Assembly: GCF_039641995.1 (NCBI RefSeq)
Contig: NZ_CP087714.1
Coordinates: forward strand, 372,001 to 436,000
DNA length: 64,000 nt
DNA from: Geoglobus acetivorans
GTDB taxonomy: Archaea; Halobacteriota; Archaeoglobi; Archaeoglobales; Archaeoglobaceae
Direction: 5' to 3'
Below the pieces are notes generated by a model. That model did no database searches. It worked only from the letters and a program-made list of their open reading frames with translations, and was not told where the DNA came from. Of the stretch, positions 1-64,000 are shown piece by piece (positions within the stretch are counted from its first letter, which is position 1; every line of letters starts with the position of its first letter). A program made the translations under genes and the position numbers.

Positions 1-349
1 GCTGGTATTCGCTTCCAAGCACGAATCTCGCCTTGCTCTCATCCAGTCCGAGTGCTATGAATGCTGCCCTGTTGTATTCTGCCACCTTTTTTATCTCATC
101 AAAATCTCCCTTCTCGTTGAGGTAAGCGTGAACATCTGCAAGAAGAACTGTGATTTCAAAACCTATTTCCTGCAGATCCATGAGCTTGTTCACGGTCATC
201 ATGTGTCCCAGGTGGATTTCCCCGCTCGGCTCGTAGCCGACGTATGCTGTGAGTTTGTCCCCGCTTTCCAGCAGACTCCTGAGTTCGTCGAGAGTTACAA
301 CCTCCTCTATGTTTCTTGTTGCTATGCTGAGCCTGTCTTCAATATCCAT
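1..349 (-). CDS. tyrS: Tyrosyl-tRNA synthetase, N-terminal part (cut by window edge)
   Basis: Class I aminoacyl-tRNA synthetase that charges tRNA-Tyr. Only about 116 N-terminal residues are present; the 3' end lies off the window. Translation of the minus strand starts MDIEDRLSIATRNIEEVV and contains the archaeal/eukaryal TyrRS pattern AYVGYEPSGEIHLGHMMT, where HLGH is the class I HIGH-type ATP-binding motif, followed by LLADVHAYLNEKG. The start ATG at 349 lies about 26 bases after a TATA-like box (370-380), consistent with a leaderless transcript. TrpRS has a related fold, but the YEPSG and LADVHAYLN segments favour TyrRS. Confidence 0.9.
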   Translation of the reverse strand, partial: MDIEDRLSIATRNIEEVVTLDELRSLLESGDKLTAYVGYEPSGEIHLGHMMTVNKLMDLQEIGFEITVLLADVHAYLNEKGDFDEIKKVAEYNRAAFIALGLDESKARFVLGSEYQ

Positions 350-369
350 GTAGTAATGAAATAAGAGAC

Positions 370-380
370 TATTTTTAAGG
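370..380 (-). promoter_or_regulatory. TATA-like promoter of tyrS
   Basis: On the minus strand the box reads CCTTAAAAATA, centred about 26 bases before the tyrS ATG at 349. This spacing would put transcription start at the start codon. Confidence 0.5.
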
Positions 381-437
381 TTAATCTTTTGGAAGTTGCT
401 GAAGTGTTTATCTTACCAAATTAATAAAAAATTTCAA

Positions 438-1478
438 TTATTTGTCTTCGATACCTCTCTCAGTAACCCTGAATATCGCCTCCGATTCAGGCAGGTGGGG
501 TGAGTCAATCAGTCTTGCAACTCTAAGCTCGCCTTTGCTCTTTCTCAGATATATCCTGAATGTTGCTGTGTGGGCAACAATGTGTCCGCCAACGGGTTTT
601 GTGGGATCTCCGAAGAACTGGTCTGGCTTTGCCATAACCTGATTGGTAACAACGATTGCTGCATTGAAGACCTCGCCGAATCTCAGGAGATCGTGCAGAT
701 GCTTGTTCAGTTTCTGCTGTCTGTCTGCAAGCGTCCCTCTTCCAACGTATTCCGCTCTAAAGTGGGCTGTTAGGGAATCAACGATGAGCAGCCTTACGTT
801 TATTCCGTCCTTTTTGAGCTTGTTGGCCAGCTCCTTGGCATTATCTACCAGAAGCATCTGGTGGTTTGAGTTGTAGGCCTGGGCGACGTAAATGTTCTTC
901 AGGGCCTTATCGGGATCAAGACCTTTTGCTTCAGCCATCTGGATGATCCTCTCCGGCCTGAACGTCCCTTCCGTGTCTATAACCACCACCGCTCCATTGA
1001 GTCCTCCCTGTTCTCGAGGCAGCTGAACATTTACGGCAAGCTGATGGCATATCTGTGTTTTACCACTGCCAAACTCTCCAAAAAGTTCAGTTATGGCCTG
1101 AGTTTCAACTCCTCCTCCAAGCAGGTCGTTAAGGGAATTGCTACCAGTGGTTATCTTACCAACCTTCTTTCTTCTCTCGTAAACAACATCTCCTGTCTCA
1201 AAACCACCGACATTCGCAAGCTTTCTTGCTGCAGAGATTATCTTCATTGCAGTGCTTTCTCCAATTTCGGCAGCGGCACTGAGTTCGGAGGGTGATGCAA
1301 CGGCTATCGCCTCTATAGAATAGTAGCCAGCATCTCTCAGCTTTTCAGCCGTTGCGGGGCCAACAAATGGAAGATCTTCAATGTCAAGTACTGTCTTTTC
1401 TTCATCCGCATTTTTAGAGGACTGGTTCGTCTGCTCTTTCTTCTCGCTTTCCTTATTAACTTCCTTCTTCTTTGCCAT
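438..1478 (-). CDS. radA: DNA repair and recombination protein RadA
   Basis: Archaeal RecA/Rad51 recombinase of 346 residues, the family's usual length. It forms ATP-dependent filaments on single-stranded DNA for strand exchange. The charged N-terminus (to about 25) is followed by a helix-hairpin-helix domain ([20 protein letters not shown]), then the ATPase core with Walker [10 protein letters not shown] and Walker B LLIVDSL, plus the L2-loop segment [20 protein letters not shown]. The ATG at 1478 follows a TATA box (1499-1508) by about 25 bases, so translation is probably leaderless. It is a single gene between tyrS and the Lrp regulator. Confidence 0.97.
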
Positions 1479-1498
1479 CGAACATGGTTTGAAAAGTG

Positions 1499-1508
1499 AA
1501 TATATAAG
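1499..1508 (-). promoter_or_regulatory. TATA box of radA
   Basis: Minus strand reads CTTATATATT, a strong archaeal TATA box centred about 25 bases before the radA start codon. Confidence 0.65.
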
Positions 1509-1555
1509 TGCTTTCTCCGCTCCAAATGTAAAAGGAATATTTTATGTTATTATTT

Positions 1556-2026
1556 TTAGTCAAGTTCAAAAACTTTTAAGATATCTATCATGTGGGACTC
1601 TTTCACCACGTTTAGCACGAGCATCGTGTAGGTTTTTTCCACAAATTCGAGCTTTCCAATTTCCTTTACAAACTCGTTCAGGCTTTCTCTGTCCTTAAAC
1701 TTCGATACGGCTATCACGTCATATTCTCCAGTAACATCGTAAACGGCCGTAACATTCGGCATTTCAGCAAGGAACTTTTCCACGTCTATAACCTTCCCGC
1801 CTTTGGCCGTTATGCCTATGACGGCCGTCAAATCATAACCGAGTCTGGAATAGTTTATTACGGGAATGAATTTCTCAATTATTCCGAGCTTTCTGAGCTT
1901 GTTTATTCTGTTGTGGACTGTTGCCTCAGTTACCCCCAGTTTTTCCCCAATTTCTCTGAGGCTTTTTCTTGCGTCATCCTGAAGTTCCGAAAGAATCTTT
2001 AAATCCATAGCGTCAATCTTTTCCAT
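1556..2026 (-). CDS. Lrp/AsnC family transcriptional regulator
   Basis: A 156-residue regulator: N-terminal winged helix (MDLKILSELQDDARKSLREI, recognition region VTEATVHNRINKLRKLGII) followed by a RAM/AsnC ligand-binding domain (ITAKGGKVIDVEKFL ... VYDVTGEYDVIAVSKF). These proteins bind DNA as dimers/octamers and respond to amino acids or related metabolites. An upstream in-frame ATG at 2065 would overlap the symporter gene; MEKIDAMDLKIL at 2026 matches the usual family N-terminus, so it was preferred. It follows the ligase/symporter operon on the same strand and may regulate it; that is inference from position only. Confidence 0.9.
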   Translation of the reverse strand: MEKIDAMDLKILSELQDDARKSLREIGEKLGVTEATVHNRINKLRKLGIIEKFIPVINYSRLGYDLTAVIGITAKGGKVIDVEKFLAEMPNVTAVYDVTGEYDVIAVSKFKDRESLNEFVKEIGKLEFVEKTYTMLVLNVVKESHMIDILKVFELD

Positions 2027-2045
2027 TGTAAAGCTTAATTCAGGA

Positions 2046-3473
2046 TTATTTAAAAAATTTTTCAAAAATCGTGTATGTCAGAGCTGACGCAATCAATCCG
2101 GGAACAACGGGATATATCCAGTAAACTCTGTAATACACGAAATACCAGACGACCGATGCAACCAGTGCGACAATCATCGAGGCGAAGATACTGTACCTTG
2201 ATGGCTTTGCGTACAGCATTGCGAGCAGAGGCACCAGGAATACTGATGTGATCACGGAGAAGCTCACGCCAACGATGCCCACGATTATCTCTGGAGGTTT
2301 CAGAGCTATGTAGAGTGGTACCAGGGCGAGAGCGAAGACCATTGCTCTCGTCAGGGCTATATTCTCCCTGTTGAGAATGTCTTTGGTGAGAGAGGTTGCC
2401 ATCATGTGGAGCAGTGAATTCACGGTTGACATCGCTGCGGCGATTATTGCTGTTAACAGCAGTGCATTGATACCTTCGGGCAGAACCTTCATTGCTATGA
2501 CTGGAACAACGAGATCAGAGTCTTTCAGATACTTGACCGGATCATCGAACTGGGGTATTATGAGCCAGCCCAGCGGTCCTATTGAGAATACGCATATTGC
2601 AAAAACACCGATTATCAGAGGTGTGAGCAGAGCCCCTTTTTTCAGAACATCCTCGTTTTTGGCGGCAACAAACCTGATCACGAGCTGCGGGGATGAAAGC
2701 TGGGCGATGCTGATTGCAAAGGTAAGACTCAGGATAAACGGGATGACCATTCCTGCCTTCATTATCGGCGGGGGAGCAAGCTTCCCCACCTCGAACAAAA
2801 GCTCTCCCTTACCTGCGAATATCTGTGTCTCGGCAAGTTTTTCTATCGCCTCAAAACCTCCGAGGAAGTAAATGATCGAGGCGAAAAGCACGATTCCACC
2901 TGCGAATGTGAGCAGCCCCTGAATGAGGTCCGTGTAAACAACCGCCCTGAAACCCCCGATTGATGTGTACAGCATGACTATCAGTGCGGTTATGATCAAT
3001 CCCTGGGTGTACGGTATGTCCAGCATCACCTGCAGGAGATTTCCTGCCCCCTTGTATATTGAGACCATGTAGAATGAAAAGAAAACTATGATCACTGCTG
3101 ATGACAGCATCTGCACCTCTTTCCCGAACCTGGAGCCAAATATCTCGGGTATGGTGAGTGATGATGTCTCTTCTGCGAGCTGCTTGAGCTTTGGGGCTAC
3201 AAGCAACCAGGCAAGTATTGCGAATAAAATGTGGAAAAATGTGAGAAATGCGGACCACTGGAATCCGGCAACAAACCCAAAACCCCCTCCTCCGAGAAAT
3301 GCGGACGTGCTGAAGTATGTGGCAAAAAAGGAAAAACTCACAAGAGTGACGCCCAGACCTTTTCCTGCAAGATAGTAGTCGAGCAACCCCCTGGACTTTC
3401 TGTACTCTGCAGCACCTATAATCAGCATTAAAATCAGATATGCAATAAATACAGCAGCTATAATCATGCTCAC
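2046..3473 (-). CDS. Sodium:solute symporter (SSS family)
   Basis: A 475-residue integral membrane transporter of the SSS (PutP/PanF-like) family with about 13 hydrophobic helices. Family features include DYYLAGKGLG near residue 30, the glycine-rich AFLGGGGFGFVAGFQW segment in TM2, and SIGGFRAVVYTDLIQGLL, the conserved SSS signature region. It would couple Na+ entry to uptake of an organic acid. The start is GTG at 3473, overlapping the stop of the upstream micropeptide as GTGA. An ATG at 3467, preceded by GGTG, is an equally good alternative. Substrate is unknown; the CoA ligase in the same operon suggests an aromatic or other carboxylate. Confidence 0.88.
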   Translation of the reverse strand: MSMIIAAVFIAYLILMLIIGAAEYRKSRGLLDYYLAGKGLGVTLVSFSFFATYFSTSAFLGGGGFGFVAGFQWSAFLTFFHILFAILAWLLVAPKLKQLAEETSSLTIPEIFGSRFGKEVQMLSSAVIIVFFSFYMVSIYKGAGNLLQVMLDIPYTQGLIITALIVMLYTSIGGFRAVVYTDLIQGLLTFAGGIVLFASIIYFLGGFEAIEKLAETQIFAGKGELLFEVGKLAPPPIMKAGMVIPFILSLTFAISIAQLSSPQLVIRFVAAKNEDVLKKGALLTPLIIGVFAICVFSIGPLGWLIIPQFDDPVKYLKDSDLVVPVIAMKVLPEGINALLLTAIIAAAMSTVNSLLHMMATSLTKDILNRENIALTRAMVFALALVPLYIALKPPEIIVGIVGVSFSVITSVFLVPLLAMLYAKPSRYSIFASMIVALVASVVWYFVYYRVYWIYPVVPGLIASALTYTIFEKFFK

Positions 3474-3547
3474 ACCCTTCTGTATGCAATCACTGCACCG
3501 GCGACCATCATCAAAATGCTGATCGCATAAACTGCAGCTATAATCAT
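3470..3547 (-). CDS. 25-residue single-helix membrane micropeptide upstream of symporter
   Basis: A very short gene with a strong Shine-Dalgarno (GAGGTGGTGAAT before ATG). It encodes MIIAAVYAISILMMVAG followed by AVIAYRRV, one hydrophobic helix with a positively charged C-terminus. It begins 10 bases after the ligase stop codon, and its TGA overlaps the symporter GTG start, implying translational coupling. Its first residues (MIIAAV) match residues 3-8 of the symporter, and 14 bases (ATGATTATAGCTGC) are identical. Known SSS and NSS transporters sometimes need a tiny membrane partner, so a subunit role is possible but inferred. Alternatively it is a translated leader derived from a duplicated symporter start. 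Confidence 0.6.
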   Translation of the reverse strand: MIIAAVYAISILMMVAGAVIAYRRV

Positions 3548-3557
3548 ATTCACCACC

Positions 3558-4814
3558 TCAACCTCTTATCAGCCTCTTGGCCTTACCCTCAAATCTCTCA
3601 AGCTGCCCGATGGGGACTGTTTTGATGGCGGGATGGATGCCTACGAATTCGGCAAGGTCTTTTGCTATCGCAGATTTAATCCGCTCATCCCCCTCAAAAA
3701 CGATTTCGAGTTTGCCATTAATGGCGAAAATTTTGTAATTCACAACACCGTGTTCTGCAAGAATGTTCTCAACATCTGTGGGGTAAAACTTCACGCCCTT
3801 GTATATTATCATGTCGTCTGTTCTTCCCCTAATCCTCTTTATTTTGGTATGTTCAATTCCGCACTCGCATCCATCTCTGCTGATTATCGTGCTGACCTCC
3901 CCGCTTCTGTATCTTATCAGCGGCATACCTTCTCTGTTGAGGGCCGTGTACACGACCTCTCCCTCCTCACCCTCATCAAGGACCTCCCCGGTCTCGGGAT
4001 CAATGACTTCTGCTACGTAGTTATCTTCCCAGATATGCAGGCCATCCCTTTCAGGACATTCAAATCCCACGGTTCCGACCCCACCCATTTCCGTCAGACC
4101 GGGAATATCGTAAGCTCTTGCGTCAAATGTCCTTTCTATCCGTCTTCTCATCTCTTCACTCCACGGCTCAGCTCCGAGAATGAGCTTCTCGACGTTCAGT
4201 TCCGCCACATCTATTCCCATTTCGTCAGCAACTTCCGCAATTCTCAGCGGATAGCTTGCGGTTCCGGCAAGAACAGTCGTTCCAAAATCCACCATGAACC
4301 TGATCTGATTTCTCGTGTTTCCGGGGCCGATAGGTATGACAAACGCATTTATCGCATCTGCTGCAAAATGGAATCCAAACCCTCCGTTCCAGAGTCCGAA
4401 AGCAGGAGTTATCTGGATAATGTCTCTTTCTGTTACTTCTGCCAGGAAGAACGCTCTCATCATCATTTCCTTCCACTGTTCCACGTCATGTCTCGTGTAG
4501 GGTATGATTACGGGCTGGCCCGTGGTTCCACCGGACATCTGAACTCTAACCACTCTATCTTTTGGGACACAGACTGCTTTGAGCGGGTAACTTTCTCTAA
4601 GCTCCTGTTTGGTTGTGAATGGCAGCCTTGATATATCCTCTATACTTTTTATTTTGTCGATGTCAATCCCTGACTCCTTGAATTTCCTCCTGTAAAGGGG
4701 TGAGTTCTCATAAACGTATCTGACAATCTTTCTGAACCTTCTGTTTCTGATCTCTTCAATTTCACCCCTTTTTCTGAAGATATCCTGCTTTGCCCTGTCA
4801 TAAACGTCAGTCAT
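3558..4814 (-). CDS. paaK: Phenylacetate-CoA ligase-like adenylating enzyme
   Basis: A 418-residue member of the ANL superfamily, PaaK branch. It activates a carboxylic acid, typically phenylacetate or another aryl acid, to its CoA thioester via an acyl-AMP. Visible motifs are the P-loop-like MSGGTTGQPVI (about 93-103), YDIPGLTEMGG in the adenylate-binding region, LIRYRSGE, RTDDMIIYKGVKFYP and the C-terminal ERFEGKAKRL. It heads an operon with the micropeptide and SSS symporter. A TATA box lies 27 bases before the ATG at 4814. A second paralogue lies at 52846-54159. True substrate cannot be assigned from sequence. Confidence 0.88.
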   Translation of the reverse strand: MTDVYDRAKQDIFRKRGEIEEIRNRRFRKIVRYVYENSPLYRRKFKESGIDIDKIKSIEDISRLPFTTKQELRESYPLKAVCVPKDRVVRVQMSGGTTGQPVIIPYTRHDVEQWKEMMMRAFFLAEVTERDIIQITPAFGLWNGGFGFHFAADAINAFVIPIGPGNTRNQIRFMVDFGTTVLAGTASYPLRIAEVADEMGIDVAELNVEKLILGAEPWSEEMRRRIERTFDARAYDIPGLTEMGGVGTVGFECPERDGLHIWEDNYVAEVIDPETGEVLDEGEEGEVVYTALNREGMPLIRYRSGEVSTIISRDGCECGIEHTKIKRIRGRTDDMIIYKGVKFYPTDVENILAEHGVVNYKIFAINGKLEIVFEGDERIKSAIAKDLAEFVGIHPAIKTVPIGQLERFEGKAKRLIRG

Positions 4815-4836
4815 TAAGAATAGGCTTATGCTTCAG

Positions 4837-4845
4837 TATATAAAT
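4837..4845 (-). promoter_or_regulatory. TATA box of ligase/symporter operon
   Basis: Minus strand ATTTATATA, centred 27 bases before the ATG at 4814, indicating a leaderless or nearly leaderless mRNA. Confidence 0.65.
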
Positions 4846-4882
4846 CTTTCTCATTATTTGGGTTTAATCCCATGAAAAGGGA

Positions 4883-5755
4883 TTATAGTGCTCTCATGTA
4901 CTCAGGCCTTAATATTTCGGGATGCTCCATTGCGTGGTCTATGAGCTTCAGAATTCTGTCCCTGTCTTCTGGAAGGTTCGCTTTCAGCGGCAGGTAGTTT
5001 GAGGCGTGGTTTGCCCTGAAAACAGTGCTGTAGTCGAGGTCCTCGATAACCCATCTCAGTTCTTGGAGGATTTCGGTCTGATTAAGCGGTCTGAATTCTC
5101 CTTTCTTCAACCTCAGATGAAGCGGAGTATTTTCGACGATCATCAGCGTTAGAAACGCCGTGTACTGGGGTTTCATCCTGTTAAGGGCTTTTGCGGTGTT
5201 TTTAGCATGTTTGTAGCTCAGATCCTTCCCACCAAGTCCGGTGATTGCAGTAACGCTCAGGATCATTCCGGACTCGATAGCTTTTCTTCCGGCTTCGACC
5301 ATTTTTTCTGAATCGACCCCTTTTCTGATCTCTTCCAGAATCTGATCATCTCCACTCTCAACCCCAAGATAAATCAGCTTCAGCCCCTCATGTGCAAGCT
5401 TTCCAAGCTCCTCTTCTGTTTTCTCAAGAATGTCCATCGGTGTGGCGTATGCAGATACTCTCTCGAGATCCGGGAAAAGTTTTCTGGCGTATCTCAGAAT
5501 TTCCAGCAGGTCGTCAGTCTCCATACAGAGCGCATTGCCGTCAGCAAGAAATATTCTTCTCGTTTTGGGATAAATCTTTTTGAAGATCTCCATTTCTTTC
5601 TTGATCTCTTCAACAGACTTAATCCTGAATTTTTTCATTTTGTACATTCCGCAGAATGTGCATTTATTGTGGGAACAGCCGATGGTTGCCTGAATTATCA
5701 GGCTGTGTGCCTCACTGGGTGGCCTGAACAGCGGCATATCATATAATTCGAACAT
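4883..5755 (-). CDS. Radical SAM protein (Elp3/MiaB-like fold)
   Basis: A 290-residue radical SAM enzyme with the Cys motif C27-x4-C32-x2-C35 (CSHNKCTFC), which binds a [4Fe-4S] cluster and cleaves SAM to a 5'-deoxyadenosyl radical. Other matching segments are GVESGDDQILEEIRKG and the N-terminal MPLFRPPSEAHSLIIQ typical of an uncharacterised archaeal/bacterial subfamily. The C-terminal region ends in a run typical of that subfamily (NHASNYLPLKANLPEDR). Substrate is unknown. The ATG at 5755 follows GGTGAAAG and is preferred over an in-frame GTG at 5764. It is the last gene of the SAH hydrolase operon. Confidence 0.88.
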   Translation of the reverse strand: MFELYDMPLFRPPSEAHSLIIQATIGCSHNKCTFCGMYKMKKFRIKSVEEIKKEMEIFKKIYPKTRRIFLADGNALCMETDDLLEILRYARKLFPDLERVSAYATPMDILEKTEEELGKLAHEGLKLIYLGVESGDDQILEEIRKGVDSEKMVEAGRKAIESGMILSVTAITGLGGKDLSYKHAKNTAKALNRMKPQYTAFLTLMIVENTPLHLRLKKGEFRPLNQTEILQELRWVIEDLDYSTVFRANHASNYLPLKANLPEDRDRILKLIDHAMEHPEILRPEYMRAL

Positions 5756-5767
5756 ATCTTTCACCGG

Positions 5768-6151
5768 CTAATACCCCACTTCTTTGAGGAATTTTTCAAG
5801 GTCTTCCTTTTTCTCGAAATAAAGTGTTGCCTTTTTGTCACCCTCCACATGCACTGCGAGATTCTCGTAATCGGGATGGAAGGTGGCTGAAGCTTTTTTT
5901 ATCCTTTTGCTCCCGCAGTAAATGTTTTCGTAGTCTGTGTAGCATGCTCTCGGCTTTCGGAGTATGAGTGCTGAGAAGAACAGCAGAGATAGCATGAGAG
6001 CCAGAGAGGGTATGTAGAACTCCTGCGTCAGTCCGTATTTTGTGTATCTGTACGCAATGAGCAGCAGGGCGAATGTAAAAAAGACTGCGATCGTTCGGAG
6101 ATATCTTTTTCTCGCCAGAGCGTTTTTGTAAGGGCGGTATATCCAGATCAA
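5768..6151 (-). CDS. Small membrane protein, function unknown
   Basis: A 127-residue protein with two hydrophobic helices (about 20-38 and 49-65) and a soluble, lysine-rich C-terminal half. I do not recognise a family. The start is TTG at 6151, overlapping the SAH hydrolase stop codon (ACTTGA), with GGAGGGAAC just upstream as ribosome-binding site. It lies between ahcY and the radical SAM gene, 12 bases before the latter's alternative GTG, so the three are very likely co-transcribed. Confidence 0.7.
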
Positions 6152-7368
6152 GTTCCCTCCCTCCAGTCAGAGAGATATTTTGCCTGCTCTTCTGTCAGCT
6201 CATCGATTTTTATCCCCAGAGTTTCCAGCTTAATCCTTGCGACCTCCCTGTCGAGTTCTTCTGGCATCCTGTAAACTTTTTTCTCCAGCTTTTCAGCATT
6301 TTTGGCGATGTACTCTACAGCGAGAGCCTGATTTGCGAAACTCATGTCCATAACCTCGATGGGATGTCCGTCTCCGGATACCAGATTGACTAGCCTCCCG
6401 TCTGCAAGCAGGTAGAGTTTCTTATTGCCCAGGTTGTACTCCCGCAGGTTTGGCCTGAGTTCTCTTGCTTCATGGGCCATTTTTTCAAGCTCTTCAACAT
6501 TTATTTCCACATTGAAATGTCCCGCATTTGCGAGAATTGCCCCATCTTTCATTGAAAGGAAGTGCTTTCTCGTGATGACGTCTCTGTTCCCTGTCGCGGT
6601 TATGAAGATGTCGCCAACAAGCGAAGCTTCATCCATCGTCATAACGTCGAAACCGTCCATAACGGCTTCAAGCGCTCTTATCTCGTCCACCTCGGTTATG
6701 ATCACCTTGGCTCCCAGTCCCTTTGCTCTCATTGCTATCCCTCTTCCACACCATCCATATCCAGCCACAACAACTTTTTTCCCTGCGATCAGGGAATTTG
6801 TCGCTCTGAATATCCCGTCCCACGTGGACTGCCCGGTTCCATAGCGGTTGTCGAACAGATATTTTGTGTATGCATCATTCACGGCTATGACCGGAAAAAG
6901 GAGAACGCCGTCTTCTTCCATGGACCTGAGCCTGTTCACACCTGTCGTGGTTTCCTCGCTCGCTCCAAGAATTCTGTCGGCTATAACCTTTCTCTTTTCG
7001 TGGATCAGGTATATGAGGTCTGCTCCATCATCTATGATTATATCAGGTTCAAAGTCCAGAACTGCATTCAGGGCATTGTAGTATTCCTCTCTGCTCATGC
7101 CCCTTCTGGCAAAGCATGAAACTCTCTCCTCTTTTCTGAGTGCATCTGCAACATCATCCTGTGTTGTGAGAGGGTTACAGCCAGTGATCGCAACCTCAGC
7201 ACCACCAGCAACAAGAGTTCTGACAAGAGCAGCAGTTTTGGCTTCAACATGAAGAGCCATACCTATTCTCAGCCCATCCAGTGGTTTCTCTTCTTCAAAT
7301 CTTTTTCTGATTCTGGACAGAACTCTCATGTTCTTCTCTGCCCACTCTATCTTGCCCTTACCGTCCAT
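6148..7368 (-). CDS. ahcY: S-adenosylhomocysteine hydrolase
   Basis: NAD-dependent hydrolase converting S-adenosylhomocysteine to adenosine and homocysteine, 406 residues. Characteristic segments are [51 protein letters not shown], the NAD-binding [18 protein letters not shown], and the C-terminal NQALAVEYI. The ATG at 7368 ([14 protein letters not shown]) was chosen because a TATA box lies 24 bases upstream and the family begins there; a longer frame reaches 7410. In methanogens close homologues prefer S-inosylhomocysteine, so that substrate is possible. Co-transcribed with a membrane protein and a radical SAM gene. Confidence 0.93.
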
Positions 7369-7387
7369 GAATATGCTTTCGTGCCCG

Positions 7388-7397
7388 AATATATAAC
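7388..7397 (-). promoter_or_regulatory. TATA box of ahcY
   Basis: Minus strand GTTATATATT, centred about 24 bases before the preferred ahcY ATG at 7368; it supports the shorter start. Confidence 0.6.
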
Positions 7398-7435
7398 AGT
7401 TGCATGTCATGCTACGCTCGCTGCAACAATAACGA

Positions 7436-7446
7436 AAATATTATAT
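7436..7446 (+). promoter_or_regulatory. TATA box of SPFH gene
   Basis: AAATATTATAT centred about 29 bases before the ATG at 7470. It lies 40 bases from the divergent ahcY box. Confidence 0.55.
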
Positions 7447-7469
7447 CTTTCAGGAAATTTTTGTTATTC

Positions 7470-8351
7470 ATGAATGGGGAAATTCCAGTAAAAAGGGCTG
7501 GAAGGTCGGGAAGGTGGAGGGCAATATCTGCTGCCGTCATTGCTTTTATCTTTCTTGCCACCTTCCTCGCCTCTTCGCTTGTCGTTATTGATCAGACTGA
7601 GGTGGGTGTCGTCAAAATTCTCGGAAAGGTTCAGGATGAGCCTTTGCAGCCCGGATTGCATGTTGTAACTCCTTTCATAACCGAGGTGGTGAGGATGCCC
7701 ACCTATGAAAAAACCATGGAGATGGTGGGGGAGCAGCACATAAAGGCTCTGACATCTGAGGGCTTACCGGTTTATTTTGACATGGCGGTTCAGTATAAAA
7801 TCGACCCTCTGAAAGCGCCGGAGGTTTACTCGACCCTGAAAAACTACGAGGTATGGATGGAGAGCAGGATAAGGGCTCATGCGAGGGACATCGTCGCTCA
7901 GTACAAGGCCGAAGATCTGTACACTGAAAAGAGGGAATTCATTCAGAGTGATTTTGAAAGAAGGCTGGATGACGAATTCAGACCCTACGGAATTCTGATA
8001 ACAGCCGTGCTTATAAGAAACATCGATCTGCCTGAGAGCGTTGAGAAAGCCATACAGGCTAAAATTGAAGCCAAGCAGGAAGCCGAGAGGATGCAATTTG
8101 TCGTTCAGAAGGAAGAACTGGAGGCTGAGAGAAAGGAGGTTGAGGCTCAGGGGATTGCGAGGGCGAATCAAATTATAGGCGAATCTCTGAGAAACAACCC
8201 GGAGTACATCCAGTGGTATTATCTCCAGGTTCTTGACGATTTTGCAAAAGGTGATGCTTCTGTCATCGTTGTGCCGGTCCCGTCCTCAATGTACCCTGGT
8301 GTTGCCGGAAATGCAACAGCGAATATCCCGCTGATACTGCCATCCAGGTGA
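7470..8351 (+). CDS. SPFH/prohibitin-family membrane protein
   Basis: A 293-residue protein with a short basic N-terminus, one transmembrane helix (about residues 18-40) and a prohibitin/Band 7 domain (DQTEVGVVKILGKVQDEPLQ ... GLHVVTPFITEVVRMPTYEKT), then a long charged coiled-coil (EAKQEAERMQFVVQKEELEAE). Family members form ring-like membrane scaffolds that often govern membrane proteases. The ATG at 7470 fits the TATA spacing; an in-frame upstream extension to 7404 would overlap the ahcY promoter and was rejected. It stands alone, convergent with the histone gene. Confidence 0.88.
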   Translation: MNGEIPVKRAGRSGRWRAISAAVIAFIFLATFLASSLVVIDQTEVGVVKILGKVQDEPLQPGLHVVTPFITEVVRMPTYEKTMEMVGEQHIKALTSEGLPVYFDMAVQYKIDPLKAPEVYSTLKNYEVWMESRIRAHARDIVAQYKAEDLYTEKREFIQSDFERRLDDEFRPYGILITAVLIRNIDLPESVEKAIQAKIEAKQEAERMQFVVQKEELEAERKEVEAQGIARANQIIGESLRNNPEYIQWYYLQVLDDFAKGDASVIVVPVPSSMYPGVAGNATANIPLILPSR

Positions 8352-8397
8352 AATCTTTATTTTTTAAAATCTACCAAAAATAAAAATAAAAGAAAAA
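8352..8397. terminator. A/T-rich convergent terminator region
   Basis: The 46 bases between the convergent SPFH and histone genes carry T-runs on both strands (TATTTTTT on plus; TTTTATTTTTATTTTT on minus), typical of archaeal oligo-T termination. Confidence 0.45.
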
Positions 8398-8601
8398 TTA
8401 CATGCTGAGAGCAAGCTTGATGTCCTCAGCCTTGACAGTCTTTCTGTTTGCGTGCTTTGCAATTTCGACTGCTTTCTTTGCAACCTGAAGTGCGTATTCC
8501 TCAAGGACCTCAGCCATCTTTTCTACTGCATCCTCGCTAACTCTCTCAGCACCAGCCTTTCTTATCAATCTGTCGATTGGGGCAAGTGGCAACTCAGCCA
8601 T
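8398..8601 (-). CDS. Archaeal histone
   Basis: A 67-residue histone-fold protein ([17 protein letters not shown] ... [19 protein letters not shown]) with three helices, the RKTVK DNA-contact loop and [10 protein letters not shown]. It wraps DNA as dimers and extended filaments. No tails are present, as is usual for this family. The gene has a good Shine-Dalgarno (GAGGTGAT) and a TATA box at 8637-8644. A second histone, about 65-70% identical by eye, is encoded at 51871-52074. Confidence 0.97.
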
Positions 8602-8928
8602 TTTATCACCTCAATTCTCTTTTCATGAATTGGAGGTATATAAATTTTATTCTGTTGTGATTTCATTTCAGTTTACTTCTATTGCCCGTTAAGTGAGTGT
8701 GCTAATTCCTGCACCGATTCAACTCTACAGATAAAATTACGGGAAGGTGTGTGTTCGTATGTGCTGGTCGAGGTTGTGTTGAGTATCCCGGAGTATGGTA
8801 TGATGACATCCGTAACCTCTGGGTGAAGTACTGAGGGGAAACACTTCGTCAGTTAAAAATCCGGGGCATATTATATTACCGGGTTTTTTGATCATGAGTA
8901 AAGGAAAGAAATTTATTGGTCTTTTTCC
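8602..8928. other. 327-base intergenic region without a gene
   Basis: Contains the histone promoter (8637-8644). The remainder has no convincing reading frame. Near 8861-8889 on the plus strand a short CCGG...CCGG inverted repeat is followed by six T; it could be a terminator for an unseen small transcript. An AT-rich stretch inside it (8867-8878) could instead serve as TATA for the nitroreductase gene. A C-box-like ATGATGA at 8800 and CTGA at 8831 are noted separately. Confidence 0.4.
8637..8644 (-). promoter_or_regulatory. TATA box of histone gene
   Basis: Minus strand TTTATATA, perfect archaeal consensus, about 40 bases before the ATG at 8601, leaving a short leader with a Shine-Dalgarno. 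Confidence 0.7.
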
Positions 8929-9459
8929 ATGAACAAACATATGGAATGCCTTGAAGCAATATTTTCCCGGAGGTCAGTCAGGAAATTTCTCAAAAAGGAT
9001 GTTGATGATGAAACGGTCAGAAAGCTTCTTGAGGCTGGAAACGCAGCCCCCTCTGCGGGAAATTTACAGGCCAGAGATTTTGTGGTTGTGAGAGATGATG
9101 AGACCAAGCTTAAACTTGCGGTCGCTTCGCTGAGACAGATGTTCATAGCCCAGGCGCCTGTGGTAATTGTGGTTGTTGCGAACTACCCCCGGAGCATGAA
9201 GGTTTATGGTGAAAGGGGAAAAATCTATGCTGAACAGGATGCAGCAGCTGCAGTTCAGAACATCCTTCTTGCGGCACACTGCATGGGCCTTGCTTCGGTA
9301 TGGGTTGGGGCGTATGACGATGAGGTGGTTTCAGAAATTCTCGGAATTCCCAGCTACGCAAGACCCGCGGCAATTCTGCCTGTGGGCTATCCTGCCGAGG
9401 CGCCGGAAGCAAGAAGAAGGTTTAATATAGACGAACTCACCCACTTGGAAAGATGGTGA
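8929..9459 (+). CDS. Nitroreductase-family flavoprotein
   Basis: A 176-residue FMN-dependent oxidoreductase of the nitroreductase superfamily. The N-terminal SRRSVRKF motif binds the FMN phosphate, followed by [18 protein letters not shown], and near the C-terminus [25 protein letters not shown] and PVGYPAE. These are hallmarks of the NfnB/FMN reductase group. Physiological substrate is unknown. ATG at 8929; an internal ATG at 8941 would also fit. It overlaps the next gene by seven bases and begins the gene string that runs to moeA. Confidence 0.9.
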
Positions 9460-10211
9460 TAGCCCTACTTACGGACTTTGGTGATTACTATCCTGGAGTA
9501 ATGAAAGGAGTAATAAGAAAAATCACACAGGATGAGGTTATCGATCTAACGCATTCCATCCATCCTCAAAATGTCATTGAAGGGGCTTTTTTGCTTCACT
9601 CTGCTTACGGATACTTTCCCGCAGGAACCATCTTCATCAGCGTTGTGGATCCGGGAGTCGGTGGTGACAGAGCCGCGATAGCCATCAAAACTGAAAACTA
9701 CTGGTTTGTCTGTCCGGACAATGGCATTGCTTTTCCCTCTGCTGTTGAGGACGGGATAACGGAAATTTTCAGGATTAAAGAATCTGTGAGCCAGATTTCT
9801 GGCGCTCTTTCGGCCACCTTTCATGGCAGAGACATATTTGCTCTTGCGGGGGCGCTGATCAGAGAGGGCAGGATGGAACATCTTGAGAGGTTTAACGGGG
9901 AACTCGTAAGTCTTGACCTTTTCGATGCACGGGTTGAGGATGGTCTCATTGTGGGTAGGGTTGTGCATATTGACAGATTTGGGAACGCTGTGACAAACAT
10001 AACGAGAGATCTGATTGAGGAGCATTCCATCTCGGGTTTCACATATATGGGTCATGAGATCCCTCTTGTCGAAAAATATGAGGACGTTGAGAGAGGAAAA
10101 CCCCTCGCAATAATAGGGAGTTTCAACACCCTTGAACTCAGTTTGAGGGAGGATAATTTTTCAAGGCATTTCAACGTTGGCTTTGGAAATATCGAACTGG
10201 GGTGGAGATGA
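9453..10211 (+). CDS. SAM hydrolase / hydroxide adenosyltransferase (DUF62)
   Basis: A 252-residue member of the DUF62 family, related to fluorinase and chlorinase. Characterised archaeal members hydrolyse S-adenosylmethionine to adenosine and methionine using hydroxide. Recognisable motifs are [16 protein letters not shown] at the N-terminus, DPGVGG near residue 70, VCPDNGI and TFHGRDIFA in the active site, and [10 protein letters not shown] in the C-terminal domain. It overlaps the nitroreductase at its start (ATGGTGATAG) and the UPF0216 gene at its stop (ATGATGG). Its role in the cell is unsettled for the family as a whole. Confidence 0.9.
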
Positions 10212-10612
10212 TGGAGATTGGTGAAAGAACACTTTCCAAGCTGGTTGAGACGATAAACCGACACCTGCCTGAAAAAAGAAAGAGTCTGAAAGCACTGCTT
10301 GAAATGGATAGTCCCGAAATCCGGGGCAGGGATGGCATTGATTACTATATAGAAAGGGAGGAGCTGGAATTTATAGCCAGCTATGTGGATGAATTCGAGC
10401 AGGACAGATTTATGATCCCGATAATCCTCGAAATGGCAAGCATCGGAGGAGAGTATGTGATATATGTCAGGGACAGGAGACATGCTGAGTTCATTGAGAA
10501 AGCATTTGGATTTGACAGGTATGTTGACAACACCATGATGCTTTATTCGTACGAGATGCAGAGGATCAGGAAAAAGCTGAAAACCACGTCTCAGGTAATG
10601 TTCAGGCCGTAA
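10208..10612 (+). CDS. UPF0216 (DUF61) family protein
   Basis: A 134-residue soluble archaeal protein of unknown function. The pattern RKSLKALLEMDSPEIRGRDG, then EREELEFIASYV and RFMIPIILEM, matches the DUF61/UPF0216 family. The ATG at 10208 overlaps the preceding TGA and follows a GGGGTGGAG ribosome-binding site, so translation is coupled to the DUF62 gene. A GTG at 10202 is less likely. Confidence 0.8.
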   Translation: MMEIGERTLSKLVETINRHLPEKRKSLKALLEMDSPEIRGRDGIDYYIEREELEFIASYVDEFEQDRFMIPIILEMASIGGEYVIYVRDRRHAEFIEKAFGFDRYVDNTMMLYSYEMQRIRKKLKTTSQVMFRP

Positions 10613-10638
10613 TATGTCTCTGGAGAGTTCCAAAAGAG

Positions 10639-10648
10639 TTTTATAGTA
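10639..10648 (+). promoter_or_regulatory. TATA box of membrane protease gene
   Basis: TTTTATAGTA centred about 24 bases before the ATG at 10667. Supports that ATG over an upstream TTG at 10649. Confidence 0.5.
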
Positions 10649-10666
10649 TTGAGAAAGCTCAGAATT

Positions 10667-11503
10667 ATGTACGATCCCCTGTCCATAATCTGGTTTCTGC
10701 TCTTTTTCTACCTGCTCTTTGCCCCCCAGATGAGACAGCAAATGCTTTTCAATACGAGAAGAAAGGTACTGCAAAAACTGGCCGAAAAAAGGGGGAGCAA
10801 CGTTATAACTCTGATCCACAGGCAGGAGAGCGTTGGCTTCCTTGGTATACCCATTTACAGGTACATAGATATTGATGATTCTGAAAAGGTTCTTCGGGCA
10901 ATACGAAGTACACCAAAGGACAAACCCATAGACCTTGTGATCCATACTCCTGGCGGGCTTGTTCTTGCTGCAACCCAGATAGCCAGGGCAATTCACGAGC
11001 ATCCTGCCAAAACAACTGTCATAGTTCCGCATTATGCTATGAGTGGTGGAACCCTGATTGCTCTCGCTGCAGATGAGATCATCATGGATCCTCATGCAGT
11101 TCTTGGTCCGGTAGACCCGCAGTTGATGAACTATCCTGCCCCATCCATCCTGAAAGTTCTGGAAAAGAAGGACGTTAAGGATATCGATGATCAGACAGTA
11201 ATAATGGCAGATATTGCGGAAAAGGCAATCAATCAGGTCAGGGATCTCGTTTTTTCGCTGCTTAAAGACAAAGTTGGAGAGAAAAAGGCTCAAGAGATAG
11301 CCAGAATTCTGACTGAGGGGAAATGGACACACGACTATCCGCTCACGTACCGTGTTGTTGAAGAATTTGGACTGAACGTCTCAACTGATGTACCGGAGGA
11401 GGTGTATGAGCTTATGGATCTGTACTCTCAGCCAATAATGCAGAGACACCCGGGTGTTGAATTCGTTCCCAGCCATGGGGATAGGGGGAAGGCGGGAAGG
11501 TGA
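10667..11503 (+). CDS. Clp-fold membrane serine protease (SDH family)
   Basis: A 278-residue protein of the serine dehydrogenase proteinase family (PF01972 type, SppA/ClpP fold). One N-terminal transmembrane helix (about 4-22) is followed by a crotonase-like protease domain: DLVIHTPGGLVLAATQIARA, VPHYAMSGGTLIALAADEI with the likely nucleophilic Ser in MSGG, and MDPHAVLGPVDPQ. It probably degrades membrane or secreted peptides and is often linked to SPFH proteins in other genomes. It overlaps the moaD start by four bases (GTGA). Confidence 0.87.
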   Translation: MYDPLSIIWFLLFFYLLFAPQMRQQMLFNTRRKVLQKLAEKRGSNVITLIHRQESVGFLGIPIYRYIDIDDSEKVLRAIRSTPKDKPIDLVIHTPGGLVLAATQIARAIHEHPAKTTVIVPHYAMSGGTLIALAADEIIMDPHAVLGPVDPQLMNYPAPSILKVLEKKDVKDIDDQTVIMADIAEKAINQVRDLVFSLLKDKVGEKKAQEIARILTEGKWTHDYPLTYRVVEEFGLNVSTDVPEEVYELMDLYSQPIMQRHPGVEFVPSHGDRGKAGR

Positions 11504-11745
11504 GCGGCGTGGTCAGGGTAAAGTTTTTTGCAAATTTCAGGGAGACTGCTGGAACGAACGAGCTGGAAATTGAAGCTAAAACGCTTGGAGAGCTTTTAGA
11601 GAGTCTCAAACTCAGGTATCCCGAAATGGAAAAGCTCTACAGTTATGCCATAATCATGGTCAACGGAAGGCAGGTGAAAGATGCCGATCTGAGGCTTGGG
11701 AGAGAGGACGTTGTTGCCCTTCTACCTCCGGTGAGTGGTGGTTGA
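11500..11745 (+). CDS. moaD: MoaD-like sulfur carrier protein
   Basis: An 81-residue beta-grasp protein ending in the diagnostic Gly-Gly (PPVSGG), which is thiocarboxylated to donate sulfur for molybdopterin synthesis. VKFFANFRETAGTNELEI at the start and REDVVALLPP at the end match MoaD. In archaea such proteins can also serve in tRNA thiolation or as ubiquitin-like modifiers (SAMPs). The next gene, moeA, supports a molybdenum/tungsten cofactor role. The GTG start at 11500 overlaps the protease stop. Confidence 0.9.
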   Translation: MSGVVRVKFFANFRETAGTNELEIEAKTLGELLESLKLRYPEMEKLYSYAIIMVNGRQVKDADLRLGREDVVALLPPVSGG

Positions 11746-11746
11746 G

Positions 11747-12913
11747 ATGCTGTTTGAGAATCTCATGAGTGTTGAAGATGCAAAACGCAAGCTCCTTGAA
11801 AGAATAGAGCCTTTTGACAGTGGAGATGTCGAAACCCTCTCTATTGAGAATGCCCACATGCGAATTCTCGCCGGAGATGTTGCATCGGGGATAGATATTC
11901 CCCATTACAACAGGGCAGCAATGGATGGCTTTGCTGTCAGGCACGCTGAGGTCAAACAGGCTGGACGAACGAATCCTGTTTTGCTCGAGAAGGGCAAGAA
12001 TGCTGTGTGGGTGCATACGGGCGACCCTCTTCCAGAGGGTTTTGACGCTGTTGTCAAGGTTGAGGATACCGAGGAAATCGAAGGCTTTGTTGCGGTTTAC
12101 AAGGCTGTGAGAAAACATGAAAACGTTGGGCTGAGAGGGGAAGACGTCAGGAAAGGAGATGTAATTGCTGAGAGGGGAACACTGCTCAGAGCACACAGCA
12201 TTGCCCTGCTCAGAAGTGCGGGCGTGGAGAGCGTTGAGGTTCTCAGAAGGCCGAGGGTCCTTGTTGTTCCCACTGGCGACGAGCTTTTGAAGCCGGGAGA
12301 ACGCCTGGTTGAGGGGAAGGTTTACGAGAGCAACGGAATAATGATTGCCGCATATCTGAGAGAATGGGGGGCTGATGCTGAAGTTGCTGACATCGTGAGG
12401 GATGAGGTATCCCAGCTCGAGAAAATCTTTGAAAATTCTGGGGATTATGACATGGTGGTTACAACGGGCGGCACATCCGTGGGGAAAAGGGATCTTATTT
12501 ACGACGTCCTGGACGCGCTTGGAGATGTGGTTTTCAGAGGTGTGGCTTTGAGACCCGGGAAACCAACACTGTTTGCCACGGTGAATGACACTCCTGTTCT
12601 TGCATTGCCCGGTTTTCCGGCGGCATGCGTCGCATCTGCTTACGTCTTTCTCAAACCCGCGATACAGAAAATGCTTGGATTTAATGAAGAGGTGTCGTTT
12701 TTTGCAAGTATTTCTGATAACATTTATTCAAAAGCAGGATTTACGAGTTTCGTCCGGTTGAGAGTCGATTTTGGCAGGATGGTTGCACAGCCCGTATCGT
12801 CTCATGGCTCTGGAATTCTGAGCAGCATTACAAAAGCGAATTGCTATACGATAATTGACGAAAACACCGAAGTGGTTGAGAGGGGTGAATCGGTCAGGGT
12901 TTTCCCTCTTTGA
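11747..12913 (+). CDS. moeA: Molybdopterin molybdenumtransferase MoeA
   Basis: A 388-residue enzyme that inserts molybdate or tungstate into adenylylated molybdopterin. The family segments are ASGIDIPHYNRAAMDGFAV, VHTGDPLPEGFDAVVKVED, VVPTGDELLKPGE, the MPT-binding VTTGGTSVGKRD and the C-terminal domain IV. The ATG at 11747 is one base after the moaD stop and has GGTGGTTGAG upstream; a GTG at 11735 is in frame but less suitable. Archaeoglobales need this cofactor for W/Mo oxidoreductases. A mobA-like gene lies far away at the end of the window. Confidence 0.94.
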   Translation: MLFENLMSVEDAKRKLLERIEPFDSGDVETLSIENAHMRILAGDVASGIDIPHYNRAAMDGFAVRHAEVKQAGRTNPVLLEKGKNAVWVHTGDPLPEGFDAVVKVEDTEEIEGFVAVYKAVRKHENVGLRGEDVRKGDVIAERGTLLRAHSIALLRSAGVESVEVLRRPRVLVVPTGDELLKPGERLVEGKVYESNGIMIAAYLREWGADAEVADIVRDEVSQLEKIFENSGDYDMVVTTGGTSVGKRDLIYDVLDALGDVVFRGVALRPGKPTLFATVNDTPVLALPGFPAACVASAYVFLKPAIQKMLGFNEEVSFFASISDNIYSKAGFTSFVRLRVDFGRMVAQPVSSHGSGILSSITKANCYTIIDENTEVVERGESVRVFPL

Positions 12914-12941
12914 TTTTCTAATAATTGTGAAAAAAGAAAAT

Positions 12942-12952
12942 CCTTAAATATC
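12942..12952 (+). promoter_or_regulatory. Probable promoter of A-type ATPase operon
   Basis: CCTTAAATATC preceded by a purine-rich BRE-like stretch (GAAAA). It lies 58 bases before the ahaH ATG, which has its own ribosome-binding site GGGGTGAA. Confidence 0.5.
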
Positions 12953-13009
12953 ACACCGTTGTTGCAAGGAACGCTGTAGCATGGACTTACTTTTATGGGG
13001 TGAAATGTC

Positions 13010-13339
13010 ATGGAAAAAACAGAGATCCTTAAAAAAATAAAAGAGACCGAGCAGAAAATTGAAGAAGAGATCAAGCAGGCCGAAGAGGAAAGAAAGAAGA
13101 AAATCCTTTCTGCTAAGGATGAAGCGAGGAAGATTATCGAGGATGCAAATAAGGAGGCTGCAAAGATAAAGGAGGATGTCATCGAGAAGGCGAGGGCAGA
13201 GATAGAGGCAGAAAAGGAGAAAATCAGGGAAAAGAGAATGGCAGAGATTAATGAAATCGTGAAGAGGGGTGAATCGCGGGTTGACGATGTTGTTAACTTC
13301 CTTTATGACGAATTCAAGAGGATGATCCAAAATGCTTGA
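13010..13339 (+). CDS. ahaH: A-type ATP synthase subunit H (peripheral stalk)
   Basis: A 109-residue, almost wholly charged alpha-helical protein (long Lys/Glu heptads from residue 3 to 90). Subunit H pairs with subunit E as a right-handed coiled coil to form the peripheral stalks that hold the catalytic head against the membrane part. It is first in the operon, the usual place for ahaH in archaea. ATG at 13010; overlaps atpI by eight bases. Confidence 0.9.
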   Translation: MEKTEILKKIKETEQKIEEEIKQAEEERKKKILSAKDEARKIIEDANKEAAKIKEDVIEKARAEIEAEKEKIREKRMAEINEIVKRGESRVDDVVNFLYDEFKRMIQNA

Positions 13340-15281
13340 GCCTGTGAGGATGGTTAAAGTTTCGGTAGTGGGACCGAAGGAATATCTTGAGGTAACCTCA
13401 AATGCTCTTTACAGGCTCAGCAGTATGCATATCGAGGATTACAGTGAAGAGGACGAGTACTTCAGGATAGGGGAACCACTTGAAAAAGCCTCGAGACTTT
13501 CAAAGTTCCTTGTGACTGTGAGGTCCCTCCTGTCTCATGCTGGAATTAAGGATGGTTATGAGCCAGAAAGGACCTTCAGTGTAAGTGAACTGGATAGAGA
13601 ACTCGACAAAAAAGTCGGTGAGCTTGAAGAATTGATAACTTCAAGGATAAACAGGATCAGGGCGATAGAGGAAGGACTCAGAAAGATAGCCGATGAGAGA
13701 AGGGTCATTTATCCTCTGAAAGCTCTTGGAGTCCCATCTGAGTTGCTGGCCGGTTACAGAAACCTCTCTGTTTTTGTGGGTTTTGTCAGAGCAAACCCAT
13801 TCGAAAAGCTAATTGAAGTGACCAAAGAGCTGGAGGTTTTCACGGCAGACTATGCTGGTGAGATGGTTGTTGCGGTTTTCGTCAGAAAGGATCACGCTGA
13901 TGATGTTCTCAAAGTACTTCAGGAATTCGCCTTCAGGGAAATTCAGGTTCCCGAAATATCTGTGAGTTACGATGAAAGACTGAAACAGCTTGAAGAGGAA
14001 GAAAGGTCTCTGAGAAACGAGCTGGAGAAGCTGAATGATGAGCTTAAGAGGTACGAGGGGGAGAATCTTGATCTGCTTCTCGCTCTTGAGGAGCATCTGA
14101 GCATAGAGCTTGAGAAATGTGAACTTCCGCTGAAGGCTGCAACCTCCAAGTACGCTTTCGTACTGGTGGGTTATGTGCCTGAAGAGAGATTTGGCGAATT
14201 TGAAAGACATCTTAAGGAGGTAAGCGGTGGCAAAGTGGTCGCCCTTAAGATAAGTGATTCAAGGTGGGATCCACCAACAGCGATGAAAAATCCAGGATTT
14301 GCGAAACCCTTTGAACTTCTCACGACCTCTTATGCAGTTCCAAAATATGGCGAGGTAGATCCAACACTGATTATGGCAGTGCTGTTCCCGATATTCTTTG
14401 GCTTTATGCTCGGAGATATTGGTTATGGTCTCGTCATTCTGGGACTTGGTCTCTGGCTTTCAACGAAGTTCAAAACAGAGGGATGGCAGGCATTGCTTAA
14501 GGTCCTTAAATATTCCGCAATCTCCACGATTGTATTCGGGTTTGTATATGGTGAGTTCTTTGGATTTGAACTGTTTGGAGAAGAATCGCTTTTCGCCAAA
14601 TTCCTAGGCCATGAAAGTGAAATTGCACGCTATTTTGCAGAGCTTCACCCGGTTGCAAACAGACTTCACGATGCACCAAAACTGCTTGTCCTCACCATTG
14701 CGATTGGTGTTCTTCACATGGCTCTGGCATACGTAATTGGTATCCGAAACGTTGCTAAGGAGCATGGATGGAAGCACGCAGTTGAAGAGAAGTTCAACTG
14801 GTTGATGGCTCTGATCAGCATAGCTCTGATCATCACGGGTTTCATAATCAACAACATCGCGGGAGTACCTGTGTTCCAGATGAACGCAGCATATCTGCTT
14901 GCAATGCCATTCATTGCAGGCTGGGCGATTCTCACGATCATTGGCGAGGGTCCGATGTTCCTGATCGAGTATCTCACGCTTCTCAGCAACACAATCAGCT
15001 ACGCTCGATTGCTGGCTGTAGGTCTTGCCAGTGTTGGCTTTGCAATAGCGTTCAACTACATGGCCTTTGAAATGCTCTGGCCTTCCGGGCCTGTAGGAAT
15101 TGTTGTGGCAATCGTTGTGTTCCTTATAGGGCATGTCATAAACATTCTCCTCGGCATCCTTGATCCGGGGTTGCAGAGCCTTCGATTGCATTATGTAGAG
15201 TTTTTTGTTAAGTTCTTTGAAGGTGGGGGCAAACTTTACAGCCCCTTTGGTAGGAGGAGGAAATATACAAAAGAGGATTAA
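13332..15281 (+). CDS. atpI: A-type ATP synthase subunit I (a)
   Basis: A 649-residue membrane subunit forming the ion half-channels. The soluble N-terminal half (to about 330) contains coiled coils that bind the peripheral stalks. The C-terminal half has seven to eight transmembrane helices starting at LIMAVLFPIFFGFMLGDIGYG. The stator arginine essential for ion transfer is in ISYARLLAVGLAS (about residue 559). Length matches archaeal homologues. Confidence 0.96.
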   Translation: MLEPVRMVKVSVVGPKEYLEVTSNALYRLSSMHIEDYSEEDEYFRIGEPLEKASRLSKFLVTVRSLLSHAGIKDGYEPERTFSVSELDRELDKKVGELEELITSRINRIRAIEEGLRKIADERRVIYPLKALGVPSELLAGYRNLSVFVGFVRANPFEKLIEVTKELEVFTADYAGEMVVAVFVRKDHADDVLKVLQEFAFREIQVPEISVSYDERLKQLEEEERSLRNELEKLNDELKRYEGENLDLLLALEEHLSIELEKCELPLKAATSKYAFVLVGYVPEERFGEFERHLKEVSGGKVVALKISDSRWDPPTAMKNPGFAKPFELLTTSYAVPKYGEVDPTLIMAVLFPIFFGFMLGDIGYGLVILGLGLWLSTKFKTEGWQALLKVLKYSAISTIVFGFVYGEFFGFELFGEESLFAKFLGHESEIARYFAELHPVANRLHDAPKLLVLTIAIGVLHMALAYVIGIRNVAKEHGWKHAVEEKFNWLMALISIALIITGFIINNIAGVPVFQMNAAYLLAMPFIAGWAILTIIGEGPMFLIEYLTLLSNTISYARLLAVGLASVGFAIAFNYMAFEMLWPSGPVGIVVAIVVFLIGHVINILLGILDPGLQSLRLHYVEFFVKFFEGGGKLYSPFGRRRKYTKED

Positions 15282-15298
15282 AAATGGAGGTGTTGTAA

Positions 15299-15514
15299 AT
15301 GGCGGTTGAAGGTATGGTGGCTGTTGGAGCTGGTCTGGCTGTTGGTCTGGCTGGAATTGGTGCTGGTCTTGGTGAGCAGGGAATTGGTGCTGCTGCAGTA
15401 GGTGCAATGGCCGAAGATCCTGGGTTCTTCGGTAGAGGTCTGCTGATGACCGTTATCCCAGAAACAATTGTCATCTTCGGCCTTGTCGTTGCGTTCCTGC
15501 TGATGTTCATGTAA
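15299..15514 (+). CDS. atpK: A-type ATP synthase subunit K (c-ring)
   Basis: A 71-residue proteolipid with two transmembrane helices joined by the polar loop AEDPGFFGRG. The ion-binding carboxylate is Glu55 in IPETIVIFGL; helix 1 contains adjacent Glu26-Gln27 (GLGEQGIG). This is the single-hairpin form found in most archaea. It has a strong ribosome-binding site (GGAGGTGTTG). A run of eight T follows the gene. Ion specificity (H+ or Na+) cannot be settled by eye. Confidence 0.95.
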   Translation: MAVEGMVAVGAGLAVGLAGIGAGLGEQGIGAAAVGAMAEDPGFFGRGLLMTVIPETIVIFGLVVAFLLMFM

Positions 15515-15528
15515 CCTCAGCAAACCCA

Positions 15529-15536
15529 TTTTTTTT
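15529..15536 (+). terminator. T8 run between atpK and atpE
   Basis: Eight consecutive T immediately after atpK and before the atpE ribosome-binding site GAGGTG. Archaeal RNA polymerase terminates at oligo-T, so partial termination here is possible. Confidence 0.35.
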
Positions 15537-15549
15537 AGAGGTGCAGACA

Positions 15550-16101
15550 ATGCCACTGGAACCAATAATTGAGGAGATAGTCAGGAAGGGGCAGCAGCAG
15601 ATTGCGGAAATTAAGAGGTCTGGGAAAGAAGAAGTCGAGAAGATAATTCAGGAAGCAAGAGAGGAAGCTAACGAAATTCTCAAGAAGGCAAGGGAGGAGG
15701 CAGAGAAAGAAGTTGAAAGGCTCAGAAGGCAGGAGATTTCAGGAATAAATCTCGAAATGAAGAAGGAAGAGCTCGCAAGGAAAAGAGAAGTGGTGGAGAA
15801 GGTTTATCAGACGCTCGTTGACAGGGTCAGGAACTTGGACGATAGTGACCGGGAAGCGCTTCTTAAAGCGCTGCTGGAGAAGTATGGTGATGGCGAGTAT
15901 GTGGTTTACTCGAACGAGAGAGATGAAGCGATTGTAAAGAAACTCACGAATCTGGAATATGCAGGAAATATTGAGTGTCTTGGCGGAGTTGTGCTTGAAA
16001 CGAAAGATGGTGAGTACAGAATAAATCTAACGTTTGATAACCTCCTTCAGGAGCTTTACGAGTCAAAGATGAAGGATATATACGAGAAGCTCTTCGGGTG
16101 A
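15550..16101 (+). CDS. atpE: A-type ATP synthase subunit E (peripheral stalk)
   Basis: A 183-residue peripheral-stalk subunit: an N-terminal charged helix (about 1-90) that coils with subunit H, and a C-terminal globular domain that contacts subunits A and B. The Shine-Dalgarno GAGGTG is placed six bases before the ATG at 15550, which is preferred over the GTG at 15541 lying within it. Six bases separate it from atpC. Confidence 0.93.
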   Translation: MPLEPIIEEIVRKGQQQIAEIKRSGKEEVEKIIQEAREEANEILKKAREEAEKEVERLRRQEISGINLEMKKEELARKREVVEKVYQTLVDRVRNLDDSDREALLKALLEKYGDGEYVVYSNERDEAIVKKLTNLEYAGNIECLGGVVLETKDGEYRINLTFDNLLQELYESKMKDIYEKLFG

Positions 16102-16107
16102 TGGAAA

Positions 16108-17151
16108 ATGATCTCAAAGATAATAAGGAGAACAAAGATTTCTGAGTGGGCATATATTGTTGCCAGAGTTCGAGTGATGAAAAGGAAGCTCATACCGGAG
16201 GAAGAATACCCGAAGCTTCTCAATATGGATCTCAACGAAATTGCGAGGTATCTCGAAGAGACTGAGTACAAAAAGGAAATAGATGAATTGGCATATCGGT
16301 ATTCCGGCGTTGATCTTATTGACCAGGCTCTTTCCCTCAATCTTGCCAGAACTTACAGAAAGTTAATCAGAATCTCCAAGGGCCTGCCAAAGGACCTGAT
16401 TGTTCTCTATCTCAGGAAAATGGACTACTGGAACATAAAGAACGTTATAAGGGGCAAGATGTTTGGTTTCTCTGATGAAGAAATTGAAGGAACGCTCATA
16501 CCAGCGGGAGAGTTCGACGAAGAGTTCTTTAAGTCCCTTATTGCCAGAGAAAGCATCGAGGAGATTGTGGAGGTGTTCAGAGGGAAGCCGTTCTATCCAA
16601 TTCTCGAGAAACTATTGCACGGGGAGAAATTATCTGTTGTTGAGGATGAACTCGACAAGTTCTACTATACTTCTCTTGCAAGGCTCAGTGCTGAGAGCAT
16701 AGATATGAAATATTTCATAGACTCAATAAGGATGGAAATCGACATCACCAACGTCAGGACAATTCTCAGGCTGAAAAAGGAAGGAGCGACCGTCGAAGAG
16801 ATTGCGGGAAGGATAATTCCCCATGGCTATCAGCTTTCAGAGGATGAGGCAAGAAGACTTGCGGCGATGGATATTGATGAGCTTGTCAAGTCTCTGGAAG
16901 GATACTGGTTCGTGGATGGCGTGAAGGAGATGATCGGAACACAGCCGGTGTCCAAGATCGAAAACATGCTCACGAAAAACTGGGCTGAGAAGATGCTCAG
17001 AAAGTCCCATAACTATCCGCTGTCAATACTTCCCGTTCTTGCATACATGATTCTCAAGAAGGTTGAGGTGGACAACCTCAGAATCATAGCGAGGGGCAAG
17101 GAGAGCAATATGAGTGTGGATGAGATTAAGGAGCAGCTGGTGATGGTATGA
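16108..17151 (+). CDS. atpC: A-type ATP synthase subunit C (central stalk collar)
   Basis: A 347-residue, all-helical subunit of the V-type d/NtpC family that links the rotating shaft to the c-ring. SEWAYIVARVRVMKRKLI at the N-terminus, MDYWNIKNVIRG in the middle and DNLRIIARGKE at the C-terminus are typical. It overlaps atpF by four bases (ATGA). Confidence 0.94.
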   Translation: MISKIIRRTKISEWAYIVARVRVMKRKLIPEEEYPKLLNMDLNEIARYLEETEYKKEIDELAYRYSGVDLIDQALSLNLARTYRKLIRISKGLPKDLIVLYLRKMDYWNIKNVIRGKMFGFSDEEIEGTLIPAGEFDEEFFKSLIARESIEEIVEVFRGKPFYPILEKLLHGEKLSVVEDELDKFYYTSLARLSAESIDMKYFIDSIRMEIDITNVRTILRLKKEGATVEEIAGRIIPHGYQLSEDEARRLAAMDIDELVKSLEGYWFVDGVKEMIGTQPVSKIENMLTKNWAEKMLRKSHNYPLSILPVLAYMILKKVEVDNLRIIARGKESNMSVDEIKEQLVMV

Positions 17152-17453
17152 AGAGGCTGGCGGTTATTGGCGATCCGGAGTTCAACCTGGGATTCAGACT
17201 CGTAGGCATCAGGGATATTTTTGATGTTCGGACTGAGGAGGAGCTTGTTAAAACTGTTGAAAAGGTACTTGGGAGCGAGGAAATTGGTGTTGCGGTCATA
17301 AAGTATGATCTCCTGAAAAAGCTCCCTCTCGCTTTGAGAAGGGCGGTCGATGAGAGTGTCGAACCAACGTTTGTTGCCCTCGGCGAGGAGGGAGGTGTTG
17401 AGGAAATTAGAGAAAAGATAAGAAGGGCTATAGGTGTTGACTTATGGAAGTGA
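17148..17453 (+). CDS. atpF: A-type ATP synthase subunit F
   Basis: A 101-residue Rossmann-like central-stalk subunit. [19 protein letters not shown] is the family N-terminus; the C-terminal helix ([14 protein letters not shown]) contacts the catalytic head. It overlaps atpA by ten bases. Confidence 0.93.
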
Positions 17454-19180
17454 AGGAATTAATTGGAAAGGTTTATCGTGTATCAGGGCCCTTGGTGGTT
17501 GCGGAAGGGCTGAAGGCAAGAATGTATGACGTTTGCAGGGTCGGAGAAGAGGGGCTGATGGGTGAAGTCGTCGGTCTCGTGGGAGAGAAGGCACTGATTC
17601 AGGTTTACGAGGACACGTCTGGCATCAAACCTGGAGACAAAATTGAGAACACGGGCATGCCGCTGAGCGTTGAGCTCGGTCCGGGATTGCTGAAGTCGAT
17701 CTACGATGGTGTTCAGAGACCTCTGCCAGCACTGAAGGATGCAAGTGGCGATTTCATAGGGAGAGGTATCGATGCTCCGGCACTTGACAAGTCCAAGAAA
17801 TGGGAGTTCAAGCCGGTCGTCAAGAAGGGTGACAAGGTTAGTGGAGGAGACATTCTTGGAACAGTGCAGGAAACAGAGATGTTTGAGCATAAAGTGCTTG
17901 TGCCACCAAATGTTTCGGGAACAATATCTGAGATATATGAAGGCAGCTTTACGGTTGATGATACTATTGCCGTTCTCGATGATGGGACTGAGCTTAAAAT
18001 GGCTCACAAGTGGCCCGTTAGAGTTCCGAGGCCATACAAGGAAAAGCTTCCACCTGAGATTCCTCTCATAACCGGTCAGAGAATTCTTGACACCATGTTC
18101 CCTGTGGCCAAGGGTGGTACGGCGGCAATTCCGGGCCCCTTCGGAAGCGGTAAGACTGTTACACAGCACCAGCTTGCCAAGTGGAGTGACACACACATCG
18201 TCGTTTACATTGGATGCGGTGAGAGAGGCAACGAGATGACTGAGGTTCTTGAAGAGTTCCCTGAGCTTGAGGATCCAAGGACAGGTAAACCGCTCATGGA
18301 AAGAACAGTGCTCATCGCAAACACATCGAACATGCCTGTTGCCGCAAGAGAAGCAAGTGTTTATACTGGAATCACGATTGCCGAGTATTTCAGAGATATG
18401 GGATATGATGTCAGTATCATGGCAGATTCAACGAGCAGATGGGCAGAGGCAATGAGAGAAATCTCTGGAAGACTTGAGGAAATGCCCGGTGAGGAAGGTT
18501 ATCCAGCCTATCTTGCTTCAAGACTTGCCGAGTTTTACGAGAGGGCTGGAAGAGTCAGAACACTGAATGGTAACATTGGAAGCGTCACAGTCGTTGGAGC
18601 TGTTTCACCACCTGGCGGTGACTTCTCAGAGCCTGTAACTCAGAACACTCTGAGAATTGTTAAGGTGTTCTGGGCCCTTGATGCTAAGCTTGCAGCAAGA
18701 AGACACTTCCCGGCTATAAACTGGCTCCAGAGCTACAGCCTCTATGCTGACATCCTTGCTGACTGGTTCAATCAGAACATCGCCTCGGACTGGAGCGAGC
18801 TGAGAAAATGGGCAATGACTGTGCTGCAGGAGGAGGCAAACCTTCAGGAGATTGTGCAGCTTGTCGGTAGCGATGCTCTGCCGGAGTCTCAGAGACTTCT
18901 GCTTGAGGTTGCGAGGCTGATAAGAGAGGTCTATCTCCAGCAGTATGCCTATCATCCGGTTGATACCTACTGTGACCTCAAGAAGCAGTATGACCTGCTC
19001 AAGGCGATAAAGGATGTCAACGATCTGTTCTATAAGGCGCTTGAATCTGGAAAGCTCGTTGATGAAATAATTGGCGTCGAGGGTATTGATGAGCTTGCGA
19101 GAGCCAAGTTTGAGGAAGATTACCAGGGTGCACTCGATAGCGCACTGAAGAAGATTAAGGCAAATCTGGGGGTGGAGTAA
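17444..19180 (+). CDS. atpA: A-type ATP synthase catalytic subunit A
   Basis: A 578-residue catalytic subunit. After the beta-barrel N-terminus ([15 protein letters not shown]) comes the non-homologous insertion of A-type enzymes (to about 190), then the P-loop [11 protein letters not shown] near residue 231, and [30 protein letters not shown] around the nucleotide site. Length is standard and no intein is present, unlike in some archaea. It is directly followed by atpB with no intergenic base. Confidence 0.97.
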
Positions 19181-20572
19181 ATGAAGGAATACAAGACAAT
19201 CACTCAGGTATCCGGACCTCTTGTGTTTGTTGAAAAGACAGAGCCGGTAGGTTACGGTGAGCTGGTTACGATAACGCTGCCCGATGGATCAACAAGGAGA
19301 GGACAGGTTCTCGACACGTCTAAGGATGTAGTGGTCGTTCAGGTTTTCGAGGGTACAAGAGGTATCGACACCTCATCAACTGTGAGGTTTACCGGAGACA
19401 TCATCAGGCTTAATGTCAGCTACGACATGCTCGGGAGAATTCTCAGCGGCTCCGGTGATCCAATCGATGGTGGGCCCAAGATCGTTCCTGAGGAGAGAAG
19501 GGAGATCATTGGTGCGGCCATCAACCCGTACGCAAGAGAGTATCCAAGAGAGTTCATACAGACCGGTATCTCGGCCATAGATGGAATGAACACCCTTGTC
19601 AGAGGACAGAAGTTGCCCATCTTCTCCGGTTCTGGTCTCCCACACAACGACATAGCCCTGCAGGTGGCAAGGCAGGCGAAGGTCAGGGGAGAAGGAGAGG
19701 AGTTCGCTGTCGTCTTTGCGGCTATGGGTATCACGTACGAAGAAGCTCACCAGTTCATGAAGGATTTCGAGAGGACCGGAGCACTCGAAAGAGCGGTGGT
19801 TTTCCTGAACCTGGCAAACGACCCTGCCATCGAGAGGCTGCTCACACCAAGAATGGCTCTAACTGCTGCTGAATTCCTTGCCTACGAGTATGACCTGCAC
19901 GTTCTCGTCATCCTTACCGACATGACCAACTACTGTGAGGCTCTGAGAGAAATCTCCGCTGCGAGAGAAGAGGTGCCCGGAAGAAGAGGCTATCCTGGTT
20001 ACATGTACACCGATCTCGCCACGATTTACGAGAGAGCAGGGAGAATCAGGGGGAGGAAGGGTACGATCACTCAGATGCCCATTCTGACGATGCCTGGAGA
20101 TGATATCACTCATCCTATTCCGGACCTCACCGGATATATCACTGAGGGACAGATTGTGCTCAGCAGAGAGCTGCACGCCAAGGGCATCTATCCGCCCATT
20201 AACGTTCTGCCATCACTCAGCAGGCTGATGAAAGAAGGTATTGGCGAGGGTAAGACGAGAGATGACCATGTGCAGTGGAACGACCAGATGTATGCAGCCT
20301 ATGCTGAGGGTGTCGATCTCAGAGGTCTTGTTGCAATTGTCGGTGAGGAGGCGCTTTCGGAGAGAGACAGGAGATATCTCAGATTTGCGGATGAGTTTGA
20401 AAGGAGATTCGTACAGCAGGGAAGATATGAGGACAGAGACATCGAGACAACCCTTGATATTGGTTGGGACCTCCTCTCGATGCTTCCAGAAAGCGAGCTG
20501 ACAAAGATCGAAAGGAAGTACATAGAGAAGTATCACCCTGCATACAAGAAGAAGGAAAAAACGGCTGAATAA
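19181..20572 (+). CDS. atpB: A-type ATP synthase regulatory subunit B
   Basis: A 463-residue non-catalytic nucleotide-binding subunit. It has [21 protein letters not shown] in place of a canonical P-loop, [20 protein letters not shown], and [20 protein letters not shown]. It alternates with subunit A in the hexameric head. The stop codon is followed by an AT-rich gap of 28 bases carrying the atpD ribosome-binding site. Confidence 0.97.
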
Positions 20573-20600
20573 CTTTTTAAATTTTTTGAGGTGGTAAACA

Positions 20601-21230
20601 ATGGACGTCCAGCCAACGAGAATGGAGCTCATCAAGCTCAGAAGAAGAATAGCAATGGCAAAGAAGGGGCATTCTCTCCTGAAAATGAAAAGAGATGGCC
20701 TCATAATGGAATTCAGGACGATACTCGAAGATGCGAAGAGGGTTATTGACGAGATGGTTAGGAGCTATCAGGAGGCTCAGGAGAAACTCGCTCTTGCAAT
20801 GGCGGCAGATGGTGTCATCGCCGTGAAATCAATTGCACTGTCTGTGGACAAACCTCCGTCATTCACCCTCAAGCGAAAGAACATCATGGGTGTTGTTGTT
20901 CCAGTTATAAAGAGAGAAAAGGTTCGGAAGAGTGTTGGTGAGCGAAATTACGGTATAATCGGTACAACTGCAAGAATTGATGAGGCTGTTGAAGCATACG
21001 AGGAGCTTGTGGATGCAATACTTGAGGTTGCTGAGATTGAAACCACACTGAAAAGGCTTATTGACGAGATTGAGAGGACCAAGAGAAGGGTCAATGCTCT
21101 CGAGTTCAACGTCATCCCGAGGATGGAGGAAGCTGCAGGATACATCACGTTCAAGCTTGAGGAAATGGACAGAGAGAATATCATCAGGCTGAAGAAGATC
21201 AAGGGAAAGAAAGAGCAGGCTGAGGCATGA
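20601..21230 (+). CDS. atpD: A-type ATP synthase subunit D (central shaft)
   Basis: A 209-residue coiled-coil rotor shaft subunit. PTRMELIKLRRRIAMAKKGHSLLKMKRDGL is the conserved N-terminal helix and RRVNALEFNVIPRMEEAA the C-terminal one (quoted with internal breaks where longer). GAGGTGG precedes the ATG. Its TGA overlaps the ATG of a 53-residue membrane protein, linking that gene to the operon. Confidence 0.95.
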   Translation: MDVQPTRMELIKLRRRIAMAKKGHSLLKMKRDGLIMEFRTILEDAKRVIDEMVRSYQEAQEKLALAMAADGVIAVKSIALSVDKPPSFTLKRKNIMGVVVPVIKREKVRKSVGERNYGIIGTTARIDEAVEAYEELVDAILEVAEIETTLKRLIDEIERTKRRVNALEFNVIPRMEEAAGYITFKLEEMDRENIIRLKKIKGKKEQAEA

Positions 21231-21388
21231 TTTCTGAGAGGATTTTCAGATGGTTGATGGATGAAGAAAATCTCGTGAGAATTCTCAAGTACTGGTGGGT
21301 AATCAGCACCATCAGGGTTGCGGTCGGCATAATCTTATTTTTTATAATCGTTTTTGGAGTGTATGATATTGCCGGTCTGAGGGGGTAG
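21227..21388 (+). CDS. 53-residue single-helix membrane protein after atpD
   Basis: A short gene starting at the ATGA overlap with atpD. The product begins MISERIFRWLMDEENLVRIL, continues KYWWVISTIR, then one hydrophobic helix (VAVGIILFFIIVFGVYDI) and ends AGLRG. It has an amphipathic, charged N-terminus and a single C-terminal transmembrane segment. I cannot name a family. Its coupling to the ATPase operon suggests a role near the enzyme or simply co-transcription. Confidence 0.65.
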   Translation: MISERIFRWLMDEENLVRILKYWWVISTIRVAVGIILFFIIVFGVYDIAGLRG

Positions 21389-21389
21389 T

Positions 21390-21575
21390 GTGCCATATTT
21401 TGAGGTCTGGGTGGATCTGACGAGAAAAGAAGAAATTTTCAGAAAGCTCAGGGATATATTTCCTGAAGTTTACGAGGCTTTTTATGATTATCACTTTATC
21501 GTGAACGCAGATAGTGCTGAAGAAGTGAGCAGGGTAGATGGAGTTAAATACGTGAAAAGCCATTATAACTGCTGA
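21390..21575 (+). CDS. 61-residue conserved-looking protein, function unknown
   Basis: A soluble protein with an alpha/beta pattern (PYFEVWVDLTRKEEIFRKL, YDYHFIVNADSAEEVSRVDG) ending in Cys. It starts with GTG one base after the previous stop and overlaps the DUF99 gene by TGATG. The tight packing on both sides argues that it is a real gene. No family recognised. Confidence 0.6.
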   Translation: MPYFEVWVDLTRKEEIFRKLRDIFPEVYEAFYDYHFIVNADSAEEVSRVDGVKYVKSHYNC

Positions 21576-22123
21576 TGAAAAGATATCGCTTTGTTGGTTT
21601 TGATGACAGTTTCAGGAACGATAGGGCCAGCATTGTTGGTGCGGTAACAGAGGGAAGTTCGTATCTCGAGGGCGTTCTTGTCGACAGCATAGCTGTTGAT
21701 GGTTTTGACGTTACTGACAGGATCATCTCCATGCTTGGAAGATCAAAATTCAGGGAACTTGTTCACTGCATATTTCTGAGCGGAATAACATTTGGCGGGT
21801 TCAACGTAGCAGATATTGAAGTCATACACGAACAGCTTAACATACCCGTTGTCGTTGTGATGAGGAGGCGGCCCAATTTTGATGATATTTACAGCGCACT
21901 GAAAAACGTGGATGGCTTTGAAACGAGAAAAAACATGATTGAAAAAGCCGGACCTGTTTTTGATGCAGGAGATGTATTTATCCAGTTTAAGGGATGTGGG
22001 CTGGAGGAAGCGAGAGAGTACTTGAGGCTCGCATCCCTGAAGGGAAACATTCCAGAGTGTTTGAGAATAGCACACATGATCGCTTCAGCCATAATCCATG
22101 GAGAAAACAGGGGAAGGGCCTGA
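21575..22123 (+). CDS. DUF99 (UPF0215) family protein
   Basis: A 182-residue archaeal protein. YRFVGFDDSFRNDRASIVGA, SGITFGGFNVADIE, NIPVVVVMRRRPNFD and the C-terminal PECLRIAHMIASAI are hallmarks of DUF99, a family distantly related in fold to endonuclease V (RNase H-like). Biochemical role is unknown. It is last in the ATPase gene string and converges with the hydrogenase operon, seven bases away. Confidence 0.85.
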   Translation: MKRYRFVGFDDSFRNDRASIVGAVTEGSSYLEGVLVDSIAVDGFDVTDRIISMLGRSKFRELVHCIFLSGITFGGFNVADIEVIHEQLNIPVVVVMRRRPNFDDIYSALKNVDGFETRKNMIEKAGPVFDAGDVFIQFKGCGLEEAREYLRLASLKGNIPECLRIAHMIASAIIHGENRGRA

Positions 22124-22130
22124 TAAAAAA

Positions 22131-23705
22131 TTAGACGATAAAGTTCCACTTTTTGCCGTCATTCGTGAACACGTGGACCGTGCATGCAAGACAGAGGTCG
22201 AAGCTGTGTATCACCCTAATAACGTTCCACTGGTCTCCGTTTTCCATTGGGGTTCCGACAAGTGCTTCCTCAAGTGGTCCGGGATTCCCGGCTGAATCTC
22301 TCGGTGAGACGTTCCAGGTCGTTGGAGCTATGACCTGATAGTTCTCGACCTTTCCATCCCTCGCTCTCATCCAGTGTCCCAGCGCTCCTCTCGGGGCCTC
22401 TCTGAGGCCTACGCCCTCTCCAGTCAGGTTTTCAGGGAATTCTATGTGCGTTTTCTTGCCCGCATGGTCTTTCAGCTGGAGAAGAAGGCTTTCGAGGTAG
22501 TCTATCATTAGGAGCTCCTCCTGAATCCTCGCAATGTTTCTTGCCAGAGCGTTGCTTGCCGTTCGTCCACCTGCAAGGCTCTTTCTGAGGTCGAGCGGGT
22601 CTCCGTATTCCCATCCGTCTCTGAAACCCTTGGCCACCATTCTCGCCAGCGGTCCAACCTCTGCCGGTGTGCCTGCGTATCTGGGTGCCTTGGCCCAGGT
22701 GTATGCACCGCTCTTTCCGTATTTCGGTACGAGCTTTCTCGTGTCCTCGCTGCCCACGTATTCTCCACCAGCGTCGTCGCTGTAGTATGAGTGCTTCACG
22801 TCCTCGCTTATTTTCCTGTAGTCGAATTTTTCCAGCTCGTTTCCATTGAAAAATCCTGACGGGAAAAACAGCTTTCCTTCAGCATCCGTCAGAAATCCGT
22901 AGGCCAGCATCGTTGCTGTTCTTTCGCCCATTTCGGCCAGACCCATGTTTGCCATCACCACGATGAGCGACACCAGGTCGTAAAGACCCCTCCCGATCTC
23001 CGGGTCTGAGGGTGGTGCAATCTCCTTACCGTCCTGGACCTTTCTGGAGACATCATCTATGATATATCCTGCTACATCTGCAGTGTGTTCGAGTGTGGTC
23101 TTTCCGAGTCCGACCCCTATTGCCCATTTCTTGACGTCGAGAACGATGCTGATCAGCCTGCTTATCACCTTCTCGTCTATTTCGAGGGTTACCCCGCCAT
23201 GAATGGGCGTCATGATGTGCGGCACTTTCCCACCGATGTAGGCCATGGCCTGATGAAGTCTTCTCTGGGCGAAGACGGCCTCCTTCACCCCCTGGCCAAC
23301 AAGCGGGTTGAACCTTGTAAGGCCGGTTTTGTGTATCTGGTCACAGTAATCGGGGCCAGTGAGAGCGTAAGCCCATACCGGGTGGTCAAAGACGTATTGA
23401 AGGCTTGCTATGACATTTCTGAGCAGCAGCGCCGGTTCGGGTATCCCGTGGCCCCACTCGTTTCCCAGCCCGGCTGCGTTTTCAATGGCAAACAGACTTG
23501 CGAGTCTGTGGTCGTTGTGGCAGACTCCGCATATCCTCTGCAGGATTATGGGGGCATCTCTTACATCCCTGCCAACCACAATCCTCTCAAAGCCCCTGAA
23601 CATCGTTGCGAGAGCCTTCGCATCCTTAACAACACCGTTCTCCACATTCAGCTTCACTCCGTGATGACCCTCAAGTCTCGTAACCGGATCAATTACCACT
23701 TCCAC
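22131..23705 (-). CDS. [NiFe] hydrogenase large subunit
   Basis: The 524-residue catalytic subunit of a group 1 membrane-bound uptake hydrogenase. The N-terminal nickel ligand motif is R57-I-C59-G-V-C62-H63; TRLEGHHG near residue 9 is also conserved. The C-terminal motif reads D503-L-C505-L-A-C508-T-V-H511, with Leu where most homologues have Pro. The 13 residues after His511 should be removed by a maturation protease, which is not encoded in the window. It is the third gene of the operon, overlapping cytochrome b by 17 bases. Confidence 0.95.
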   Translation of the reverse strand: MEVVIDPVTRLEGHHGVKLNVENGVVKDAKALATMFRGFERIVVGRDVRDAPIILQRICGVCHNDHRLASLFAIENAAGLGNEWGHGIPEPALLLRNVIASLQYVFDHPVWAYALTGPDYCDQIHKTGLTRFNPLVGQGVKEAVFAQRRLHQAMAYIGGKVPHIMTPIHGGVTLEIDEKVISRLISIVLDVKKWAIGVGLGKTTLEHTADVAGYIIDDVSRKVQDGKEIAPPSDPEIGRGLYDLVSLIVVMANMGLAEMGERTATMLAYGFLTDAEGKLFFPSGFFNGNELEKFDYRKISEDVKHSYYSDDAGGEYVGSEDTRKLVPKYGKSGAYTWAKAPRYAGTPAEVGPLARMVAKGFRDGWEYGDPLDLRKSLAGGRTASNALARNIARIQEELLMIDYLESLLLQLKDHAGKKTHIEFPENLTGEGVGLREAPRGALGHWMRARDGKVENYQVIAPTTWNVSPRDSAGNPGPLEEALVGTPMENGDQWNVIRVIHSFDLCLACTVHVFTNDGKKWNFIV

Positions 23706-24345
23706 GCTTAATCACCTCCTCAACCCAGAGTGGATGCTCATCCTCCGCCTTTTCCAGCTCCATCTTGCCGGTGAAGATGACCTTGTTGAAGGGGAAGAAC
23801 TTCTTCCTGAGGTGGCTGAAGTACATGTGCCAGCTCGCTATGAACACAACAGCCAGAATTGCCTCCTCCCAGTGTGCAACCCTGAATGCCGCAAACCACT
23901 CTCCTGAGGGGGAGAAAATCTCCGGATAGCTCAGCACGAGTCCGGTTGAGATCATTATGACCATCCCCCAGAAGGCACCCCAGTACTCGAACTTCTGCAC
24001 GTAGCTGAACTTGTGGTATTCCGGCACCTCGTCTGAAAGACCAAATGCAAACTTGACATCTGCTACGAAGTCCCGAACGTCCTTCATCCTCGGTATCATT
24101 GTAGTCGGCCTTTTTGCAATGGCCCACAGGATGTGGTAGATTCCTGCACCTATCATCACGAAGCTCGCAAGCCTGTGCCACCCTCGAACGTTTTCAACCC
24201 CGCCCATGGCGTTTATGAGAGCCATCCCCCAGTCCGTATATCTGTAAAGAAGTGGCAGGCCGGTGATGGCGAGGATTATGAAGCTGGTGAGAAGGAGCAG
24301 ATGCTGGAGCCTCTGGTGAACATCAAACCTCAGAACGTACCTCAT
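23689..24345 (-). CDS. Hydrogenase cytochrome b subunit
   Basis: A 218-residue di-haem cytochrome b561-type subunit with four transmembrane helices. Candidate haem ligands lie in FDVHQRL, GWHRLASF, IYHILW and SWHMYFSHL. It passes electrons from the hydrogenase to the quinone or methanophenazine-like pool. The gene sits between the small and large subunit genes and overlaps both (four bases and 17 bases). Confidence 0.9.
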   Translation of the reverse strand: MRYVLRFDVHQRLQHLLLLTSFIILAITGLPLLYRYTDWGMALINAMGGVENVRGWHRLASFVMIGAGIYHILWAIAKRPTTMIPRMKDVRDFVADVKFAFGLSDEVPEYHKFSYVQKFEYWGAFWGMVIMISTGLVLSYPEIFSPSGEWFAAFRVAHWEEAILAVVFIASWHMYFSHLRKKFFPFNKVIFTGKMELEKAEDEHPLWVEEVIKRGSGN

Positions 24346-25409
24346 TTCTCCTTCCTCCGTTCCTTCTCAATCTTGCTCTCCCTGATGGCGTGAGTGACGA
24401 TGTAGGCTCCGGCTCCAACCAGAACCGCTCCGGTCAGCGTCGTGAATACCGTCTTCGTCAGATCAATCTCCAGCCTGCTCTGGGCCTTGAAGAACGGAGA
24501 GATCTCGTCCGGGAATCCGGGATGCATGCACCCTATGCAGGGCGCTCCGGCATTCATGCATACGTTTATTCCTCCATTCCACTTGGTCTCACTGCATGCG
24601 GAGAGCGTCATCGGCCCCCTGCATCCCAGCTTGAACAGGCACTTGTTGTACCTCATGTCGCTCTCCATGAAGCTCTCGGCAAACCACCCCTCGTCATAGA
24701 ACCCCCTCCTCGCGCAGTTGTCGTGTATCAGGTTTGAGAAGAACGCTTTGGGCCTCCAGTGGTCGTCAAGCTCGGGAACAATTCCGAGCAGTACGCTCGC
24801 AAGCGTCACCATCAGCCAGTCCGGGTGTCCCGGACAGCCGGGTATCAGCACAACCGGCACTGACGGTTTCCTGTCCTTCAGGAACTGGTAAAGCCCAACA
24901 GCATTTGTCGGGCTCTTTCCGTCAAAATCCCTCCCGGAGGGTATCCCTCCGTATGTGGCACAGCTTCCAAAACCGACGATGGCAACCTTTGTCCTGGGAA
25001 TCAGCTCGTCCAGCCACTGGACAAGGGTTACTTCCTCTCCATTCCTCTCTCCGAAGGTGCATGCATACTCCATGTCTCCTGTAGGGATGGAGCCTTCCAG
25101 AACGAGGACATCAGGTTCAGTATTCTCCAGAACACTTATCGCTTCGTCACCGAATGATGGCATTATGGTCGGGTGGAAGTTGATTCCCACCTTCAGCTCT
25201 TCAACGGCATCGTAAAGGTCTGGATCGGAGGCCTGGAGAAGTGAGACTGTACAGGCAGTATCACTCTGCCCCTGCAACCAGAACAGGTTCACTCCATTGC
25301 TTTTTGCTGTTTCAAAAGCATTTACAATCTCTGTTTTGTATCTCAGCAAAAATCCGGTTGCACCCAGGGTTGCAAGAGCTTTGTTAAAATCTCTCCTGCT
25401 TAGATGCAT
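24342..25409 (-). CDS. [NiFe] hydrogenase small subunit with Tat signal
   Basis: A 355-residue iron-sulfur subunit. It begins with a twin-arginine signal (SRRDFNK) and ends with a transmembrane anchor (about 322-340), so the enzyme faces outside. Proximal cluster ligands are D50, C53, C150 and C192: the first Cys of the usual C-x-x-C is Asp (GQSDTACTVS). Distal ligands are H229, C232, C257 and C263. Medial ligands are C272, C291 and C294, plus C284 at the position that is Pro in [3Fe-4S]-type enzymes. By memory of HydDB this resembles the Archaeoglobi group 1j; that needs a search. The ATG follows GGAGGTGT. Confidence 0.94.
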   Translation of the reverse strand: MHLSRRDFNKALATLGATGFLLRYKTEIVNAFETAKSNGVNLFWLQGQSDTACTVSLLQASDPDLYDAVEELKVGINFHPTIMPSFGDEAISVLENTEPDVLVLEGSIPTGDMEYACTFGERNGEEVTLVQWLDELIPRTKVAIVGFGSCATYGGIPSGRDFDGKSPTNAVGLYQFLKDRKPSVPVVLIPGCPGHPDWLMVTLASVLLGIVPELDDHWRPKAFFSNLIHDNCARRGFYDEGWFAESFMESDMRYNKCLFKLGCRGPMTLSACSETKWNGGINVCMNAGAPCIGCMHPGFPDEISPFFKAQSRLEIDLTKTVFTTLTGAVLVGAGAYIVTHAIRESKIEKERRKEK

Positions 25410-25431
25410 TGAGACACCTCCAAATATAACT

Positions 25432-25463
25432 ATTAATCATTTACTTTTTTTCGCATGATTAAT
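25432..25463. promoter_or_regulatory. Inverted repeat in hydrogenase promoter (possible operator)
   Basis: Perfect 9-base arms ATTAATCAT and ATGATTAAT separated by 14 bases. It begins at the TATA box edge and spans the expected transcription start, as an archaeal repressor site would. The palindrome ATGATTAATCAT also occurs in the FAD-oxidase promoter (36582-36593). Confidence 0.45.
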
Positions 25464-25472
25464 TAATATAAA
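25463..25472 (-). promoter_or_regulatory. TATA box of hydrogenase operon
   Basis: Minus strand TTTATATTAA. Transcription would start near 25441, giving a leader of about 30 bases that includes the Shine-Dalgarno GGAGGTGT. Confidence 0.55.
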
Positions 25473-25543
25473 CTCATATTTAAGGTTTTCGGCGTTAATT
25501 TTTATTTATAAAGGGTGGATCTCGCAGTATGGGTTTGAAGAGT

Positions 25544-26539
25544 TCAGATCCCCGATATTCTGATTATGTCGTCACGTATTTCTACAGAACCATCGATAAA
25601 GCTGTTGATAACATAGGCGTTGCTGAGTATGTGCTTTGTGATCTCGGTTGAGCTGTACTCCGTAACTCCCCTTGCGATAACGCCCGGTATCATGACCTGA
25701 TCTGCAAGATGTCTGTCAAATGCTCCTTGCGAGCCAATTTCTCTCAGGATTTCGAGTGCAGCTTCACCGCCAACCCTTTCTGCTGGCTTACCCTTCTCTC
25801 CGTACGAAACGGAGCCCTTGTACTTGCAGAATAGCGTAATACCCGAGCCGGTGGACACGCCTCTTCTGACCTCTGTTTTTATCTCACTTAATACTCCATG
25901 TTCTCTCAAAACCTCTTCGGCACTCTTTGCCTGTCTTTCGGCAACATGTTCGGGGAGATTCGAGCAGTGGCTTATCCCCCTGACCGTGCTGCACTCTGCT
26001 CTTCTGAATTTTATTCCTTTCAGTTCCCCACTGAATATTTTCACGATAATTTTGCCCCCACCCTTGGGGTAATATCCTCTTCTTATCAGCTCAATTTCGA
26101 ATTCTGCTCCCATTTCTTTCAGCACATCTCCAAGCACGAATACGAAATAATCTACACTTGGACTCCACTTGACGTCCGTGCCTCCCGTTATTTCGATTCT
26201 GCATTCTCTACCAGCATGGAGCAGAGGGGGCATAATCGTCTGCAGAAGGAGCGTTATGCTCCCCGCCGTGCCTATATCCACTTTCAGGTCTCTTACGCGT
26301 ATCTTTCCCGGCCTGAATACGACCCTTGTAGATCCCACCCTCAGACCCTCAACCCTTCCGTTACACAGCATCTTTGCTGTTTCGATTCCCTTCAGATGCT
26401 GGGCCGCAAGCCCCGGTTTTGGCCTGCTGGCTCTGATATTGTAAATCTCTACATCCTCACCGGTTATACAGGAAAGAGCGATAGAACTCCTTAAAATCTG
26501 CCCACCACCCTCGCCATAACTTCCGTCGATCCTGATCAT
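25544..26539 (-). CDS. rtcA: RNA 3'-terminal phosphate cyclase
   Basis: A 331-residue cyclase that converts RNA 3'-phosphates to 2',3'-cyclic phosphates with ATP through an enzyme-AMP intermediate. The start IRIDGSYGEGGGQILRSSIA, then ASRPKPGLAAQHLKG and the C-terminal RHLADQVMIPGVIARG with the catalytic His are diagnostic. The length is normal. It stands alone, upstream of the hydrogenase promoter. Confidence 0.96.
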   Translation of the reverse strand: MIRIDGSYGEGGGQILRSSIALSCITGEDVEIYNIRASRPKPGLAAQHLKGIETAKMLCNGRVEGLRVGSTRVVFRPGKIRVRDLKVDIGTAGSITLLLQTIMPPLLHAGRECRIEITGGTDVKWSPSVDYFVFVLGDVLKEMGAEFEIELIRRGYYPKGGGKIIVKIFSGELKGIKFRRAECSTVRGISHCSNLPEHVAERQAKSAEEVLREHGVLSEIKTEVRRGVSTGSGITLFCKYKGSVSYGEKGKPAERVGGEAALEILREIGSQGAFDRHLADQVMIPGVIARGVTEYSSTEITKHILSNAYVINSFIDGSVEIRDDIIRISGI

Positions 26540-26604
26540 CTTTTATCCCCCATTTTGTCACAATGCTGGAAAATGTATTTTAGGATTCTCTTCTGCTCGG
26601 AAAA

Positions 26605-26613
26605 TTATAAAAA
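26605..26613 (+). promoter_or_regulatory. TATA box of exchanger gene
   Basis: TTATAAAAA centred 27 bases before the GTG at 26636. Confidence 0.55.
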
Positions 26614-26635
26614 GTAGTGCTGTAGGAGAAACATC

Positions 26636-27553
26636 GTGATTTTCTGGGTTGCCGTGTTCGTTCTCAGCATCGCCACGCTGATAAAATCCTCTGACTACTT
26701 CACAGGATCTGCGGAAAAACTGGGCACCCATCTCGGCCTGCCCCACTTTATACTCGGAGTTACAGTCGTTGCAATAGGTACATCTCTCCCGGAACTTGCT
26801 TCGTCTGTTGCGGCAATGACGATGGGGTCTCCCGAGATTGTGGCAGGCAATGTTGTGGGCTCGAACATAACCAACATTTTCCTCATCATAGGTCTTTCCG
26901 GGATTGTGGGAAAAAAGATCACAATTCAATATGATTTGCTCAGGGTGGATCTGCCTCTCCTCATCGCATCAGCTTTTATGCTGGCAATCCTTGCATATGA
27001 TGGCAGCTTTTCCATTGCAGATGGTGTGATCTCGATTGCCGGACTTGCAGTCTATCTCGGATATGCAGCTAAGACTGCGAATGACGGTGGAAACAGATCA
27101 GAGCGATTTGGCATAAAAGATGCTGTGGTGCTTGCGGGAAGCGCAATCCTGCTGTACCTGAGTGCAGAGTACACGGTAAAATCGGTTGTAGAAATATCGC
27201 ACGAGCTTGGAATGGGTGCTGAAATCATAGCGGCAACTGCTGTTGCACTCGGGACGTCTCTGCCTGAGCTATCAGTCAGTCTGGTGGCGGCGAGGAGAGG
27301 AAAGTCCGAGATAGCCATAGGCAATGTCCTCGGCTCCAACATCTTCAACTCTTTTGGAGTCACAGGGATTTCAGCACTGTTCGGGACCGTGATCTTCCCT
27401 GAGATTATACGGTCATTCGCACTGCCCTTGATGGTTGTTGCAACTCTGATGTACTTTTTCATGACGCAGGACAGGCAGATGACGGGGTGGGAGGGCGCAA
27501 TGCTTCTGATATTCTATGTGTATTATCTGGGAAGAGTCCTCGGGCTGATGTGA
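26636..27553 (+). CDS. Calcium/sodium antiporter (CaCA family)
   Basis: A 305-residue exchanger with ten helices in two repeats. Each repeat has the ion-binding signature: GTSLPELASSVAA with GNVVGSNITNIF (alpha-1) and GTSLPELSVSLVA with GNVLGSNIFNSF (alpha-2). It exports Ca2+ in exchange for Na+ or H+. The GTG start at 26636 fits the TATA spacing. It is a single-gene unit, convergent with the ACS-like gene. Confidence 0.94.
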   Translation: MIFWVAVFVLSIATLIKSSDYFTGSAEKLGTHLGLPHFILGVTVVAIGTSLPELASSVAAMTMGSPEIVAGNVVGSNITNIFLIIGLSGIVGKKITIQYDLLRVDLPLLIASAFMLAILAYDGSFSIADGVISIAGLAVYLGYAAKTANDGGNRSERFGIKDAVVLAGSAILLYLSAEYTVKSVVEISHELGMGAEIIAATAVALGTSLPELSVSLVAARRGKSEIAIGNVLGSNIFNSFGVTGISALFGTVIFPEIIRSFALPLMVVATLMYFFMTQDRQMTGWEGAMLLIFYVYYLGRVLGLM

Positions 27554-27583
27554 GTCTGAAAGCAGAATTGGTGTTTTCAGGGC

Positions 27584-28672
27584 TTAGCTCGTGGTTCTGA
27601 TTTTTTTCAGCAGCTCATATGGCAGAAACTCCATGATGTACTCGTATATCTTTGGAGATACCCAGACCACTCGATTCCACCCGCCGTCGCCTTTCAGAAA
27701 TTCTGGGGACTTCATGTATGCGAAGCTGATCCCCAAAAAACCCTCAACCTGCCGTCCGACGATGATTTTTTCCATACTGTCGAACGTGAGCCCTACGGGT
27801 GTCTTTTTTCCGCAGCTTCTGTCAACAATTCCGAAGCCGTTCTCTTCCGGAATGTAAAATACTATCGCTTCGGCATAATTTCCTGTGGATGGGGGCGAAT
27901 CGAGAACTGAATGCAGTTTCACTCTTGTTATTGTTCCATCACTCATTTCCTCAACAGCTCTGTTCACACCTTCGTACTCTCCTTTGTGTTCGTCGATGGT
28001 TCTGCCTCTGTCAACCGGGAAGTAGTAGTGCACGAGCTTAAGCTCTTCTGCTGCTTTTGCCTCGCCGTAGAGAGTTCCGCATGGGGAGGGCCTGTCAGGA
28101 GTGATTATGCATACGTGATGGGGAAGGTAAACCTGACACGACACACAGCCGTAAAATCTACTCACGTCACTGTCTTTTAAGTTTCTTGATTTCTCTTCTC
28201 TGACTTCATGAATTCCCCGGCTTTTTTCAATGATTTTTATAAACTCGTTTTCATCGCATATTATTCTGACTTTCACCGATCTGACTGCAGGGATTGCTTT
28301 TATTGCATCATATATAACCCTGCCAACGCACTCTGCCGAGAATTTTTCTTTGATTTCTTCAGAAACGATTATTCTGACGTTTTCTTTTCTGAATCTGTAT
28401 TCCACACCCTTCATCCTGTTTATGACTTCTGAAAAAATGCTCTCAATTGCCTGGGCGGAATCCTCAGTTACACCTGAAACCAGAACGTGGATACCCATTA
28501 TGTCTCTGCAATTTCCAATTACCTCAATTCCGTCACCCTCGCCTATCTCCACAAGCTCAAATCCCTTTAGAATTCTGCCATTCTTCACCCTTTCTCCTGT
28601 GTACAATTCACTCATCTCGATGCAATCAGCCTGAACATCTATTTTCTCGGGATCGATGACCCTTTCAAGCAT
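27584..28672 (-). CDS. Acetyl-CoA synthase beta-subunit-like protein (CdhC homologue) lacking Cys-Gly-Cys
   Basis: A 362-residue relative of CdhC, the archaeal acetyl-CoA decarbonylase/synthase beta subunit. Four cysteines (C176, C179, C188, C198 from this start; YGCVSCQVYLPHHVC then TPDRPSPCG) have the exact 2-8-9 spacing of the A-cluster cubane and bridging ligands. AIVFYIPEENGFGIV and SPEFLKGDGGWNRVVW are also CdhC-like. The CGC motif that holds the distal nickel is replaced by T263-G264-N265 (PPSTGNYAEA). Classical synthesis of acetyl-CoA is therefore unlikely. The protein is shorter than CdhC (about 460-520 residues) and no other CODH/ACS genes are nearby. ATG at 28672 fits a TATA box 26 bases upstream; a longer frame reaches 28741. 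Confidence 0.85.
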   Translation of the reverse strand: MLERVIDPEKIDVQADCIEMSELYTGERVKNGRILKGFELVEIGEGDGIEVIGNCRDIMGIHVLVSGVTEDSAQAIESIFSEVINRMKGVEYRFRKENVRIIVSEEIKEKFSAECVGRVIYDAIKAIPAVRSVKVRIICDENEFIKIIEKSRGIHEVREEKSRNLKDSDVSRFYGCVSCQVYLPHHVCIITPDRPSPCGTLYGEAKAAEELKLVHYYFPVDRGRTIDEHKGEYEGVNRAVEEMSDGTITRVKLHSVLDSPPSTGNYAEAIVFYIPEENGFGIVDRSCGKKTPVGLTFDSMEKIIVGRQVEGFLGISFAYMKSPEFLKGDGGWNRVVWVSPKIYEYIMEFLPYELLKKIRTTS

Positions 28673-28673
28673 A

Positions 28674-28684
28674 TTTTTATATTG
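28674..28684 (+). promoter_or_regulatory. Possible TATA box of LOG-like gene
   Basis: TTTTTATATTG, about 60 bases before the ATG at 28740, which has the ribosome-binding site AGAGGTGG. Confidence 0.4.
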
Positions 28685-28694
28685 TTTCGAGCCG

Positions 28695-28702
28695 TTAAAT
28701 AT
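28695..28702 (-). promoter_or_regulatory. TATA box of ACS-like gene
   Basis: Minus strand ATATTTAA, centred about 26 bases before the ATG at 28672; it supports that start. Confidence 0.5.
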
Positions 28703-28739
28703 CTGTCCTGGTTTTTCAACTGCTCTCAGAGGTGGTATC

Positions 28740-29186
28740 ATGCAGATAGGAGTAATAGGAAGCGGAGAGTGTTATGGAGACATCTGTGATGCTGCTTACA
28801 GGATAGGACAGCTCCTTGCCGAAAACGGTGCGGTGGTGATAAACGGCGGTCTCGGAGGAGTGATGGAGGCTGTTAGCAGAGGTGCAAAGAGCAGAGGCGG
28901 CACGGTTATTGGAATAATCCCATTTAAAGACAAAAAGCCCGCAAACAGATACTGTGATTACGTCATTGCGACCGATATGGGTCATGCGAGGAACATGATC
29001 ATTGTCCATTCGAGCGATGCTCTCATAGCCGTGGGGGGCGGTTATGGCACCGTTTCCGAGATGGCGATTGCTCTCAAGGAGGGAAAAAGAGTGGTGGCTT
29101 ACAGGCCTGCTGTAAAGCTTGATGGGCTGATTCTTGCTGAAAGCCCCGAAGAGGCTGTGAGTCTTGCACTGGAGGGATTCAGTTGA
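28740..29186 (+). CDS. TIGR00725 / LOG-like nucleotide-binding protein
   Basis: A 148-residue Rossmann-fold protein related to LOG (lysine decarboxylase-like) phosphoribohydrolases. IGVIGSGECYGDICDAAYRIG, INGGLGGVMEAVSRGAKSRGG and ALIAVGGGYGTVSEMAIALKEG are characteristic; the last contains the PGGxGT-like loop in altered form (VGGGYGT). Function of the subfamily is unclear. It is divergent from the ACS-like gene and translationally coupled to the YjbQ gene. Confidence 0.83.
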   Translation: MQIGVIGSGECYGDICDAAYRIGQLLAENGAVVINGGLGGVMEAVSRGAKSRGGTVIGIIPFKDKKPANRYCDYVIATDMGHARNMIIVHSSDALIAVGGGYGTVSEMAIALKEGKRVVAYRPAVKLDGLILAESPEEAVSLALEGFS

Positions 29187-29581
29187 AGTTTCTGGAGTTT
29201 GAAATGGACAGGGATGAGGTTGTGGACATCACCCGGGAGGTTCAGGAGTTCGTCAGGGAAAGCGGGAAAAAGGATGGAGCAGTCCTTGTATTCAGCGTGG
29301 GCTCGACAGGTGCGATAACAACGCTGGAATATGAGCCGGGTTTGAAAAAAGACCTGCCGAGAATGATGGACAAACTCGCACCTTATGGCGAACACTATGA
29401 ACATCATGGAACGTGGAATGACGACAATGGTTCATCTCACGTCAAATCTGCCGTAATTGGAACGAGTCTGATCGTTCCTTTCAGTGATGGGAGACTTGTG
29501 CTCGGAACGTGGCAGCAGATAGTCCTGATAAATTTTGACACCAGAAGGAGAAAAAGAAAGGTGGCCCTGCATATACTTTAG
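29183..29581 (+). CDS. YjbQ (UPF0047) family protein
   Basis: A 132-residue protein of the secondary thiamine-phosphate synthase/YjbQ family. EYEPGLKKDLPRMMDKLAP, the His-rich YEHHGTWNDDNGSSHVKSA and the C-terminal GTWQQIVLINFD are conserved. The start is TTG at 29183, overlapping the previous TGA, with GGAGGGA six bases upstream. Its real physiological activity is uncertain. It converges with the redox operon, overlapping the last gene by four bases. Confidence 0.87.
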   Translation: MKFLEFEMDRDEVVDITREVQEFVRESGKKDGAVLVFSVGSTGAITTLEYEPGLKKDLPRMMDKLAPYGEHYEHHGTWNDDNGSSHVKSAVIGTSLIVPFSDGRLVLGTWQQIVLINFDTRRRKRKVALHIL

Positions 29582-30141
29582 CCTTCAACGAGCTTTATCA
29601 GGAATCTGTTTATTTCGTACAGCGGAGAGCCATAAATTCTTTCCAGCTTTGAAACCACCCTACCACAGCCAGAATAGGGACTTATCACACCGGCGCCTTT
29701 TAGCTCGGCTATGACGACTCCTCCATCTCTGTTATATTTTTTGCAGATGTCCACAATCTCTGTTCCTGAAATTAAAAACTCCTTCTTTCTTTTGATGAGT
29801 TCTTCAACAATCTCTACAAAATCTTCCGGTCGAATTTCTCCGATTCTCCTGAAATACTCTCTTATGGCCTTCTTCCAGTCACAGTTGTTTTTCAAAAGCT
29901 CTCTTATGATATACGGGATTTCGAGATCTTGCAGTGATATTTCTCTCATACTCCATGACAGAGAGTCTCTGCGAGCGGAAACGGGAAGGGCAAGTTTTTC
30001 GGAATCGAAGAACAGGATCAGTTCATGGTCAAGTTCTCTTTCAGGTATGACTCCACTTTCAGCATATTTTTCGAGAAGCATGAAACCCTTCCGTGCCGTC
30101 TCGTCATTCAGTCCATTTTTATCAGTGCACCGTATGGACAT
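29578..30141 (-). CDS. Unknown protein ending the redox operon
   Basis: A protein of up to 187 residues that I cannot assign. The C-terminal part (about 125-187; [50 protein letters not shown]) looks like a winged-helix domain with a conserved-looking Cys. The region [19 protein letters not shown] precedes it. The ATG at 30141 gives a 34-base overlap with the ferredoxin gene in another frame; an internal ATG at 30081 would avoid this and is a real alternative. It is the last gene of a six-gene operon. Confidence 0.6.
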
Positions 30142-30281
30142 ACCTCAACACACCTGTAGCATTCCCTACACCTGTCCGCATCGATTCTCACGACCTTGCC
30201 CCCCTGTCTTATCAGGGCGTCTGTTGGGCATACCTGTGAGCACCTTCCGCAGCCCTGGCATCCGAGAACTGCAGGTGGCAT
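30108..30281 (-). CDS. Small 2[4Fe-4S] ferredoxin
   Basis: A 57-residue bacterial-type ferredoxin with two complete cluster motifs: C8[11 protein letters not shown] and C38[11 protein letters not shown]. It ends in GALIKMD. The ATG at 30281 directly follows the HTH stop (TGAATG) and has a perfect ribosome-binding site, GGAGGTGATT, within the preceding gene. It is the likely electron donor or acceptor for the radical SAM and thiol proteins of the same operon. Confidence 0.88.
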
Positions 30282-30647
30282 TCAATCACCTCCGAACTTT
30301 TCCTCAAACTCGTTTATTGTAAATGCGACTTTTTCGCACCATTCTTTCATAATCCTGCGCATCTCTTCGGCTAGCTTGTTGGGAGATACTGATCGGTATG
30401 TGTAGTAGTAGCCCCCTCCCGGGAGTACTTTTTTCTCTCTAACGACAAGTCCGGCAATCAAAAGTTTCTGCAGAGATTTGTAGACGGAATTTTCCCCTCT
30501 ACCGAGGATCTGGCTTATTTCCTCTATTTTGAGATTTCTTTCTATTAGCAGACGGTATATCTGGGCATCGCTATCATTTATACCGTAAAAACACTCCAGT
30601 ATTGTTTCGCAGTTCAAGCTTGTAATTGAATCTTTTATGGTCCTCAT
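30282..30647 (-). CDS. Helix-turn-helix regulator (TrmB/MarR-like)
   Basis: A 121-residue winged-helix protein. DAQIYRLLIERNLKIEEISQ, ILGRGENSVYKSLQKLLIAG and LVVREKKVLPGGGYYYTYRS follow the TrmB-type DNA-binding domain, with helix 3 around NSVYKSLQKL and a glycine-rich wing. A short helical C-terminus with one Cys follows (MKEWCEKVAF). It overlaps the radical SAM gene by four bases and probably regulates its own operon. Confidence 0.75.
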   Translation of the reverse strand: MRTIKDSITSLNCETILECFYGINDSDAQIYRLLIERNLKIEEISQILGRGENSVYKSLQKLLIAGLVVREKKVLPGGGYYYTYRSVSPNKLAEEMRRIMKEWCEKVAFTINEFEEKFGGD

Positions 30648-31312
30648 AGTGATTCCCGCCTGTCTCCGATGATTATGACCCTGTCTGCATACTGTTTTGC
30701 GATTGCACCCAGCTTTCTCACGAACTCGTAATCGGGTTTTTCAAGCCCCTCTACAGGTTTATCCCAGTCAGGTCTCGAAAGAAACTGGTAAAGGAGGATT
30801 TCATCCACGATGCCAACCTTTTCGAGCATTCTTGTGAAGCTTTTTTCGTTTACATATCCTGGAATTATTCTGAACCAGAGCCGTATAGATTTTCCACCTT
30901 TTCTTGCGATTTCCAGACTTTTTTCCAGATTGCTGACGTATTTTCTCGCTCTTTCTCTGCTCAAACCCGACATGAATGCCACGGTGTCAATGTCATCGAA
31001 ATCTCCCTTGATTTCGAATACGAACCTGTCAACATAAGGCAAAGCTTCTTCAATCTTTGACGGCAGATATCCGTTTGTTTTCAGTGTAATGTATGAACCG
31101 TTCTCTTTCAGTTTTCTGAGCAGCTCTGAAAGGTTTGCATGGACCGTCGGTTCTGCTCCACCAACGTAAACACTTTCACAGCCTTTGAGAGATGCTGCTA
31201 TCTCTTCCGGGCTGACATCTATTGCTTCATGTTTTAGATGAACACAGTAGGGGCACCGGAGATTGCAGAGTCCGGCATCGACCCTGCAATCCCCGTAATC
31301 TATGACTTTCAT
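30644..31312 (-). CDS. Radical SAM protein (activase-like)
   Basis: A 222-residue radical SAM protein with C16-x3-C20-x2-C23 (CNLRCPYC), followed by VYVGGAEPTVHANLSELL and TLKTNGYLP. The length and pattern are those of glycyl-radical activase-like or short archaeal radical SAM enzymes with no extra SPASM cluster. Substrate unknown. Overlaps its neighbours by four bases on each side, so expression is tightly coupled to thioredoxin and the HTH protein. Confidence 0.85.
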   Translation of the reverse strand: MKVIDYGDCRVDAGLCNLRCPYCVHLKHEAIDVSPEEIAASLKGCESVYVGGAEPTVHANLSELLRKLKENGSYITLKTNGYLPSKIEEALPYVDRFVFEIKGDFDDIDTVAFMSGLSRERARKYVSNLEKSLEIARKGGKSIRLWFRIIPGYVNEKSFTRMLEKVGIVDEILLYQFLSRPDWDKPVEGLEKPDYEFVRKLGAIAKQYADRVIIIGDRRESL

Positions 31313-31632
31313 GCCTGTATCTTTTCAAGTGCCTTTTCCACTTCTCTTCTGACAACGCTCTCTGGCATGGCTCCGACAAAGCTGTTTATCATTTCTCCTT
31401 TGTAGAACATCATCACTGTGGGGATGCTGAATATTCCGAACCTCATCGCGACGTTGGGATATTCGTCGGTATTCAGCTTTGCAAACTCAACACTATCATA
31501 TTCTTTCTCCAGCTTTTCCAGTACCGGGGTGAGCATCCTGCACGGCATGCACCACTCTGCCCAGAAATCAACCACGACGAGCTTATCCTTGTTTATTTCC
31601 TCATCAAATTCCTTTTCTGTGAGTGCCTTCAT
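31309..31632 (-). CDS. Thioredoxin with CMPC active site
   Basis: A 107-residue thioredoxin. VVDFWAEWCMPCRMLTPVLE holds the redox pair C28-M-P-C31 in place of the canonical CGPC, and SIPTVMMFYKGE includes the cis-proline. The altered dipeptide probably raises its redox potential relative to CGPC forms. It lies 17 bases after the glutaredoxin-like gene. Confidence 0.92.
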   Translation of the reverse strand: MKALTEKEFDEEINKDKLVVVDFWAEWCMPCRMLTPVLEKLEKEYDSVEFAKLNTDEYPNVAMRFGIFSIPTVMMFYKGEMINSFVGAMPESVVRREVEKALEKIQA

Positions 31633-31649
31633 TCTTTTTCACCTCCATC

Positions 31650-31910
31650 TTAATTGTACCTGTATTTTTCAACGAGCCTTTTCAGATTTGAAAACCTGGG
31701 GACACCCAGTATCACGTCAGTGTCGTTTATAATTATTGCAGGAACTCCAGATATTCCGAACTTCAGAGCCTCCTTCAAACCTTCATCCGTTGTGACGCTC
31801 AGCTCGAGTGCCATTACATCTCTCTCTTCCTCAACCAGTTTTTTGACAACCTCCCTTGCTCTTGGACAGTACGGACAGGTTGGGGACGTGAGGAGCTTTA
31901 TCGTGATCAT
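31650..31910 (-). CDS. Glutaredoxin-like/thioredoxin-fold small protein
   Basis: An 86-residue thioredoxin-fold protein with redox pair C12-P-Y-C15 (SPTCPYCPRAREVV) and cis-Pro segment GVPAIIIND. Archaeal homologues of this size act as protein disulfide reductases. First gene of the redox operon, with GGAGGTGATGA before the ATG and a TATA box at 31947-31954. Confidence 0.88.
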   Translation of the reverse strand: MITIKLLTSPTCPYCPRAREVVKKLVEEERDVMALELSVTTDEGLKEALKFGISGVPAIIINDTDVILGVPRFSNLKRLVEKYRYN

Positions 31911-31946
31911 CCTTCATCACCTCCTTACATACTCTGTGAGAACATG

Positions 31947-31954
31947 TATTTAAG
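31947..31954 (-). promoter_or_regulatory. TATA box of redox operon
   Basis: Minus strand CTTAAATA, about 40 bases before the ATG at 31910, leaving room for the Shine-Dalgarno. Confidence 0.5.
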
Positions 31955-31993
31955 CTGAGAGTGGTTTTGACAAAAACGGTAAAAACCAAATGA

Positions 31994-32674
31994 TTATTTA
32001 TTGGATTTGGCTTTCATCTCTCTGAGAATCCTGAACTCTCTGATCAGCCTGTGAAGTTCTCCCGTTTTTACCATCCTGTGCATCAGGTATGAGAACGGCA
32101 GGTTTACGGTCAGAAAGAAGGCTGGAATTATCCAGTAGATCGATTTGATGGAGAGAAGAAACAGCGTGTGGACGAGCATTGTGACGTGTTCAAGAACGAT
32201 CGCTCCTGAATAAAGCAGTACTCTGTCTCTCTGGGATGCTTTCAGGTAGCTCAGGTAGTTGATCTTGACCCCAAACTCAAGCGGGGTGTATCTGTAAAAG
32301 CCATCCACCTTTATCCCAGTTAAAATGGCAGAAAGACACCTGCCCACGAGAAATGAGGTGTACAGGGCTGTGAGTTCCACACCGACGATGCCTGCGAGTC
32401 TAAGGTTGTCAGGCAGGGGTTTAAAGGCGATCAGGTAAAGTAGGGCGTAAGACAGGATAAACAGGAATAAAAATGCGAGAAAACCAGCTTTAAATCCGAA
32501 GAGTATTCTTCTGTCGAACATCTCGTCTCTGATACTCGCAACTCTTGCGAGCATATCATCATCCAGAACATTCGACCGCTTTATCCTGCCTACGAGCATC
32601 CAGAATTCTCTTTTAGCATCTTCTCCCTTTTTCAGCTTTTTTTCAATTTTTTCTAATTCATCCAGAATGTTCAC
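31994..32674 (-). CDS. Four-helix membrane protein, function unknown
   Basis: A 226-residue protein: a charged helical N-terminus (to about 55) then four hydrophobic helices (about 60-83, 91-117, 150-172, 175-195) and a basic C-terminal tail. No family recognised. The GTG start at 32674 is 27 bases after a TATA-like box (32697-32706), consistent with a leaderless mRNA. Confidence 0.65.
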   Translation of the reverse strand: MNILDELEKIEKKLKKGEDAKREFWMLVGRIKRSNVLDDDMLARVASIRDEMFDRRILFGFKAGFLAFLFLFILSYALLYLIAFKPLPDNLRLAGIVGVELTALYTSFLVGRCLSAILTGIKVDGFYRYTPLEFGVKINYLSYLKASQRDRVLLYSGAIVLEHVTMLVHTLFLLSIKSIYWIIPAFFLTVNLPFSYLMHRMVKTGELHRLIREFRILREMKAKSNK

Positions 32675-32740
32675 ATGACCTTTCTGCGCTGACTGCCATA
32701 AATCTTTCTGAGAGGTTCTTTCCAGAACTCAGCGAAAGGG

Positions 32741-32748
32741 ATATATTA
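32741..32748 (+). promoter_or_regulatory. TATA box of tRNA-Gly
   Basis: ATATATTA centred 30 bases before the mature tRNA 5' end. Confidence 0.55.
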
Positions 32749-32774
32749 CCCGAGTCACTTAATTCTGTGAGGAT

Positions 32775-32845
32775 GCGGTCGTAGTCTAGCGGTAGGACAC
32801 GGGCCTCCCGAGCCCGTTGCCCGGGTTCGAATCCCGGCGGCCGCA
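32775..32845 (+). tRNA. tRNA-Gly (anticodon CCC)
   Basis: A complete 71-base cloverleaf. Acceptor arms GCGGTCG and CGGCCGC pair (one G-U), the D arm contains TCTAGCGGTAGGA, the anticodon stem CGGGC/GCCCG holds loop CTCCCGA with anticodon CCC, and the T arm is CCGGG-TTCGAAT-CCCGG. Discriminator base A is at 32845. CCA is not encoded and there is no intron. The 3' part is overlapped antisense by a ribbon-helix-helix gene. Confidence 0.96.
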
Positions 32846-33007
32846 TATCAAACTTTTTTCTACGGGGTGATTTACGAATTCCAAGAACTCCAAAAGCTTC
32901 TTTTCAACGAAATCGCTTAAGTTGGGTATGTATTTCCTCGAAGCTTCCAGTATCTCTCTGTTTATGGTGAGGTTCACACGGACCTTATTCTGGTTTGGGC
33001 GCCCCAT
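32786..33007 (-). CDS. Ribbon-helix-helix (antitoxin-like) protein running into tRNA-Gly
   Basis: A 73-residue protein with an N-terminal ribbon-helix-helix pattern (KVRVNLTINREILEASRKYI, then LSDFVEKKLLEFLEFV), as in VapB/CcdA-type antitoxins and small archaeal regulators. The last 19 codons and stop are antisense to the tRNA-Gly gene, so the C-terminus (CGRRDSNPGNG) is just the reverse complement of the tRNA. A TATA-like GTTTTTTAAC (33031-33040) lies 28 bases before the ATG. No toxin partner is adjacent. The natural 3' end may have been lost. Confidence 0.6.
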   Translation of the reverse strand: MGRPNQNKVRVNLTINREILEASRKYIPNLSDFVEKKLLEFLEFVNHPVEKSLICGRRDSNPGNGLGRPVSYR

Positions 33008-33063
33008 AATTGAAATTGCACGTGGAAATTGTTAAAAAACTTCTGAGCGCCAAAAAATTAGTT

Positions 33064-33534
33064 TTAAAACACTGCCACGTAAAGCAGATAGTATATCGCA
33101 AGCCCGCTTGCAAAAGACAGCAGCCAGGTGATTATCGTGAGCTTCCCGAGTTTGTGGTGTCTCTGCACGTCTCTCAGCATCCTTCTTCCGTTTGTCTTTT
33201 CGGTGTTCCTGAAGCCGTGGTAAACCATGTATCCGGCCATCGCCAGAACGACGATGGAGATTATTGAGTGGAAAATGACTGTGGGCAGGTAAACGTAGGT
33301 TTTGATGGTTGCTGGCCCCACGAACTCAGTTCTCCCTTCAACGAGTGATTTCACCATGTAGCTGACCATGAACGACGTGTCCAGAGCGAAGGCAGATACC
33401 ATTGTTCTGTAGTGCGAGCTTATGTCCCTTTTTCTTGCGAAGTAGTATCCCAGAATGAAGGCGAACGTGACGAGGAACTCAAGCACGAGACTGACGTCTG
33501 AGAAAGTTCCAGCCCTTGTGCCGAAGAAACCCAT
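33064..33534 (-). CDS. DUF420-like membrane protein
   Basis: A 156-residue protein with four to five helices. The conserved-looking histidines in ISSHYRTM, VIFHSIIS, RHHKLGKLT and the final SGLAIYYLLY resemble the DUF420 family, whose members in bacteria are linked to haem-copper oxidase assembly; here no oxidase is seen. TATA-like box at 33555-33564 is 26 bases before the ATG. Confidence 0.65.
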   Translation of the reverse strand: MGFFGTRAGTFSDVSLVLEFLVTFAFILGYYFARKRDISSHYRTMVSAFALDTSFMVSYMVKSLVEGRTEFVGPATIKTYVYLPTVIFHSIISIVVLAMAGYMVYHGFRNTEKTNGRRMLRDVQRHHKLGKLTIITWLLSFASGLAIYYLLYVAVF

Positions 33535-33610
33535 GAATCTCCTACTGCCGATCGTATTTTAAAGTTTCTGCAAAATTTCGACCCTTAAAAAATCTGGTGT
33601 GCAGACAGGC

Positions 33611-33934
33611 TCACATGTACCTCTCTGCAAAATCTCCGGCTACCGGCACCCTGAACATCTCGCCCTGATAAGCCTTGATTATCAGCACGATCCACAGTGC
33701 AAAGCCGAGAAGCCCGAGGAGCCATGAGACAAGCCATCCGAAAAACGGTATGAACATGAGAACTTTCTGGAGGACTGCGATTGAGAGAAAGACGACAATG
33801 GACTGCATTGCATGGAATCTAACGAATTTGCTCTCTTTTTCAAGCAGATAGAATATGATTCCCGTGAGAAAGCCCAGCACGTAGCTCAAAGCAGCCTCAA
33901 CGTTTTCATCAAGACCGAGAGATGTTTTTACCAT
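33611..33934 (-). CDS. DUF4870-like small membrane protein
   Basis: A 107-residue protein with three hydrophobic helices and the pattern VEAALSYVLGFLTGIIFYLLE, KFVRFHAMQSIVVFL, LLGLLGFALWIVLIIKAYQGE of the DUF4870/Tic20-like family (quoted in short pieces). Function unknown. A TATA box (CTATTTATC, 33958-33966) lies 28 bases before the ATG, close to the divergent trpS promoter. Confidence 0.8.
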   Translation of the reverse strand: MVKTSLGLDENVEAALSYVLGFLTGIIFYLLEKESKFVRFHAMQSIVVFLSIAVLQKVLMFIPFFGWLVSWLLGLLGFALWIVLIIKAYQGEMFRVPVAGDFAERYM

Positions 33935-33957
33935 GATTTTTATTTTATGCAGTCAAA

Positions 33958-33966
33958 GATAAATAG
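33958..33966 (-). promoter_or_regulatory. TATA box of DUF4870-like gene
   Basis: Minus strand CTATTTATC, centred 28 bases before the ATG at 33934. Confidence 0.5.
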
Positions 33967-33987
33967 TTTTCTGCAGCCAAATCAAAG

Positions 33988-33999
33988 AATTTTTATTTA
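33988..33999 (+). promoter_or_regulatory. TATA-like box of trpS
   Basis: AATTTTTATTTA centred about 25 bases before ATG 34019 and 20 before ATG 34013. Confidence 0.45.
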
Positions 34000-34018
34000 C
34001 GCATCAAGAGCTATGCCC

Positions 34019-35281
34019 ATGATCACTCCCTGGGAGGTCAGCGGCGAGGTTGACTACGACAGGTTGATTCAGGAATTCGGTATTGAACCTTTCGGCTCGG
34101 TTCTCGATCTGATTGATGAACCCATGCACCTGATGAAGAGGGGGATAATTTTCGGACATCGCGATTATCACAGGATTGTTGATGCGATGAAAAAGGGAGA
34201 GAGCTTTGCGGTAATGTCCGGCTTCATGCCCTCCGGCTTGCCTCATTTCGGCCACAAGATGACGATGGACGAGATCGTGTGGCATAACCGGATGGGGGGT
34301 GTGGCGTTTGTTGGCATAGCAGACATGGAGGCTCATGCTGTAAGGCGACTGAGCTGGGAGAAGACGAGAGAAATAGGTATGGAATATATCAAGGCAATAA
34401 TAGCTCTCGGGCTGAACGAGAACTCAGTCATATACTTCCAGAGTGCGAACGAGAGGGTGAAAAGCCTTGCCTTCGAGCTGGCTGAGGAGGTCAACTGGAG
34501 CGAGCTGAAGGCCATATATGGCTTTGACGGTGAAACCACCCTCGCGAAAATGTTCGTAACCTCAGTTCAGGCGGGGGACATCCTCCTGCCTCAGATTGCA
34601 TTTTATGGCGGACCAAAACCCACCGTTGTTCCCGTAGGGGCCGATCAGGACCCTCACATCAGGCTGACGCGGGATCTGGCGGCGAGAGTCTCAATATTTG
34701 CATTCGAGAGGATTGAAAACGGAGTCAGGATAAGGAGCAGGAAGGGAGGAGAATATCTGGAGCGGTTGAGGGATCTGGAGTTTGAGATGAAGTTCTACGA
34801 CGAGCATGTTGATGTTTTCGCCCAGCCTGAGGAAGTTGAGGAAAGAGTCAGGGAGCTGGAGGTCAGCATTGGCGGCTATGCGTTCATTCCTCCATCCTCA
34901 ACATACCATCGCTTCATAACCGGCCTTCAGGGCGGAAAGATGAGCTCGTCAAAGCCGGAGAGCTTCATCTCGCTTTTGGACTCCCCAGAGGAGGCTGGCA
35001 GAAAGGTAAAGCGTGCCCTTACCGGTGGGAGAGCGACAGCAGAGGAGCAGAGGAGGCTTGGAGGTCAGCCGGAGAAGTGCGTGATTTTCGAGCTCTACAC
35101 CATACACCTGCTGAACGATGAGGAGCTTGAAGAGGTCGAGAGGGACTGCAGGGAGGGCAGACTTTTATGCGGTAAATGCAAGAAGCTTGCAGTTGAGAGG
35201 GTGGAGAGTTTCCTGAAGGAGCTTCAGGAGAAGATGGGTGAGGCTGAGGGCAGACTGGATATGTATAACATAATTTTGTAA
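34019..35281 (+). CDS. trpS: Tryptophanyl-tRNA synthetase
   Basis: A 420-residue archaeal/eukaryal-type TrpRS charging tRNA-Trp. The class I signatures are GFMPSGLPHFGHKMTMDEI (HIGH-like) and GGKMSSSKPESFI (KMSKS-like); PVGADQDPHIRLTRDLA binds tryptophan and ATP. The N-terminus MITPWEVSGEVDYDRLI is typical. An ATG two codons upstream (34013) is possible; TATA spacing slightly favours 34019. A much longer frame extends to 33812 but crosses the promoter and was not used. Confidence 0.93.
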   Translation: MITPWEVSGEVDYDRLIQEFGIEPFGSVLDLIDEPMHLMKRGIIFGHRDYHRIVDAMKKGESFAVMSGFMPSGLPHFGHKMTMDEIVWHNRMGGVAFVGIADMEAHAVRRLSWEKTREIGMEYIKAIIALGLNENSVIYFQSANERVKSLAFELAEEVNWSELKAIYGFDGETTLAKMFVTSVQAGDILLPQIAFYGGPKPTVVPVGADQDPHIRLTRDLAARVSIFAFERIENGVRIRSRKGGEYLERLRDLEFEMKFYDEHVDVFAQPEEVEERVRELEVSIGGYAFIPPSSTYHRFITGLQGGKMSSSKPESFISLLDSPEEAGRKVKRALTGGRATAEEQRRLGGQPEKCVIFELYTIHLLNDEELEEVERDCREGRLLCGKCKKLAVERVESFLKELQEKMGEAEGRLDMYNIIL

Positions 35282-35338
35282 GGAGATGCAACCAATGAAG
35301 TTACCAGTCGTTTCAGGCCAAAAAAATCGTAAAGGCCC

Positions 35339-35348
35339 TTATAAAAGC
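35339..35348 (+). promoter_or_regulatory. TATA-like box before the mini-CRISPR
   Basis: TTATAAAAGC lies immediately before the first repeat, so a transcript could begin within it. Weak evidence. Confidence 0.3.
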
Positions 35349-35447
35349 GTTAAAATCAGACCTTTAAGGGATTGAAAGGGGGATTCGAGGGAGTGGCTCC
35401 ACTCGGTACAGCGTACAGCTGAAATCAGACCAATATGGGATTGAAAG
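35349..35447. CRISPR. Two-repeat relic CRISPR with one 39-base spacer
   Basis: Repeat 1 (35349-35378) begins GTTAAAATCAGACC and ends AAGGGATTGAAAG; repeat 2 (35418-35447) begins GCTGAAATCAGACC and ends ATGGGATTGAAAG. Both are 30 bases and agree at 25 of 30. They end in ATTGAAAG, the 5' handle typical of archaeal type I crRNAs. The spacer (35379-35417) is 39 bases, a normal length, and carries a perfect inverted repeat GAGTGG-CT-CCACTC. A third diverged repeat is at 36101. No cas genes are in the window. Differences between repeats suggest decay. Confidence 0.7.
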
Positions 35448-35506
35448 GACGGCTGGAAAAGATTAAAAGAGCTATTGAAGAGTTTGCTGAGAGGATGAGT
35501 TTTTAG
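35447..35506 (+). pseudogene. C-terminal gene fragment after repeat 2
   Basis: An open 19-codon stretch running out of the repeat and ending TAG (GRLEKIKRAIEEFAERMSF). There is no start codon. The 18-base stretch at 35480-35497 matches the one in the fragment at 35978-36094 at 16 positions, suggesting both descend from one gene family. Confidence 0.35.
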
Positions 35507-35775
35507 AGGAATTTATCATATCCTTCTTTTCTGTGGAAGAATCTGAGAACATAGATTGTTCTTGATTCGTAGTCTATGGTGAAAATAAGGCGGTAGTCTC
35601 CTATTCTCAGCCTGTATTTTGGATGTTTTCCAGCATCGATGAGCTTTTTAACGTCGAAGGCAAAGGGATCTTGGGAGAATTCTTTAAGTTTTTGCTTAAT
35701 ATGCTCTTTGACATTTGCAGGAAGTGAATTTATTTTCCTGGAAGCTTTTGGGTGTATTAAAATTTCAAAGGTCAC
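35503..35775 (-). CDS. relE: RelE/ParE-family toxin
   Basis: A 90-residue toxin of the RelE superfamily, likely a ribosome-dependent mRNA endonuclease. FEILIHPKASRKINSLP at the start, the basic stretch LRIGDYRLIFTIDYES and the C-terminal RTIYVLRFFHRKEGY are diagnostic. It is complete. The GTG start at 35775 overlaps the antitoxin gene by 11 bases, the usual order of antitoxin then toxin. Confidence 0.9.
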   Translation of the reverse strand: MTFEILIHPKASRKINSLPANVKEHIKQKLKEFSQDPFAFDVKKLIDAGKHPKYRLRIGDYRLIFTIDYESRTIYVLRFFHRKEGYDKFL

Positions 35776-35899
35776 CCAATTTCACGTATTCGCTTTTCGG
35801 CGTCTTTTCGATGTCTTCGTCAATCTCTCTGAAAAAAGCCTCTCGCTCTTTTCTGTATTGGTTTCTTCTCAGGAATAGCAGGAACCCGGGTAGTCTCAT
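35765..35899 (-). CDS. Short RelB-like antitoxin
   Basis: A 44-residue product (MRLPGFLLFLRRNQYRKERE, AFFREIDEDIEKTPKSEYV, KLGDL) immediately upstream of relE. It is shorter than typical RelB proteins (about 60-80) and lacks an obvious DNA-binding domain; the acidic helix could cover the toxin. A TATA-like box (35921-35929) lies 26 bases before the ATG, so it is probably expressed. Identity rests mainly on position. Confidence 0.6.
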   Translation of the reverse strand: MRLPGFLLFLRRNQYRKEREAFFREIDEDIEKTPKSEYVKLGDL

Positions 35900-35977
35900 G
35901 ATCGGGAGTCGTCGGAAGATTACTTAAGCTTTGTGTGATCACAACTTTAAAGGTGTGTAAGGAGTGGCTGGTAAGGT

Positions 35978-36094
35978 ATGGTTACGGTGGATTCTGACGG
36001 AAATTGGGAGGTTGTAGGAATAGAGATTCTGCTGCCAAAGCTTGCGGAGGAGCAGAGGGAGTTTGTGGAGAGGATGCTGAAATCCGGGGTTTGA
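35978..36094 (+). pseudogene. Truncated DUF2283-like gene fragment
   Basis: A 38-residue frame (VTVDSDGNWEVVGIEILLPK, LAEEQREFVERMLKSGV). The VVGIEIL core is the C-terminal half of DUF2283 proteins; the N-terminal half is missing, with a stop codon upstream in frame. It lies between the toxin-antitoxin promoter and the third CRISPR-like repeat. Confidence 0.45.
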
Positions 36095-36100
36095 ACTTTC

Positions 36101-36130
36101 GTTGAAATCCAACCTTTAAGAGACCGAAAG
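36101..36130 (+). repeat. Solitary CRISPR-like repeat
   Basis: Thirty bases beginning GTTGAAATCCAACC and ending AGAGACCGAAAG. It matches repeat 1 at 35349 in 24 of 30 positions, in the same orientation, 750 bases downstream. The handle is degenerate (ACCGAAAG). Confidence 0.55.
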
Positions 36131-36141
36131 GCTGTATCAGT

Positions 36142-36486
36142 TCAGCGGAAAATCGCACTCTTTCCTATAAGCAGAAGTGGCGGGATGAACAGCAGCAGAA
36201 TTGCGATGCTGAATGTGTTTATCTTCATGATCAGGAAAAGCACGATGACTGTTTGAAGCAACCCGAGAACCGGTGGTGCAAATCTCGTGAGATTTTCCGG
36301 GGTTCGGCTGAGTGCTGTGAGAATGCCACCTGCAGAGCCTGTAAGGATGTAGTATGCGAGGAGAAGTATTCCGGTGATGACAATTGCAGTACCTGAAACA
36401 AGCATGAAGTATGAAATGAGCAGGAGAAACGTGGATATTGCAGATATGGTAATTCCAGCGTAATGCATCACATCTCTGAGGGTCAT
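36142..36486 (-). CDS. Four-helix membrane protein, function unknown
   Basis: A 114-residue hydrophobic protein with four predicted helices and short loops (YHAGIT-type N-terminus, then TPENLTRFAPPVLG in the central loop). No family recognised. The last residues (LIGKSAIFR) end 11 bases from the solitary CRISPR-like repeat. Confidence 0.6.
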   Translation of the reverse strand: MTLRDVMHYAGITISAISTFLLLISYFMLVSGTAIVITGILLLAYYILTGSAGGILTALSRTPENLTRFAPPVLGLLQTVIVLFLIMKINTFSIAILLLFIPPLLLIGKSAIFR

Positions 36487-36573
36487 GTAATTGATCTGGT
36501 CAGCTATAGAAAAGTCTTTCTGTGATTTTTGCTCCGGGGAATCTCTGGCTCCATCAGACGTTCTAGGGCTGCG

Positions 36574-36584
36574 TAAAATTTATG
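36574..36584 (+). promoter_or_regulatory. TATA-like box of FAD-oxidase gene
   Basis: TAAAATTTATG centred about 30 bases before the ATG at 36609. Confidence 0.45.
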
Positions 36585-36593
36585 ATTAATCAT
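36582..36593. promoter_or_regulatory. 12-base perfect palindrome ATGATTAATCAT (possible operator)
   Basis: Overlaps the downstream edge of the TATA-like box, where repressor binding would block transcription. The same half-sites occur at the hydrogenase promoter (25432-25463). Confidence 0.4.
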
Positions 36594-36608
36594 GTCCAAG
36601 TGAGCCCG

Positions 36609-38018
36609 ATGGGTGCGATGTTCTTTTCTCTCCCCAGGGGTGTGGTTTTGAAGCTCCAGGAAATTGTTGGCAACGAAAACGTGGTTCTCGAGCCTGAAAG
36701 CTACATCTACGACGAAACTCCGCCTCTGATAAGACCTGAGGCATCGAGGGATGTGGTTGTCGTAAAGCCTGGAAGTACGGAAGAAGTTTCCAGGATAATG
36801 AAACTTGCAAACGAGCGTAAAATCCCGGTGTTTGTCAGGGGTGGCGGCACGGGGCTGAGCGGTGGAGTGATACCCACGAGACCCGGGATCATCCTCTCAA
36901 TGGAAAGGATGAACAGGATAATTGAGATTGATGAGCAAAATCTGATGGCTGTTTGTGAGGCAGGGGTTACGCTGAGGCAGCTGCTGGATGCTGTTGAGAG
37001 AATTCCGGGCCTGTCGTTTCCACCTCACCCCGGTGATGAGGGTGCTCAGATTGGTGGGCTTGTTGCAAACAATGCCGGTGGGGCGAGGGCGGTGAAGTAC
37101 GGGGTGATGAGGAACTATGTGGCTGGCCTTGAGGTTGTGCTGCCGACTGGCGAGGTGCTGAATCTCGGCGGGAAGGTGATAAAGAACGCAACAGGCTACG
37201 ATCTGCTTCACCTCGTAATAGGGAGTGAAGGGACGCTGTGCGTTATAACGAAAGCAGTCCTCCGTCTGATTCCTGAGCCCGGTGCAACCTACACGCTCGT
37301 CATCCCATTTGAAAGCGCAGAGAACGCGATCAGGACTGTGCCGGAGATACTCAGGAGCGGAGTTATTCCTCTCGCGATGGAGTACATGGATATCGGGGCC
37401 ATAAGGGCTGGAGAAAGGGTAACTGGGAAGAGGTGGCCTCACAGCGGAGGTAAGGCTCACCTCATGATAATTATTGACGGGATGGATGAGGATGAGCTGA
37501 TCAGAAAGGCCGAGATAATAGAGAGGATAGCAAAAACTCACGGAGCGCTGGACGTTCTTGTTGGAGTGGGCAAAAAAGAGCAGAGGGACATTCTGGAGAT
37601 TCGAAGCCTGATTTACGAGGGGCTCAAGGGTGAGACGATTGAGGTTCTCGATGTCTCAGTTCCGCCTGCGAGCATAGCGGAGTTCGTTGAGACCTGTCAG
37701 AGGGAGGCTGAAAGGCTCGGCATTGAGGTTCTGCACTTCGGGCATGCAGGGGACGGAAATGTCCACCAGCAGATACTCAGGTCGGGAATGGATGGGGAAG
37801 AGTGGATGGAAAAATATCTGAAATTCAAGGAGTTTGCGTTTGGACTGGCGAGCAGGCTTGGAGGATACATCACCGGAGAGCATGGCATAGGCTCGGTCAA
37901 GAAAGCAGACATGCTGAAAACCCTGCCGGGAGAGAGCATAGAGCTTATGAAGGCAATAAAAAAGGTCTTTGATCCCAACAACATCCTGAATCTGGGGAAG
38001 GTTGTCGACGTGGAATGA
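36609..38018 (+). CDS. FAD-linked oxidase (GlcD / D-lactate dehydrogenase family)
   Basis: A 469-residue VAO/PCMH-fold flavoprotein. PVFVRGGGTGLSGGVIPTRPG and GGLVANNAGGARAVKYG bind FAD; HFGHAGDGNVHQQIL and GEHGIGSVKKADML form the C-terminal active site with metal-ligand histidines. It oxidises a 2-hydroxy acid such as D-lactate or glycolate, and lactate is a classical Archaeoglobus substrate. The ATG at 36609 was chosen for its TATA distance; ATGs at 36582 and 36618 are alternatives. One base separates it from the convergent thioredoxin gene. No Fe-S partner subunit is adjacent. Confidence 0.9.
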   Translation: MGAMFFSLPRGVVLKLQEIVGNENVVLEPESYIYDETPPLIRPEASRDVVVVKPGSTEEVSRIMKLANERKIPVFVRGGGTGLSGGVIPTRPGIILSMERMNRIIEIDEQNLMAVCEAGVTLRQLLDAVERIPGLSFPPHPGDEGAQIGGLVANNAGGARAVKYGVMRNYVAGLEVVLPTGEVLNLGGKVIKNATGYDLLHLVIGSEGTLCVITKAVLRLIPEPGATYTLVIPFESAENAIRTVPEILRSGVIPLAMEYMDIGAIRAGERVTGKRWPHSGGKAHLMIIIDGMDEDELIRKAEIIERIAKTHGALDVLVGVGKKEQRDILEIRSLIYEGLKGETIEVLDVSVPPASIAEFVETCQREAERLGIEVLHFGHAGDGNVHQQILRSGMDGEEWMEKYLKFKEFAFGLASRLGGYITGEHGIGSVKKADMLKTLPGESIELMKAIKKVFDPNNILNLGKVVDVE

Positions 38019-38019
38019 G

Positions 38020-38385
38020 TCAGGACATCATGCTCTCCATCCACTTTTTGAAAGTTTCGTACGACATTGCTCCGACTCTTCTACCCTTCAGCCTTCCATT
38101 TTCGAAGAACAGGAATGCAGGGACGCTCTTAACCCTGAACCTCCGGGATATCTCCGGACTGGATGCCGCATTCACCTTCAGGAAAACAACTCTCCCTTCA
38201 TACTCTCTTGCGAGCTTTTTCAGGATAGGCTCCATGGCCTCACAGGGAGGACAGTTCTTACCCCAGAAGTCCACGACAGCATACCTGCTGGACTTCAAAA
38301 ACTCGTCGAAGCTGGACTGGTCGACACTGATGGGCTTGCCTGCCGCACTCTCACCTCTCCTGAACAGTCTGTCCATAAGACCCAT
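38020..38385 (-). CDS. Thioredoxin-family protein with CPPC site
   Basis: A 121-residue protein: a basic 20-residue leader (MGLMDRLFRRGESAAG), then the thioredoxin domain with VVDFWGKNCPPCEAMEPIL (CPPC active site) and SVPAFLFFENGR. The N-terminal extension is not a clear signal peptide. The third thioredoxin-fold gene in the window. Confidence 0.9.
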   Translation of the reverse strand: MGLMDRLFRRGESAAGKPISVDQSSFDEFLKSSRYAVVDFWGKNCPPCEAMEPILKKLAREYEGRVVFLKVNAASSPEISRRFRVKSVPAFLFFENGRLKGRRVGAMSYETFKKWMESMMS

Positions 38386-38474
38386 GATTATCTCTGCACA
38401 CTCTCCAGCAGGTGTTAAAAAGTATCTCCGGGTTTGGTGATTCCATCACAGCCGGGAAAGCGAGTTAACAAAAT

Positions 38475-38497
38475 TAATATCTAAAATAAAAAAGAGG
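38475..38497 (-). terminator. Oligo-T terminator after nrdJ
   Basis: On the minus strand the nrdJ stop is followed within about 15 bases by CTCTTTTTTATTTTAG, a T-rich archaeal termination signal. Confidence 0.45.
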
Positions 38498-38504
38498 CAG
38501 GAAG

Positions 38505-40775
38505 TCAGCCGCATTTTGTAAATCCGCACATCCTGCAGGTCATGCAGCCCTCGCCGTACTCCAGGATGTTTCCGCACTCCGGACACATCCCGCCTATGAG
38601 CTTGGTTCTCTGGGCCTCGTGGACCTCCTCAACCTTCTCCTCCGTGAACTCCGTCAGCGGCTTCACACCCTTGACATCCATCTTGATCTTCCTGAACTCT
38701 CCCTTGAGGTGCTTCTCCAGAACCTTTGCAACACCATCTGCGCAGCTCGTTATTATCTCCCCGTTGTCGAAGCCCACTGAAGGACATCTTATCCCCTTGA
38801 GCTGCCTTATCAGAGCCTCCGGGTCCACCCAGCTTCGAAGAGCAACACTCAGCAGCCTGCCTATTGCCTCTGTCTGTGATGCCGCACACCCTCCGCTCTT
38901 TCCGAGCTGCACGAAAACCTCTGCTATTCCGTGTTCATCCTCGTTTATTGTTACGTACAGCGAACCACATCCGGTCCTCGTCTCCACCGTCGTCCCCTTC
39001 GTGATTCTGGGTCTGGGTCTCGGCCTGTGGTACCTTGCTGGTGGCCTCACCTTCTCTTCCTCTTTCTTCTTCTCGGTTTTCTTCACGGACAGCACCTGTT
39101 CCTCTCTGCTTCCGTCCCTGTACACGGTTATGCCCTTGCACCCCAGCTCGTAGGCTAGCAGAAATGCTTTCTCTACATCTGCCTTCGTTGCGTGGTTGGG
39201 CAGGTTGATGGTCTTGCTCACGGCGTTATCTGTGTACTTCTGGAATGCCGCCTGCATCCTCACGTGCCATTCTGGTGAGATGTCGAGGGCACACTTGAAC
39301 ACTCTCCTTATCTCTTCTGGGATTTCGTCAATTCCCTGTATGCTCCCCTCCTCCACGACCTTGCTGAGCACGTCATCGCTGTATAGATCCAGAGCCCTCA
39401 GCATTCTCTCGAATATTGGATTGACCTCAAAGAACTCGTCTCCATCGAGAATATTTGCCCTCTTATATGCTAAGGCGAACACAGGCTCAATTCCGCTGCT
39501 GCATCCTGCGATGATGCTTATCGTACCGGTTGGAGCTATGGTTGTGGTGGTGGCGTTTCTCATTTTGATTCCTTTCTTTTCCCACACGCTTCCCTCCCAG
39601 TTAGGGAAGACCCCTCTTTCCTCTGCAAGCTCCTGTGATGCCCTGTGACTTTCTTCCTGGATGAATTTCATCACTTTCCGGGCCAGTTCTATTGCCTCTT
39701 CACTGTCGTATGGTATCCCGAGCTTGAACAGCGCATCTGCCCATCCCATCACTCCGAGACCAATTTTCCTGTTTTTCCTGGTCATTTCAGCTATTTCCGG
39801 GATTGGGTAGCTGTTCACATCAATGACATTGTCCAGAAATCTGGTTGCAAGCCGGACAACTTCTTTTAGCCTTTCCCAGTTGAAATCCATTTTACCCTCA
39901 TCAACGAATCTGGAAAGGTTTATCGAGCCGAGGTTACAGGATTCGTAGGGCAGGAGAGGCTGTTCACCGCATGGATTTGTGGCTTCAATCTCACCAGCAT
40001 GCGGTGTCGGGTTGTGCCTGTTTATTTCATCTATGAAAATTACTCCCGGCTCGCCATTTCTCCATGCACCCTCAACAATAAGGTTAAAGACCTTCCGGGC
40101 AGAAATTTTTCTGACAACTTCTTTCGTTCTCGGGTTTATGAGCTCATAATCTCCGTCGCTTTTCAGCGCCTCCATGAACTTCTCGGTTACTGCGACGCTT
40201 ATGTTGAAGTTCCTCAGCACACCCTCCTCCCACTTGGCGGTTATGAACTCCTCAATGTCCGGGTGGTGCACGTTCAGAACTCCCATGTTTGCTCCTCTTC
40301 TCTTACCTCCCTGCTTTATCTGCTCTGTTGCGGAATCAAAAATTTTCATGAAGCTTATTGGACCGCTCGCAACGCCCATTGTCGATTTTACTATATCTCC
40401 TTTGGGTCTTATTCTTGAGAAGCTGAATCCTGTTCCTCCTCCGCTTTTCTGGACTTTTGCCATGTCCCACAGAGCCTTGAAAATACCATCTATGCTGTCC
40501 TCCACGGGGATGACGAAGCAGGCAGAAAGCTGGCCGAGTGGGGTGCCTGCATTCATCAGTGTTGGCGAATTGGGCATAAATTCCTGCCCGTCCATTATCT
40601 CGTAGAACCTTTTTGCCCACTCTTCGGGGTCGTTTCCGTAGTTCTCCTCAGCCTTGGCTATTGCCCTTGCGACTCTCCAGAGCATCTCTTCCGGAGTCTC
40701 AACCGGCTCTCCTTTCTCGTTTTTGAGGAGGTACCTCTTTTCCAGAACAACTTTTGCAGTATTGCTCAGTTCCAT
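38505..40775 (-). CDS. nrdJ: Adenosylcobalamin-dependent ribonucleotide reductase
   Basis: A 756-residue class II enzyme that makes deoxynucleotides without oxygen. Active-site regions visible: MNAGTPLGQLSACFV, NPCGEQPLLPYESCNLGSIN and IAPTGTISIIAGCSSGIEP. The C-terminus carries a domain with CGSLYVTINEDEHG and a zinc ribbon of four Cys pairs (CPECG ... CMTCRMCG ... CG). No intein interrupts it. The promoter has an inverted repeat (40796-40810). Fits a strict anaerobe with corrinoids. Confidence 0.96.
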   Translation of the reverse strand: MELSNTAKVVLEKRYLLKNEKGEPVETPEEMLWRVARAIAKAEENYGNDPEEWAKRFYEIMDGQEFMPNSPTLMNAGTPLGQLSACFVIPVEDSIDGIFKALWDMAKVQKSGGGTGFSFSRIRPKGDIVKSTMGVASGPISFMKIFDSATEQIKQGGKRRGANMGVLNVHHPDIEEFITAKWEEGVLRNFNISVAVTEKFMEALKSDGDYELINPRTKEVVRKISARKVFNLIVEGAWRNGEPGVIFIDEINRHNPTPHAGEIEATNPCGEQPLLPYESCNLGSINLSRFVDEGKMDFNWERLKEVVRLATRFLDNVIDVNSYPIPEIAEMTRKNRKIGLGVMGWADALFKLGIPYDSEEAIELARKVMKFIQEESHRASQELAEERGVFPNWEGSVWEKKGIKMRNATTTTIAPTGTISIIAGCSSGIEPVFALAYKRANILDGDEFFEVNPIFERMLRALDLYSDDVLSKVVEEGSIQGIDEIPEEIRRVFKCALDISPEWHVRMQAAFQKYTDNAVSKTINLPNHATKADVEKAFLLAYELGCKGITVYRDGSREEQVLSVKKTEKKKEEEKVRPPARYHRPRPRPRITKGTTVETRTGCGSLYVTINEDEHGIAEVFVQLGKSGGCAASQTEAIGRLLSVALRSWVDPEALIRQLKGIRCPSVGFDNGEIITSCADGVAKVLEKHLKGEFRKIKMDVKGVKPLTEFTEEKVEEVHEAQRTKLIGGMCPECGNILEYGEGCMTCRMCGFTKCG

Positions 40776-40795
40776 TCTACCACCATCAAGTTAAT

Positions 40796-40810
40796 TTGAT
40801 ATTGTATCAA
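40796..40810. promoter_or_regulatory. Inverted repeat TTGATATTGTATCAA in nrdJ promoter
   Basis: Arms TTGATA and TATCAA around TTG, centred 28 bases before the nrdJ ATG and so overlapping the expected TATA position. Another ATCAA half-site is at 40785-40789. A repressor site is plausible. Confidence 0.4.
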
Positions 40811-40930
40811 CTTTTCTTAATTTAACGGGCTGAGGTGATATACTTTTCTGTTTATTGTGTTAACAAGCCGGATAAAAAGATATTGCTGATGATTGTTTAC
40901 AGGAAACTGTCCTACAGCCGGTGGAAATCA

Positions 40931-41563
40931 TCAGGGAAGCTTCAGCAGCGTGGGGTGCACCCCCTCATCGATTTCGATGATCGAGTAATATCCTCTGTTC
41001 AGCGGCCCTGGATTGACTACAAGTGTTCGTTTCCCTGCTCTCTCTATTCCAGCAGATTCGTGGATGTGTCCGCATATTATCAGGTCGAACTTATCCAGGT
41101 TCTCCCTTATCACAGTATTTCCAGCATTGATTCCTGAGTACGTTCTGTCGAGTATCCCGTATGGTGGAGAGTGAGACAGGAGTATGTTAACCTCTCCATA
41201 CTTCAGATTCTCGAGGATTTCTCTGTAATGCTTTTCAGGATATTCTGAGGGTGTGTTGAATGGTGTGATTGGGGAACCGCCGAGACCGTGAAAGGTAAGA
41301 TGTCCGATTCTGTGGCTTTTTCCATGTATAAACCTGTATTTTTCATTCTCCCTGTTCAGCGAGTCTTCATGGTCGCAGTTCCCGTGCACAACCAGAATTT
41401 CACCATCGAAGTCTTCGATTATTGCTTCAAATGTTCTGACATCTGATGGGCGAAAGTGGGTTACGTCCCCGGCAACGGCGAGGACATCTGCTCTTACTTT
41501 CTCCACCAGCCTTTCGAGCATTTCAAACTCAGAATGGATGTCCGAAATTGCCAGAATCCTCAT
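40931..41563 (-). CDS. Metallophosphoesterase (YfcE/MJ0936-like)
   Basis: A 210-residue calcineurin-like phosphoesterase. The five metal-binding motifs are visible: DIHSEF, GDVTHF, GNCDHE, LLSHSPP and GHIHESAG. It probably hydrolyses phosphodiesters or phosphomonoesters using two metal ions. It overlaps the beta-CASP nuclease gene by four bases, hinting at a joint role in RNA or nucleotide turnover. Confidence 0.93.
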   Translation of the reverse strand: MRILAISDIHSEFEMLERLVEKVRADVLAVAGDVTHFRPSDVRTFEAIIEDFDGEILVVHGNCDHEDSLNRENEKYRFIHGKSHRIGHLTFHGLGGSPITPFNTPSEYPEKHYREILENLKYGEVNILLSHSPPYGILDRTYSGINAGNTVIRENLDKFDLIICGHIHESAGIERAGKRTLVVNPGPLNRGYYSIIEIDEGVHPTLLKLP

Positions 41564-42783
41564 ATTACGTACATGTCCCCATTTCTTGGAGCGTAGCTTT
41601 CAACACCTATTTCTTCAGAAATCCAGCTTGCGAAAGCCTCTGTATCCTCTCCATGGACCGCAAAGACCTTCTCAGCCCCCCTGTCCACAACCTTTTTTAC
41701 GAGTTCTTTGAGCTGTGCATCATCTGCATGTGCGGAAAAATCGTACTGTTCAACCTTCATTTTGAGCTTTACGGTTTTCATTCCAAGGTCTATTTCGCCG
41801 GTTTTGAGCGCTTTATCACCATTGGTGCCCTCGACCTGATACCCGGTCAGTATGATTTTTGAGCGTTCATCACCATACAGCTTTGAGATGTAGAACAGCG
41901 CAGGTCCCCCATTGAGCATCCCTGCAGTGGTAACTATTGCCGACGGCTCTTCAAGAACCTTCTCTCTTTTACCCCTCTCCACTATTATTGATCTTTTAAT
42001 AGCCCTCTTCAGTTCTCTAACGCTTTTCAGATAGTCAGGATAGTTCTCAAGCATTCTTGAAACTTCCTTTCCCATCCCGTCCACGTAAGGCGTTATCCCG
42101 TGCTTGGTCAGGATCATCATAATTTCCTGCGTTCTCCCAACAGCAAAAGCAGGAATAATTGCATGACCTCCCTTATCGAGCGTGTCAATTACGCTCTCGA
42201 CAAACTGCTTCTCCAGTTCTTTTCTCTCAGGATGCTTGACACCGAAGTACGTGGATTCGACGATGAGGATATCTGTTTCTGGGAATGATGTGTCCGCACC
42301 CTCGAGCAATCTGGTGTCTTCGAGCTTAATGTCTCCTGTGTAGAGTATGTTCACGTCTCTCGACATGTATATCGAGGCACTTCCGGGAATATGTCCGGCG
42401 TTGAAAAGCGTAACCTCCCATCCGTCAAACAGAAATGGCTCATCATAACCGACCTCTCTCGTGTTACTGTGGAACTGCATGTACTCTCTCTTCCCGAACG
42501 GCGGGTTCTCCATTATGTTCATTGAGTCTTTGAGCAGAATGTCTGAAAGGTCTCTTGTTGGTGGAGTCATGAATACCTTTGGGTCAACATCCATCAGATT
42601 CGGAGCGACACCGACATGGTCGAGATGGCCATGAGATATTATGATGCTTTTTGGGCTGACACCATTAACAGGGAATTCTGGAGGAGACGACGGCTTCAGA
42701 CCGTAATCCAGTATGATTGAATCCACCATTATTGCTGATCTTCCAACTTCCCTGCATCCTCCGAGAAATCTTATGACTGTCAT
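41560..42783 (-). CDS. Beta-CASP metallo-beta-lactamase RNase
   Basis: A 407-residue nuclease of the CPSF73/RNase J superfamily, without the KH domains of archaeal aCPSF1. The metal site is HGHLDHVG (HxHxDH), with GHIPGSASI and YTGDIKLE; the beta-CASP domain has VESTYFG, PAFAVGRTQEIM, VTTAGMLNGGPA, and the C-terminal HADDAQL and FAVHGE. Archaeal relatives (aCPSF2-like) act in RNA processing or decay. TATA-like AAATTTATTTATTC at 42806-42820 precedes it. Confidence 0.92.
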   Translation of the reverse strand: MTVIRFLGGCREVGRSAIMVDSIILDYGLKPSSPPEFPVNGVSPKSIIISHGHLDHVGVAPNLMDVDPKVFMTPPTRDLSDILLKDSMNIMENPPFGKREYMQFHSNTREVGYDEPFLFDGWEVTLFNAGHIPGSASIYMSRDVNILYTGDIKLEDTRLLEGADTSFPETDILIVESTYFGVKHPERKELEKQFVESVIDTLDKGGHAIIPAFAVGRTQEIMMILTKHGITPYVDGMGKEVSRMLENYPDYLKSVRELKRAIKRSIIVERGKREKVLEEPSAIVTTAGMLNGGPALFYISKLYGDERSKIILTGYQVEGTNGDKALKTGEIDLGMKTVKLKMKVEQYDFSAHADDAQLKELVKKVVDRGAEKVFAVHGEDTEAFASWISEEIGVESYAPRNGDMYVI

Positions 42784-42860
42784 TCCCCAGAGCTTGAGAC
42801 TTAATGAATAAATAAATTTCGGGAACCTAAAATTCGTGCTAAATTAGAAATTCAAAAAAA

Positions 42861-42870
42861 TTATATTTTA
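42861..42870 (+). promoter_or_regulatory. TATA box of minD
   Basis: TTATATTTTA centred about 27 bases before the ATG at 42892. Confidence 0.6.
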
Positions 42871-42891
42871 ATCCGCTGCATAAATGATTGG

Positions 42892-43659
42892 ATGCCCGTA
42901 ATAGCGATCACTTCTGGGAAAGGTGGCGTTGGAAAAACCACGATTTCCGTAAATACTGCCATTGCTCTTTCATCTATTGGAAAAACTCTGATAATCGATG
43001 GTGATATTGCTCTCCCCAATGTTCACGTCCTCATAGGGCTTGAGGAATTTGATCAGACACTTCTGGATGCCCTCAGAAATCCCGGGATGGTTGAGGATGC
43101 CATAAAGAGGGTAGAGTATGTTGTCGGAAGGGCGAAGGTGTCAATCGACGTTCTTCCTGCATCGACCTCACTGGACTCTCTTGAAAAAGCGGACATTTCC
43201 AGATTTGGCGATATAGTCGAAATTCTTGAGCCTGACTATGACTTTCTCATAATCGATGTTGCTGCAGGGCTGAGCAAATATGCTCTGATGCCAATGCTCT
43301 CAGCCGAAAAAACATACGTTGTAACCAATCCCGACAAAATTTCTGTTTCTGACGCCAGCAGGGTTGTGAATGTTGCAACAGAAGCAGGCGTTTATGTGAG
43401 CGGGATTGTGGTGAACAGATACAGAGGGGATAAAAAAGCCCTTGATGAAATGCAGGAAAAAGTCCATGCAGAGATTGCGGGAATCATAAGAGAATCCAGC
43501 ATCGTCAGAAAATCGTGGGAGAGTGGCATACCGTTTGTTGTGAGCCACCCTTCATCCGCAATATCCAGAGATGTGACCCGACTGGCCATGAACATTGCCG
43601 GTATCAGGACCGAAATTAAAAAGTATGGTAAGCTGAAGTATCTTCTGGGGTTGGCATGA
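42892..43659 (+). CDS. minD: MinD/ParA-family ATPase
   Basis: A 255-residue deviant-Walker ATPase (SGKGGVGKTTISVNTA; LIIDGDIALPN; DFLIIDVAAGLS). Archaeal MinD proteins position surface or division structures and cycle on and off membranes. The C-terminus (KKYGKLKYLLGLA) may be an amphipathic membrane anchor. It overlaps a small membrane protein gene by four bases, a likely partner. A ParA- or Mrp-like role is less likely because there is no partner ParB and no CxxC of Mrp. Confidence 0.88.
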   Translation: MPVIAITSGKGGVGKTTISVNTAIALSSIGKTLIIDGDIALPNVHVLIGLEEFDQTLLDALRNPGMVEDAIKRVEYVVGRAKVSIDVLPASTSLDSLEKADISRFGDIVEILEPDYDFLIIDVAAGLSKYALMPMLSAEKTYVVTNPDKISVSDASRVVNVATEAGVYVSGIVVNRYRGDKKALDEMQEKVHAEIAGIIRESSIVRKSWESGIPFVVSHPSSAISRDVTRLAMNIAGIRTEIKKYGKLKYLLGLA

Positions 43660-43880
43660 AAGATGAACTGTTCAGGGTTTTAATGGATGATGGTGAAGTC
43701 GAGATTTCGGAAGCCCCCTCTGAAAGCAAAGGTAGCGCAGAAAAAGGTGCACTCTCAGGCGAAAAAGTTGTGCTGTTTACAGGTTCAGAGGACAATGGAA
43801 CTGTCCTTTTGAGAGTAATCGATGTGGCTATTCTGGTAGTAATCGTTCTTATCGTATTACTTCTGCTGGGCAAAATCTAA
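43656..43880 (+). CDS. Small tail-anchored protein coupled to MinD
   Basis: A 74-residue protein with a negatively charged, low-complexity soluble part (SEAPSESKGSAEKGALSGE) and one C-terminal transmembrane helix (about 53-72, VIDVAILVVIVLIVLLLLG). The ATGA overlap with minD indicates translational coupling. No family recognised; a membrane adaptor for MinD is a fair inference. Confidence 0.65.
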   Translation: MKDELFRVLMDDGEVEISEAPSESKGSAEKGALSGEKVVLFTGSEDNGTVLLRVIDVAILVVIVLIVLLLLGKI

Positions 43881-43887
43881 AAAATGG

Positions 43888-44307
43888 TTAAAGTCTTTTT
43901 CCAAACTCCTGTGCGAATTTTATACAGAATCCAAGCGTTTTCTGTACGTTTTCATCCCTCATTGCTCTGATCAATCCAGTAAGCGTGACCGGGGTGAATT
44001 CGGTGCTTGCGTTCAGGGCATCAACCATCGCCTCAACAACCCTGATGGTGTTGCTGTCAATGCTGAGCGCAACTGCGCCAAGCGTTTCAATCAGGTTCTG
44101 GACAACCTCTTCTGTTTCCCTGTCAAAAAACACGCCAGCGGTTTCGATGAGTGGAGCAAGAGTACCTGCAAGCTCAAGCAATCTCGATGCATTTCCGCTC
44201 TCTATCAGCTCGACAATCTTTGAAACCAGCTCGGAGAGCTTTTCCTCATCTTTCGAAAGTTTCTCAGCAAGCAGAACTGTGGTGTTGACTATTGCTTCGT
44301 CCCCCAT
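43888..44307 (-). CDS. DUF1641-like helical protein
   Basis: A 139-residue all-helical protein whose C-terminal segment LTGLIRAMRDENVQKTLGFC matches DUF1641, a family often beside flavin or formate/sulfide oxidoreductase genes. The middle is a series of amphipathic helices. GGGTGAT precedes the ATG. It follows etfBA on the same strand after 35 bases and may be an accessory of that electron-transfer system. Confidence 0.7.
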   Translation of the reverse strand: MGDEAIVNTTVLLAEKLSKDEEKLSELVSKIVELIESGNASRLLELAGTLAPLIETAGVFFDRETEEVVQNLIETLGAVALSIDSNTIRVVEAMVDALNASTEFTPVTLTGLIRAMRDENVQKTLGFCIKFAQEFGKRL

Positions 44308-44342
44308 ATTATCACCCTGAGATAAAAAATTAAAGAAGGATC

Positions 44343-45299
44343 TCAGCCCTTTATCTCTCTAAGCTTGTCTACGAGGGCCGGCACGATTTCAAATATGTCT
44401 CCGACGATTCCGTACTGTGCAACTCCAAATATTGGAGCCTCAGGGTCTTTGTTCACGGCTATTATGAGTTCACTGTCTTTCATTCCCATGATGTGCTGGA
44501 ACGCACCACTAATACCGAGTGCGAGGTAGAGTTTGGGCTTCACAGTCTTACCTGAAATGCCAACCTGCCTGTCCTTTGGAAGCCAGCCACTGTCGATAAC
44601 CGGCCTGCTCCCCGCAACAACTCCTCCGAGGGCATCGGCAAGCTCCTCTGCAAGCTCTATGTTTGACGCATCCTCTATACCTCTTCCCACGGAGACAATT
44701 ATGTCTGCCTGGCTTATATCCACCTCTCCTACCTCTGGCTCTATGATCTGTGAGAACTCTCTTTTTGGAGTTACTGAAGGCTTTATCCCTGCATCAACAA
44801 CTTCTCCTCCGACTTCGCTGCCTTCTTTGAATACACCCTGCCTTACCGTGAACACGCTGGTATCGCCATCCTTTACAAGAATGTCAACAAGCAGCTTGCC
44901 CTGGAATATGTACCTTGTCGCCTTTATTCCGTTGCTGGTGTCGAGTCCAACAATGTCCGTAATTACTGGTGCGTTCAGCTTTGTTGCGAGTGCCGGAGCG
45001 AACTCAGAGCCTCTGGATGAGTTGGCAACCAGCACAATGTCTGGCTTCTCCTTGCTGAAAAGCTGGGACAGCACATCAACGTAAAGCTCTGGGTTGTAGT
45101 TCTCCAGGCTGCTGTCCTCGATTTTCCATACTCTGTCCGCATACTTTGCAAGCTCTTCAGCATATTTTGAAATGCCATTTCCAATAACCACTGCCTCAGC
45201 AGTCCCGTCTCCTTTGATGGAGTTTGCGAGATTGAGCAGCTCGATGCTGACCGGATCAAGTTCCCCAAACTTGATTTCTGCTACTGCAAAAACCCTCAT
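44343..45299 (-). CDS. etfA: Electron transfer flavoprotein alpha subunit
   Basis: A 318-residue subunit holding FAD in its C-terminal domain: VSVGRGIEDASNIELAEELA, SRPVIDSGWLPKDRQVGISG and YLALGISGAFQHIMGMKDSE, then NKDPEAPIFGVAQYGIVGD. No ferredoxin extension is present. It accepts electrons from acyl-CoA dehydrogenase. Separated from etfB by a single base. Confidence 0.95.
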   Translation of the reverse strand: MRVFAVAEIKFGELDPVSIELLNLANSIKGDGTAEAVVIGNGISKYAEELAKYADRVWKIEDSSLENYNPELYVDVLSQLFSKEKPDIVLVANSSRGSEFAPALATKLNAPVITDIVGLDTSNGIKATRYIFQGKLLVDILVKDGDTSVFTVRQGVFKEGSEVGGEVVDAGIKPSVTPKREFSQIIEPEVGEVDISQADIIVSVGRGIEDASNIELAEELADALGGVVAGSRPVIDSGWLPKDRQVGISGKTVKPKLYLALGISGAFQHIMGMKDSELIIAVNKDPEAPIFGVAQYGIVGDIFEIVPALVDKLREIKG

Positions 45300-45300
45300 T

Positions 45301-46041
45301 TCAGATCAGCCCCCTGTCTTTGAGAATCTGAATAAGCTTTTCCGCAACCTCTTCAGGTGAACCCTCAATCAGTTCTGCCTTCTTTACAGGTGGGGTGTAT
45401 ATTCTGTCGATTTCCGTGTAGCCACCCTCGACAGAAACGCTTACCTCTTTGAGCTCCTTTGATTTCGCCCTCTTGATACCCATGATTGACACGTATCTCG
45501 GCTCGTTTATACCGCTCTGCACCGTGAGGAGTGCCGGGAGTGAAAGGACGTTTTCCTCTCCGAAGCCTCCTTCGAGTTCTCTTACTATCTTGACCTTACC
45601 ATCCTCCACCTTTATGCTCGTAACTGCAGTGGCGAACGGAATATCGAGCATTCCGGCGAGAAGTACGCCCACAAGTGCGTTGTTGTAGTCCTGACTCATC
45701 AGACCTGCAAGTATCAGATCAAATTTCTCTCCCGAGATTGCCTCCTTTATTGCCATTGCTGTCTGGTATGAGTCCATTCCTGGCTCCACCGGAACCTTGA
45801 TTGCCCTGTCTGCACCCATCGCCAGGCACTTTCTCAATGTATCCTCTGTTTGCCCGACTCCAACGACCACGACCTCCCCACCATGCTCTTCCTTCAGCCT
45901 GATCGCCTCTTCAACAGCATACCTGTCCCAGTCGTTTATATCGAAAACCAGTCCCCTTTCGTCAACACTTTTTCCATCCTGAGAAACTCTAATTTCACTT
46001 TCTGGGTCAGCCGCATGTTTTGCCAGCACGATAATGTTCAA
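45301..46041 (-). CDS. etfB: Electron transfer flavoprotein beta subunit
   Basis: A 246-residue beta subunit with an adenine-nucleotide-binding domain: NDWDRYAVEEAIRLKEEHGG, ADRAIKVPVEPGMDSYQTA, LAGLMSQDYNNALVGVLLAG and LPALLTVQSGINEPRYVS. The start is TTG at 46041 with a strong GGAGGTGG upstream. Its own promoter (46077-46087) separates it from the upstream acyl-CoA genes. Whether this ETF is of the bifurcating type cannot be judged by eye. Confidence 0.95.
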   Translation of the reverse strand: MNIIVLAKHAADPESEIRVSQDGKSVDERGLVFDINDWDRYAVEEAIRLKEEHGGEVVVVGVGQTEDTLRKCLAMGADRAIKVPVEPGMDSYQTAMAIKEAISGEKFDLILAGLMSQDYNNALVGVLLAGMLDIPFATAVTSIKVEDGKVKIVRELEGGFGEENVLSLPALLTVQSGINEPRYVSIMGIKRAKSKELKEVSVSVEGGYTEIDRIYTPPVKKAELIEGSPEEVAEKLIQILKDRGLI

Positions 46042-46076
46042 TTTACCACCTCCGGTTAACTGGACTTCCTTTCGGG

Positions 46077-46087
46077 AAATTTAATAA
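46077..46087 (-). promoter_or_regulatory. TATA-like promoter of etfBA
   Basis: Minus strand TTATTAAATTT, about 40 bases before the TTG start, leaving space for the ribosome-binding site. Confidence 0.45.
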
Positions 46088-46091
46088 CTCT

Positions 46092-46122
46092 TTCCAAAAA
46101 TTAAAAATTAAATGATTAATTG
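46092..46122 (-). terminator. T-rich terminator after the fusion gene
   Basis: After the fusion gene stop the minus strand runs into AATTTTTAATTTTTGG, a typical T-rich termination region just before the etfBA promoter. Confidence 0.35.
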
Positions 46123-46123
46123 T

Positions 46124-48082
46124 TTATTTGCCCCTGAAATTGGGCTTTCTTCTTTCAAAGAACGCTGCAAATCCTTCTCTGACATCCTGTGTGGCCGTCA
46201 CAAGGCCGAAGTATGCTGATTCGAGAGCCTGTCCCGTCTCAACGGGTAGCTCGTAGCCGAAGTTGATGGCGTACTTTGCAAGTCTGAGAGCAACCGGTGC
46301 CCCCTCAGCAAGCCTCTTTGCGAATGCCATGACCTCATCCCAGAGCTTCTCTGGCTCCACGGCTTTATTCACGAGCCCGATTCTCTCTGCCTCTTCTCCG
46401 CTGATTCTTTCGGCGAACATTATCAGCTCCTTGGCTTTAGCTATTCCAAGAATCTTCGCCATCCTCTGTGTGCCGCCCCATCCCGGAATGAGTCCAAGTG
46501 CCGTCTCTGTAAGGCCAATCTGTGCGTTCTTTGCCATTATTCTGAAATCACATGCAAGTGAAAGCTCGCATCCGCCTCCAAATGCGTATCCGTTTATCGC
46601 TGCTATCACAGGCTTGGGGAACTTCTCTATTGTGGTGAATGTTTCCTGCCCCTTTGCGGCAAGGAGCATTGCGACAGGCGGGTTGAGCACATCATCTGTT
46701 CCGGCAGCCTGCAGGTCAAGTCCCGCTGAGAATGCCTTACCCTCTCCTGTTATTATGACTACTCTGACCTCATCGTCGAACTCCAGTTCTGCAAAGGCTC
46801 TCTTAAGCTCATCGAGAAGTTCGAGTGTTATTGCGTTCAGCCTGTGCGGTCTGTTAAGCACGACCTTGGCAATGCCACCTTCGAGCTTCTCTATTCTGAT
46901 GTTCTGGTAGGTTCCTGCCTCATACTTGTAAAATCCTTCCCCGCTTTTCTTTCCGAGTTTGCCTTCAGAAACGAGTTTCTTCAGATATTCAGACGGTTTG
47001 AGGATTTCGTAGCCCTTCTCCTTGTATATCTCCTCAGCCTTTGCAAGCACGATATCGAGCCCGATCTCATCGGCCAGTTCAAGAGGTCCTTTCGGCATGT
47101 TTGTACCGAGCTTCATGGCCGTGTCAATTTCCTTAGCATCAGCAACGCCCATCTCTATGAGTCCTGCGGCGATGTTAACCATTGGAGCGATAATTCTCAG
47201 GCCGTCGTACTTCCCTGCCTTCTCCTTGGGTATCTTTGGCCTACCGGCTCTCCAGTCGTAGAATCCTCTGGCGGTCTTCATTCCCAGCTCCTTGTTGTTG
47301 AACTTCTCCTCGAGGAGCTTGGACTTCGGAACAATTGACCACTGCTGGCCTGCAAAGTAGAGGATGTCAAGTCCCACAAAGTCTGCAAGCTCAAGTGGTC
47401 CCATTGGCATCTTGTACTCGTAGAGCAGTGCTGCATCGATTTCTTCAGGTTCAGCAACGCCCTTCTCGACATCATCAATTGCGAGAACAAGGTATGGTAC
47501 CAGGCATCTGTTGACTATGAATCCCTCAACGTCTTTCTTGACGACAACAGGAATCTTTCCGATGCTTTTAACGAATTCCACGGCAGCATTAACGGTATCG
47601 TCGTTCGTCTGCTCGCCCCTTATAACCTCGACAAGTGCCATTACTGGTACGGGGTTGAAGAAGTGCATTCCCACAAATCTTTCAGGCCTGTCCGTTGCCT
47701 TTGCAAGCTCGGTTATGCTCAAACCGGATGTATTTGAGGCAAGGATTGCCTTTTTGTTAAGCTGGCACACTTCCTGGAATACCTGCTTTTTGATGTCCAT
47801 TACCTCAGGGACGGCCTCGATAACGAGGTCCGCATCTTCAACAGCCTCTTTCATGTCTGTTGTGAAGTGCAATCTTGATGTGATTTCCTTGTATTTTGGA
47901 AGGCTGATTTTTCCCTTGTTTACAGCTTTTCTCAGGTTTTTCTCGATTGTCTGCTTCCCTTTTTGAATGAACTCTTCTTTAATGTCTCTAACCCAGACTT
48001 CATAACCTGCCTGGGCCACAACCTGTGCAATTCCCGAACCCATTGCTCCCGCGCCGAGGACGGCAACCTTCTTTATCTCCAT
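46124..48082 (-). CDS. 3-hydroxyacyl-CoA dehydrogenase / enoyl-CoA hydratase fusion
   Basis: A 652-residue bifunctional beta-oxidation enzyme. Residues 1 to about 380 are the NAD-dependent dehydrogenase (VAVLGAGAMGSGIAQVVAQAG, then FFNPVPVMALVEVIRGEQT) with duplicated C-terminal domains; about 400 to 652 are the hydratase, with both catalytic Glu in FGGGCELSLACDF and GLTETALGLIPGWGGTQRM. The order dehydrogenase-hydratase is the archaeal one, opposite to bacterial FadB. Homologues also act in the crotonyl-CoA conversion of archaeal carbon-fixation cycles. ATG at 48082 has GGGGTGATAG upstream; an in-frame TTG at 48097 was not preferred. Confidence 0.95.
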   Translation of the reverse strand: MEIKKVAVLGAGAMGSGIAQVVAQAGYEVWVRDIKEEFIQKGKQTIEKNLRKAVNKGKISLPKYKEITSRLHFTTDMKEAVEDADLVIEAVPEVMDIKKQVFQEVCQLNKKAILASNTSGLSITELAKATDRPERFVGMHFFNPVPVMALVEVIRGEQTNDDTVNAAVEFVKSIGKIPVVVKKDVEGFIVNRCLVPYLVLAIDDVEKGVAEPEEIDAALLYEYKMPMGPLELADFVGLDILYFAGQQWSIVPKSKLLEEKFNNKELGMKTARGFYDWRAGRPKIPKEKAGKYDGLRIIAPMVNIAAGLIEMGVADAKEIDTAMKLGTNMPKGPLELADEIGLDIVLAKAEEIYKEKGYEILKPSEYLKKLVSEGKLGKKSGEGFYKYEAGTYQNIRIEKLEGGIAKVVLNRPHRLNAITLELLDELKRAFAELEFDDEVRVVIITGEGKAFSAGLDLQAAGTDDVLNPPVAMLLAAKGQETFTTIEKFPKPVIAAINGYAFGGGCELSLACDFRIMAKNAQIGLTETALGLIPGWGGTQRMAKILGIAKAKELIMFAERISGEEAERIGLVNKAVEPEKLWDEVMAFAKRLAEGAPVALRLAKYAINFGYELPVETGQALESAYFGLVTATQDVREGFAAFFERRKPNFRGK

Positions 48083-48086
48083 TCTA

Positions 48087-48590
48087 TCACCCCTCAACAG
48101 GAACGATTTCGTACATCAGGTAGCCTTCCTTTCTTTTAGCGATTTCGATTTTTACCCTCTGGCCGGGTCTGACCTTCTGGGGGTCTCCTCTGAGCCATGC
48201 AGTAATCCTGACACCGTCGTCGAGTTTTGCAATCGCAACCGTGTATGGCTCGTAGGCTGAGAAGCTTGGGGGCCTGACGAATATGACTGTCAGGGTTTCA
48301 AGCACACCCTCTTTCTTCAGCTCGAACCACTCCATGTCGCTGTCCATGCATGTTGGACAGTCTTTTTGCGGAGGGAAGAACAGCTCTCCGCACTTCTTGC
48401 ACTTGGTGGCGAGAAGCTTGCCATCTCTCAATCCTTCAAAGAATTCCTGAATGTTTTCGATTGATATTATGTACTTCAGGTGGAGTTCTCTCATGTCGAC
48501 CCACTGAAGGGCCCCGCTTTTCTCATCTATTGCTACCGGAAATCCGTATTCCTTAATATTTGTTTCAGCAGCTTTTCTCAAATCTTCCAT
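48087..48590 (-). CDS. DUF35 OB-fold / zinc-ribbon protein
   Basis: A 167-residue protein: a helical N-terminus, a rubredoxin-like zinc ribbon (CKKCGELFFPPQKDCPTC) and an OB-fold. DUF35 proteins bind CoA and bridge thiolase to the next enzyme, as shown for archaeal thiolase/HMG-CoA synthase complexes. Its place directly between thiolase and the hydratase/dehydrogenase gene suggests a channelling complex here too. GAGGTGATGAGG precedes the ATG. Confidence 0.92.
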   Translation of the reverse strand: MEDLRKAAETNIKEYGFPVAIDEKSGALQWVDMRELHLKYIISIENIQEFFEGLRDGKLLATKCKKCGELFFPPQKDCPTCMDSDMEWFELKKEGVLETLTVIFVRPPSFSAYEPYTVAIAKLDDGVRITAWLRGDPQKVRPGQRVKIEIAKRKEGYLMYEIVPVEG

Positions 48591-48596
48591 ACCTCA

Positions 48597-49781
48597 TCAC
48601 CTCGGCTTTTCAAGCCCGTATATCGTAACATAGCTGTAATGACCTGTTCCACCAACATTGTGAGCGAGATATCTTCCGTTCTTCACGTCAACCTGTCTGC
48701 CGTTCTCCGCCTTGCTGAGAAGCTGTTTCCATGCCTCAACTGCCTGACTAACACCAGTAGCACCAATCGGGTGACCCTTGGCCTTCAGACCGCCGTCAAC
48801 GTTGACCGGTATTCTTCCACCTATGTATGTCTGCTCCTCTCTCACAAGCTGCACACCCTCTCCTCTCTTGGCGAATCTCAGATCCTCATAAGCGATAACC
48901 TCGGCTGCTGTGAAGCAGTCATGGACGTCTGCTCCATCAATGTACTTGTATGGGGCATCTATATCTATCCCCGCCTTCTTGTAGGCGACCTCAGCAGCAT
49001 ATGATGCTGACTTCAGGGAAGTGAAGCTCTCTCTTCTGCTGAGGTTGGCTGTTCCGGTGCCAACACCCTGGCTGTGTATCCAGATCTTTTCCTCGATGCC
49101 CCACTCCTTTACCTTTTCCTCACTTGCAAGAATTACGGCTGCTGAACCATCTGTTATCGGAGAGCAGTCAAATAGCTTGAATGGCCAGGCCACGTACGGG
49201 GCGTTGAGTGCCTGTTCAAGCTTTATTTCTCTCTGGAACTGGGCGTAGGGGTTTTTGGCTCCGTAGTGGTGGTTCTTCACAGCCACCTTTGCGAAATCTT
49301 CTTCGGTTGCCCCATACTTTGCCATGTATGCTGTTGCGTGAATTGCATAGTATCCGGGGAACGTGAGGCCGAGATTTTCAAACTCCCAGAAATAGCTCCC
49401 GAATCTTCCGATCAGCTCTATGACTGTTGGGTTTGGAGACTCCTGCATCTTCTCAACGCCGAGAATAAGCACAACGTCTGCCTCGCCGCTTTCGATTGCT
49501 GTGTATCCAACCCTGATTGCGGCATTTCCTGTGGCGCATGCAGCCTCAACCCTCATGCTCCCAACATTCTCAAATTTACCGTATTCGTACATCAGGGCAG
49601 GTACTGCTGCTTCGCTGCTCCACATGCCGGCATTGCCCACAACCATAAAATCGATGTCCTTCTGTTCCACGTTTGCTGTCTGCATTGCCTGTTTAATGGC
49701 TTCCCATGCAAGTTCTGGCATGTTAACGTCTTTTCTTGTGCCGAACTTTGTCTGTCCGGCGCCAATAATTGCAACTGCCAT
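48597..49781 (-). CDS. Thiolase (acetyl-CoA C-acyltransferase, SCP2-like)
   Basis: A 394-residue thiolase. VEAACATGNAAIRVGYTAIE holds the nucleophilic Cys, and VDGGLKAKGHPIGATGVSQA the catalytic His. The second Cys of classical thiolases is absent; the motif is AHNVGGTGHYS, as in SCP2-type and DUF35-associated archaeal enzymes. It cleaves 3-ketoacyl-CoA. The ATG at 49781 lies 27 bases after a TATA box; an upstream ATG at 49796 is too close to it. Confidence 0.93.
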   Translation of the reverse strand: MAVAIIGAGQTKFGTRKDVNMPELAWEAIKQAMQTANVEQKDIDFMVVGNAGMWSSEAAVPALMYEYGKFENVGSMRVEAACATGNAAIRVGYTAIESGEADVVLILGVEKMQESPNPTVIELIGRFGSYFWEFENLGLTFPGYYAIHATAYMAKYGATEEDFAKVAVKNHHYGAKNPYAQFQREIKLEQALNAPYVAWPFKLFDCSPITDGSAAVILASEEKVKEWGIEEKIWIHSQGVGTGTANLSRRESFTSLKSASYAAEVAYKKAGIDIDAPYKYIDGADVHDCFTAAEVIAYEDLRFAKRGEGVQLVREEQTYIGGRIPVNVDGGLKAKGHPIGATGVSQAVEAWKQLLSKAENGRQVDVKNGRYLAHNVGGTGHYSYVTIYGLEKPR

Positions 49782-49803
49782 AGTTATTTGTAACATTAGT
49801 TCA

Positions 49804-49812
49804 TTATATAAG
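49804..49812 (-). promoter_or_regulatory. TATA box of thiolase operon
   Basis: Minus strand CTTATATAA, centred 27 bases before the thiolase ATG. It drives thiolase, DUF35 and the fusion gene. Confidence 0.65.
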
Positions 49813-49968
49813 CCTTTTGACGCTGTCCGGGCTTTTTCACCTCGAAAAAAATGGAAAACGTTTTATTTTGGCCAAATCTGTCATGAATTTTAAGATTTTT
49901 TCAAATTTTCTTTTAAATATTTTACTATGTTTTGACGGAGCCGTTAAACAAATTATCCAACCGAAAAA

Positions 49969-49978
49969 AATTATATAC
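49969..49978 (+). promoter_or_regulatory. TATA box of acyl-CoA dehydrogenase gene
   Basis: AATTATATAC, about 50 bases before the ATG at 50023, which has the ribosome-binding site GAGGTGGTG. Confidence 0.6.
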
Positions 49979-50022
49979 TCCGAAATACACTAAATCTTCA
50001 CGTTTGATTGTGAGGTGGTGTT

Positions 50023-51195
50023 ATGGCGATAAGCTTTCAGTTTACGGAGGAACAGGAGGATATAAGGAGGGCTGCAAGGGAATTTGCTGAAAAGGAATTC
50101 ACACCGGAGCTTGCGATAGAGTGTGACAGAGAAGAGAAGTTTCCGAAGGAGCTTTTCAAAAAGTGTGCAAAGCTCGGGTTCCATGCAGTGTCAATTCCTG
50201 AGGAGTACGGCGGCGGTGGCTACGGGCCAATTGAGCAGATGATTGTGATGGAAGAGTTCTCGGCTGTCAACCCCGGCCTCGGCCTTGCGTGCCTCCTCCC
50301 AACGTTTGGAGTTGAGATTCTCCTTCTGCACGGCAGTGAGGAGCAGAAAGAGCAGTACGTTACGAAGGTCGCCAGGGGCGATGCAATAATGGGCATGGCA
50401 AACACGGAACCTGATGCGGGCAGCGATTCAGCGAGCATCAAGACAAGGGCTGTTAAGGACGGCAATGAGTGGGTGCTAAATGGCACAAAGCAGTTTATAT
50501 CCAATGGTTCGATAGCAGACTTCATCCTTGTAACTGCAAGAACAAGCGAGCTGGAAAGCTTTGAGACGAGACACAGGGGAATAAGCTACTTTATCGTTGA
50601 GACTGACAGGGAGGGCTATAAAGCGGACAAGATAAAGGGCAAGATGGGTATAAGAGCCACAGACACAGCAGAAGTGAGCCTGAGCAACGTCAGAGTGCCG
50701 TCAGACAACCTCGTCGGTGAGGAGGGCAAGGGCTTTTACTACATGATGGAGTTCTTCGACATCAGCAGAGTCTGGGTGGCTGCTCAGGCAGTTGGAATTG
50801 CGAGGGGCGCATTGAAGCTTGTCATCGATTACGTAAAGCAGAGGAAGGCATTTGGAGTGCCTCTGGCAGCCTTCCAGTACATTCAGTTCAAGATTGCCGA
50901 GCTTGCGACCAAAATCGAGGCGGCAAGAACCCTCACATACAGAGCAGCAGCGCTTCAGGTTGAGCAGGGTAAGCCAGACAACACCCTTTCAGCCATGGCG
51001 AAATGGTATGCTGGAGAGGTTGCTGTCGAAACGGCCAACTGGGCGCTGCAGTTCCATGGAGGCTACGGCTACATCGATGAGTATCCGGTGAATCAGTTCT
51101 ACAGGGATGCCAAGATTACTGAAATATATGAGGGAGCTAAAGAAGTCGAGAAACTCATAATTGCAAGGAATCTGTTCGGATTCAAAGGTCGCTGA
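50023..51195 (+). CDS. Acyl-CoA dehydrogenase
   Basis: A 390-residue FAD flavoprotein that introduces the trans-2 double bond into acyl-CoA. Signatures include FTEEQEDIRRAAREFAEKEF, GMANTEPDAGSDSASIKTRA, WVLNGTKQFISNGSIADFI and the C-terminal RDAKITEIYEGAKEVEKLII with the catalytic Glu in EIYEG. It is divergent from the thiolase operon and would donate electrons to EtfAB. It overlaps the convergent HIT gene by 14 bases. Confidence 0.95.
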   Translation: MAISFQFTEEQEDIRRAAREFAEKEFTPELAIECDREEKFPKELFKKCAKLGFHAVSIPEEYGGGGYGPIEQMIVMEEFSAVNPGLGLACLLPTFGVEILLLHGSEEQKEQYVTKVARGDAIMGMANTEPDAGSDSASIKTRAVKDGNEWVLNGTKQFISNGSIADFILVTARTSELESFETRHRGISYFIVETDREGYKADKIKGKMGIRATDTAEVSLSNVRVPSDNLVGEEGKGFYYMMEFFDISRVWVAAQAVGIARGALKLVIDYVKQRKAFGVPLAAFQYIQFKIAELATKIEAARTLTYRAAALQVEQGKPDNTLSAMAKWYAGEVAVETANWALQFHGGYGYIDEYPVNQFYRDAKITEIYEGAKEVEKLIIARNLFGFKGR

Positions 51196-51673
51196 TTTTC
51201 TCAAAACCCTTTTTTAATTTTTTGTAGGTTTCCTCAACAGCCTCCGGTATCACCCGCACATCTGCAAGCACAGGCATGAAGTTGGTGTCACCGTTCCATC
51301 TCGGCACGATGTGCAGATGGATATGCTCTTCTATTCCGGCTCCAGCCACTTTGCCCATGTTTATTCCGATATTAAAGCCATCAGGAGACATGACTTCTTT
51401 TATAACTCTGATACAGGTCTGAGCGAGCACCATCATATCTGATAGCTCCTCCTGACTCAGGTCTTCAAGATCGCCAACATGTCTGAAGGGAGCCACCATC
51501 ACATGTCCCGGGTTGTAGGGATAGTTGTTCATTATGACAAAATTTTTCTCTCCCCTGAATACAATCAACCTATCCTCATCCCTGTTTTCTCTTGGAAAAT
51601 CACAGAAAATACAGCCTTCGTATTTTGGAGCCTGGATGTATCTTATTCTCCACGGAGCAAACAGCCTATCCAT
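51182..51673 (-). CDS. HIT-family nucleotide hydrolase
   Basis: A 163-residue histidine-triad protein. MDRLFAPWRIRYIQAPKYEG, the zinc-binding CIFC pair and the triad HIHLHIVPRW are typical of the archaeal/bacterial diadenosine-polyphosphate branch. The ATG at 51673 is 27 bases after a TATA box (51696-51704) and matches the family start; a longer frame to 51721 covers that promoter. Confidence 0.92.
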   Translation of the reverse strand: MDRLFAPWRIRYIQAPKYEGCIFCDFPRENRDEDRLIVFRGEKNFVIMNNYPYNPGHVMVAPFRHVGDLEDLSQEELSDMMVLAQTCIRVIKEVMSPDGFNIGINMGKVAGAGIEEHIHLHIVPRWNGDTNFMPVLADVRVIPEAVEETYKKLKKGFEKISDL

Positions 51674-51695
51674 ACTGCCAGTAATGTTGTCCTGA

Positions 51696-51704
51696 GTATA
51701 AAGT
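51696..51704 (-). promoter_or_regulatory. TATA box of HIT gene
   Basis: Minus strand ACTTTATAC, centred 27 bases before the ATG at 51673. Confidence 0.5.
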
Positions 51705-51814
51705 TTGCTGATTTTCCCCAATGGAGCGTTGAAGGAATATCGAATTAGTGATGTGATTGATTACATCTTTCGTTGGTTGAACTGGGTTCAATCCCCTCCC
51801 TAAACAACCCAAAA

Positions 51815-51824
51815 ATTTATATAA
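51815..51824 (+). promoter_or_regulatory. TATA box of second histone gene
   Basis: ATTTATATAA, about 50 bases before the ATG at 51871. The leader contains AAGGAGGTG. Confidence 0.65.
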
Positions 51825-51870
51825 TGGAATTACTTAATTTATACTCGAAAAAAGCTAAGGAGGTGTTTTG

Positions 51871-52074
51871 ATGGAACTGCCACTTGCTCCAGTTGAGAGG
51901 ATTATTAGGCAGGCTGGTGCGCAGAGAGTTAGTGAGGATGCAAAGAAAGCACTGGCGGAGGCAATAGAGGACTACGCTCTTCAGGTTGCTAAGAAGGCTG
52001 TAGAACTTGCCAAGCATTCTGGCAGGAAGACAGTCAAGATCGAGGATATCAAGCTCGCAACAAGCCAGCTCTGA
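51871..52074 (+). CDS. Archaeal histone (second copy)
   Basis: A 67-residue histone-fold protein ([20 protein letters not shown] ... [20 protein letters not shown]). It differs from the first histone (8398-8601) at about 20 positions but keeps the fold and RKTVK loop. The ATG at 51871 follows AAGGAGGTG; an adjacent upstream TTG is in frame but unnecessary. Having two histones allows homo- and heterodimers. Confidence 0.97.
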
Positions 52075-52092
52075 TTCTCTCTATTTTTTACT

Positions 52093-52578
52093 TCATGCTT
52101 TTGACATCAGGTCTTCTATCAGTTTTATGTGCATCTCTTCCCACTGTATGAGCTTTCTGAGCGTATCTTTCACGAACTCTACGGTCTCCTCTCCGAGTTC
52201 CTGCGATATCTGGGAGAAGTCCTGATCAAGCAGGTTTCGGTAGTAGTTTCTTGCCCACCTCTCCCATTTGAGTATCTCGTTTAACTGCTGGGTTGTAAAA
52301 TCTTCCGTAAAATCGAACTTTTTTACTCCGATCGTTCTGATGGAATATTCCTTGAAATCTTCAATGCTGAAGCTCAATCTCTCGATTACATTTTCAATCA
52401 TCATCTTGTGGATCTCGTTGTCTTTTATCAGGTTGAAAAATGGCTTGGATATGTTCTCGTCCCCCAGCTGAAGCATGGTCTCGGAAATGGCCTCGCATTC
52501 CGTGTGTTCTGCCACATATGCCCTTGCGAGCAATCTTGCAAGAATCTTGCTGTTCATATTGATGACTAACTGGGTCAT
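52093..52578 (-). CDS. Ferritin-like four-helix protein
   Basis: A 161-residue all-helical protein. Glu/His-rich helices (YVAEHTECEAISE, DNEIHKMMIENVIERL, LKWERWARNYYRN, IQWEEMHIKLIEDL) look like a ferritin-like di-iron bundle with two paired Glu/His helices. I cannot name the exact family. A TATA-like box (52603-52611) is 29 bases before the ATG. Possible roles are iron binding or peroxide handling. Confidence 0.6.
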   Translation of the reverse strand: MTQLVINMNSKILARLLARAYVAEHTECEAISETMLQLGDENISKPFFNLIKDNEIHKMMIENVIERLSFSIEDFKEYSIRTIGVKKFDFTEDFTTQQLNEILKWERWARNYYRNLLDQDFSQISQELGEETVEFVKDTLRKLIQWEEMHIKLIEDLMSKA

Positions 52579-52602
52579 CCAACAGTAATTTTGACAAATT
52601 CA

Positions 52603-52611
52603 ATATAAATT
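52603..52611 (-). promoter_or_regulatory. TATA box of ferritin-like gene
   Basis: Minus strand AATTTATAT, centred 29 bases before the ATG at 52578. Confidence 0.5.
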
Positions 52612-52810
52612 ATTTTTGGAATATGAACCTGCAATACGTGTCTCAATTTCGCAATCTTACTGGCGATATCATTCTTTTTTATGAAACTCAATTCCATTGG
52701 TCGCGCAGCACTAACGGAAATACTGGTTTTGGTGAACTGGTGGTAATGTGGGCCTCTACTCAACCAGATGGTGGAGTGTCCCTCGGAATCACTCACTTTG
52801 ACCTTTGATA

Positions 52811-52822
52811 AATTTTTTAAAA
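52811..52822 (+). promoter_or_regulatory. TATA-like box of second CoA-ligase gene
   Basis: AATTTTTTAAAA centred 29 bases before the ATG at 52846. Confidence 0.45.
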
Positions 52823-52845
52823 CCTCATGCACCGATGTCCAAAGT

Positions 52846-54159
52846 ATGCCATTTGGTAGCTATTGGCAACGTGAGGAAATTATGCCCCTGAATCAGCTTG
52901 AGGAGCTTCGGGTGAAAAGGCTGAGATGGGTTGTCAGGCGGGCTTACGATAATGTTCCCTTTTACAGGAAAAAGATGAGAGAAATGGGCATCACTCCTCA
53001 TGACATCAGGAGGATAGATGATGTGGTTAAGCTCCCTTTCACGACGAAAGATGATTTGAGGGCGAATTATCCATTTGGCCTGGTGGCCGTCGATAAGTCC
53101 GAGCTTGTTCGAATTCACATGTCTTCGGGCACCTCGGGGAAGCCCAAAGTTGTTGCCTACACTGAGAGGGACCTTGAAAACTGGATAAACATGGTTGCCA
53201 GATGTCTTTACATGATTGGGGTGAGGAAGGAAGATGTGTTCCAGAATCTTGTCAGCTACACATTATTTACTGGAGGACTGGGTTTTCACTACGCCGCCGA
53301 AAGAATCGGAGCAATGGTGGTTCCTACAGGCACCGGCAACACTGAGAAACAGCTTCAGTACATGGTGGATTTCGGCACCACGGCCATCCATGCGACCCCG
53401 AGCTATGCCCTCAGAATAAAGGAGGTTGCGGAGGAAAAGGGCATAGACACTCAGAACCTCCCCCTTCGTATCGGATGTTTTGGGGCAGAGCCCTGGAGCG
53501 ATAATACGAGGAAGAGGCTTGAAGAAGCGTTTGATTTGAAGGCCTTCGACAGTTATGGCTTAAGTGAGATGAATGGCCCGGGGGTTGCCTTCGAGTGCGA
53601 GGAGCAGAATGGACTGCACATCTGGCATGATCACTACCTGGTTGAAATTGTTGATCCTGAAACGGGAGAACAGCTCGGAGAAGGTGAGAAGGGTGAGCTT
53701 GTTTTAACTCCGCTGACGAAGGAAGCAATGCCTCTGCTGAGGTACAGGACGGGAGATATCACCTACCTGATGGGGTTTGACAGGTGTTCTTGCGGCAGAA
53801 CTCATCCCAAGATTCACAGGATAATTGGCAGAGCGGATGACATGATTGTGGTGAGGGGGATAAACGTCTATCCGAGCCAGATAGAACATGTTCTGATGAA
53901 TCTGCCTGAGGTTGGAGATCATTTTCAGGTTGTGATAACAAGAAATGGCAGCCTTGATGAAATTACTGTCAGAGTGGAGATGAGAGATGAAATCTTTACT
54001 GGTGAGCTGAGGGACTTCAGCAGGATCAGGAATAACGTCATGCGGGCATTGCAGAAGGAACTCAACATAAGGGTGAACGTTGACCTTGTTGAGAAGGGCA
54101 CCCTCGAAAGATTTGAAGGAAAAGCAAAAAGGGTTCTTGATTTGAGAAAAGAATTGTAG
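52846..54159 (+). CDS. paaK: Phenylacetate-CoA ligase-like enzyme (second copy)
   Basis: A 437-residue PaaK-type adenylating enzyme. Motifs: MSSGTSGKPKVVAYTERD, DSYGLSEMNGPGVAFECEEQ, LLRYRTGDITYL, RADDMIVVRGINVYPSQIE and the final LERFEGKAKRVLDL. The active-site LSEMNGPG region differs from that of the first copy (LTEMGGVG), so the substrates may differ. MPFGSYWQREEIMPLNQLEE is the usual PaaK N-terminus and the TATA distance supports it. It is not in an operon. Confidence 0.92.
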   Translation: MPFGSYWQREEIMPLNQLEELRVKRLRWVVRRAYDNVPFYRKKMREMGITPHDIRRIDDVVKLPFTTKDDLRANYPFGLVAVDKSELVRIHMSSGTSGKPKVVAYTERDLENWINMVARCLYMIGVRKEDVFQNLVSYTLFTGGLGFHYAAERIGAMVVPTGTGNTEKQLQYMVDFGTTAIHATPSYALRIKEVAEEKGIDTQNLPLRIGCFGAEPWSDNTRKRLEEAFDLKAFDSYGLSEMNGPGVAFECEEQNGLHIWHDHYLVEIVDPETGEQLGEGEKGELVLTPLTKEAMPLLRYRTGDITYLMGFDRCSCGRTHPKIHRIIGRADDMIVVRGINVYPSQIEHVLMNLPEVGDHFQVVITRNGSLDEITVRVEMRDEIFTGELRDFSRIRNNVMRALQKELNIRVNVDLVEKGTLERFEGKAKRVLDLRKEL

Positions 54160-54164
54160 GGTTT

Positions 54165-54899
54165 TTACTCTTCTTTCTCTTCTCCTTCGGCTTCAGATTT
54201 CTCTTCTGTTTCTGCGCTACCCTGTTTATCCTTCTCCTCTTCCGGTTTTTCAAAGACCTCCATGAACACGACTTCCTTAACACCCTCTATGTGCTTGAAG
54301 ATCTGGTCCACAACCGTGTATTTGCCCAGCAGGAAGTACTGGTTGAATGAGGCGTCTTTGGGAACCTCGACAATAACCTTTCCATCCTCAATTTTTGGCT
54401 CAAGCTCTCTTCCGGTGTAGATCAGGAAAAGGTACTTTATCTTTTCTTCAGGCTTTTCTATAATCTCTTCAATTTCGTATTCGAATATGATTTTCTTTCC
54501 TGCGAGCGGATGATTGAAATCGACAATGGCTCTCCTTCCAATGACCTTCTCGACGGTACCAACCTTTTCTCCAACCTGGACTCTCTGGCCCGGAACAGGC
54601 CTTTCCTTGAATTTCGTTATTGAAATCACTTCCTTGTTATCCGGGTTGTATTCCCCGAATGCTTTTTCCGGAGGAACCTCCACGCTTCCCTTGTAGCCTG
54701 CCTCCTTTCCTTCAAGGTCCTCATCGAGACCCCTGAGCACATGCCCCTCTCCAACCACAACAACAATGCTGCCGTATCTTGCTCCCTCTTCATAGACTCC
54801 GTGCTCTTTCGCCACGCTTTCATCTGTGGAGTCTATCACGGTTCCATCCTCAAGCTTTGCGGTATAGCTTACCCTGACAAAGTCTCCCTTTTTGATCAT
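54165..54899 (-). CDS. FKBP-type peptidyl-prolyl isomerase (long archaeal form)
   Basis: A 244-residue prolyl isomerase and chaperone. KKGDFVRVSYTAKLEDGTVI at the start, an FKBP core with an insert-in-flap domain (VPPEKAFGEYNPDNKEVISI, DFNHPLAGKKIIFEYEIEEI) and a C-terminal extension with an acidic tail (EETEEKSEAEGEEKEE-like). The ATG at 54899 follows AGGTGGTAACG; an upstream GTG/ATG frame to 54923 lacks this. Confidence 0.92.
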   Translation of the reverse strand: MIKKGDFVRVSYTAKLEDGTVIDSTDESVAKEHGVYEEGARYGSIVVVVGEGHVLRGLDEDLEGKEAGYKGSVEVPPEKAFGEYNPDNKEVISITKFKERPVPGQRVQVGEKVGTVEKVIGRRAIVDFNHPLAGKKIIFEYEIEEIIEKPEEKIKYLFLIYTGRELEPKIEDGKVIVEVPKDASFNQYFLLGKYTVVDQIFKHIEGVKEVVFMEVFEKPEEEKDKQGSAETEEKSEAEGEEKEE

Positions 54900-54950
54900 C
54901 GTTACCACCTGAGACCCACTCAAATACTGGATTTAAAAAAGTATGGTTAA

Positions 54951-54960
54951 GGTTATAAGT
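54951..54960 (+). promoter_or_regulatory. TATA box of cyaB/topA operon
   Basis: GGTTATAAGT centred 25 bases before the ATG at 54980, suggesting a leaderless transcript. Confidence 0.5.
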
Positions 54961-54979
54961 TTGCCATCAAACGGGCGTT

Positions 54980-55507
54980 ATGGAAGTTGAGATTAAATTC
55001 AGAATCCCGGATCCCGAAAAAATCGAGAGGGTTTTGAGGGACAGGGCTGAGTTTGTAATAGAAAAGATTGAGCACGATTATTATTTCAATCACCCATGCA
55101 GGGATTTTCGCGAAACTGATGAGGCTCTCAGAGTCAGGAAGGATGTTGAGGGTGTAACGCTGACCTACAAGGGCAAAAAAATTGACAGTGAGACGAAAAC
55201 GAGGGAGGAGTTTAAGGTGAAGCTGGATAACTTCGAAGCAGCAAGGAAAATACTTGAAAAACTGGGTTTCAGAAAGGCAGGTGAAGTGGTAAAGAGAAGG
55301 AAAATCTACCGGGATGGGGACGTTATAATCTGTCTCGACCATCTTGATGGTATCGGGAGCTTTGTTGAGCTTGAGATTGAGAGCGACGATGTCGAGGAGG
55401 CAAAAAGGAGGGTTTTCAGATATGCCGAAATGCTTGGGCTTGGTGGAGAGAAAAGCATAAGAAAGTCATACCTTGAGATGGTTCTGGATGTGGCTGATAG
55501 TAACTGA
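54980..55507 (+). CDS. cyaB: CYTH/CyaB-like class IV adenylate cyclase-fold protein
   Basis: A 175-residue CYTH-fold enzyme. It has the N-terminal ExExK signature (EVEIKFRI), DEALRVRKD, LTYKGKK, and RRKIYRDGDVIICLDHLDGIG then FVELEIES. Such proteins bind triphosphates with metal; family members include adenylate cyclases and thiamine/inorganic triphosphatases, and in archaea the actual reaction is unclear. It overlaps topA by 20 bases. Confidence 0.88.
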   Translation: MEVEIKFRIPDPEKIERVLRDRAEFVIEKIEHDYYFNHPCRDFRETDEALRVRKDVEGVTLTYKGKKIDSETKTREEFKVKLDNFEAARKILEKLGFRKAGEVVKRRKIYRDGDVIICLDHLDGIGSFVELEIESDDVEEAKRRVFRYAEMLGLGGEKSIRKSYLEMVLDVADSN

Positions 55508-57482
55508 GAAGGACAACACCGCCAGAAGGATAGCCGGAATTCTCTTCGGCAGGGTTAAGGTAAGGAAGATAGACGGAGTTAACGTCTATTTCTCACAGGA
55601 TGAAAAAAATGCGGTTGTTGGGTTGAAGGGGCACATAGTTGAGCTTGATTATCCAAAGGAATACAACAACTGGAGCAAGGTCCCGTTAAAATCGTTGCTT
55701 AAGGCAGATCTGGTAAAAAAGGTGAAGGCGAGAAATATTGCGAAAGCCCTGTCTCAGCTTGCACAGAAAGCAGAAAGGGTCACCATCGCAACGGATTACG
55801 ACAGGGAAGGTGAGCTGATTGGAGTCGAGGCTCTGGAGATAATAAAGAAAGCAAATCCGTCAGTTAAAGCCGATAGAGCGAAATACTCTGCCATCACCCC
55901 CCAGGAGATAAAGAAGGCGTTTTCCAGCACGACAAAGATAAACTTCAATCTTGCCAAGGCGGCAGAGACGAGACAGATTGTGGATCTTATGTGGGGTGCG
56001 CTGCTCACGAGACTGCTTTCCCTTTCATCCGGAAGGCTTGGTAAGGATTTTCTGAGCGTTGGAAGGGTGCAGTCTCCAACACTCAGGTTTATAGTCGAAA
56101 GGGAGAGGGAGATCCAGCAATTTAAGCCAACTCCATACTGGGAAATTTTTGCAGAGTTCGAAAACGGGGAAAAGTTTTCTGCTAAACACGTTAAAAGATT
56201 TCTGAAGAAAGAAGAAGCAGAAGAGGCTTTTTCGAGGATTGGTGATAGAGCCGTCGTAAAGAAGTACGTCGAAAAGGATGTTTCTGAAAGGAGGCCGATA
56301 CCGTTCAACACAACCGAGTTTCTGAGAGAAGCGGGCAAGTTCATGGCTCCTGACAAGGCAATGAGCATAGCTGAAAACCTTTACATGAACGGTTACATAT
56401 CCTACCCCAGAACGGACAATACTGTCTACCCACCATCACTAAATCTGAAAGCGATCGTGAGCAAATTCTTAAATTCTGAATTTAAGGCTGAGGCGGAAAT
56501 CGCTTTATCGCACATGAAACCGTCAAGAGGTAAGAAAGAAACCAAGGATCATCCTCCAATTCATCCTGTCGAGGTGGCGAGCAGAAAAGACCTTTCCAAA
56601 GATGAGTGGAGAATTTACGAGCTTGTTGTGAGGAGGTTTCTTGCCACCTTAGCTCCTGATGCGGTATGGGCTGTGAGGCAGGCGGAAATCGACGCCAGTG
56701 GCGAGATTTTCAAGGCAACCGGCAAACAGCTTGTAAATCCAGGGTGGAGGGCAATATATGTTTACTACAAAGCTGAGGAGAGCTTTTTGCCCGGATTGCA
56801 CGAGGGTCAGACCCTGAAGGTGCTTTCAAAGAAAATCGAGGAAAAGAAGACAAAACCGCCCGGCAGATACACAATGAGCTCGATTATAAAGCTCATGGAA
56901 AAGTACAATCTCGGGACAAAATCCACAAGGCACGAAATTTTGAGAAAGCTCTATTCAAGAGGGTATATCAGGGGCAACCCTCTGAAACCGACTGAAGTAG
57001 CTTTTGCTGTCATCGATGCACTCAAAAAGGAGGCCGAGGTTATAACTCTACCCGATATGACCGCAAAGCTTGAGGAGGATATGGACAGGATTGAAGAGGG
57101 GAAGCAGGATCAGAAGGCCGTTGTCAATGAGAGCGCAAAGTTCCTCGAAGAAGTCCTGGAAAATGTCAATGAAGAGGAGCTTGGGAAGACTATACGTGAG
57201 GGTGTTAGAAAGGACAGGGTTGTCGGAAAATGCCCTGAGTGCGGTAATGACCTTGAGATAAGGAAGGCGAGAGGTAGGTTCATTGGATGCACGTCCTACC
57301 CAGAATGCAGGTTCACCCTGCCTTTACCGCAGAAAGGAAGGCTGGAGGTTACTGCCAGAAAATGCGATAAGCATGACATGTCCATTCTCAGGATCAGACC
57401 TTCGAAGGGCAAATCATGGACGTTCTGCCCCTATTGCAGTTATATCGAATGGAAGGGTAGAGATGGCCAGAGTCAGGGGTAA
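55488..57482 (+). CDS. topA: DNA topoisomerase I (type IA)
   Basis: A 664-residue type IA topoisomerase relaxing negative supercoils or decatenating DNA. The Toprim domain has TDYDREGE (about 102-109), the active-site Tyr is Y306 in GYISYPRTDNTVYP, and the C-terminal zinc ribbon contains CPECGNDLEIRKARGRFIGC and CPYCSYIEW. ATG at 55488 (MWLIVTEKDNTARRIA) matches family starts; it lies inside the cyaB 3' end, so the two are coupled. Confidence 0.95.
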   Translation: MWLIVTEKDNTARRIAGILFGRVKVRKIDGVNVYFSQDEKNAVVGLKGHIVELDYPKEYNNWSKVPLKSLLKADLVKKVKARNIAKALSQLAQKAERVTIATDYDREGELIGVEALEIIKKANPSVKADRAKYSAITPQEIKKAFSSTTKINFNLAKAAETRQIVDLMWGALLTRLLSLSSGRLGKDFLSVGRVQSPTLRFIVEREREIQQFKPTPYWEIFAEFENGEKFSAKHVKRFLKKEEAEEAFSRIGDRAVVKKYVEKDVSERRPIPFNTTEFLREAGKFMAPDKAMSIAENLYMNGYISYPRTDNTVYPPSLNLKAIVSKFLNSEFKAEAEIALSHMKPSRGKKETKDHPPIHPVEVASRKDLSKDEWRIYELVVRRFLATLAPDAVWAVRQAEIDASGEIFKATGKQLVNPGWRAIYVYYKAEESFLPGLHEGQTLKVLSKKIEEKKTKPPGRYTMSSIIKLMEKYNLGTKSTRHEILRKLYSRGYIRGNPLKPTEVAFAVIDALKKEAEVITLPDMTAKLEEDMDRIEEGKQDQKAVVNESAKFLEEVLENVNEEELGKTIREGVRKDRVVGKCPECGNDLEIRKARGRFIGCTSYPECRFTLPLPQKGRLEVTARKCDKHDMSILRIRPSKGKSWTFCPYCSYIEWKGRDGQSQG

Positions 57483-57518
57483 TGATGGTGTTTTCATCGA
57501 CCCCTCAGGAGAGGAATA

Positions 57519-57530
57519 GATTTTAAAATC
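57519..57530 (+). promoter_or_regulatory. Palindromic TATA box of speD
   Basis: GATTTTAAAATC, a perfect 12-base palindrome centred 26 bases before the ATG at 57551. Confidence 0.5.
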
Positions 57531-57550
57531 CGAACGAGAAACTCAAAGCG

Positions 57551-57958
57551 ATGACTCCCGTCGTGGGAACAGAGGGGACACACATCATAGTGGAGGCTTC
57601 AGGGTGCAGTCCGGACGTTCTCTCGGATCCAAAGAAGATAGAGAGGATTTTCAAGGATGCTGCAAAGCACGCAAAAATGACTGTGAAGGCATCACATTTT
57701 TTCAAGTTCATGCCTGCAGGCGTGTCAGGGGCGGTTATAATTGCCGAATCCCACATCTCTATTCATACCTGGCCTGAGCTCGGGTATGCGGCTATAGACG
57801 TCTACACATGTGGTGAATCCAATCCTGAGGAGGCTGTCGACTTCATTCTCGAAAGGATAGGGGCAAAGCATGCCCACGTTTCCGAGGTCAGGAGGGGTAT
57901 CAGGGAGGAAGAAGGCACCTACACGCACACGATTCTTACATGGGAAGAGGAGTTCTGA
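57551..57958 (+). CDS. speD: S-adenosylmethionine decarboxylase proenzyme
   Basis: A 135-residue class 1B SAM decarboxylase. The proenzyme cleaves itself between E66 and S67 (ESHISIHTWPE) to form the pyruvoyl group; GYAAIDVYTCG contains the catalytic Cys. It supplies decarboxylated SAM for spermidine, or in some archaea acts as arginine decarboxylase. Single gene with its own promoter. Confidence 0.95.
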   Translation: MTPVVGTEGTHIIVEASGCSPDVLSDPKKIERIFKDAAKHAKMTVKASHFFKFMPAGVSGAVIIAESHISIHTWPELGYAAIDVYTCGESNPEEAVDFILERIGAKHAHVSEVRRGIREEEGTYTHTILTWEEEF

Positions 57959-58033
57959 GGAATTGTTTATCTTTCCGAAAGCACCCGATGGCAGAAAAGA
58001 ATAGGTATGGGTATGTAACTGTGACAGGTGTGA

Positions 58034-59206
58034 TCAATCATTTATGCAGATCATGTGCCCCATCTTTTCCTTCTTGGTTTTCAGGTAAACGTAGTTCTCT
58101 TCATGCGGTTCAATCTCTATAGGCTCTCTCACGACCTCAAATCCGTAGGCCTTAAGCTCCTCTATTTTTTCCGGATTGTTGGTCATGAGTCTCACTTTTT
58201 TCACTCCGAGGTCAAGCAAGATCTGCGCTGCTATCCCGTAACTTCTCATGTCTGATGGGAATCCAAGCTCGAGGTTTGCCTCGACCGTATCCTTACCCTC
58301 TTCTTGAAGCCTGTATGCCATCAGCTTGTTCAGCAGGCCAATTCCTCTGCCCTCATGCCCTCTCATGTATATCAGAACACCTCTGTTTTCGAAATCAATC
58401 TTTTTCAGTGCCTTTTCAAGCTGTTCTCCACAATCGCACCTCAGGGAGTGGAAAATGTCGCCGGTGAGACACTCAGAGTGAATTCTGACAGGGACCTCTC
58501 TGAGCTCCTCCCCTCTCACGAGCGCCACGATTTCTCCGAGGGGCGTCTCATACCCCACCGCTCTGAATGTGCCGTAAAATTTGGTTGGAAGTGTTGCCTC
58601 AACAACCCGTCTGACGAGTTTTTCGCCCTTCAGTCTTTTATCGATTATTTCCTGTATTGATGTAAACTCGAAACCTTTCTCGTCGGCAAAGTTTTTAGCA
58701 AAGTCTGGGTCTGCATAGCCACCATTTTCGTCCATGAGGTAGCCATACACCGCCGTTAGCTTCAGATTTTTCAGTCTTGAAACGTCAATGCTGGCTTCGC
58801 CAAAAAAGGGTCTTTCGAGGACCCCGTTCTCCTTAACTTCTTCAACGAAAATATTCCCAGGATAGACTATTTCATCCTGCTTTACGTTACCTTCTGCAAG
58901 TTTTCGGATGAATTCGGCTTTTTTCCCCGCCTCCCCGTTGTCTCTGTAATCCACGGGTATGTACCTTCCGTTATAGAATCTGTACCTGTTAAGTCCGAGA
59001 GAAACGATATTTTTCCAGGGCATTGCGAGAATTATCCTGTCACAGTTTTTCATGAGGAGATTTATTGATCGTGGGTCGACAAATTCTGCAGGAAAACTTA
59101 CAATAGCCTTTTTCCCGTCATGAATTACAGTGCCAATGCTGTCCATGTTCAGCGGGGGCACTCTGGGTATATAATTTTTGAGAAGTTTCTCATTTGCTTT
59201 CATCAT
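58034..59206 (-). CDS. ribA: RibB-like / GTP cyclohydrolase II fusion with degenerate RibB half
   Basis: A 390-residue fusion. The C-terminal half (about 195-390) is GTP cyclohydrolase II: zinc ligands C246, C257, C259 (HSECLTGDIFHSLRCDCGEQ) and RGHEGRGIGLLNK. The N-terminal half follows the RibB (DHBP synthase) fold but has lost its catalytic motifs: no RExEGD segment, and the usual GHTEA is FFGEA (135-138). So it probably makes the first riboflavin intermediate only, while the RibB domain has a structural role. It overlaps the zinc-ribbon gene by 17 bases. Confidence 0.9.
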   Translation of the reverse strand: MMKANEKLLKNYIPRVPPLNMDSIGTVIHDGKKAIVSFPAEFVDPRSINLLMKNCDRIILAMPWKNIVSLGLNRYRFYNGRYIPVDYRDNGEAGKKAEFIRKLAEGNVKQDEIVYPGNIFVEEVKENGVLERPFFGEASIDVSRLKNLKLTAVYGYLMDENGGYADPDFAKNFADEKGFEFTSIQEIIDKRLKGEKLVRRVVEATLPTKFYGTFRAVGYETPLGEIVALVRGEELREVPVRIHSECLTGDIFHSLRCDCGEQLEKALKKIDFENRGVLIYMRGHEGRGIGLLNKLMAYRLQEEGKDTVEANLELGFPSDMRSYGIAAQILLDLGVKKVRLMTNNPEKIEELKAYGFEVVREPIEIEPHEENYVYLKTKKEKMGHMICIND

Positions 59207-59384
59207 GTTCTTTCTTCATTTCCTCCATTTTGAGCATCTCTTCATATTCTCCTTCGGTCATTTCCATTACGTAGCTACCTATGTATCCGCAATTCTTGCA
59301 GTAGTACTTTCCAGAAACTCCACCTGTGTCAAGCTCCACGTCCGTGGAGTTGCACACCGGACAGACTAAAACCTTCCTTGTCAT
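59190..59384 (-). CDS. Small zinc-ribbon protein
   Basis: A 64-residue protein with a C4 zinc ribbon (CPVCNSTDVE ... YYCKNCGYIG) and an acidic helical tail (YEEMLKMEEMKKEHDESK). Many such archaeal proteins are of unknown function. ATG at 59384 lies 27 bases after a strong TATA box; the longer frame to 59480 covers the promoter. Confidence 0.8.
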   Translation of the reverse strand: MTRKVLVCPVCNSTDVELDTGGVSGKYYCKNCGYIGSYVMEMTEGEYEEMLKMEEMKKEHDESK

Positions 59385-59405
59385 GCTGAAACCTTTGGCG
59401 TCGAG

Positions 59406-59416
59406 TCTATAAATAG
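59406..59416 (-). promoter_or_regulatory. TATA box of zinc-ribbon/ribA unit
   Basis: Minus strand CTATTTATAGA, centred 27 bases before the ATG at 59384. Confidence 0.6.
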
Positions 59417-59459
59417 ATATTCTTTCTTCACCTTGCAGTTCGTGAGATTTTTCAGGAAA

Positions 59460-59469
59460 AATTATAAAC
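59460..59469 (+). promoter_or_regulatory. TATA box of ABC transporter operon
   Basis: AATTATAAAC about 35 bases before the TTG start; the short leader holds GGTGGT. Confidence 0.5.
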
Positions 59470-59499
59470 TTCCGCTGCAAGGCTCACACGGGTGGTAGC

Positions 59500-60318
59500 T
59501 TGAGGAAGGTGCTTATCGTATTGCTGATTTTGGGAGTTATGCTCGCTGGTTGCGCACAGCAGGAGGAGAAGGTTGCAACGCCAACGCCCGCGCCTGAAAA
59601 AGCAGCCAAGCAGAAGGTTGAGTTGAATCTCGTGAACCCGGGGAAGCTGGCTGTTGGTAGCGACGTTGCATACCCTCCATTCGAATACACCAACCAGACG
59701 ACGGGCAAGTACGAGGGCTTTGATATGGATCTGGCAAAGGAAATTGCGAAGAGGCTTGGGCTTGAGCTGGAGGTCGTGAACACTGCATGGGACGGAATAA
59801 TACCCGGACTGCTGGCCCACAAGTATGACGTGATAATGTCTGCAATGACGATCACCGAGGAGAGGGCCAAGCAGGTGTCGTTCAGCGATCCATACTTCGA
59901 GGCGAAGCAGGTCATACTCGCCAAGAAAGGCTCCGGAATTAGGGGTGTCAGCGATCTGGCAGGCAAGAAGGTTGGAGTGCAGCTTGGCACGACAGGGGAC
60001 TTTGCCGCCCAGAAGCTCATCGAGAACGGAATAAAGTTCGAGTTGATCAAGTTTGAGGACACACCCTCAGCCTTAATGGCCATCGAGAAAGGAGACATAG
60101 ACGCGGCAATAATTGACAATTTCGTCGCCTACCTCGCGCAGAAGAACAACCCTGACGTATTCGAGATCATAGAGGACAAGACTTTTGAGCCCGAGTACTA
60201 TGGAATTGCCGTGAACAAGGACAATCCAGCTCTCCTCGAGGCCATAAACAAGGTCTTGAAGGAGATGAAGGAGGACGGAACCTACGACAAGATCTACAGG
60301 AAGTGGTTTGGAGAGTAA
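59500..60318 (+). CDS. Polar amino acid ABC transporter, substrate-binding lipoprotein
   Basis: A 272-residue extracytoplasmic binding protein. A lipoprotein signal (LILGVMLAGC at about 18) is followed by a threonine/proline-rich linker and the SBP_bac_3 domain (LAVGSDVAYPPFEYTNQTTG, GFDMDLAKEIAKRLGLELEV, MTITEERAKQVSFSDPYFEA). The start is TTG at 59500 with GGTGGTAGC just before it. Ligand is probably a polar amino acid such as Gln or Arg. Confidence 0.92.
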   Translation: MRKVLIVLLILGVMLAGCAQQEEKVATPTPAPEKAAKQKVELNLVNPGKLAVGSDVAYPPFEYTNQTTGKYEGFDMDLAKEIAKRLGLELEVVNTAWDGIIPGLLAHKYDVIMSAMTITEERAKQVSFSDPYFEAKQVILAKKGSGIRGVSDLAGKKVGVQLGTTGDFAAQKLIENGIKFELIKFEDTPSALMAIEKGDIDAAIIDNFVAYLAQKNNPDVFEIIEDKTFEPEYYGIAVNKDNPALLEAINKVLKEMKEDGTYDKIYRKWFGE

Positions 60319-60327
60319 AAGGGTAAG

Positions 60328-60337
60328 GTTTAAAATC
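60328..60337 (+). promoter_or_regulatory. TATA-like box before permease gene
   Basis: GTTTAAAATC centred 25 bases before ATG 60357; the permease may have its own transcript besides read-through. Confidence 0.45.
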
Positions 60338-60356
60338 TCCCAATTTTTTTGTGCCC

Positions 60357-61034
60357 ATGGTAGGGATAAACCAGTTCGATCCCGAGCTGTTCATGAACAT
60401 CCTCCCCGACCTCGCCTTCGGGGCATTCATGACTCTCAAGCTCACCACGGTCTCAACGTTCTTCGGCCTGATAATTGGGTCCATTGCGGGCCTGGCGAGG
60501 GTGTCCCACAATCCCGTTTTCCACTACCTCTCAACGTTTTACGTGGAGGTCATCAGGGGCACCCCCCTCCTCGTTCAGATCCTCATCGTCTACTTCGGCC
60601 TTCCGGCTATAGGGGTAAACCTTTCCCCTGAACCTGCGGGCATAATAGCGCTCAGCATAAACAGCGGGGCATACATCGCCGAGATAGTGAGGGCAGGAAT
60701 AGAATCAGTTCCTCACGGTCAGATGGAGGCTGCGAGATCCCTCGGCATGACGTACCTTCAGGCCATGAGGTACGTGATCTTCCCGCAGGCATTCAGGAAC
60801 ATAATGCCCGCTCTGGGCAATGAATTCATAGCTCTGCTCAAGGACTCCTCGCTTCTGTCGGTCATATCCATAGTCGAGCTCACCAGAGTGGGCAGGCAGA
60901 TCGTCTCAACGACATTCAACGCGTGGACACCATTCATTGGCGTTGCACTGTTCTACCTGTTGATGACAATTCCGCTGAGCAGGCTGGTCAACTACTACCA
61001 AAGGAGGATTGGTAAGTATGCTGTTAAGGGTTGA
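60357..61034 (+). CDS. Amino acid ABC transporter permease
   Basis: A 225-residue HisM/GlnP-type permease with about five helices. [40 protein letters not shown] and the EAA loop ([20 protein letters not shown]) are typical. It overlaps the ATP-binding subunit gene by 17 bases. ATG at 60357 preferred over GTG at 60351 on TATA distance. Confidence 0.93.
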
Positions 61035-61743
61035 GAACCTTCACAAAAAATTTGGAGACCTCCACGTGCTGAAAGGAGTAAACCTCAAGGTGGAGAAAGG
61101 AGAGGTAGTGGTCTTAATCGGCCCGTCTGGCAGCGGGAAAAGCACCCTGCTGAGGTGCATAAATCGGCTGGAGGAGCCAACCTCGGGCAGAATCTTTCTG
61201 GACGATGAGGAGATAACTTCAGATAGGGTGGACATAAACAGGATAAGACAGAGGATAGGGATGGTCTTTCAGCAGTTCAACCTCTTTCCACATCTCACTG
61301 CCATAGAGAACATAACCCTCGCTCCAATAAAAGTGAAGAGGATGGACAAGGAAGAGGCGTACCGAATCGGCATGAGGCTTCTGGAGAAAGTTGGATTAAG
61401 AGATAAGGCCAACTACTACCCCCACCAGCTCTCGGGAGGTCAGCAGCAGAGGGTTGCGATTGCAAGGGCTCTGGCAATGAACCCCGAGGTGATGCTTTTT
61501 GATGAGGTCACCTCAGCCCTCGATCCTGAACTTGTGAAGGAGGTGCTCGAGGTCATGAGGGAGCTTGCGAGGGAGGGCATGACAATGCTGGTTGTGACGC
61601 ACGAGATGGGCTTCGCGAGGGAGGTTGGTGACAGAGTGATCTTCATGGATCACGGAGTAATAGTGGAGGAGGGGGCTCCGGAGGAGATATTTTCAAACCC
61701 GAGGGAGGAGAGAACGAGGCGCTTTCTCAGAATGATTCTCTGA
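61018..61743 (+). CDS. Amino acid ABC transporter ATP-binding protein
   Basis: A 241-residue GlnQ-type ATPase: Walker [11 protein letters not shown]-loop [10 protein letters not shown], signature [16 protein letters not shown], Walker [15 protein letters not shown] (the usual catalytic Glu is present in DE) and H-loop VVTHEMGF. It energises the transporter. ATG at 61018 follows AGGAGGATTGGT. Convergent overlap of 17 bases with the flavoprotein gene. Confidence 0.95.
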
Positions 61744-62326
61744 GCTTTCCTGCCCTCTCAACCCATTCCGCGAACCTGTTCACAGTCATTTCGAGGCTTC
61801 TAATTCCCTCCTCATCGCTCCTCACACCCTCGAGTGTGTCCCTGCTCCAGAACGCTGCGCCGAGATTCGCTCCAAAGTTCCCTCCGCTGACAGGGATCAT
61901 GCGATTCATTATGAAGAACGCGTTTATCTCGAGCAGGGTCAGGTCCTGACCTCCATTCCTGTCCCCCCCAACCGCAATCCCCATCCCCGGCTTTCCTGCA
62001 AGTGCTTTCGGGTTTCTGAACAGCAGCGCTCTCGTCCTCTCCATCATAGCCTTCAGGTGAGCAGACACTCCACCGTTGTGCACCGGGGTGGCGAGGATCA
62101 CACCCTTCGAAGCCTCGAGTAGCTCGTAGAGCTCCGCCATGTCATCCTCATGCACGCACCTCTTCGATTTTCTGCAAAAATCGCAGTGCCTGCAGAACTC
62201 TATCTTACTGTCATGGGCTGAGAATAGAGTGGTCTCGACCCCGCGCTTCTCGAGCATCTTCAACGCGAGCGAGAGGACATGGTGTGTTGTTTTCTTCCTG
62301 GGACTTCCACATATTCCCAGTATCAT
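61727..62326 (-). CDS. Iron-sulfur flavoprotein (Isf-like NADPH-dependent FMN reductase fold)
   Basis: A 199-residue flavodoxin-fold protein. [20 protein letters not shown] binds FMN phosphate, and the compact Cys motif C-x2-C-x2-C-x5-C ([15 protein letters not shown]) is that of archaeal Isf, which holds a [4Fe-4S] cluster; [20 protein letters not shown] is also conserved. In methanogens Isf handles oxygen or peroxide and passes ferredoxin electrons. Stands alone. Confidence 0.9.
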
Positions 62327-62364
62327 TGCCTTACTTTTCCCGGCTTCTTAGTTAAATCTTTGGA

Positions 62365-63483
62365 TTAACTGAGGTATCCGAGCCTGATGAGCATCTGTCT
62401 GAAATCTGAAATGAATTCCTTTATCATCTCTTCATTTACATGTGGCATTATGACCATCCTGATAGCTTCAGGCTCCCTGATGGTGGATATCACCCATCTT
62501 CTCCTGTACAGCTCGTCCTTCAGCCTGCTGGCATCACGTGCGTGGAATGAAACGACGTTCATAACCGGCTCGACCACAGGCTCAAATCCGAGGGTTTTCA
62601 TTTCCTCTACGAGCGTTCTGGTGTTTCTGAGACACTCCCTCACGATCCCTTTCATCCCATCGTATCCAAGATGTTTCAGCACCGCGTAGGTTGAGGCGAC
62701 ACCTGTTCCGGGTCGCGTTCCTGTTAGGGTGTACTGGAATCTGGTTGTGAGGTAGGGCGTTTCAACTTCGAGGGCCTTGAGGAAGGTCTCGTCTCTGAAA
62801 AGTATTCCCCCAGCGGGAATCGTGGCCATGCCCATTTTGTGGGGATCGACGGTTATCGAGCTTACAGCTCTTACTTCGAAATCAAACGGGACTTTCTCAT
62901 CCAGAAATGGTAGAACGAGTCCGCCAAAAGCTGCATCGATGTGCAGAAAAACATTCTGGTCTTCCGCAATTTTTCCCAGCTCTTTAATATCGTCCACCTG
63001 CCCAAGCTCTGTGGTTCCGGCTATGCCCACGAGCGCCACGGTATTGTCGTCCACGAGCTTTTCAACTTCCGACACATCCACGCAGTAGTTTTCGTCCAGT
63101 TTTGCTCTCCTTATCTCCACTCCGAGGATGTCGCCTATTTTTTCGAATGAAAAGTGGGCAGATTTTGGGATGACTATGTTTGGTTTATCCACTTTTTTCA
63201 GGTTTCTTGCAGCTCTGATTCCCTGAATGTTCGCTTCAGTCCCTCCGGATGATATGTATCCGGCAGCATTTTTGTTGCCCAGCAGTCTGCCGAGCATTGA
63301 GATGACCTTTTTTTCAAGCTCCATGGTTCCGACGAATATTCCCGGGTCTCCGAGGTTTGTTTCAATAAATAAACTGTGAGCTTCAGCTGCAACAGGATGC
63401 GGGACAGTACACATTGAGCTGAGAACTCTCGAGTAGGGAATATCCCTGCCTCTGACAGCTTTGAGTTCCTCAATCACATCCAT
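62365..63483 (-). CDS. mfnA: Tyrosine/aspartate decarboxylase MfnA
   Basis: A 372-residue PLP enzyme of group II decarboxylases. SMCTVPHPVAAEAHSLFIE, SSGGTEANIQGIRAARNL, HIDAAFGGLVLPFL and the PLP lysine in TVDPHKMGMATIPAGG are visible. It makes tyramine for methanofuran; some archaeal members form beta-alanine from aspartate for CoA. The ATG at 63483 lies 25 bases from a palindromic TATA box shared with mobA; a longer frame to 63543 crosses that promoter. Confidence 0.93.
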   Translation of the reverse strand: MDVIEELKAVRGRDIPYSRVLSSMCTVPHPVAAEAHSLFIETNLGDPGIFVGTMELEKKVISMLGRLLGNKNAAGYISSGGTEANIQGIRAARNLKKVDKPNIVIPKSAHFSFEKIGDILGVEIRRAKLDENYCVDVSEVEKLVDDNTVALVGIAGTTELGQVDDIKELGKIAEDQNVFLHIDAAFGGLVLPFLDEKVPFDFEVRAVSSITVDPHKMGMATIPAGGILFRDETFLKALEVETPYLTTRFQYTLTGTRPGTGVASTYAVLKHLGYDGMKGIVRECLRNTRTLVEEMKTLGFEPVVEPVMNVVSFHARDASRLKDELYRRRWVISTIREPEAIRMVIMPHVNEEMIKEFISDFRQMLIRLGYLS

Positions 63484-63503
63484 GTCAGGCGTTTGGGAAC
63501 AAC

Positions 63504-63513
63504 TATTTAAATA
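63504..63513. promoter_or_regulatory. Palindromic TATA box TATTTAAATA shared by mfnA and mobA
   Basis: A perfect 10-base palindrome centred at 63508.5, 25 bases from the mfnA ATG (63483) and 22 bases from the mobA GTG (63531). No other TATA-like sequence lies in the 47-base gap, so one box may serve both directions. Confidence 0.55.
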
Positions 63514-63530
63514 ACTAATCCATTTCTGAT

Positions 63531-64000
63531 GTGAATGTTGCAATTCTCGTCGGGGGGAGGGGGAGGAGGCTTGGCGGTGCTGAAAAGTCTCAGATAAGAA
63601 TTTGCGGAAAAAAGATTATTGAAAGGCTTATCGAGGAATTTGCCGAATTTGAAACCGTTATTGTTTGCAGAGATGAAGGTCAAAAGCGGCTTTTTGAGGG
63701 ACATCGCTGTGTTGTAGATTCTGTGAGGAATTTTGGCCCTCTTGCAGGGATACATTCGGCTTTGAGCTACTTCAGTAGCAGGACAGCTGTTGTTGCGTGC
63801 GACATGCCCTTTGTTAAGGCAAAAGTTTTGGAAAAACTGTATGCTGAGGCTGAAAAATGTGATGCGGATGCGCTGCTACCGGTATGGAGTGACGGAAGAC
63901 TTGAGCCTTTGCTGGCAGTTTATTCTCCGAAAATTCTTCTCGAAATTGAGAGAAGCTTCGAAAAAAACGAGAGGAAGATACTCGCTCCAGTGTTCCGGAG
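63531..64000 (+). CDS. mobA: Molybdenum cofactor guanylyltransferase-like protein, 5' part
   Basis: The first 156 residues of a MobA-type nucleotidyltransferase that joins GMP to molybdopterin; cut by the window end. VAILVGGRGRRLGGAEKSQI is the GTP-binding loop (Gly-rich with the conserved Lys), FGPLAGIHSAL and VVACDMPFV contain the metal-binding Asp, and WSDGRLEPLLAVYSP the MobA signature. The GTG at 63531 suits the shared TATA box. It matches the moaD and moeA genes elsewhere in the window functionally. Confidence 0.87.
   Translation, partial: MNVAILVGGRGRRLGGAEKSQIRICGKKIIERLIEEFAEFETVIVCRDEGQKRLFEGHRCVVDSVRNFGPLAGIHSALSYFSSRTAVVACDMPFVKAKVLEKLYAEAEKCDADALLPVWSDGRLEPLLAVYSPKILLEIERSFEKNERKILAPVFR

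Follow-up and report, generated by a model that had tools for sequence, protein, structure and literature searches.

A relative of the acetyl-CoA synthase β subunit without the Cys-Gly-Cys nickel motif in Archaeoglobaceae

We describe a gene of Geoglobus acetivorans, located in a stretch of 64,000 nucleotides (hereafter the window), which encodes a paralogue of CdhC, the β subunit of acetyl-CoA synthase (ACS), that has kept the four cysteines of the [4Fe-4S] cubane and lost the Cys-Gly-Cys (CGC) tripeptide of the nickel site. In ACS the distal nickel (Nid) is held by the tripeptide Cys595-Gly596-Cys597 and the proximal nickel (Nip) by Cys509, Cys595 and Cys597, in the numbering of M. thermoacetica (PMC10299331). 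Among these cysteines only the equivalent of Cys509 remains in the paralogue, and the loss of CGC thus removes the distal site together with two of the three proximal thiolates, so that both nickels should be missing. We consider it highly probable that the protein is a nickel-free ACS paralogue, and its residues make a function as acetyl-CoA synthase very unlikely; being without the defining nickel site of ACS, it should not be annotated as one. We propose, with a probability of roughly 0.4, that this ACS-derived protein has been turned into an accessory Fe-S protein whose role lies most likely in Mo/W-pterin cofactor metabolism with MoaD and MoeA.

Results

The open reading frame pointed out in the preliminary description is real, with its coordinates and strand as claimed there (Table 1). 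The start at position 28672 is backed by the same start in homologues of other genera, M-x-x-R-(F/Y)-(I/V)-D-P; the longer frame from an ATG at 28741 would overlap the divergent gene. The CdhC-like segments noticed earlier in the protein are borne out by profile and structure matches. PF19436 (ACS/CODH β C-terminal, A3 homology) matches the window paralogue with 164.7 bits (E 3.5e-48) and is matched by all 19 family members tested. An HMM check had been proposed with PF03598; the ACS family match stands, but through PF19436, since PF03598 matches only 2 of the 19. The two CdhC models score the protein below their cut-offs (TIGR00316, 257.5 vs 355.95; NF003379, 363.7 vs 372), and it is matched by solved ACS chains, best by 9c0s_E (CdhC of Methanosarcina thermophila, E 1.4e-52). 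An AlphaFold2 model with 19 relatives as input (pLDDT 91.1, pTM 0.86) has the ACS fold; its TM score to truncated ACS 3git is 0.86, and all structure matches at E ≤ 0.001 are ACS. Domain searches of family members gave no DNA-binding or signalling domain.

The paralogue and CdhC are about 31-35% identical and have in common the fold, the A3 domain, the four cubane cysteines and many glycine, proline and aromatic invariants. Unlike CdhC, the paralogue lies outside the CODH operon and lacks the CGC tripeptide and the C-terminal tail, the window protein consisting of A2 and A3 only; the GGG loop is likewise lost in the family, and A2 is strongly diverged or absent.

Table 1. Positions in the window of the paralogue, its characteristic residues and the genes discussed in the text.
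Feature	Position	Strand	Basis or remark
ACS-β (CdhC) paralogue, 362 aa, domains A2 + A3	27584..28672	-	Domain matches, AlphaFold2 model, dN/dS
[4Fe-4S] ligand segment C176-x-S178-C179-x8-C188-x9-C198	28079..28147	-	Invariant in 21 paralogues, full-length and mini
G264-N265-Y266, where canonical ACS has Cys-Gly-Cys	27875..27883	-	Alignment; Cys in 0/21 paralogues
C17, additional Cys, conserved in the full-length form (canonical residue Pro)	28622..28624	-	Alignment
C115, additional Cys, invariant among the 16 full-length paralogues (canonical residue mostly Gln/Glu)	28328..28330	-	Alignment
TIGR00725 / SLOG cluster 4 (Moco-carrier/LOG-like), divergent neighbour	28740..29183	+	Profile and structure matches
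YjbQ/UPF0047, downstream of the TIGR00725 gene	29183..29581	+	Common to genera g1 and g5
MoaD of the archaeal type, C-terminus PPVSGG, some 16 kb away from the paralogue	11500..11745	+	Homologue directly follows the paralogue in g3
MoeA-type molybdotransferase, partner of the window MoaD	11735..12913	+	Profile match

The four cysteines said to lie at the spacing of ACS were found at residues 176, 179, 188 and 198 (+3, +9, +10), and the equivalent cubane cysteines in the canonical CdhC of the same genome are residues 212, 215, 224 and 234. At the nickel site the register comes from an ungapped alignment to 9c0s_E, in which C-G-C stands opposite G264-N265-Y266; the earlier reading of TGN in place of CGC was therefore right about the absence of CGC and one residue off in the exact residues. 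GNY, GLY or other residues occupy this site in 21 of 21 paralogues, and all canonical sequences compared have Cys there. The suggestion that the protein might bind one metal besides the cubane is not supported, as two of the three Nip ligands went with CGC and no nickel would be expected.

Relatives were searched in 99 genomes and then in 296 genomes of the phylum, and a wide scan with two family-specific patterns covered one genome per species in 84,980 species. The paralogue occurs in 22 Archaeoglobaceae genomes, in one of which (G037) the contig end cuts the gene and hides the CGC site, which leaves 21 testable relatives; the four cysteines are kept and CGC is absent in every one of them. 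A sequencing error or frameshift behind the missing CGC is thus rejected, the trait being common to all 21, and CGC-bearing homologues inside the clade were looked for among the testable relatives and none was found. In a tree of the A3 domain from which the CGC region had been left out, and which compared 16 full-length and five mini paralogues with 48 canonical sequences, the paralogues form one clade (support 100/98), with the minis as one group within it (100/100). The suspected conserved clade of TGN/TGL-type proteins, in which the cubane ligands persist and the tripeptide for the distal nickel has been lost, is in this way confirmed.

The full-length form (about 342-373 aa) is found in genera g1 (Geoglobus), g3, g9, g11 (Ferroglobus) and g13, and the mini form (172-178 aa), which contains the A-cluster domain only, in g5 and g6; searches for the paralogue found none in g4, the A. 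fulgidus-like genus, nor in g7, g8, g10 and g12. An initial single-sequence scan gave no match, and the pattern scan of 84,980 species gave no family member outside Archaeoglobaceae, its one extra match (L068, SZUA-158) being a canonical CdhC with a normal CGC. As far as searched, the paralogue family is restricted to Archaeoglobaceae, which are hyperthermophilic archaea.

Some further ACS proteins were met during these searches. A second ACS-like protein of G085 (L039/L139:1-1107, plus strand; 369 aa, start cut by the contig end) is a very divergent ACS-β relative in which a CGCVC loop replaces CGC, and G085 has a normal copy at another site; the divergent protein was rejected as a sister of the paralogues because it keeps the CGC/CVC loop and falls outside the clade, on a very long branch. 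The Geoglobus genome G003 has two different CGC-bearing canonical CdhC copies (contigs C68 and C24), and no paralogue was found in its assembly, which is fragmented and about 90% complete. In G059 (same phylum, family f4) a single ORF of 1377 aa (L138:3664-7797, minus strand) combines a complete Prismane-family CODH with an ACS part with CODH_A_N, CdhC and ACS C-terminal domains; similar matches, whose open frames span about 1375-1407 aa, were seen in G068, G077 and G094.

The genome of Geoglobus acetivorans (1.90 Mb, one contig) contains, elsewhere, the separate and full canonical CdhC whose presence the preliminary description had asked to verify, a protein of 521 aa with CGC present; its gene belongs to a complete CODH/ACS cluster that also encodes CODH alpha and epsilon, a CooC-like ATPase and two subunits of the CdhD/CdhE type. 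A canonical CdhC match is also present in nearly all paralogue carriers, and the canonical copies fetched from these genomes all have CGC. No CODH or corrinoid subunit genes lie near the paralogue in the 23 loci examined. The description of the gene as standing alone holds with regard to CODH, but not with regard to related genera, where it is linked to MoaD-MoeA and to TIGR00725 genes.

The paralogue family is under purifying selection. The dN/dS ratio is 0.17 between the window paralogue and its nearest relative and 0.06 and 0.08 in two other pairs, these three being the pairs with measurable dS, the remaining ones saturated at synonymous sites. Several residues are invariant in the paralogues and differ from the canonical residue, given in brackets: S178 (Leu), P197 (Leu), E301 (Ala), S316 (Gly) and S339-P340 (Pro-Lys). 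Such class-specific invariants indicate new constraint, not decay. The residue three after the second cysteine is Phe in all canonical sequences compared and Tyr, His, Arg or Lys in the paralogues, and residues invariant in the canonical A2 domain are lost opposite positions 78, 79, 81, 92, 100 and 102 of P0001.

The core of the family is the A3 domain, which is able to stand alone in the natural mini form of about 177 aa. In the minis an extra cysteine directly precedes the first ligand (CC-x-S-C). AlphaFold on the mini form alone, with five sequences, gave a pLDDT of 42 and no usable model. An isolated C-terminal domain of the C. hydrogenoformans ACS, a laboratory construct, carries its own cluster (PMC5298270). 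It resembles the natural minis in being the A-cluster domain alone; however, the construct has CGC and binds Ni, whereas the minis are without those ligands.

The neighbours of the 23 loci were grouped with no prior choice of gene families. The commonest is the divergently transcribed TIGR00725 gene, which adjoins the paralogue in 12 loci from five genera, mini-form genomes included; three of these loci, that of the window among them, were taken from coordinates since overlapping ORF calls had hidden them from the clustering. The gene is near-universal in Archaeoglobaceae with or without the paralogue (47/55 genomes). Of the divergent LOG-like/YjbQ pair reported earlier, YjbQ stands and the LOG-like protein is corrected to TIGR00725/SLOG cluster 4, nearer to Moco carriers: the nearest characterised structures are the Moco carriers 6y01 and 2iz5 (CrMCP), with E values of 1.9e-22 and 2e-17, and LOG phosphoribohydrolases are related, yet further away (1.4e-9). 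6y01 is RoMCP, a Moco carrier protein (PMC7470044). The window protein has GGLG where the Moco carriers have the arginine of GGR, which appears to be Arg42 of the Moco anion site of RoMCP, with the numbering read from the alignment. Because this arginine is missing and the family is near-universal, the TIGR00725 link is a lead and not an identification.

The paralogue, MoaD and MoeA lie on one strand in 6/6 species of genus g3, with the paralogue first; MoaD is 19-68 bp downstream of it in five of the six, and in the sixth (G019) it was found by profile directly downstream. The flanks beyond MoaD-MoeA differ between two g3 sub-groups and are rearranged. MoaA-MobA stand directly beside the mini gene in G042, and in Geoglobus a homologous MoaD-MoeA pair lies 15-19 kb from the paralogue. 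A gene for a SAM hydroxide adenosyltransferase is near this Geoglobus pair and also behind MoeA in three g3 species. Clustering of the paralogue with Moco genes is thus seen in one genus plus one genome only, and the MoaD-MoeA pair is absent from the mini-form genomes. On the CdhC tree the co-occurrence of MoaD-MoeA and paralogue amounts to one change and is phylogenetically confounded; with so few independent contrasts it cannot count as independent evidence. Genomes without the paralogue, such as those of the A. fulgidus-like genus, have MoaA, MoaD, MoaE, MoeA and MoeB-like ThiF, so the cofactor does not generally depend on the paralogue. A role as replacement of the MoeB-like E1 was rejected, ThiF proteins being present in 42/43 genomes. 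The radical SAM gene at L046 was considered as MoaA and dismissed, as it belongs to another radical SAM family. At positions 63531-63998 (plus strand) an ORF cut by the end of the window is MobA-like by eye, and MoaA lies just beyond that end, at genome position 436643.

Other neighbours vary among the genera. Geoglobus has RtcA and a NiFe hydrogenase co-directionally behind the paralogue; in the window these occupy 22134-26539 on the minus strand (RtcA, then the hydrogenase operon with small subunit, cytochrome b and large subunit), and an opposite-strand gene for a CaCA exchanger lies between. The mini gene is convergent with, and nearly touches, a hexulose-phosphate-synthase-like/RraA fusion gene in L033, L034, L035 and L037 (four genomes, two genera). 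In G011 SepCysS (L037:6676-7785, plus strand) lies about 200 bp upstream of the mini gene on the same strand, and in the A. sulfaticallidus-like genome G028 an Mrp/NUBPL Fe-S carrier ATPase directly precedes the paralogue.

Discussion

In the mechanism that we propose for the accessory Fe-S protein, a nickel-free [4Fe-4S] cubane would sit in the A-cluster pocket and no acetyl-CoA would be made, in line with the early suggestion of a chemistry other than acetyl-CoA synthesis. Cys179, the former nickel bridge, would now stand without nickel on the outer side of the cubane, and the cubane together with Cys17 and Cys115 of the long form may pass electrons or sulfur to a step in the handling of pterin dithiolene or of metal. 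The assignment to the Mo/W-pterin cofactor, for which gene neighbourhood is the one source, is more tentative than the proposal as a whole. It is favoured by the g3 gene order, by MoaA-MobA in G042, by the Geoglobus MoaD-MoeA pair and by the Moco-carrier-like TIGR00725 neighbour; against it stand the confinement of the operon to one genus, the minis without the pair, the missing GGR arginine and the co-directional RtcA and NiFe hydrogenase of Geoglobus. In its most specific form, with the nickel-stripped ACS domain as a working part of Mo/W-pterin cofactor assembly in Archaeoglobaceae, relaying electrons, sulfur or metal to MoaD-MoeA, and the mini as its minimal form, the proposal is doubtful.

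A somewhat unlikely alternative is an Fe-S protein for electron transfer or sulfur relay in general, without relation to Mo/W-pterin and perhaps acting with the TIGR00725 protein. Several neighbours point to it, namely the TIGR00725 gene, as the neighbour most widely shared by long and mini contexts, SepCysS and the Mrp ATPase; yet the last two are each linked in one genome, and the first is near-universal with or without the paralogue. Homology, fold and the canonical CdhC of nearly all carriers would fit a CODH/ACS accessory, that is, an assembly factor, decoy subunit or regulator binding CODH/ACS partners through the shared fold. The loci free of CODH genes, the minis without the whole of A2, the loss of canonical A2 invariants and the many genera with CODH/ACS and without the paralogue make such a role clearly unlikely. 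More unlikely still is an Fe-S sensor of redox, CO or nickel that regulates its neighbours, for example the NiFe hydrogenase: a nickel-free cubane pocket could suit sensing and the Geoglobus gene order would agree with it, but the hydrogenase linkage is confined to one genus and the protein has no domain for DNA binding or signalling.

The paralogue retains the A3 pocket and many shared invariants, as it would if it still carried out carbonyl or acyl chemistry with a different metal in the former place of nickel. However, 21/21 paralogues have lost every Nid ligand and two of the three Nip ligands, the canonical Phe is replaced and the GGG loop is lost, and we hold this chemistry to be very improbable. 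The loss of an active-site motif is also what a decaying duplicate would show, but the low dN/dS (0.06-0.17), the open frames in nearly all relatives and class-specific invariants maintained across about 50% divergence refute a pseudogene for the family as a whole and leave the idea scarcely credible for the window gene. The recruited accessory Fe-S protein is the reading that we prefer.

The copy in genome G006, which we take to be G. ahangari, is 71% identical to the window paralogue, and GAH_00919 is probably the G. ahangari member of the family. The G. ahangari genome paper counts GAH_00919 as an extra β subunit of CODH/ACS, and the passages found in it mention neither the CGC loss nor the clade nor the context (PMC4600277). 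Open-licence papers on ACS paralogues, on ACS with MoaD and on duplications in Archaeoglobales contained nothing on the family, which agrees with the preliminary description in that no function had been described, and no described protein that the paralogue works like was found as far as searched.

Studies of the A-cluster and of how it is assembled gain in the paralogue a naturally occurring 'cubane-only' counterpart for comparison, and the MoaD-MoeA gene cluster gives a specific and testable proposal for the use of the scaffold. The usual view of ACS is of an ancient enzyme with a single purpose, and carbon fixation is inferred from the number of cdhC genes. Homology-based annotation over-counts ACS in Archaeoglobaceae, and a conserved ACS fold with its cubane ligands and without the nickel site suggests that the scaffold can be repurposed.
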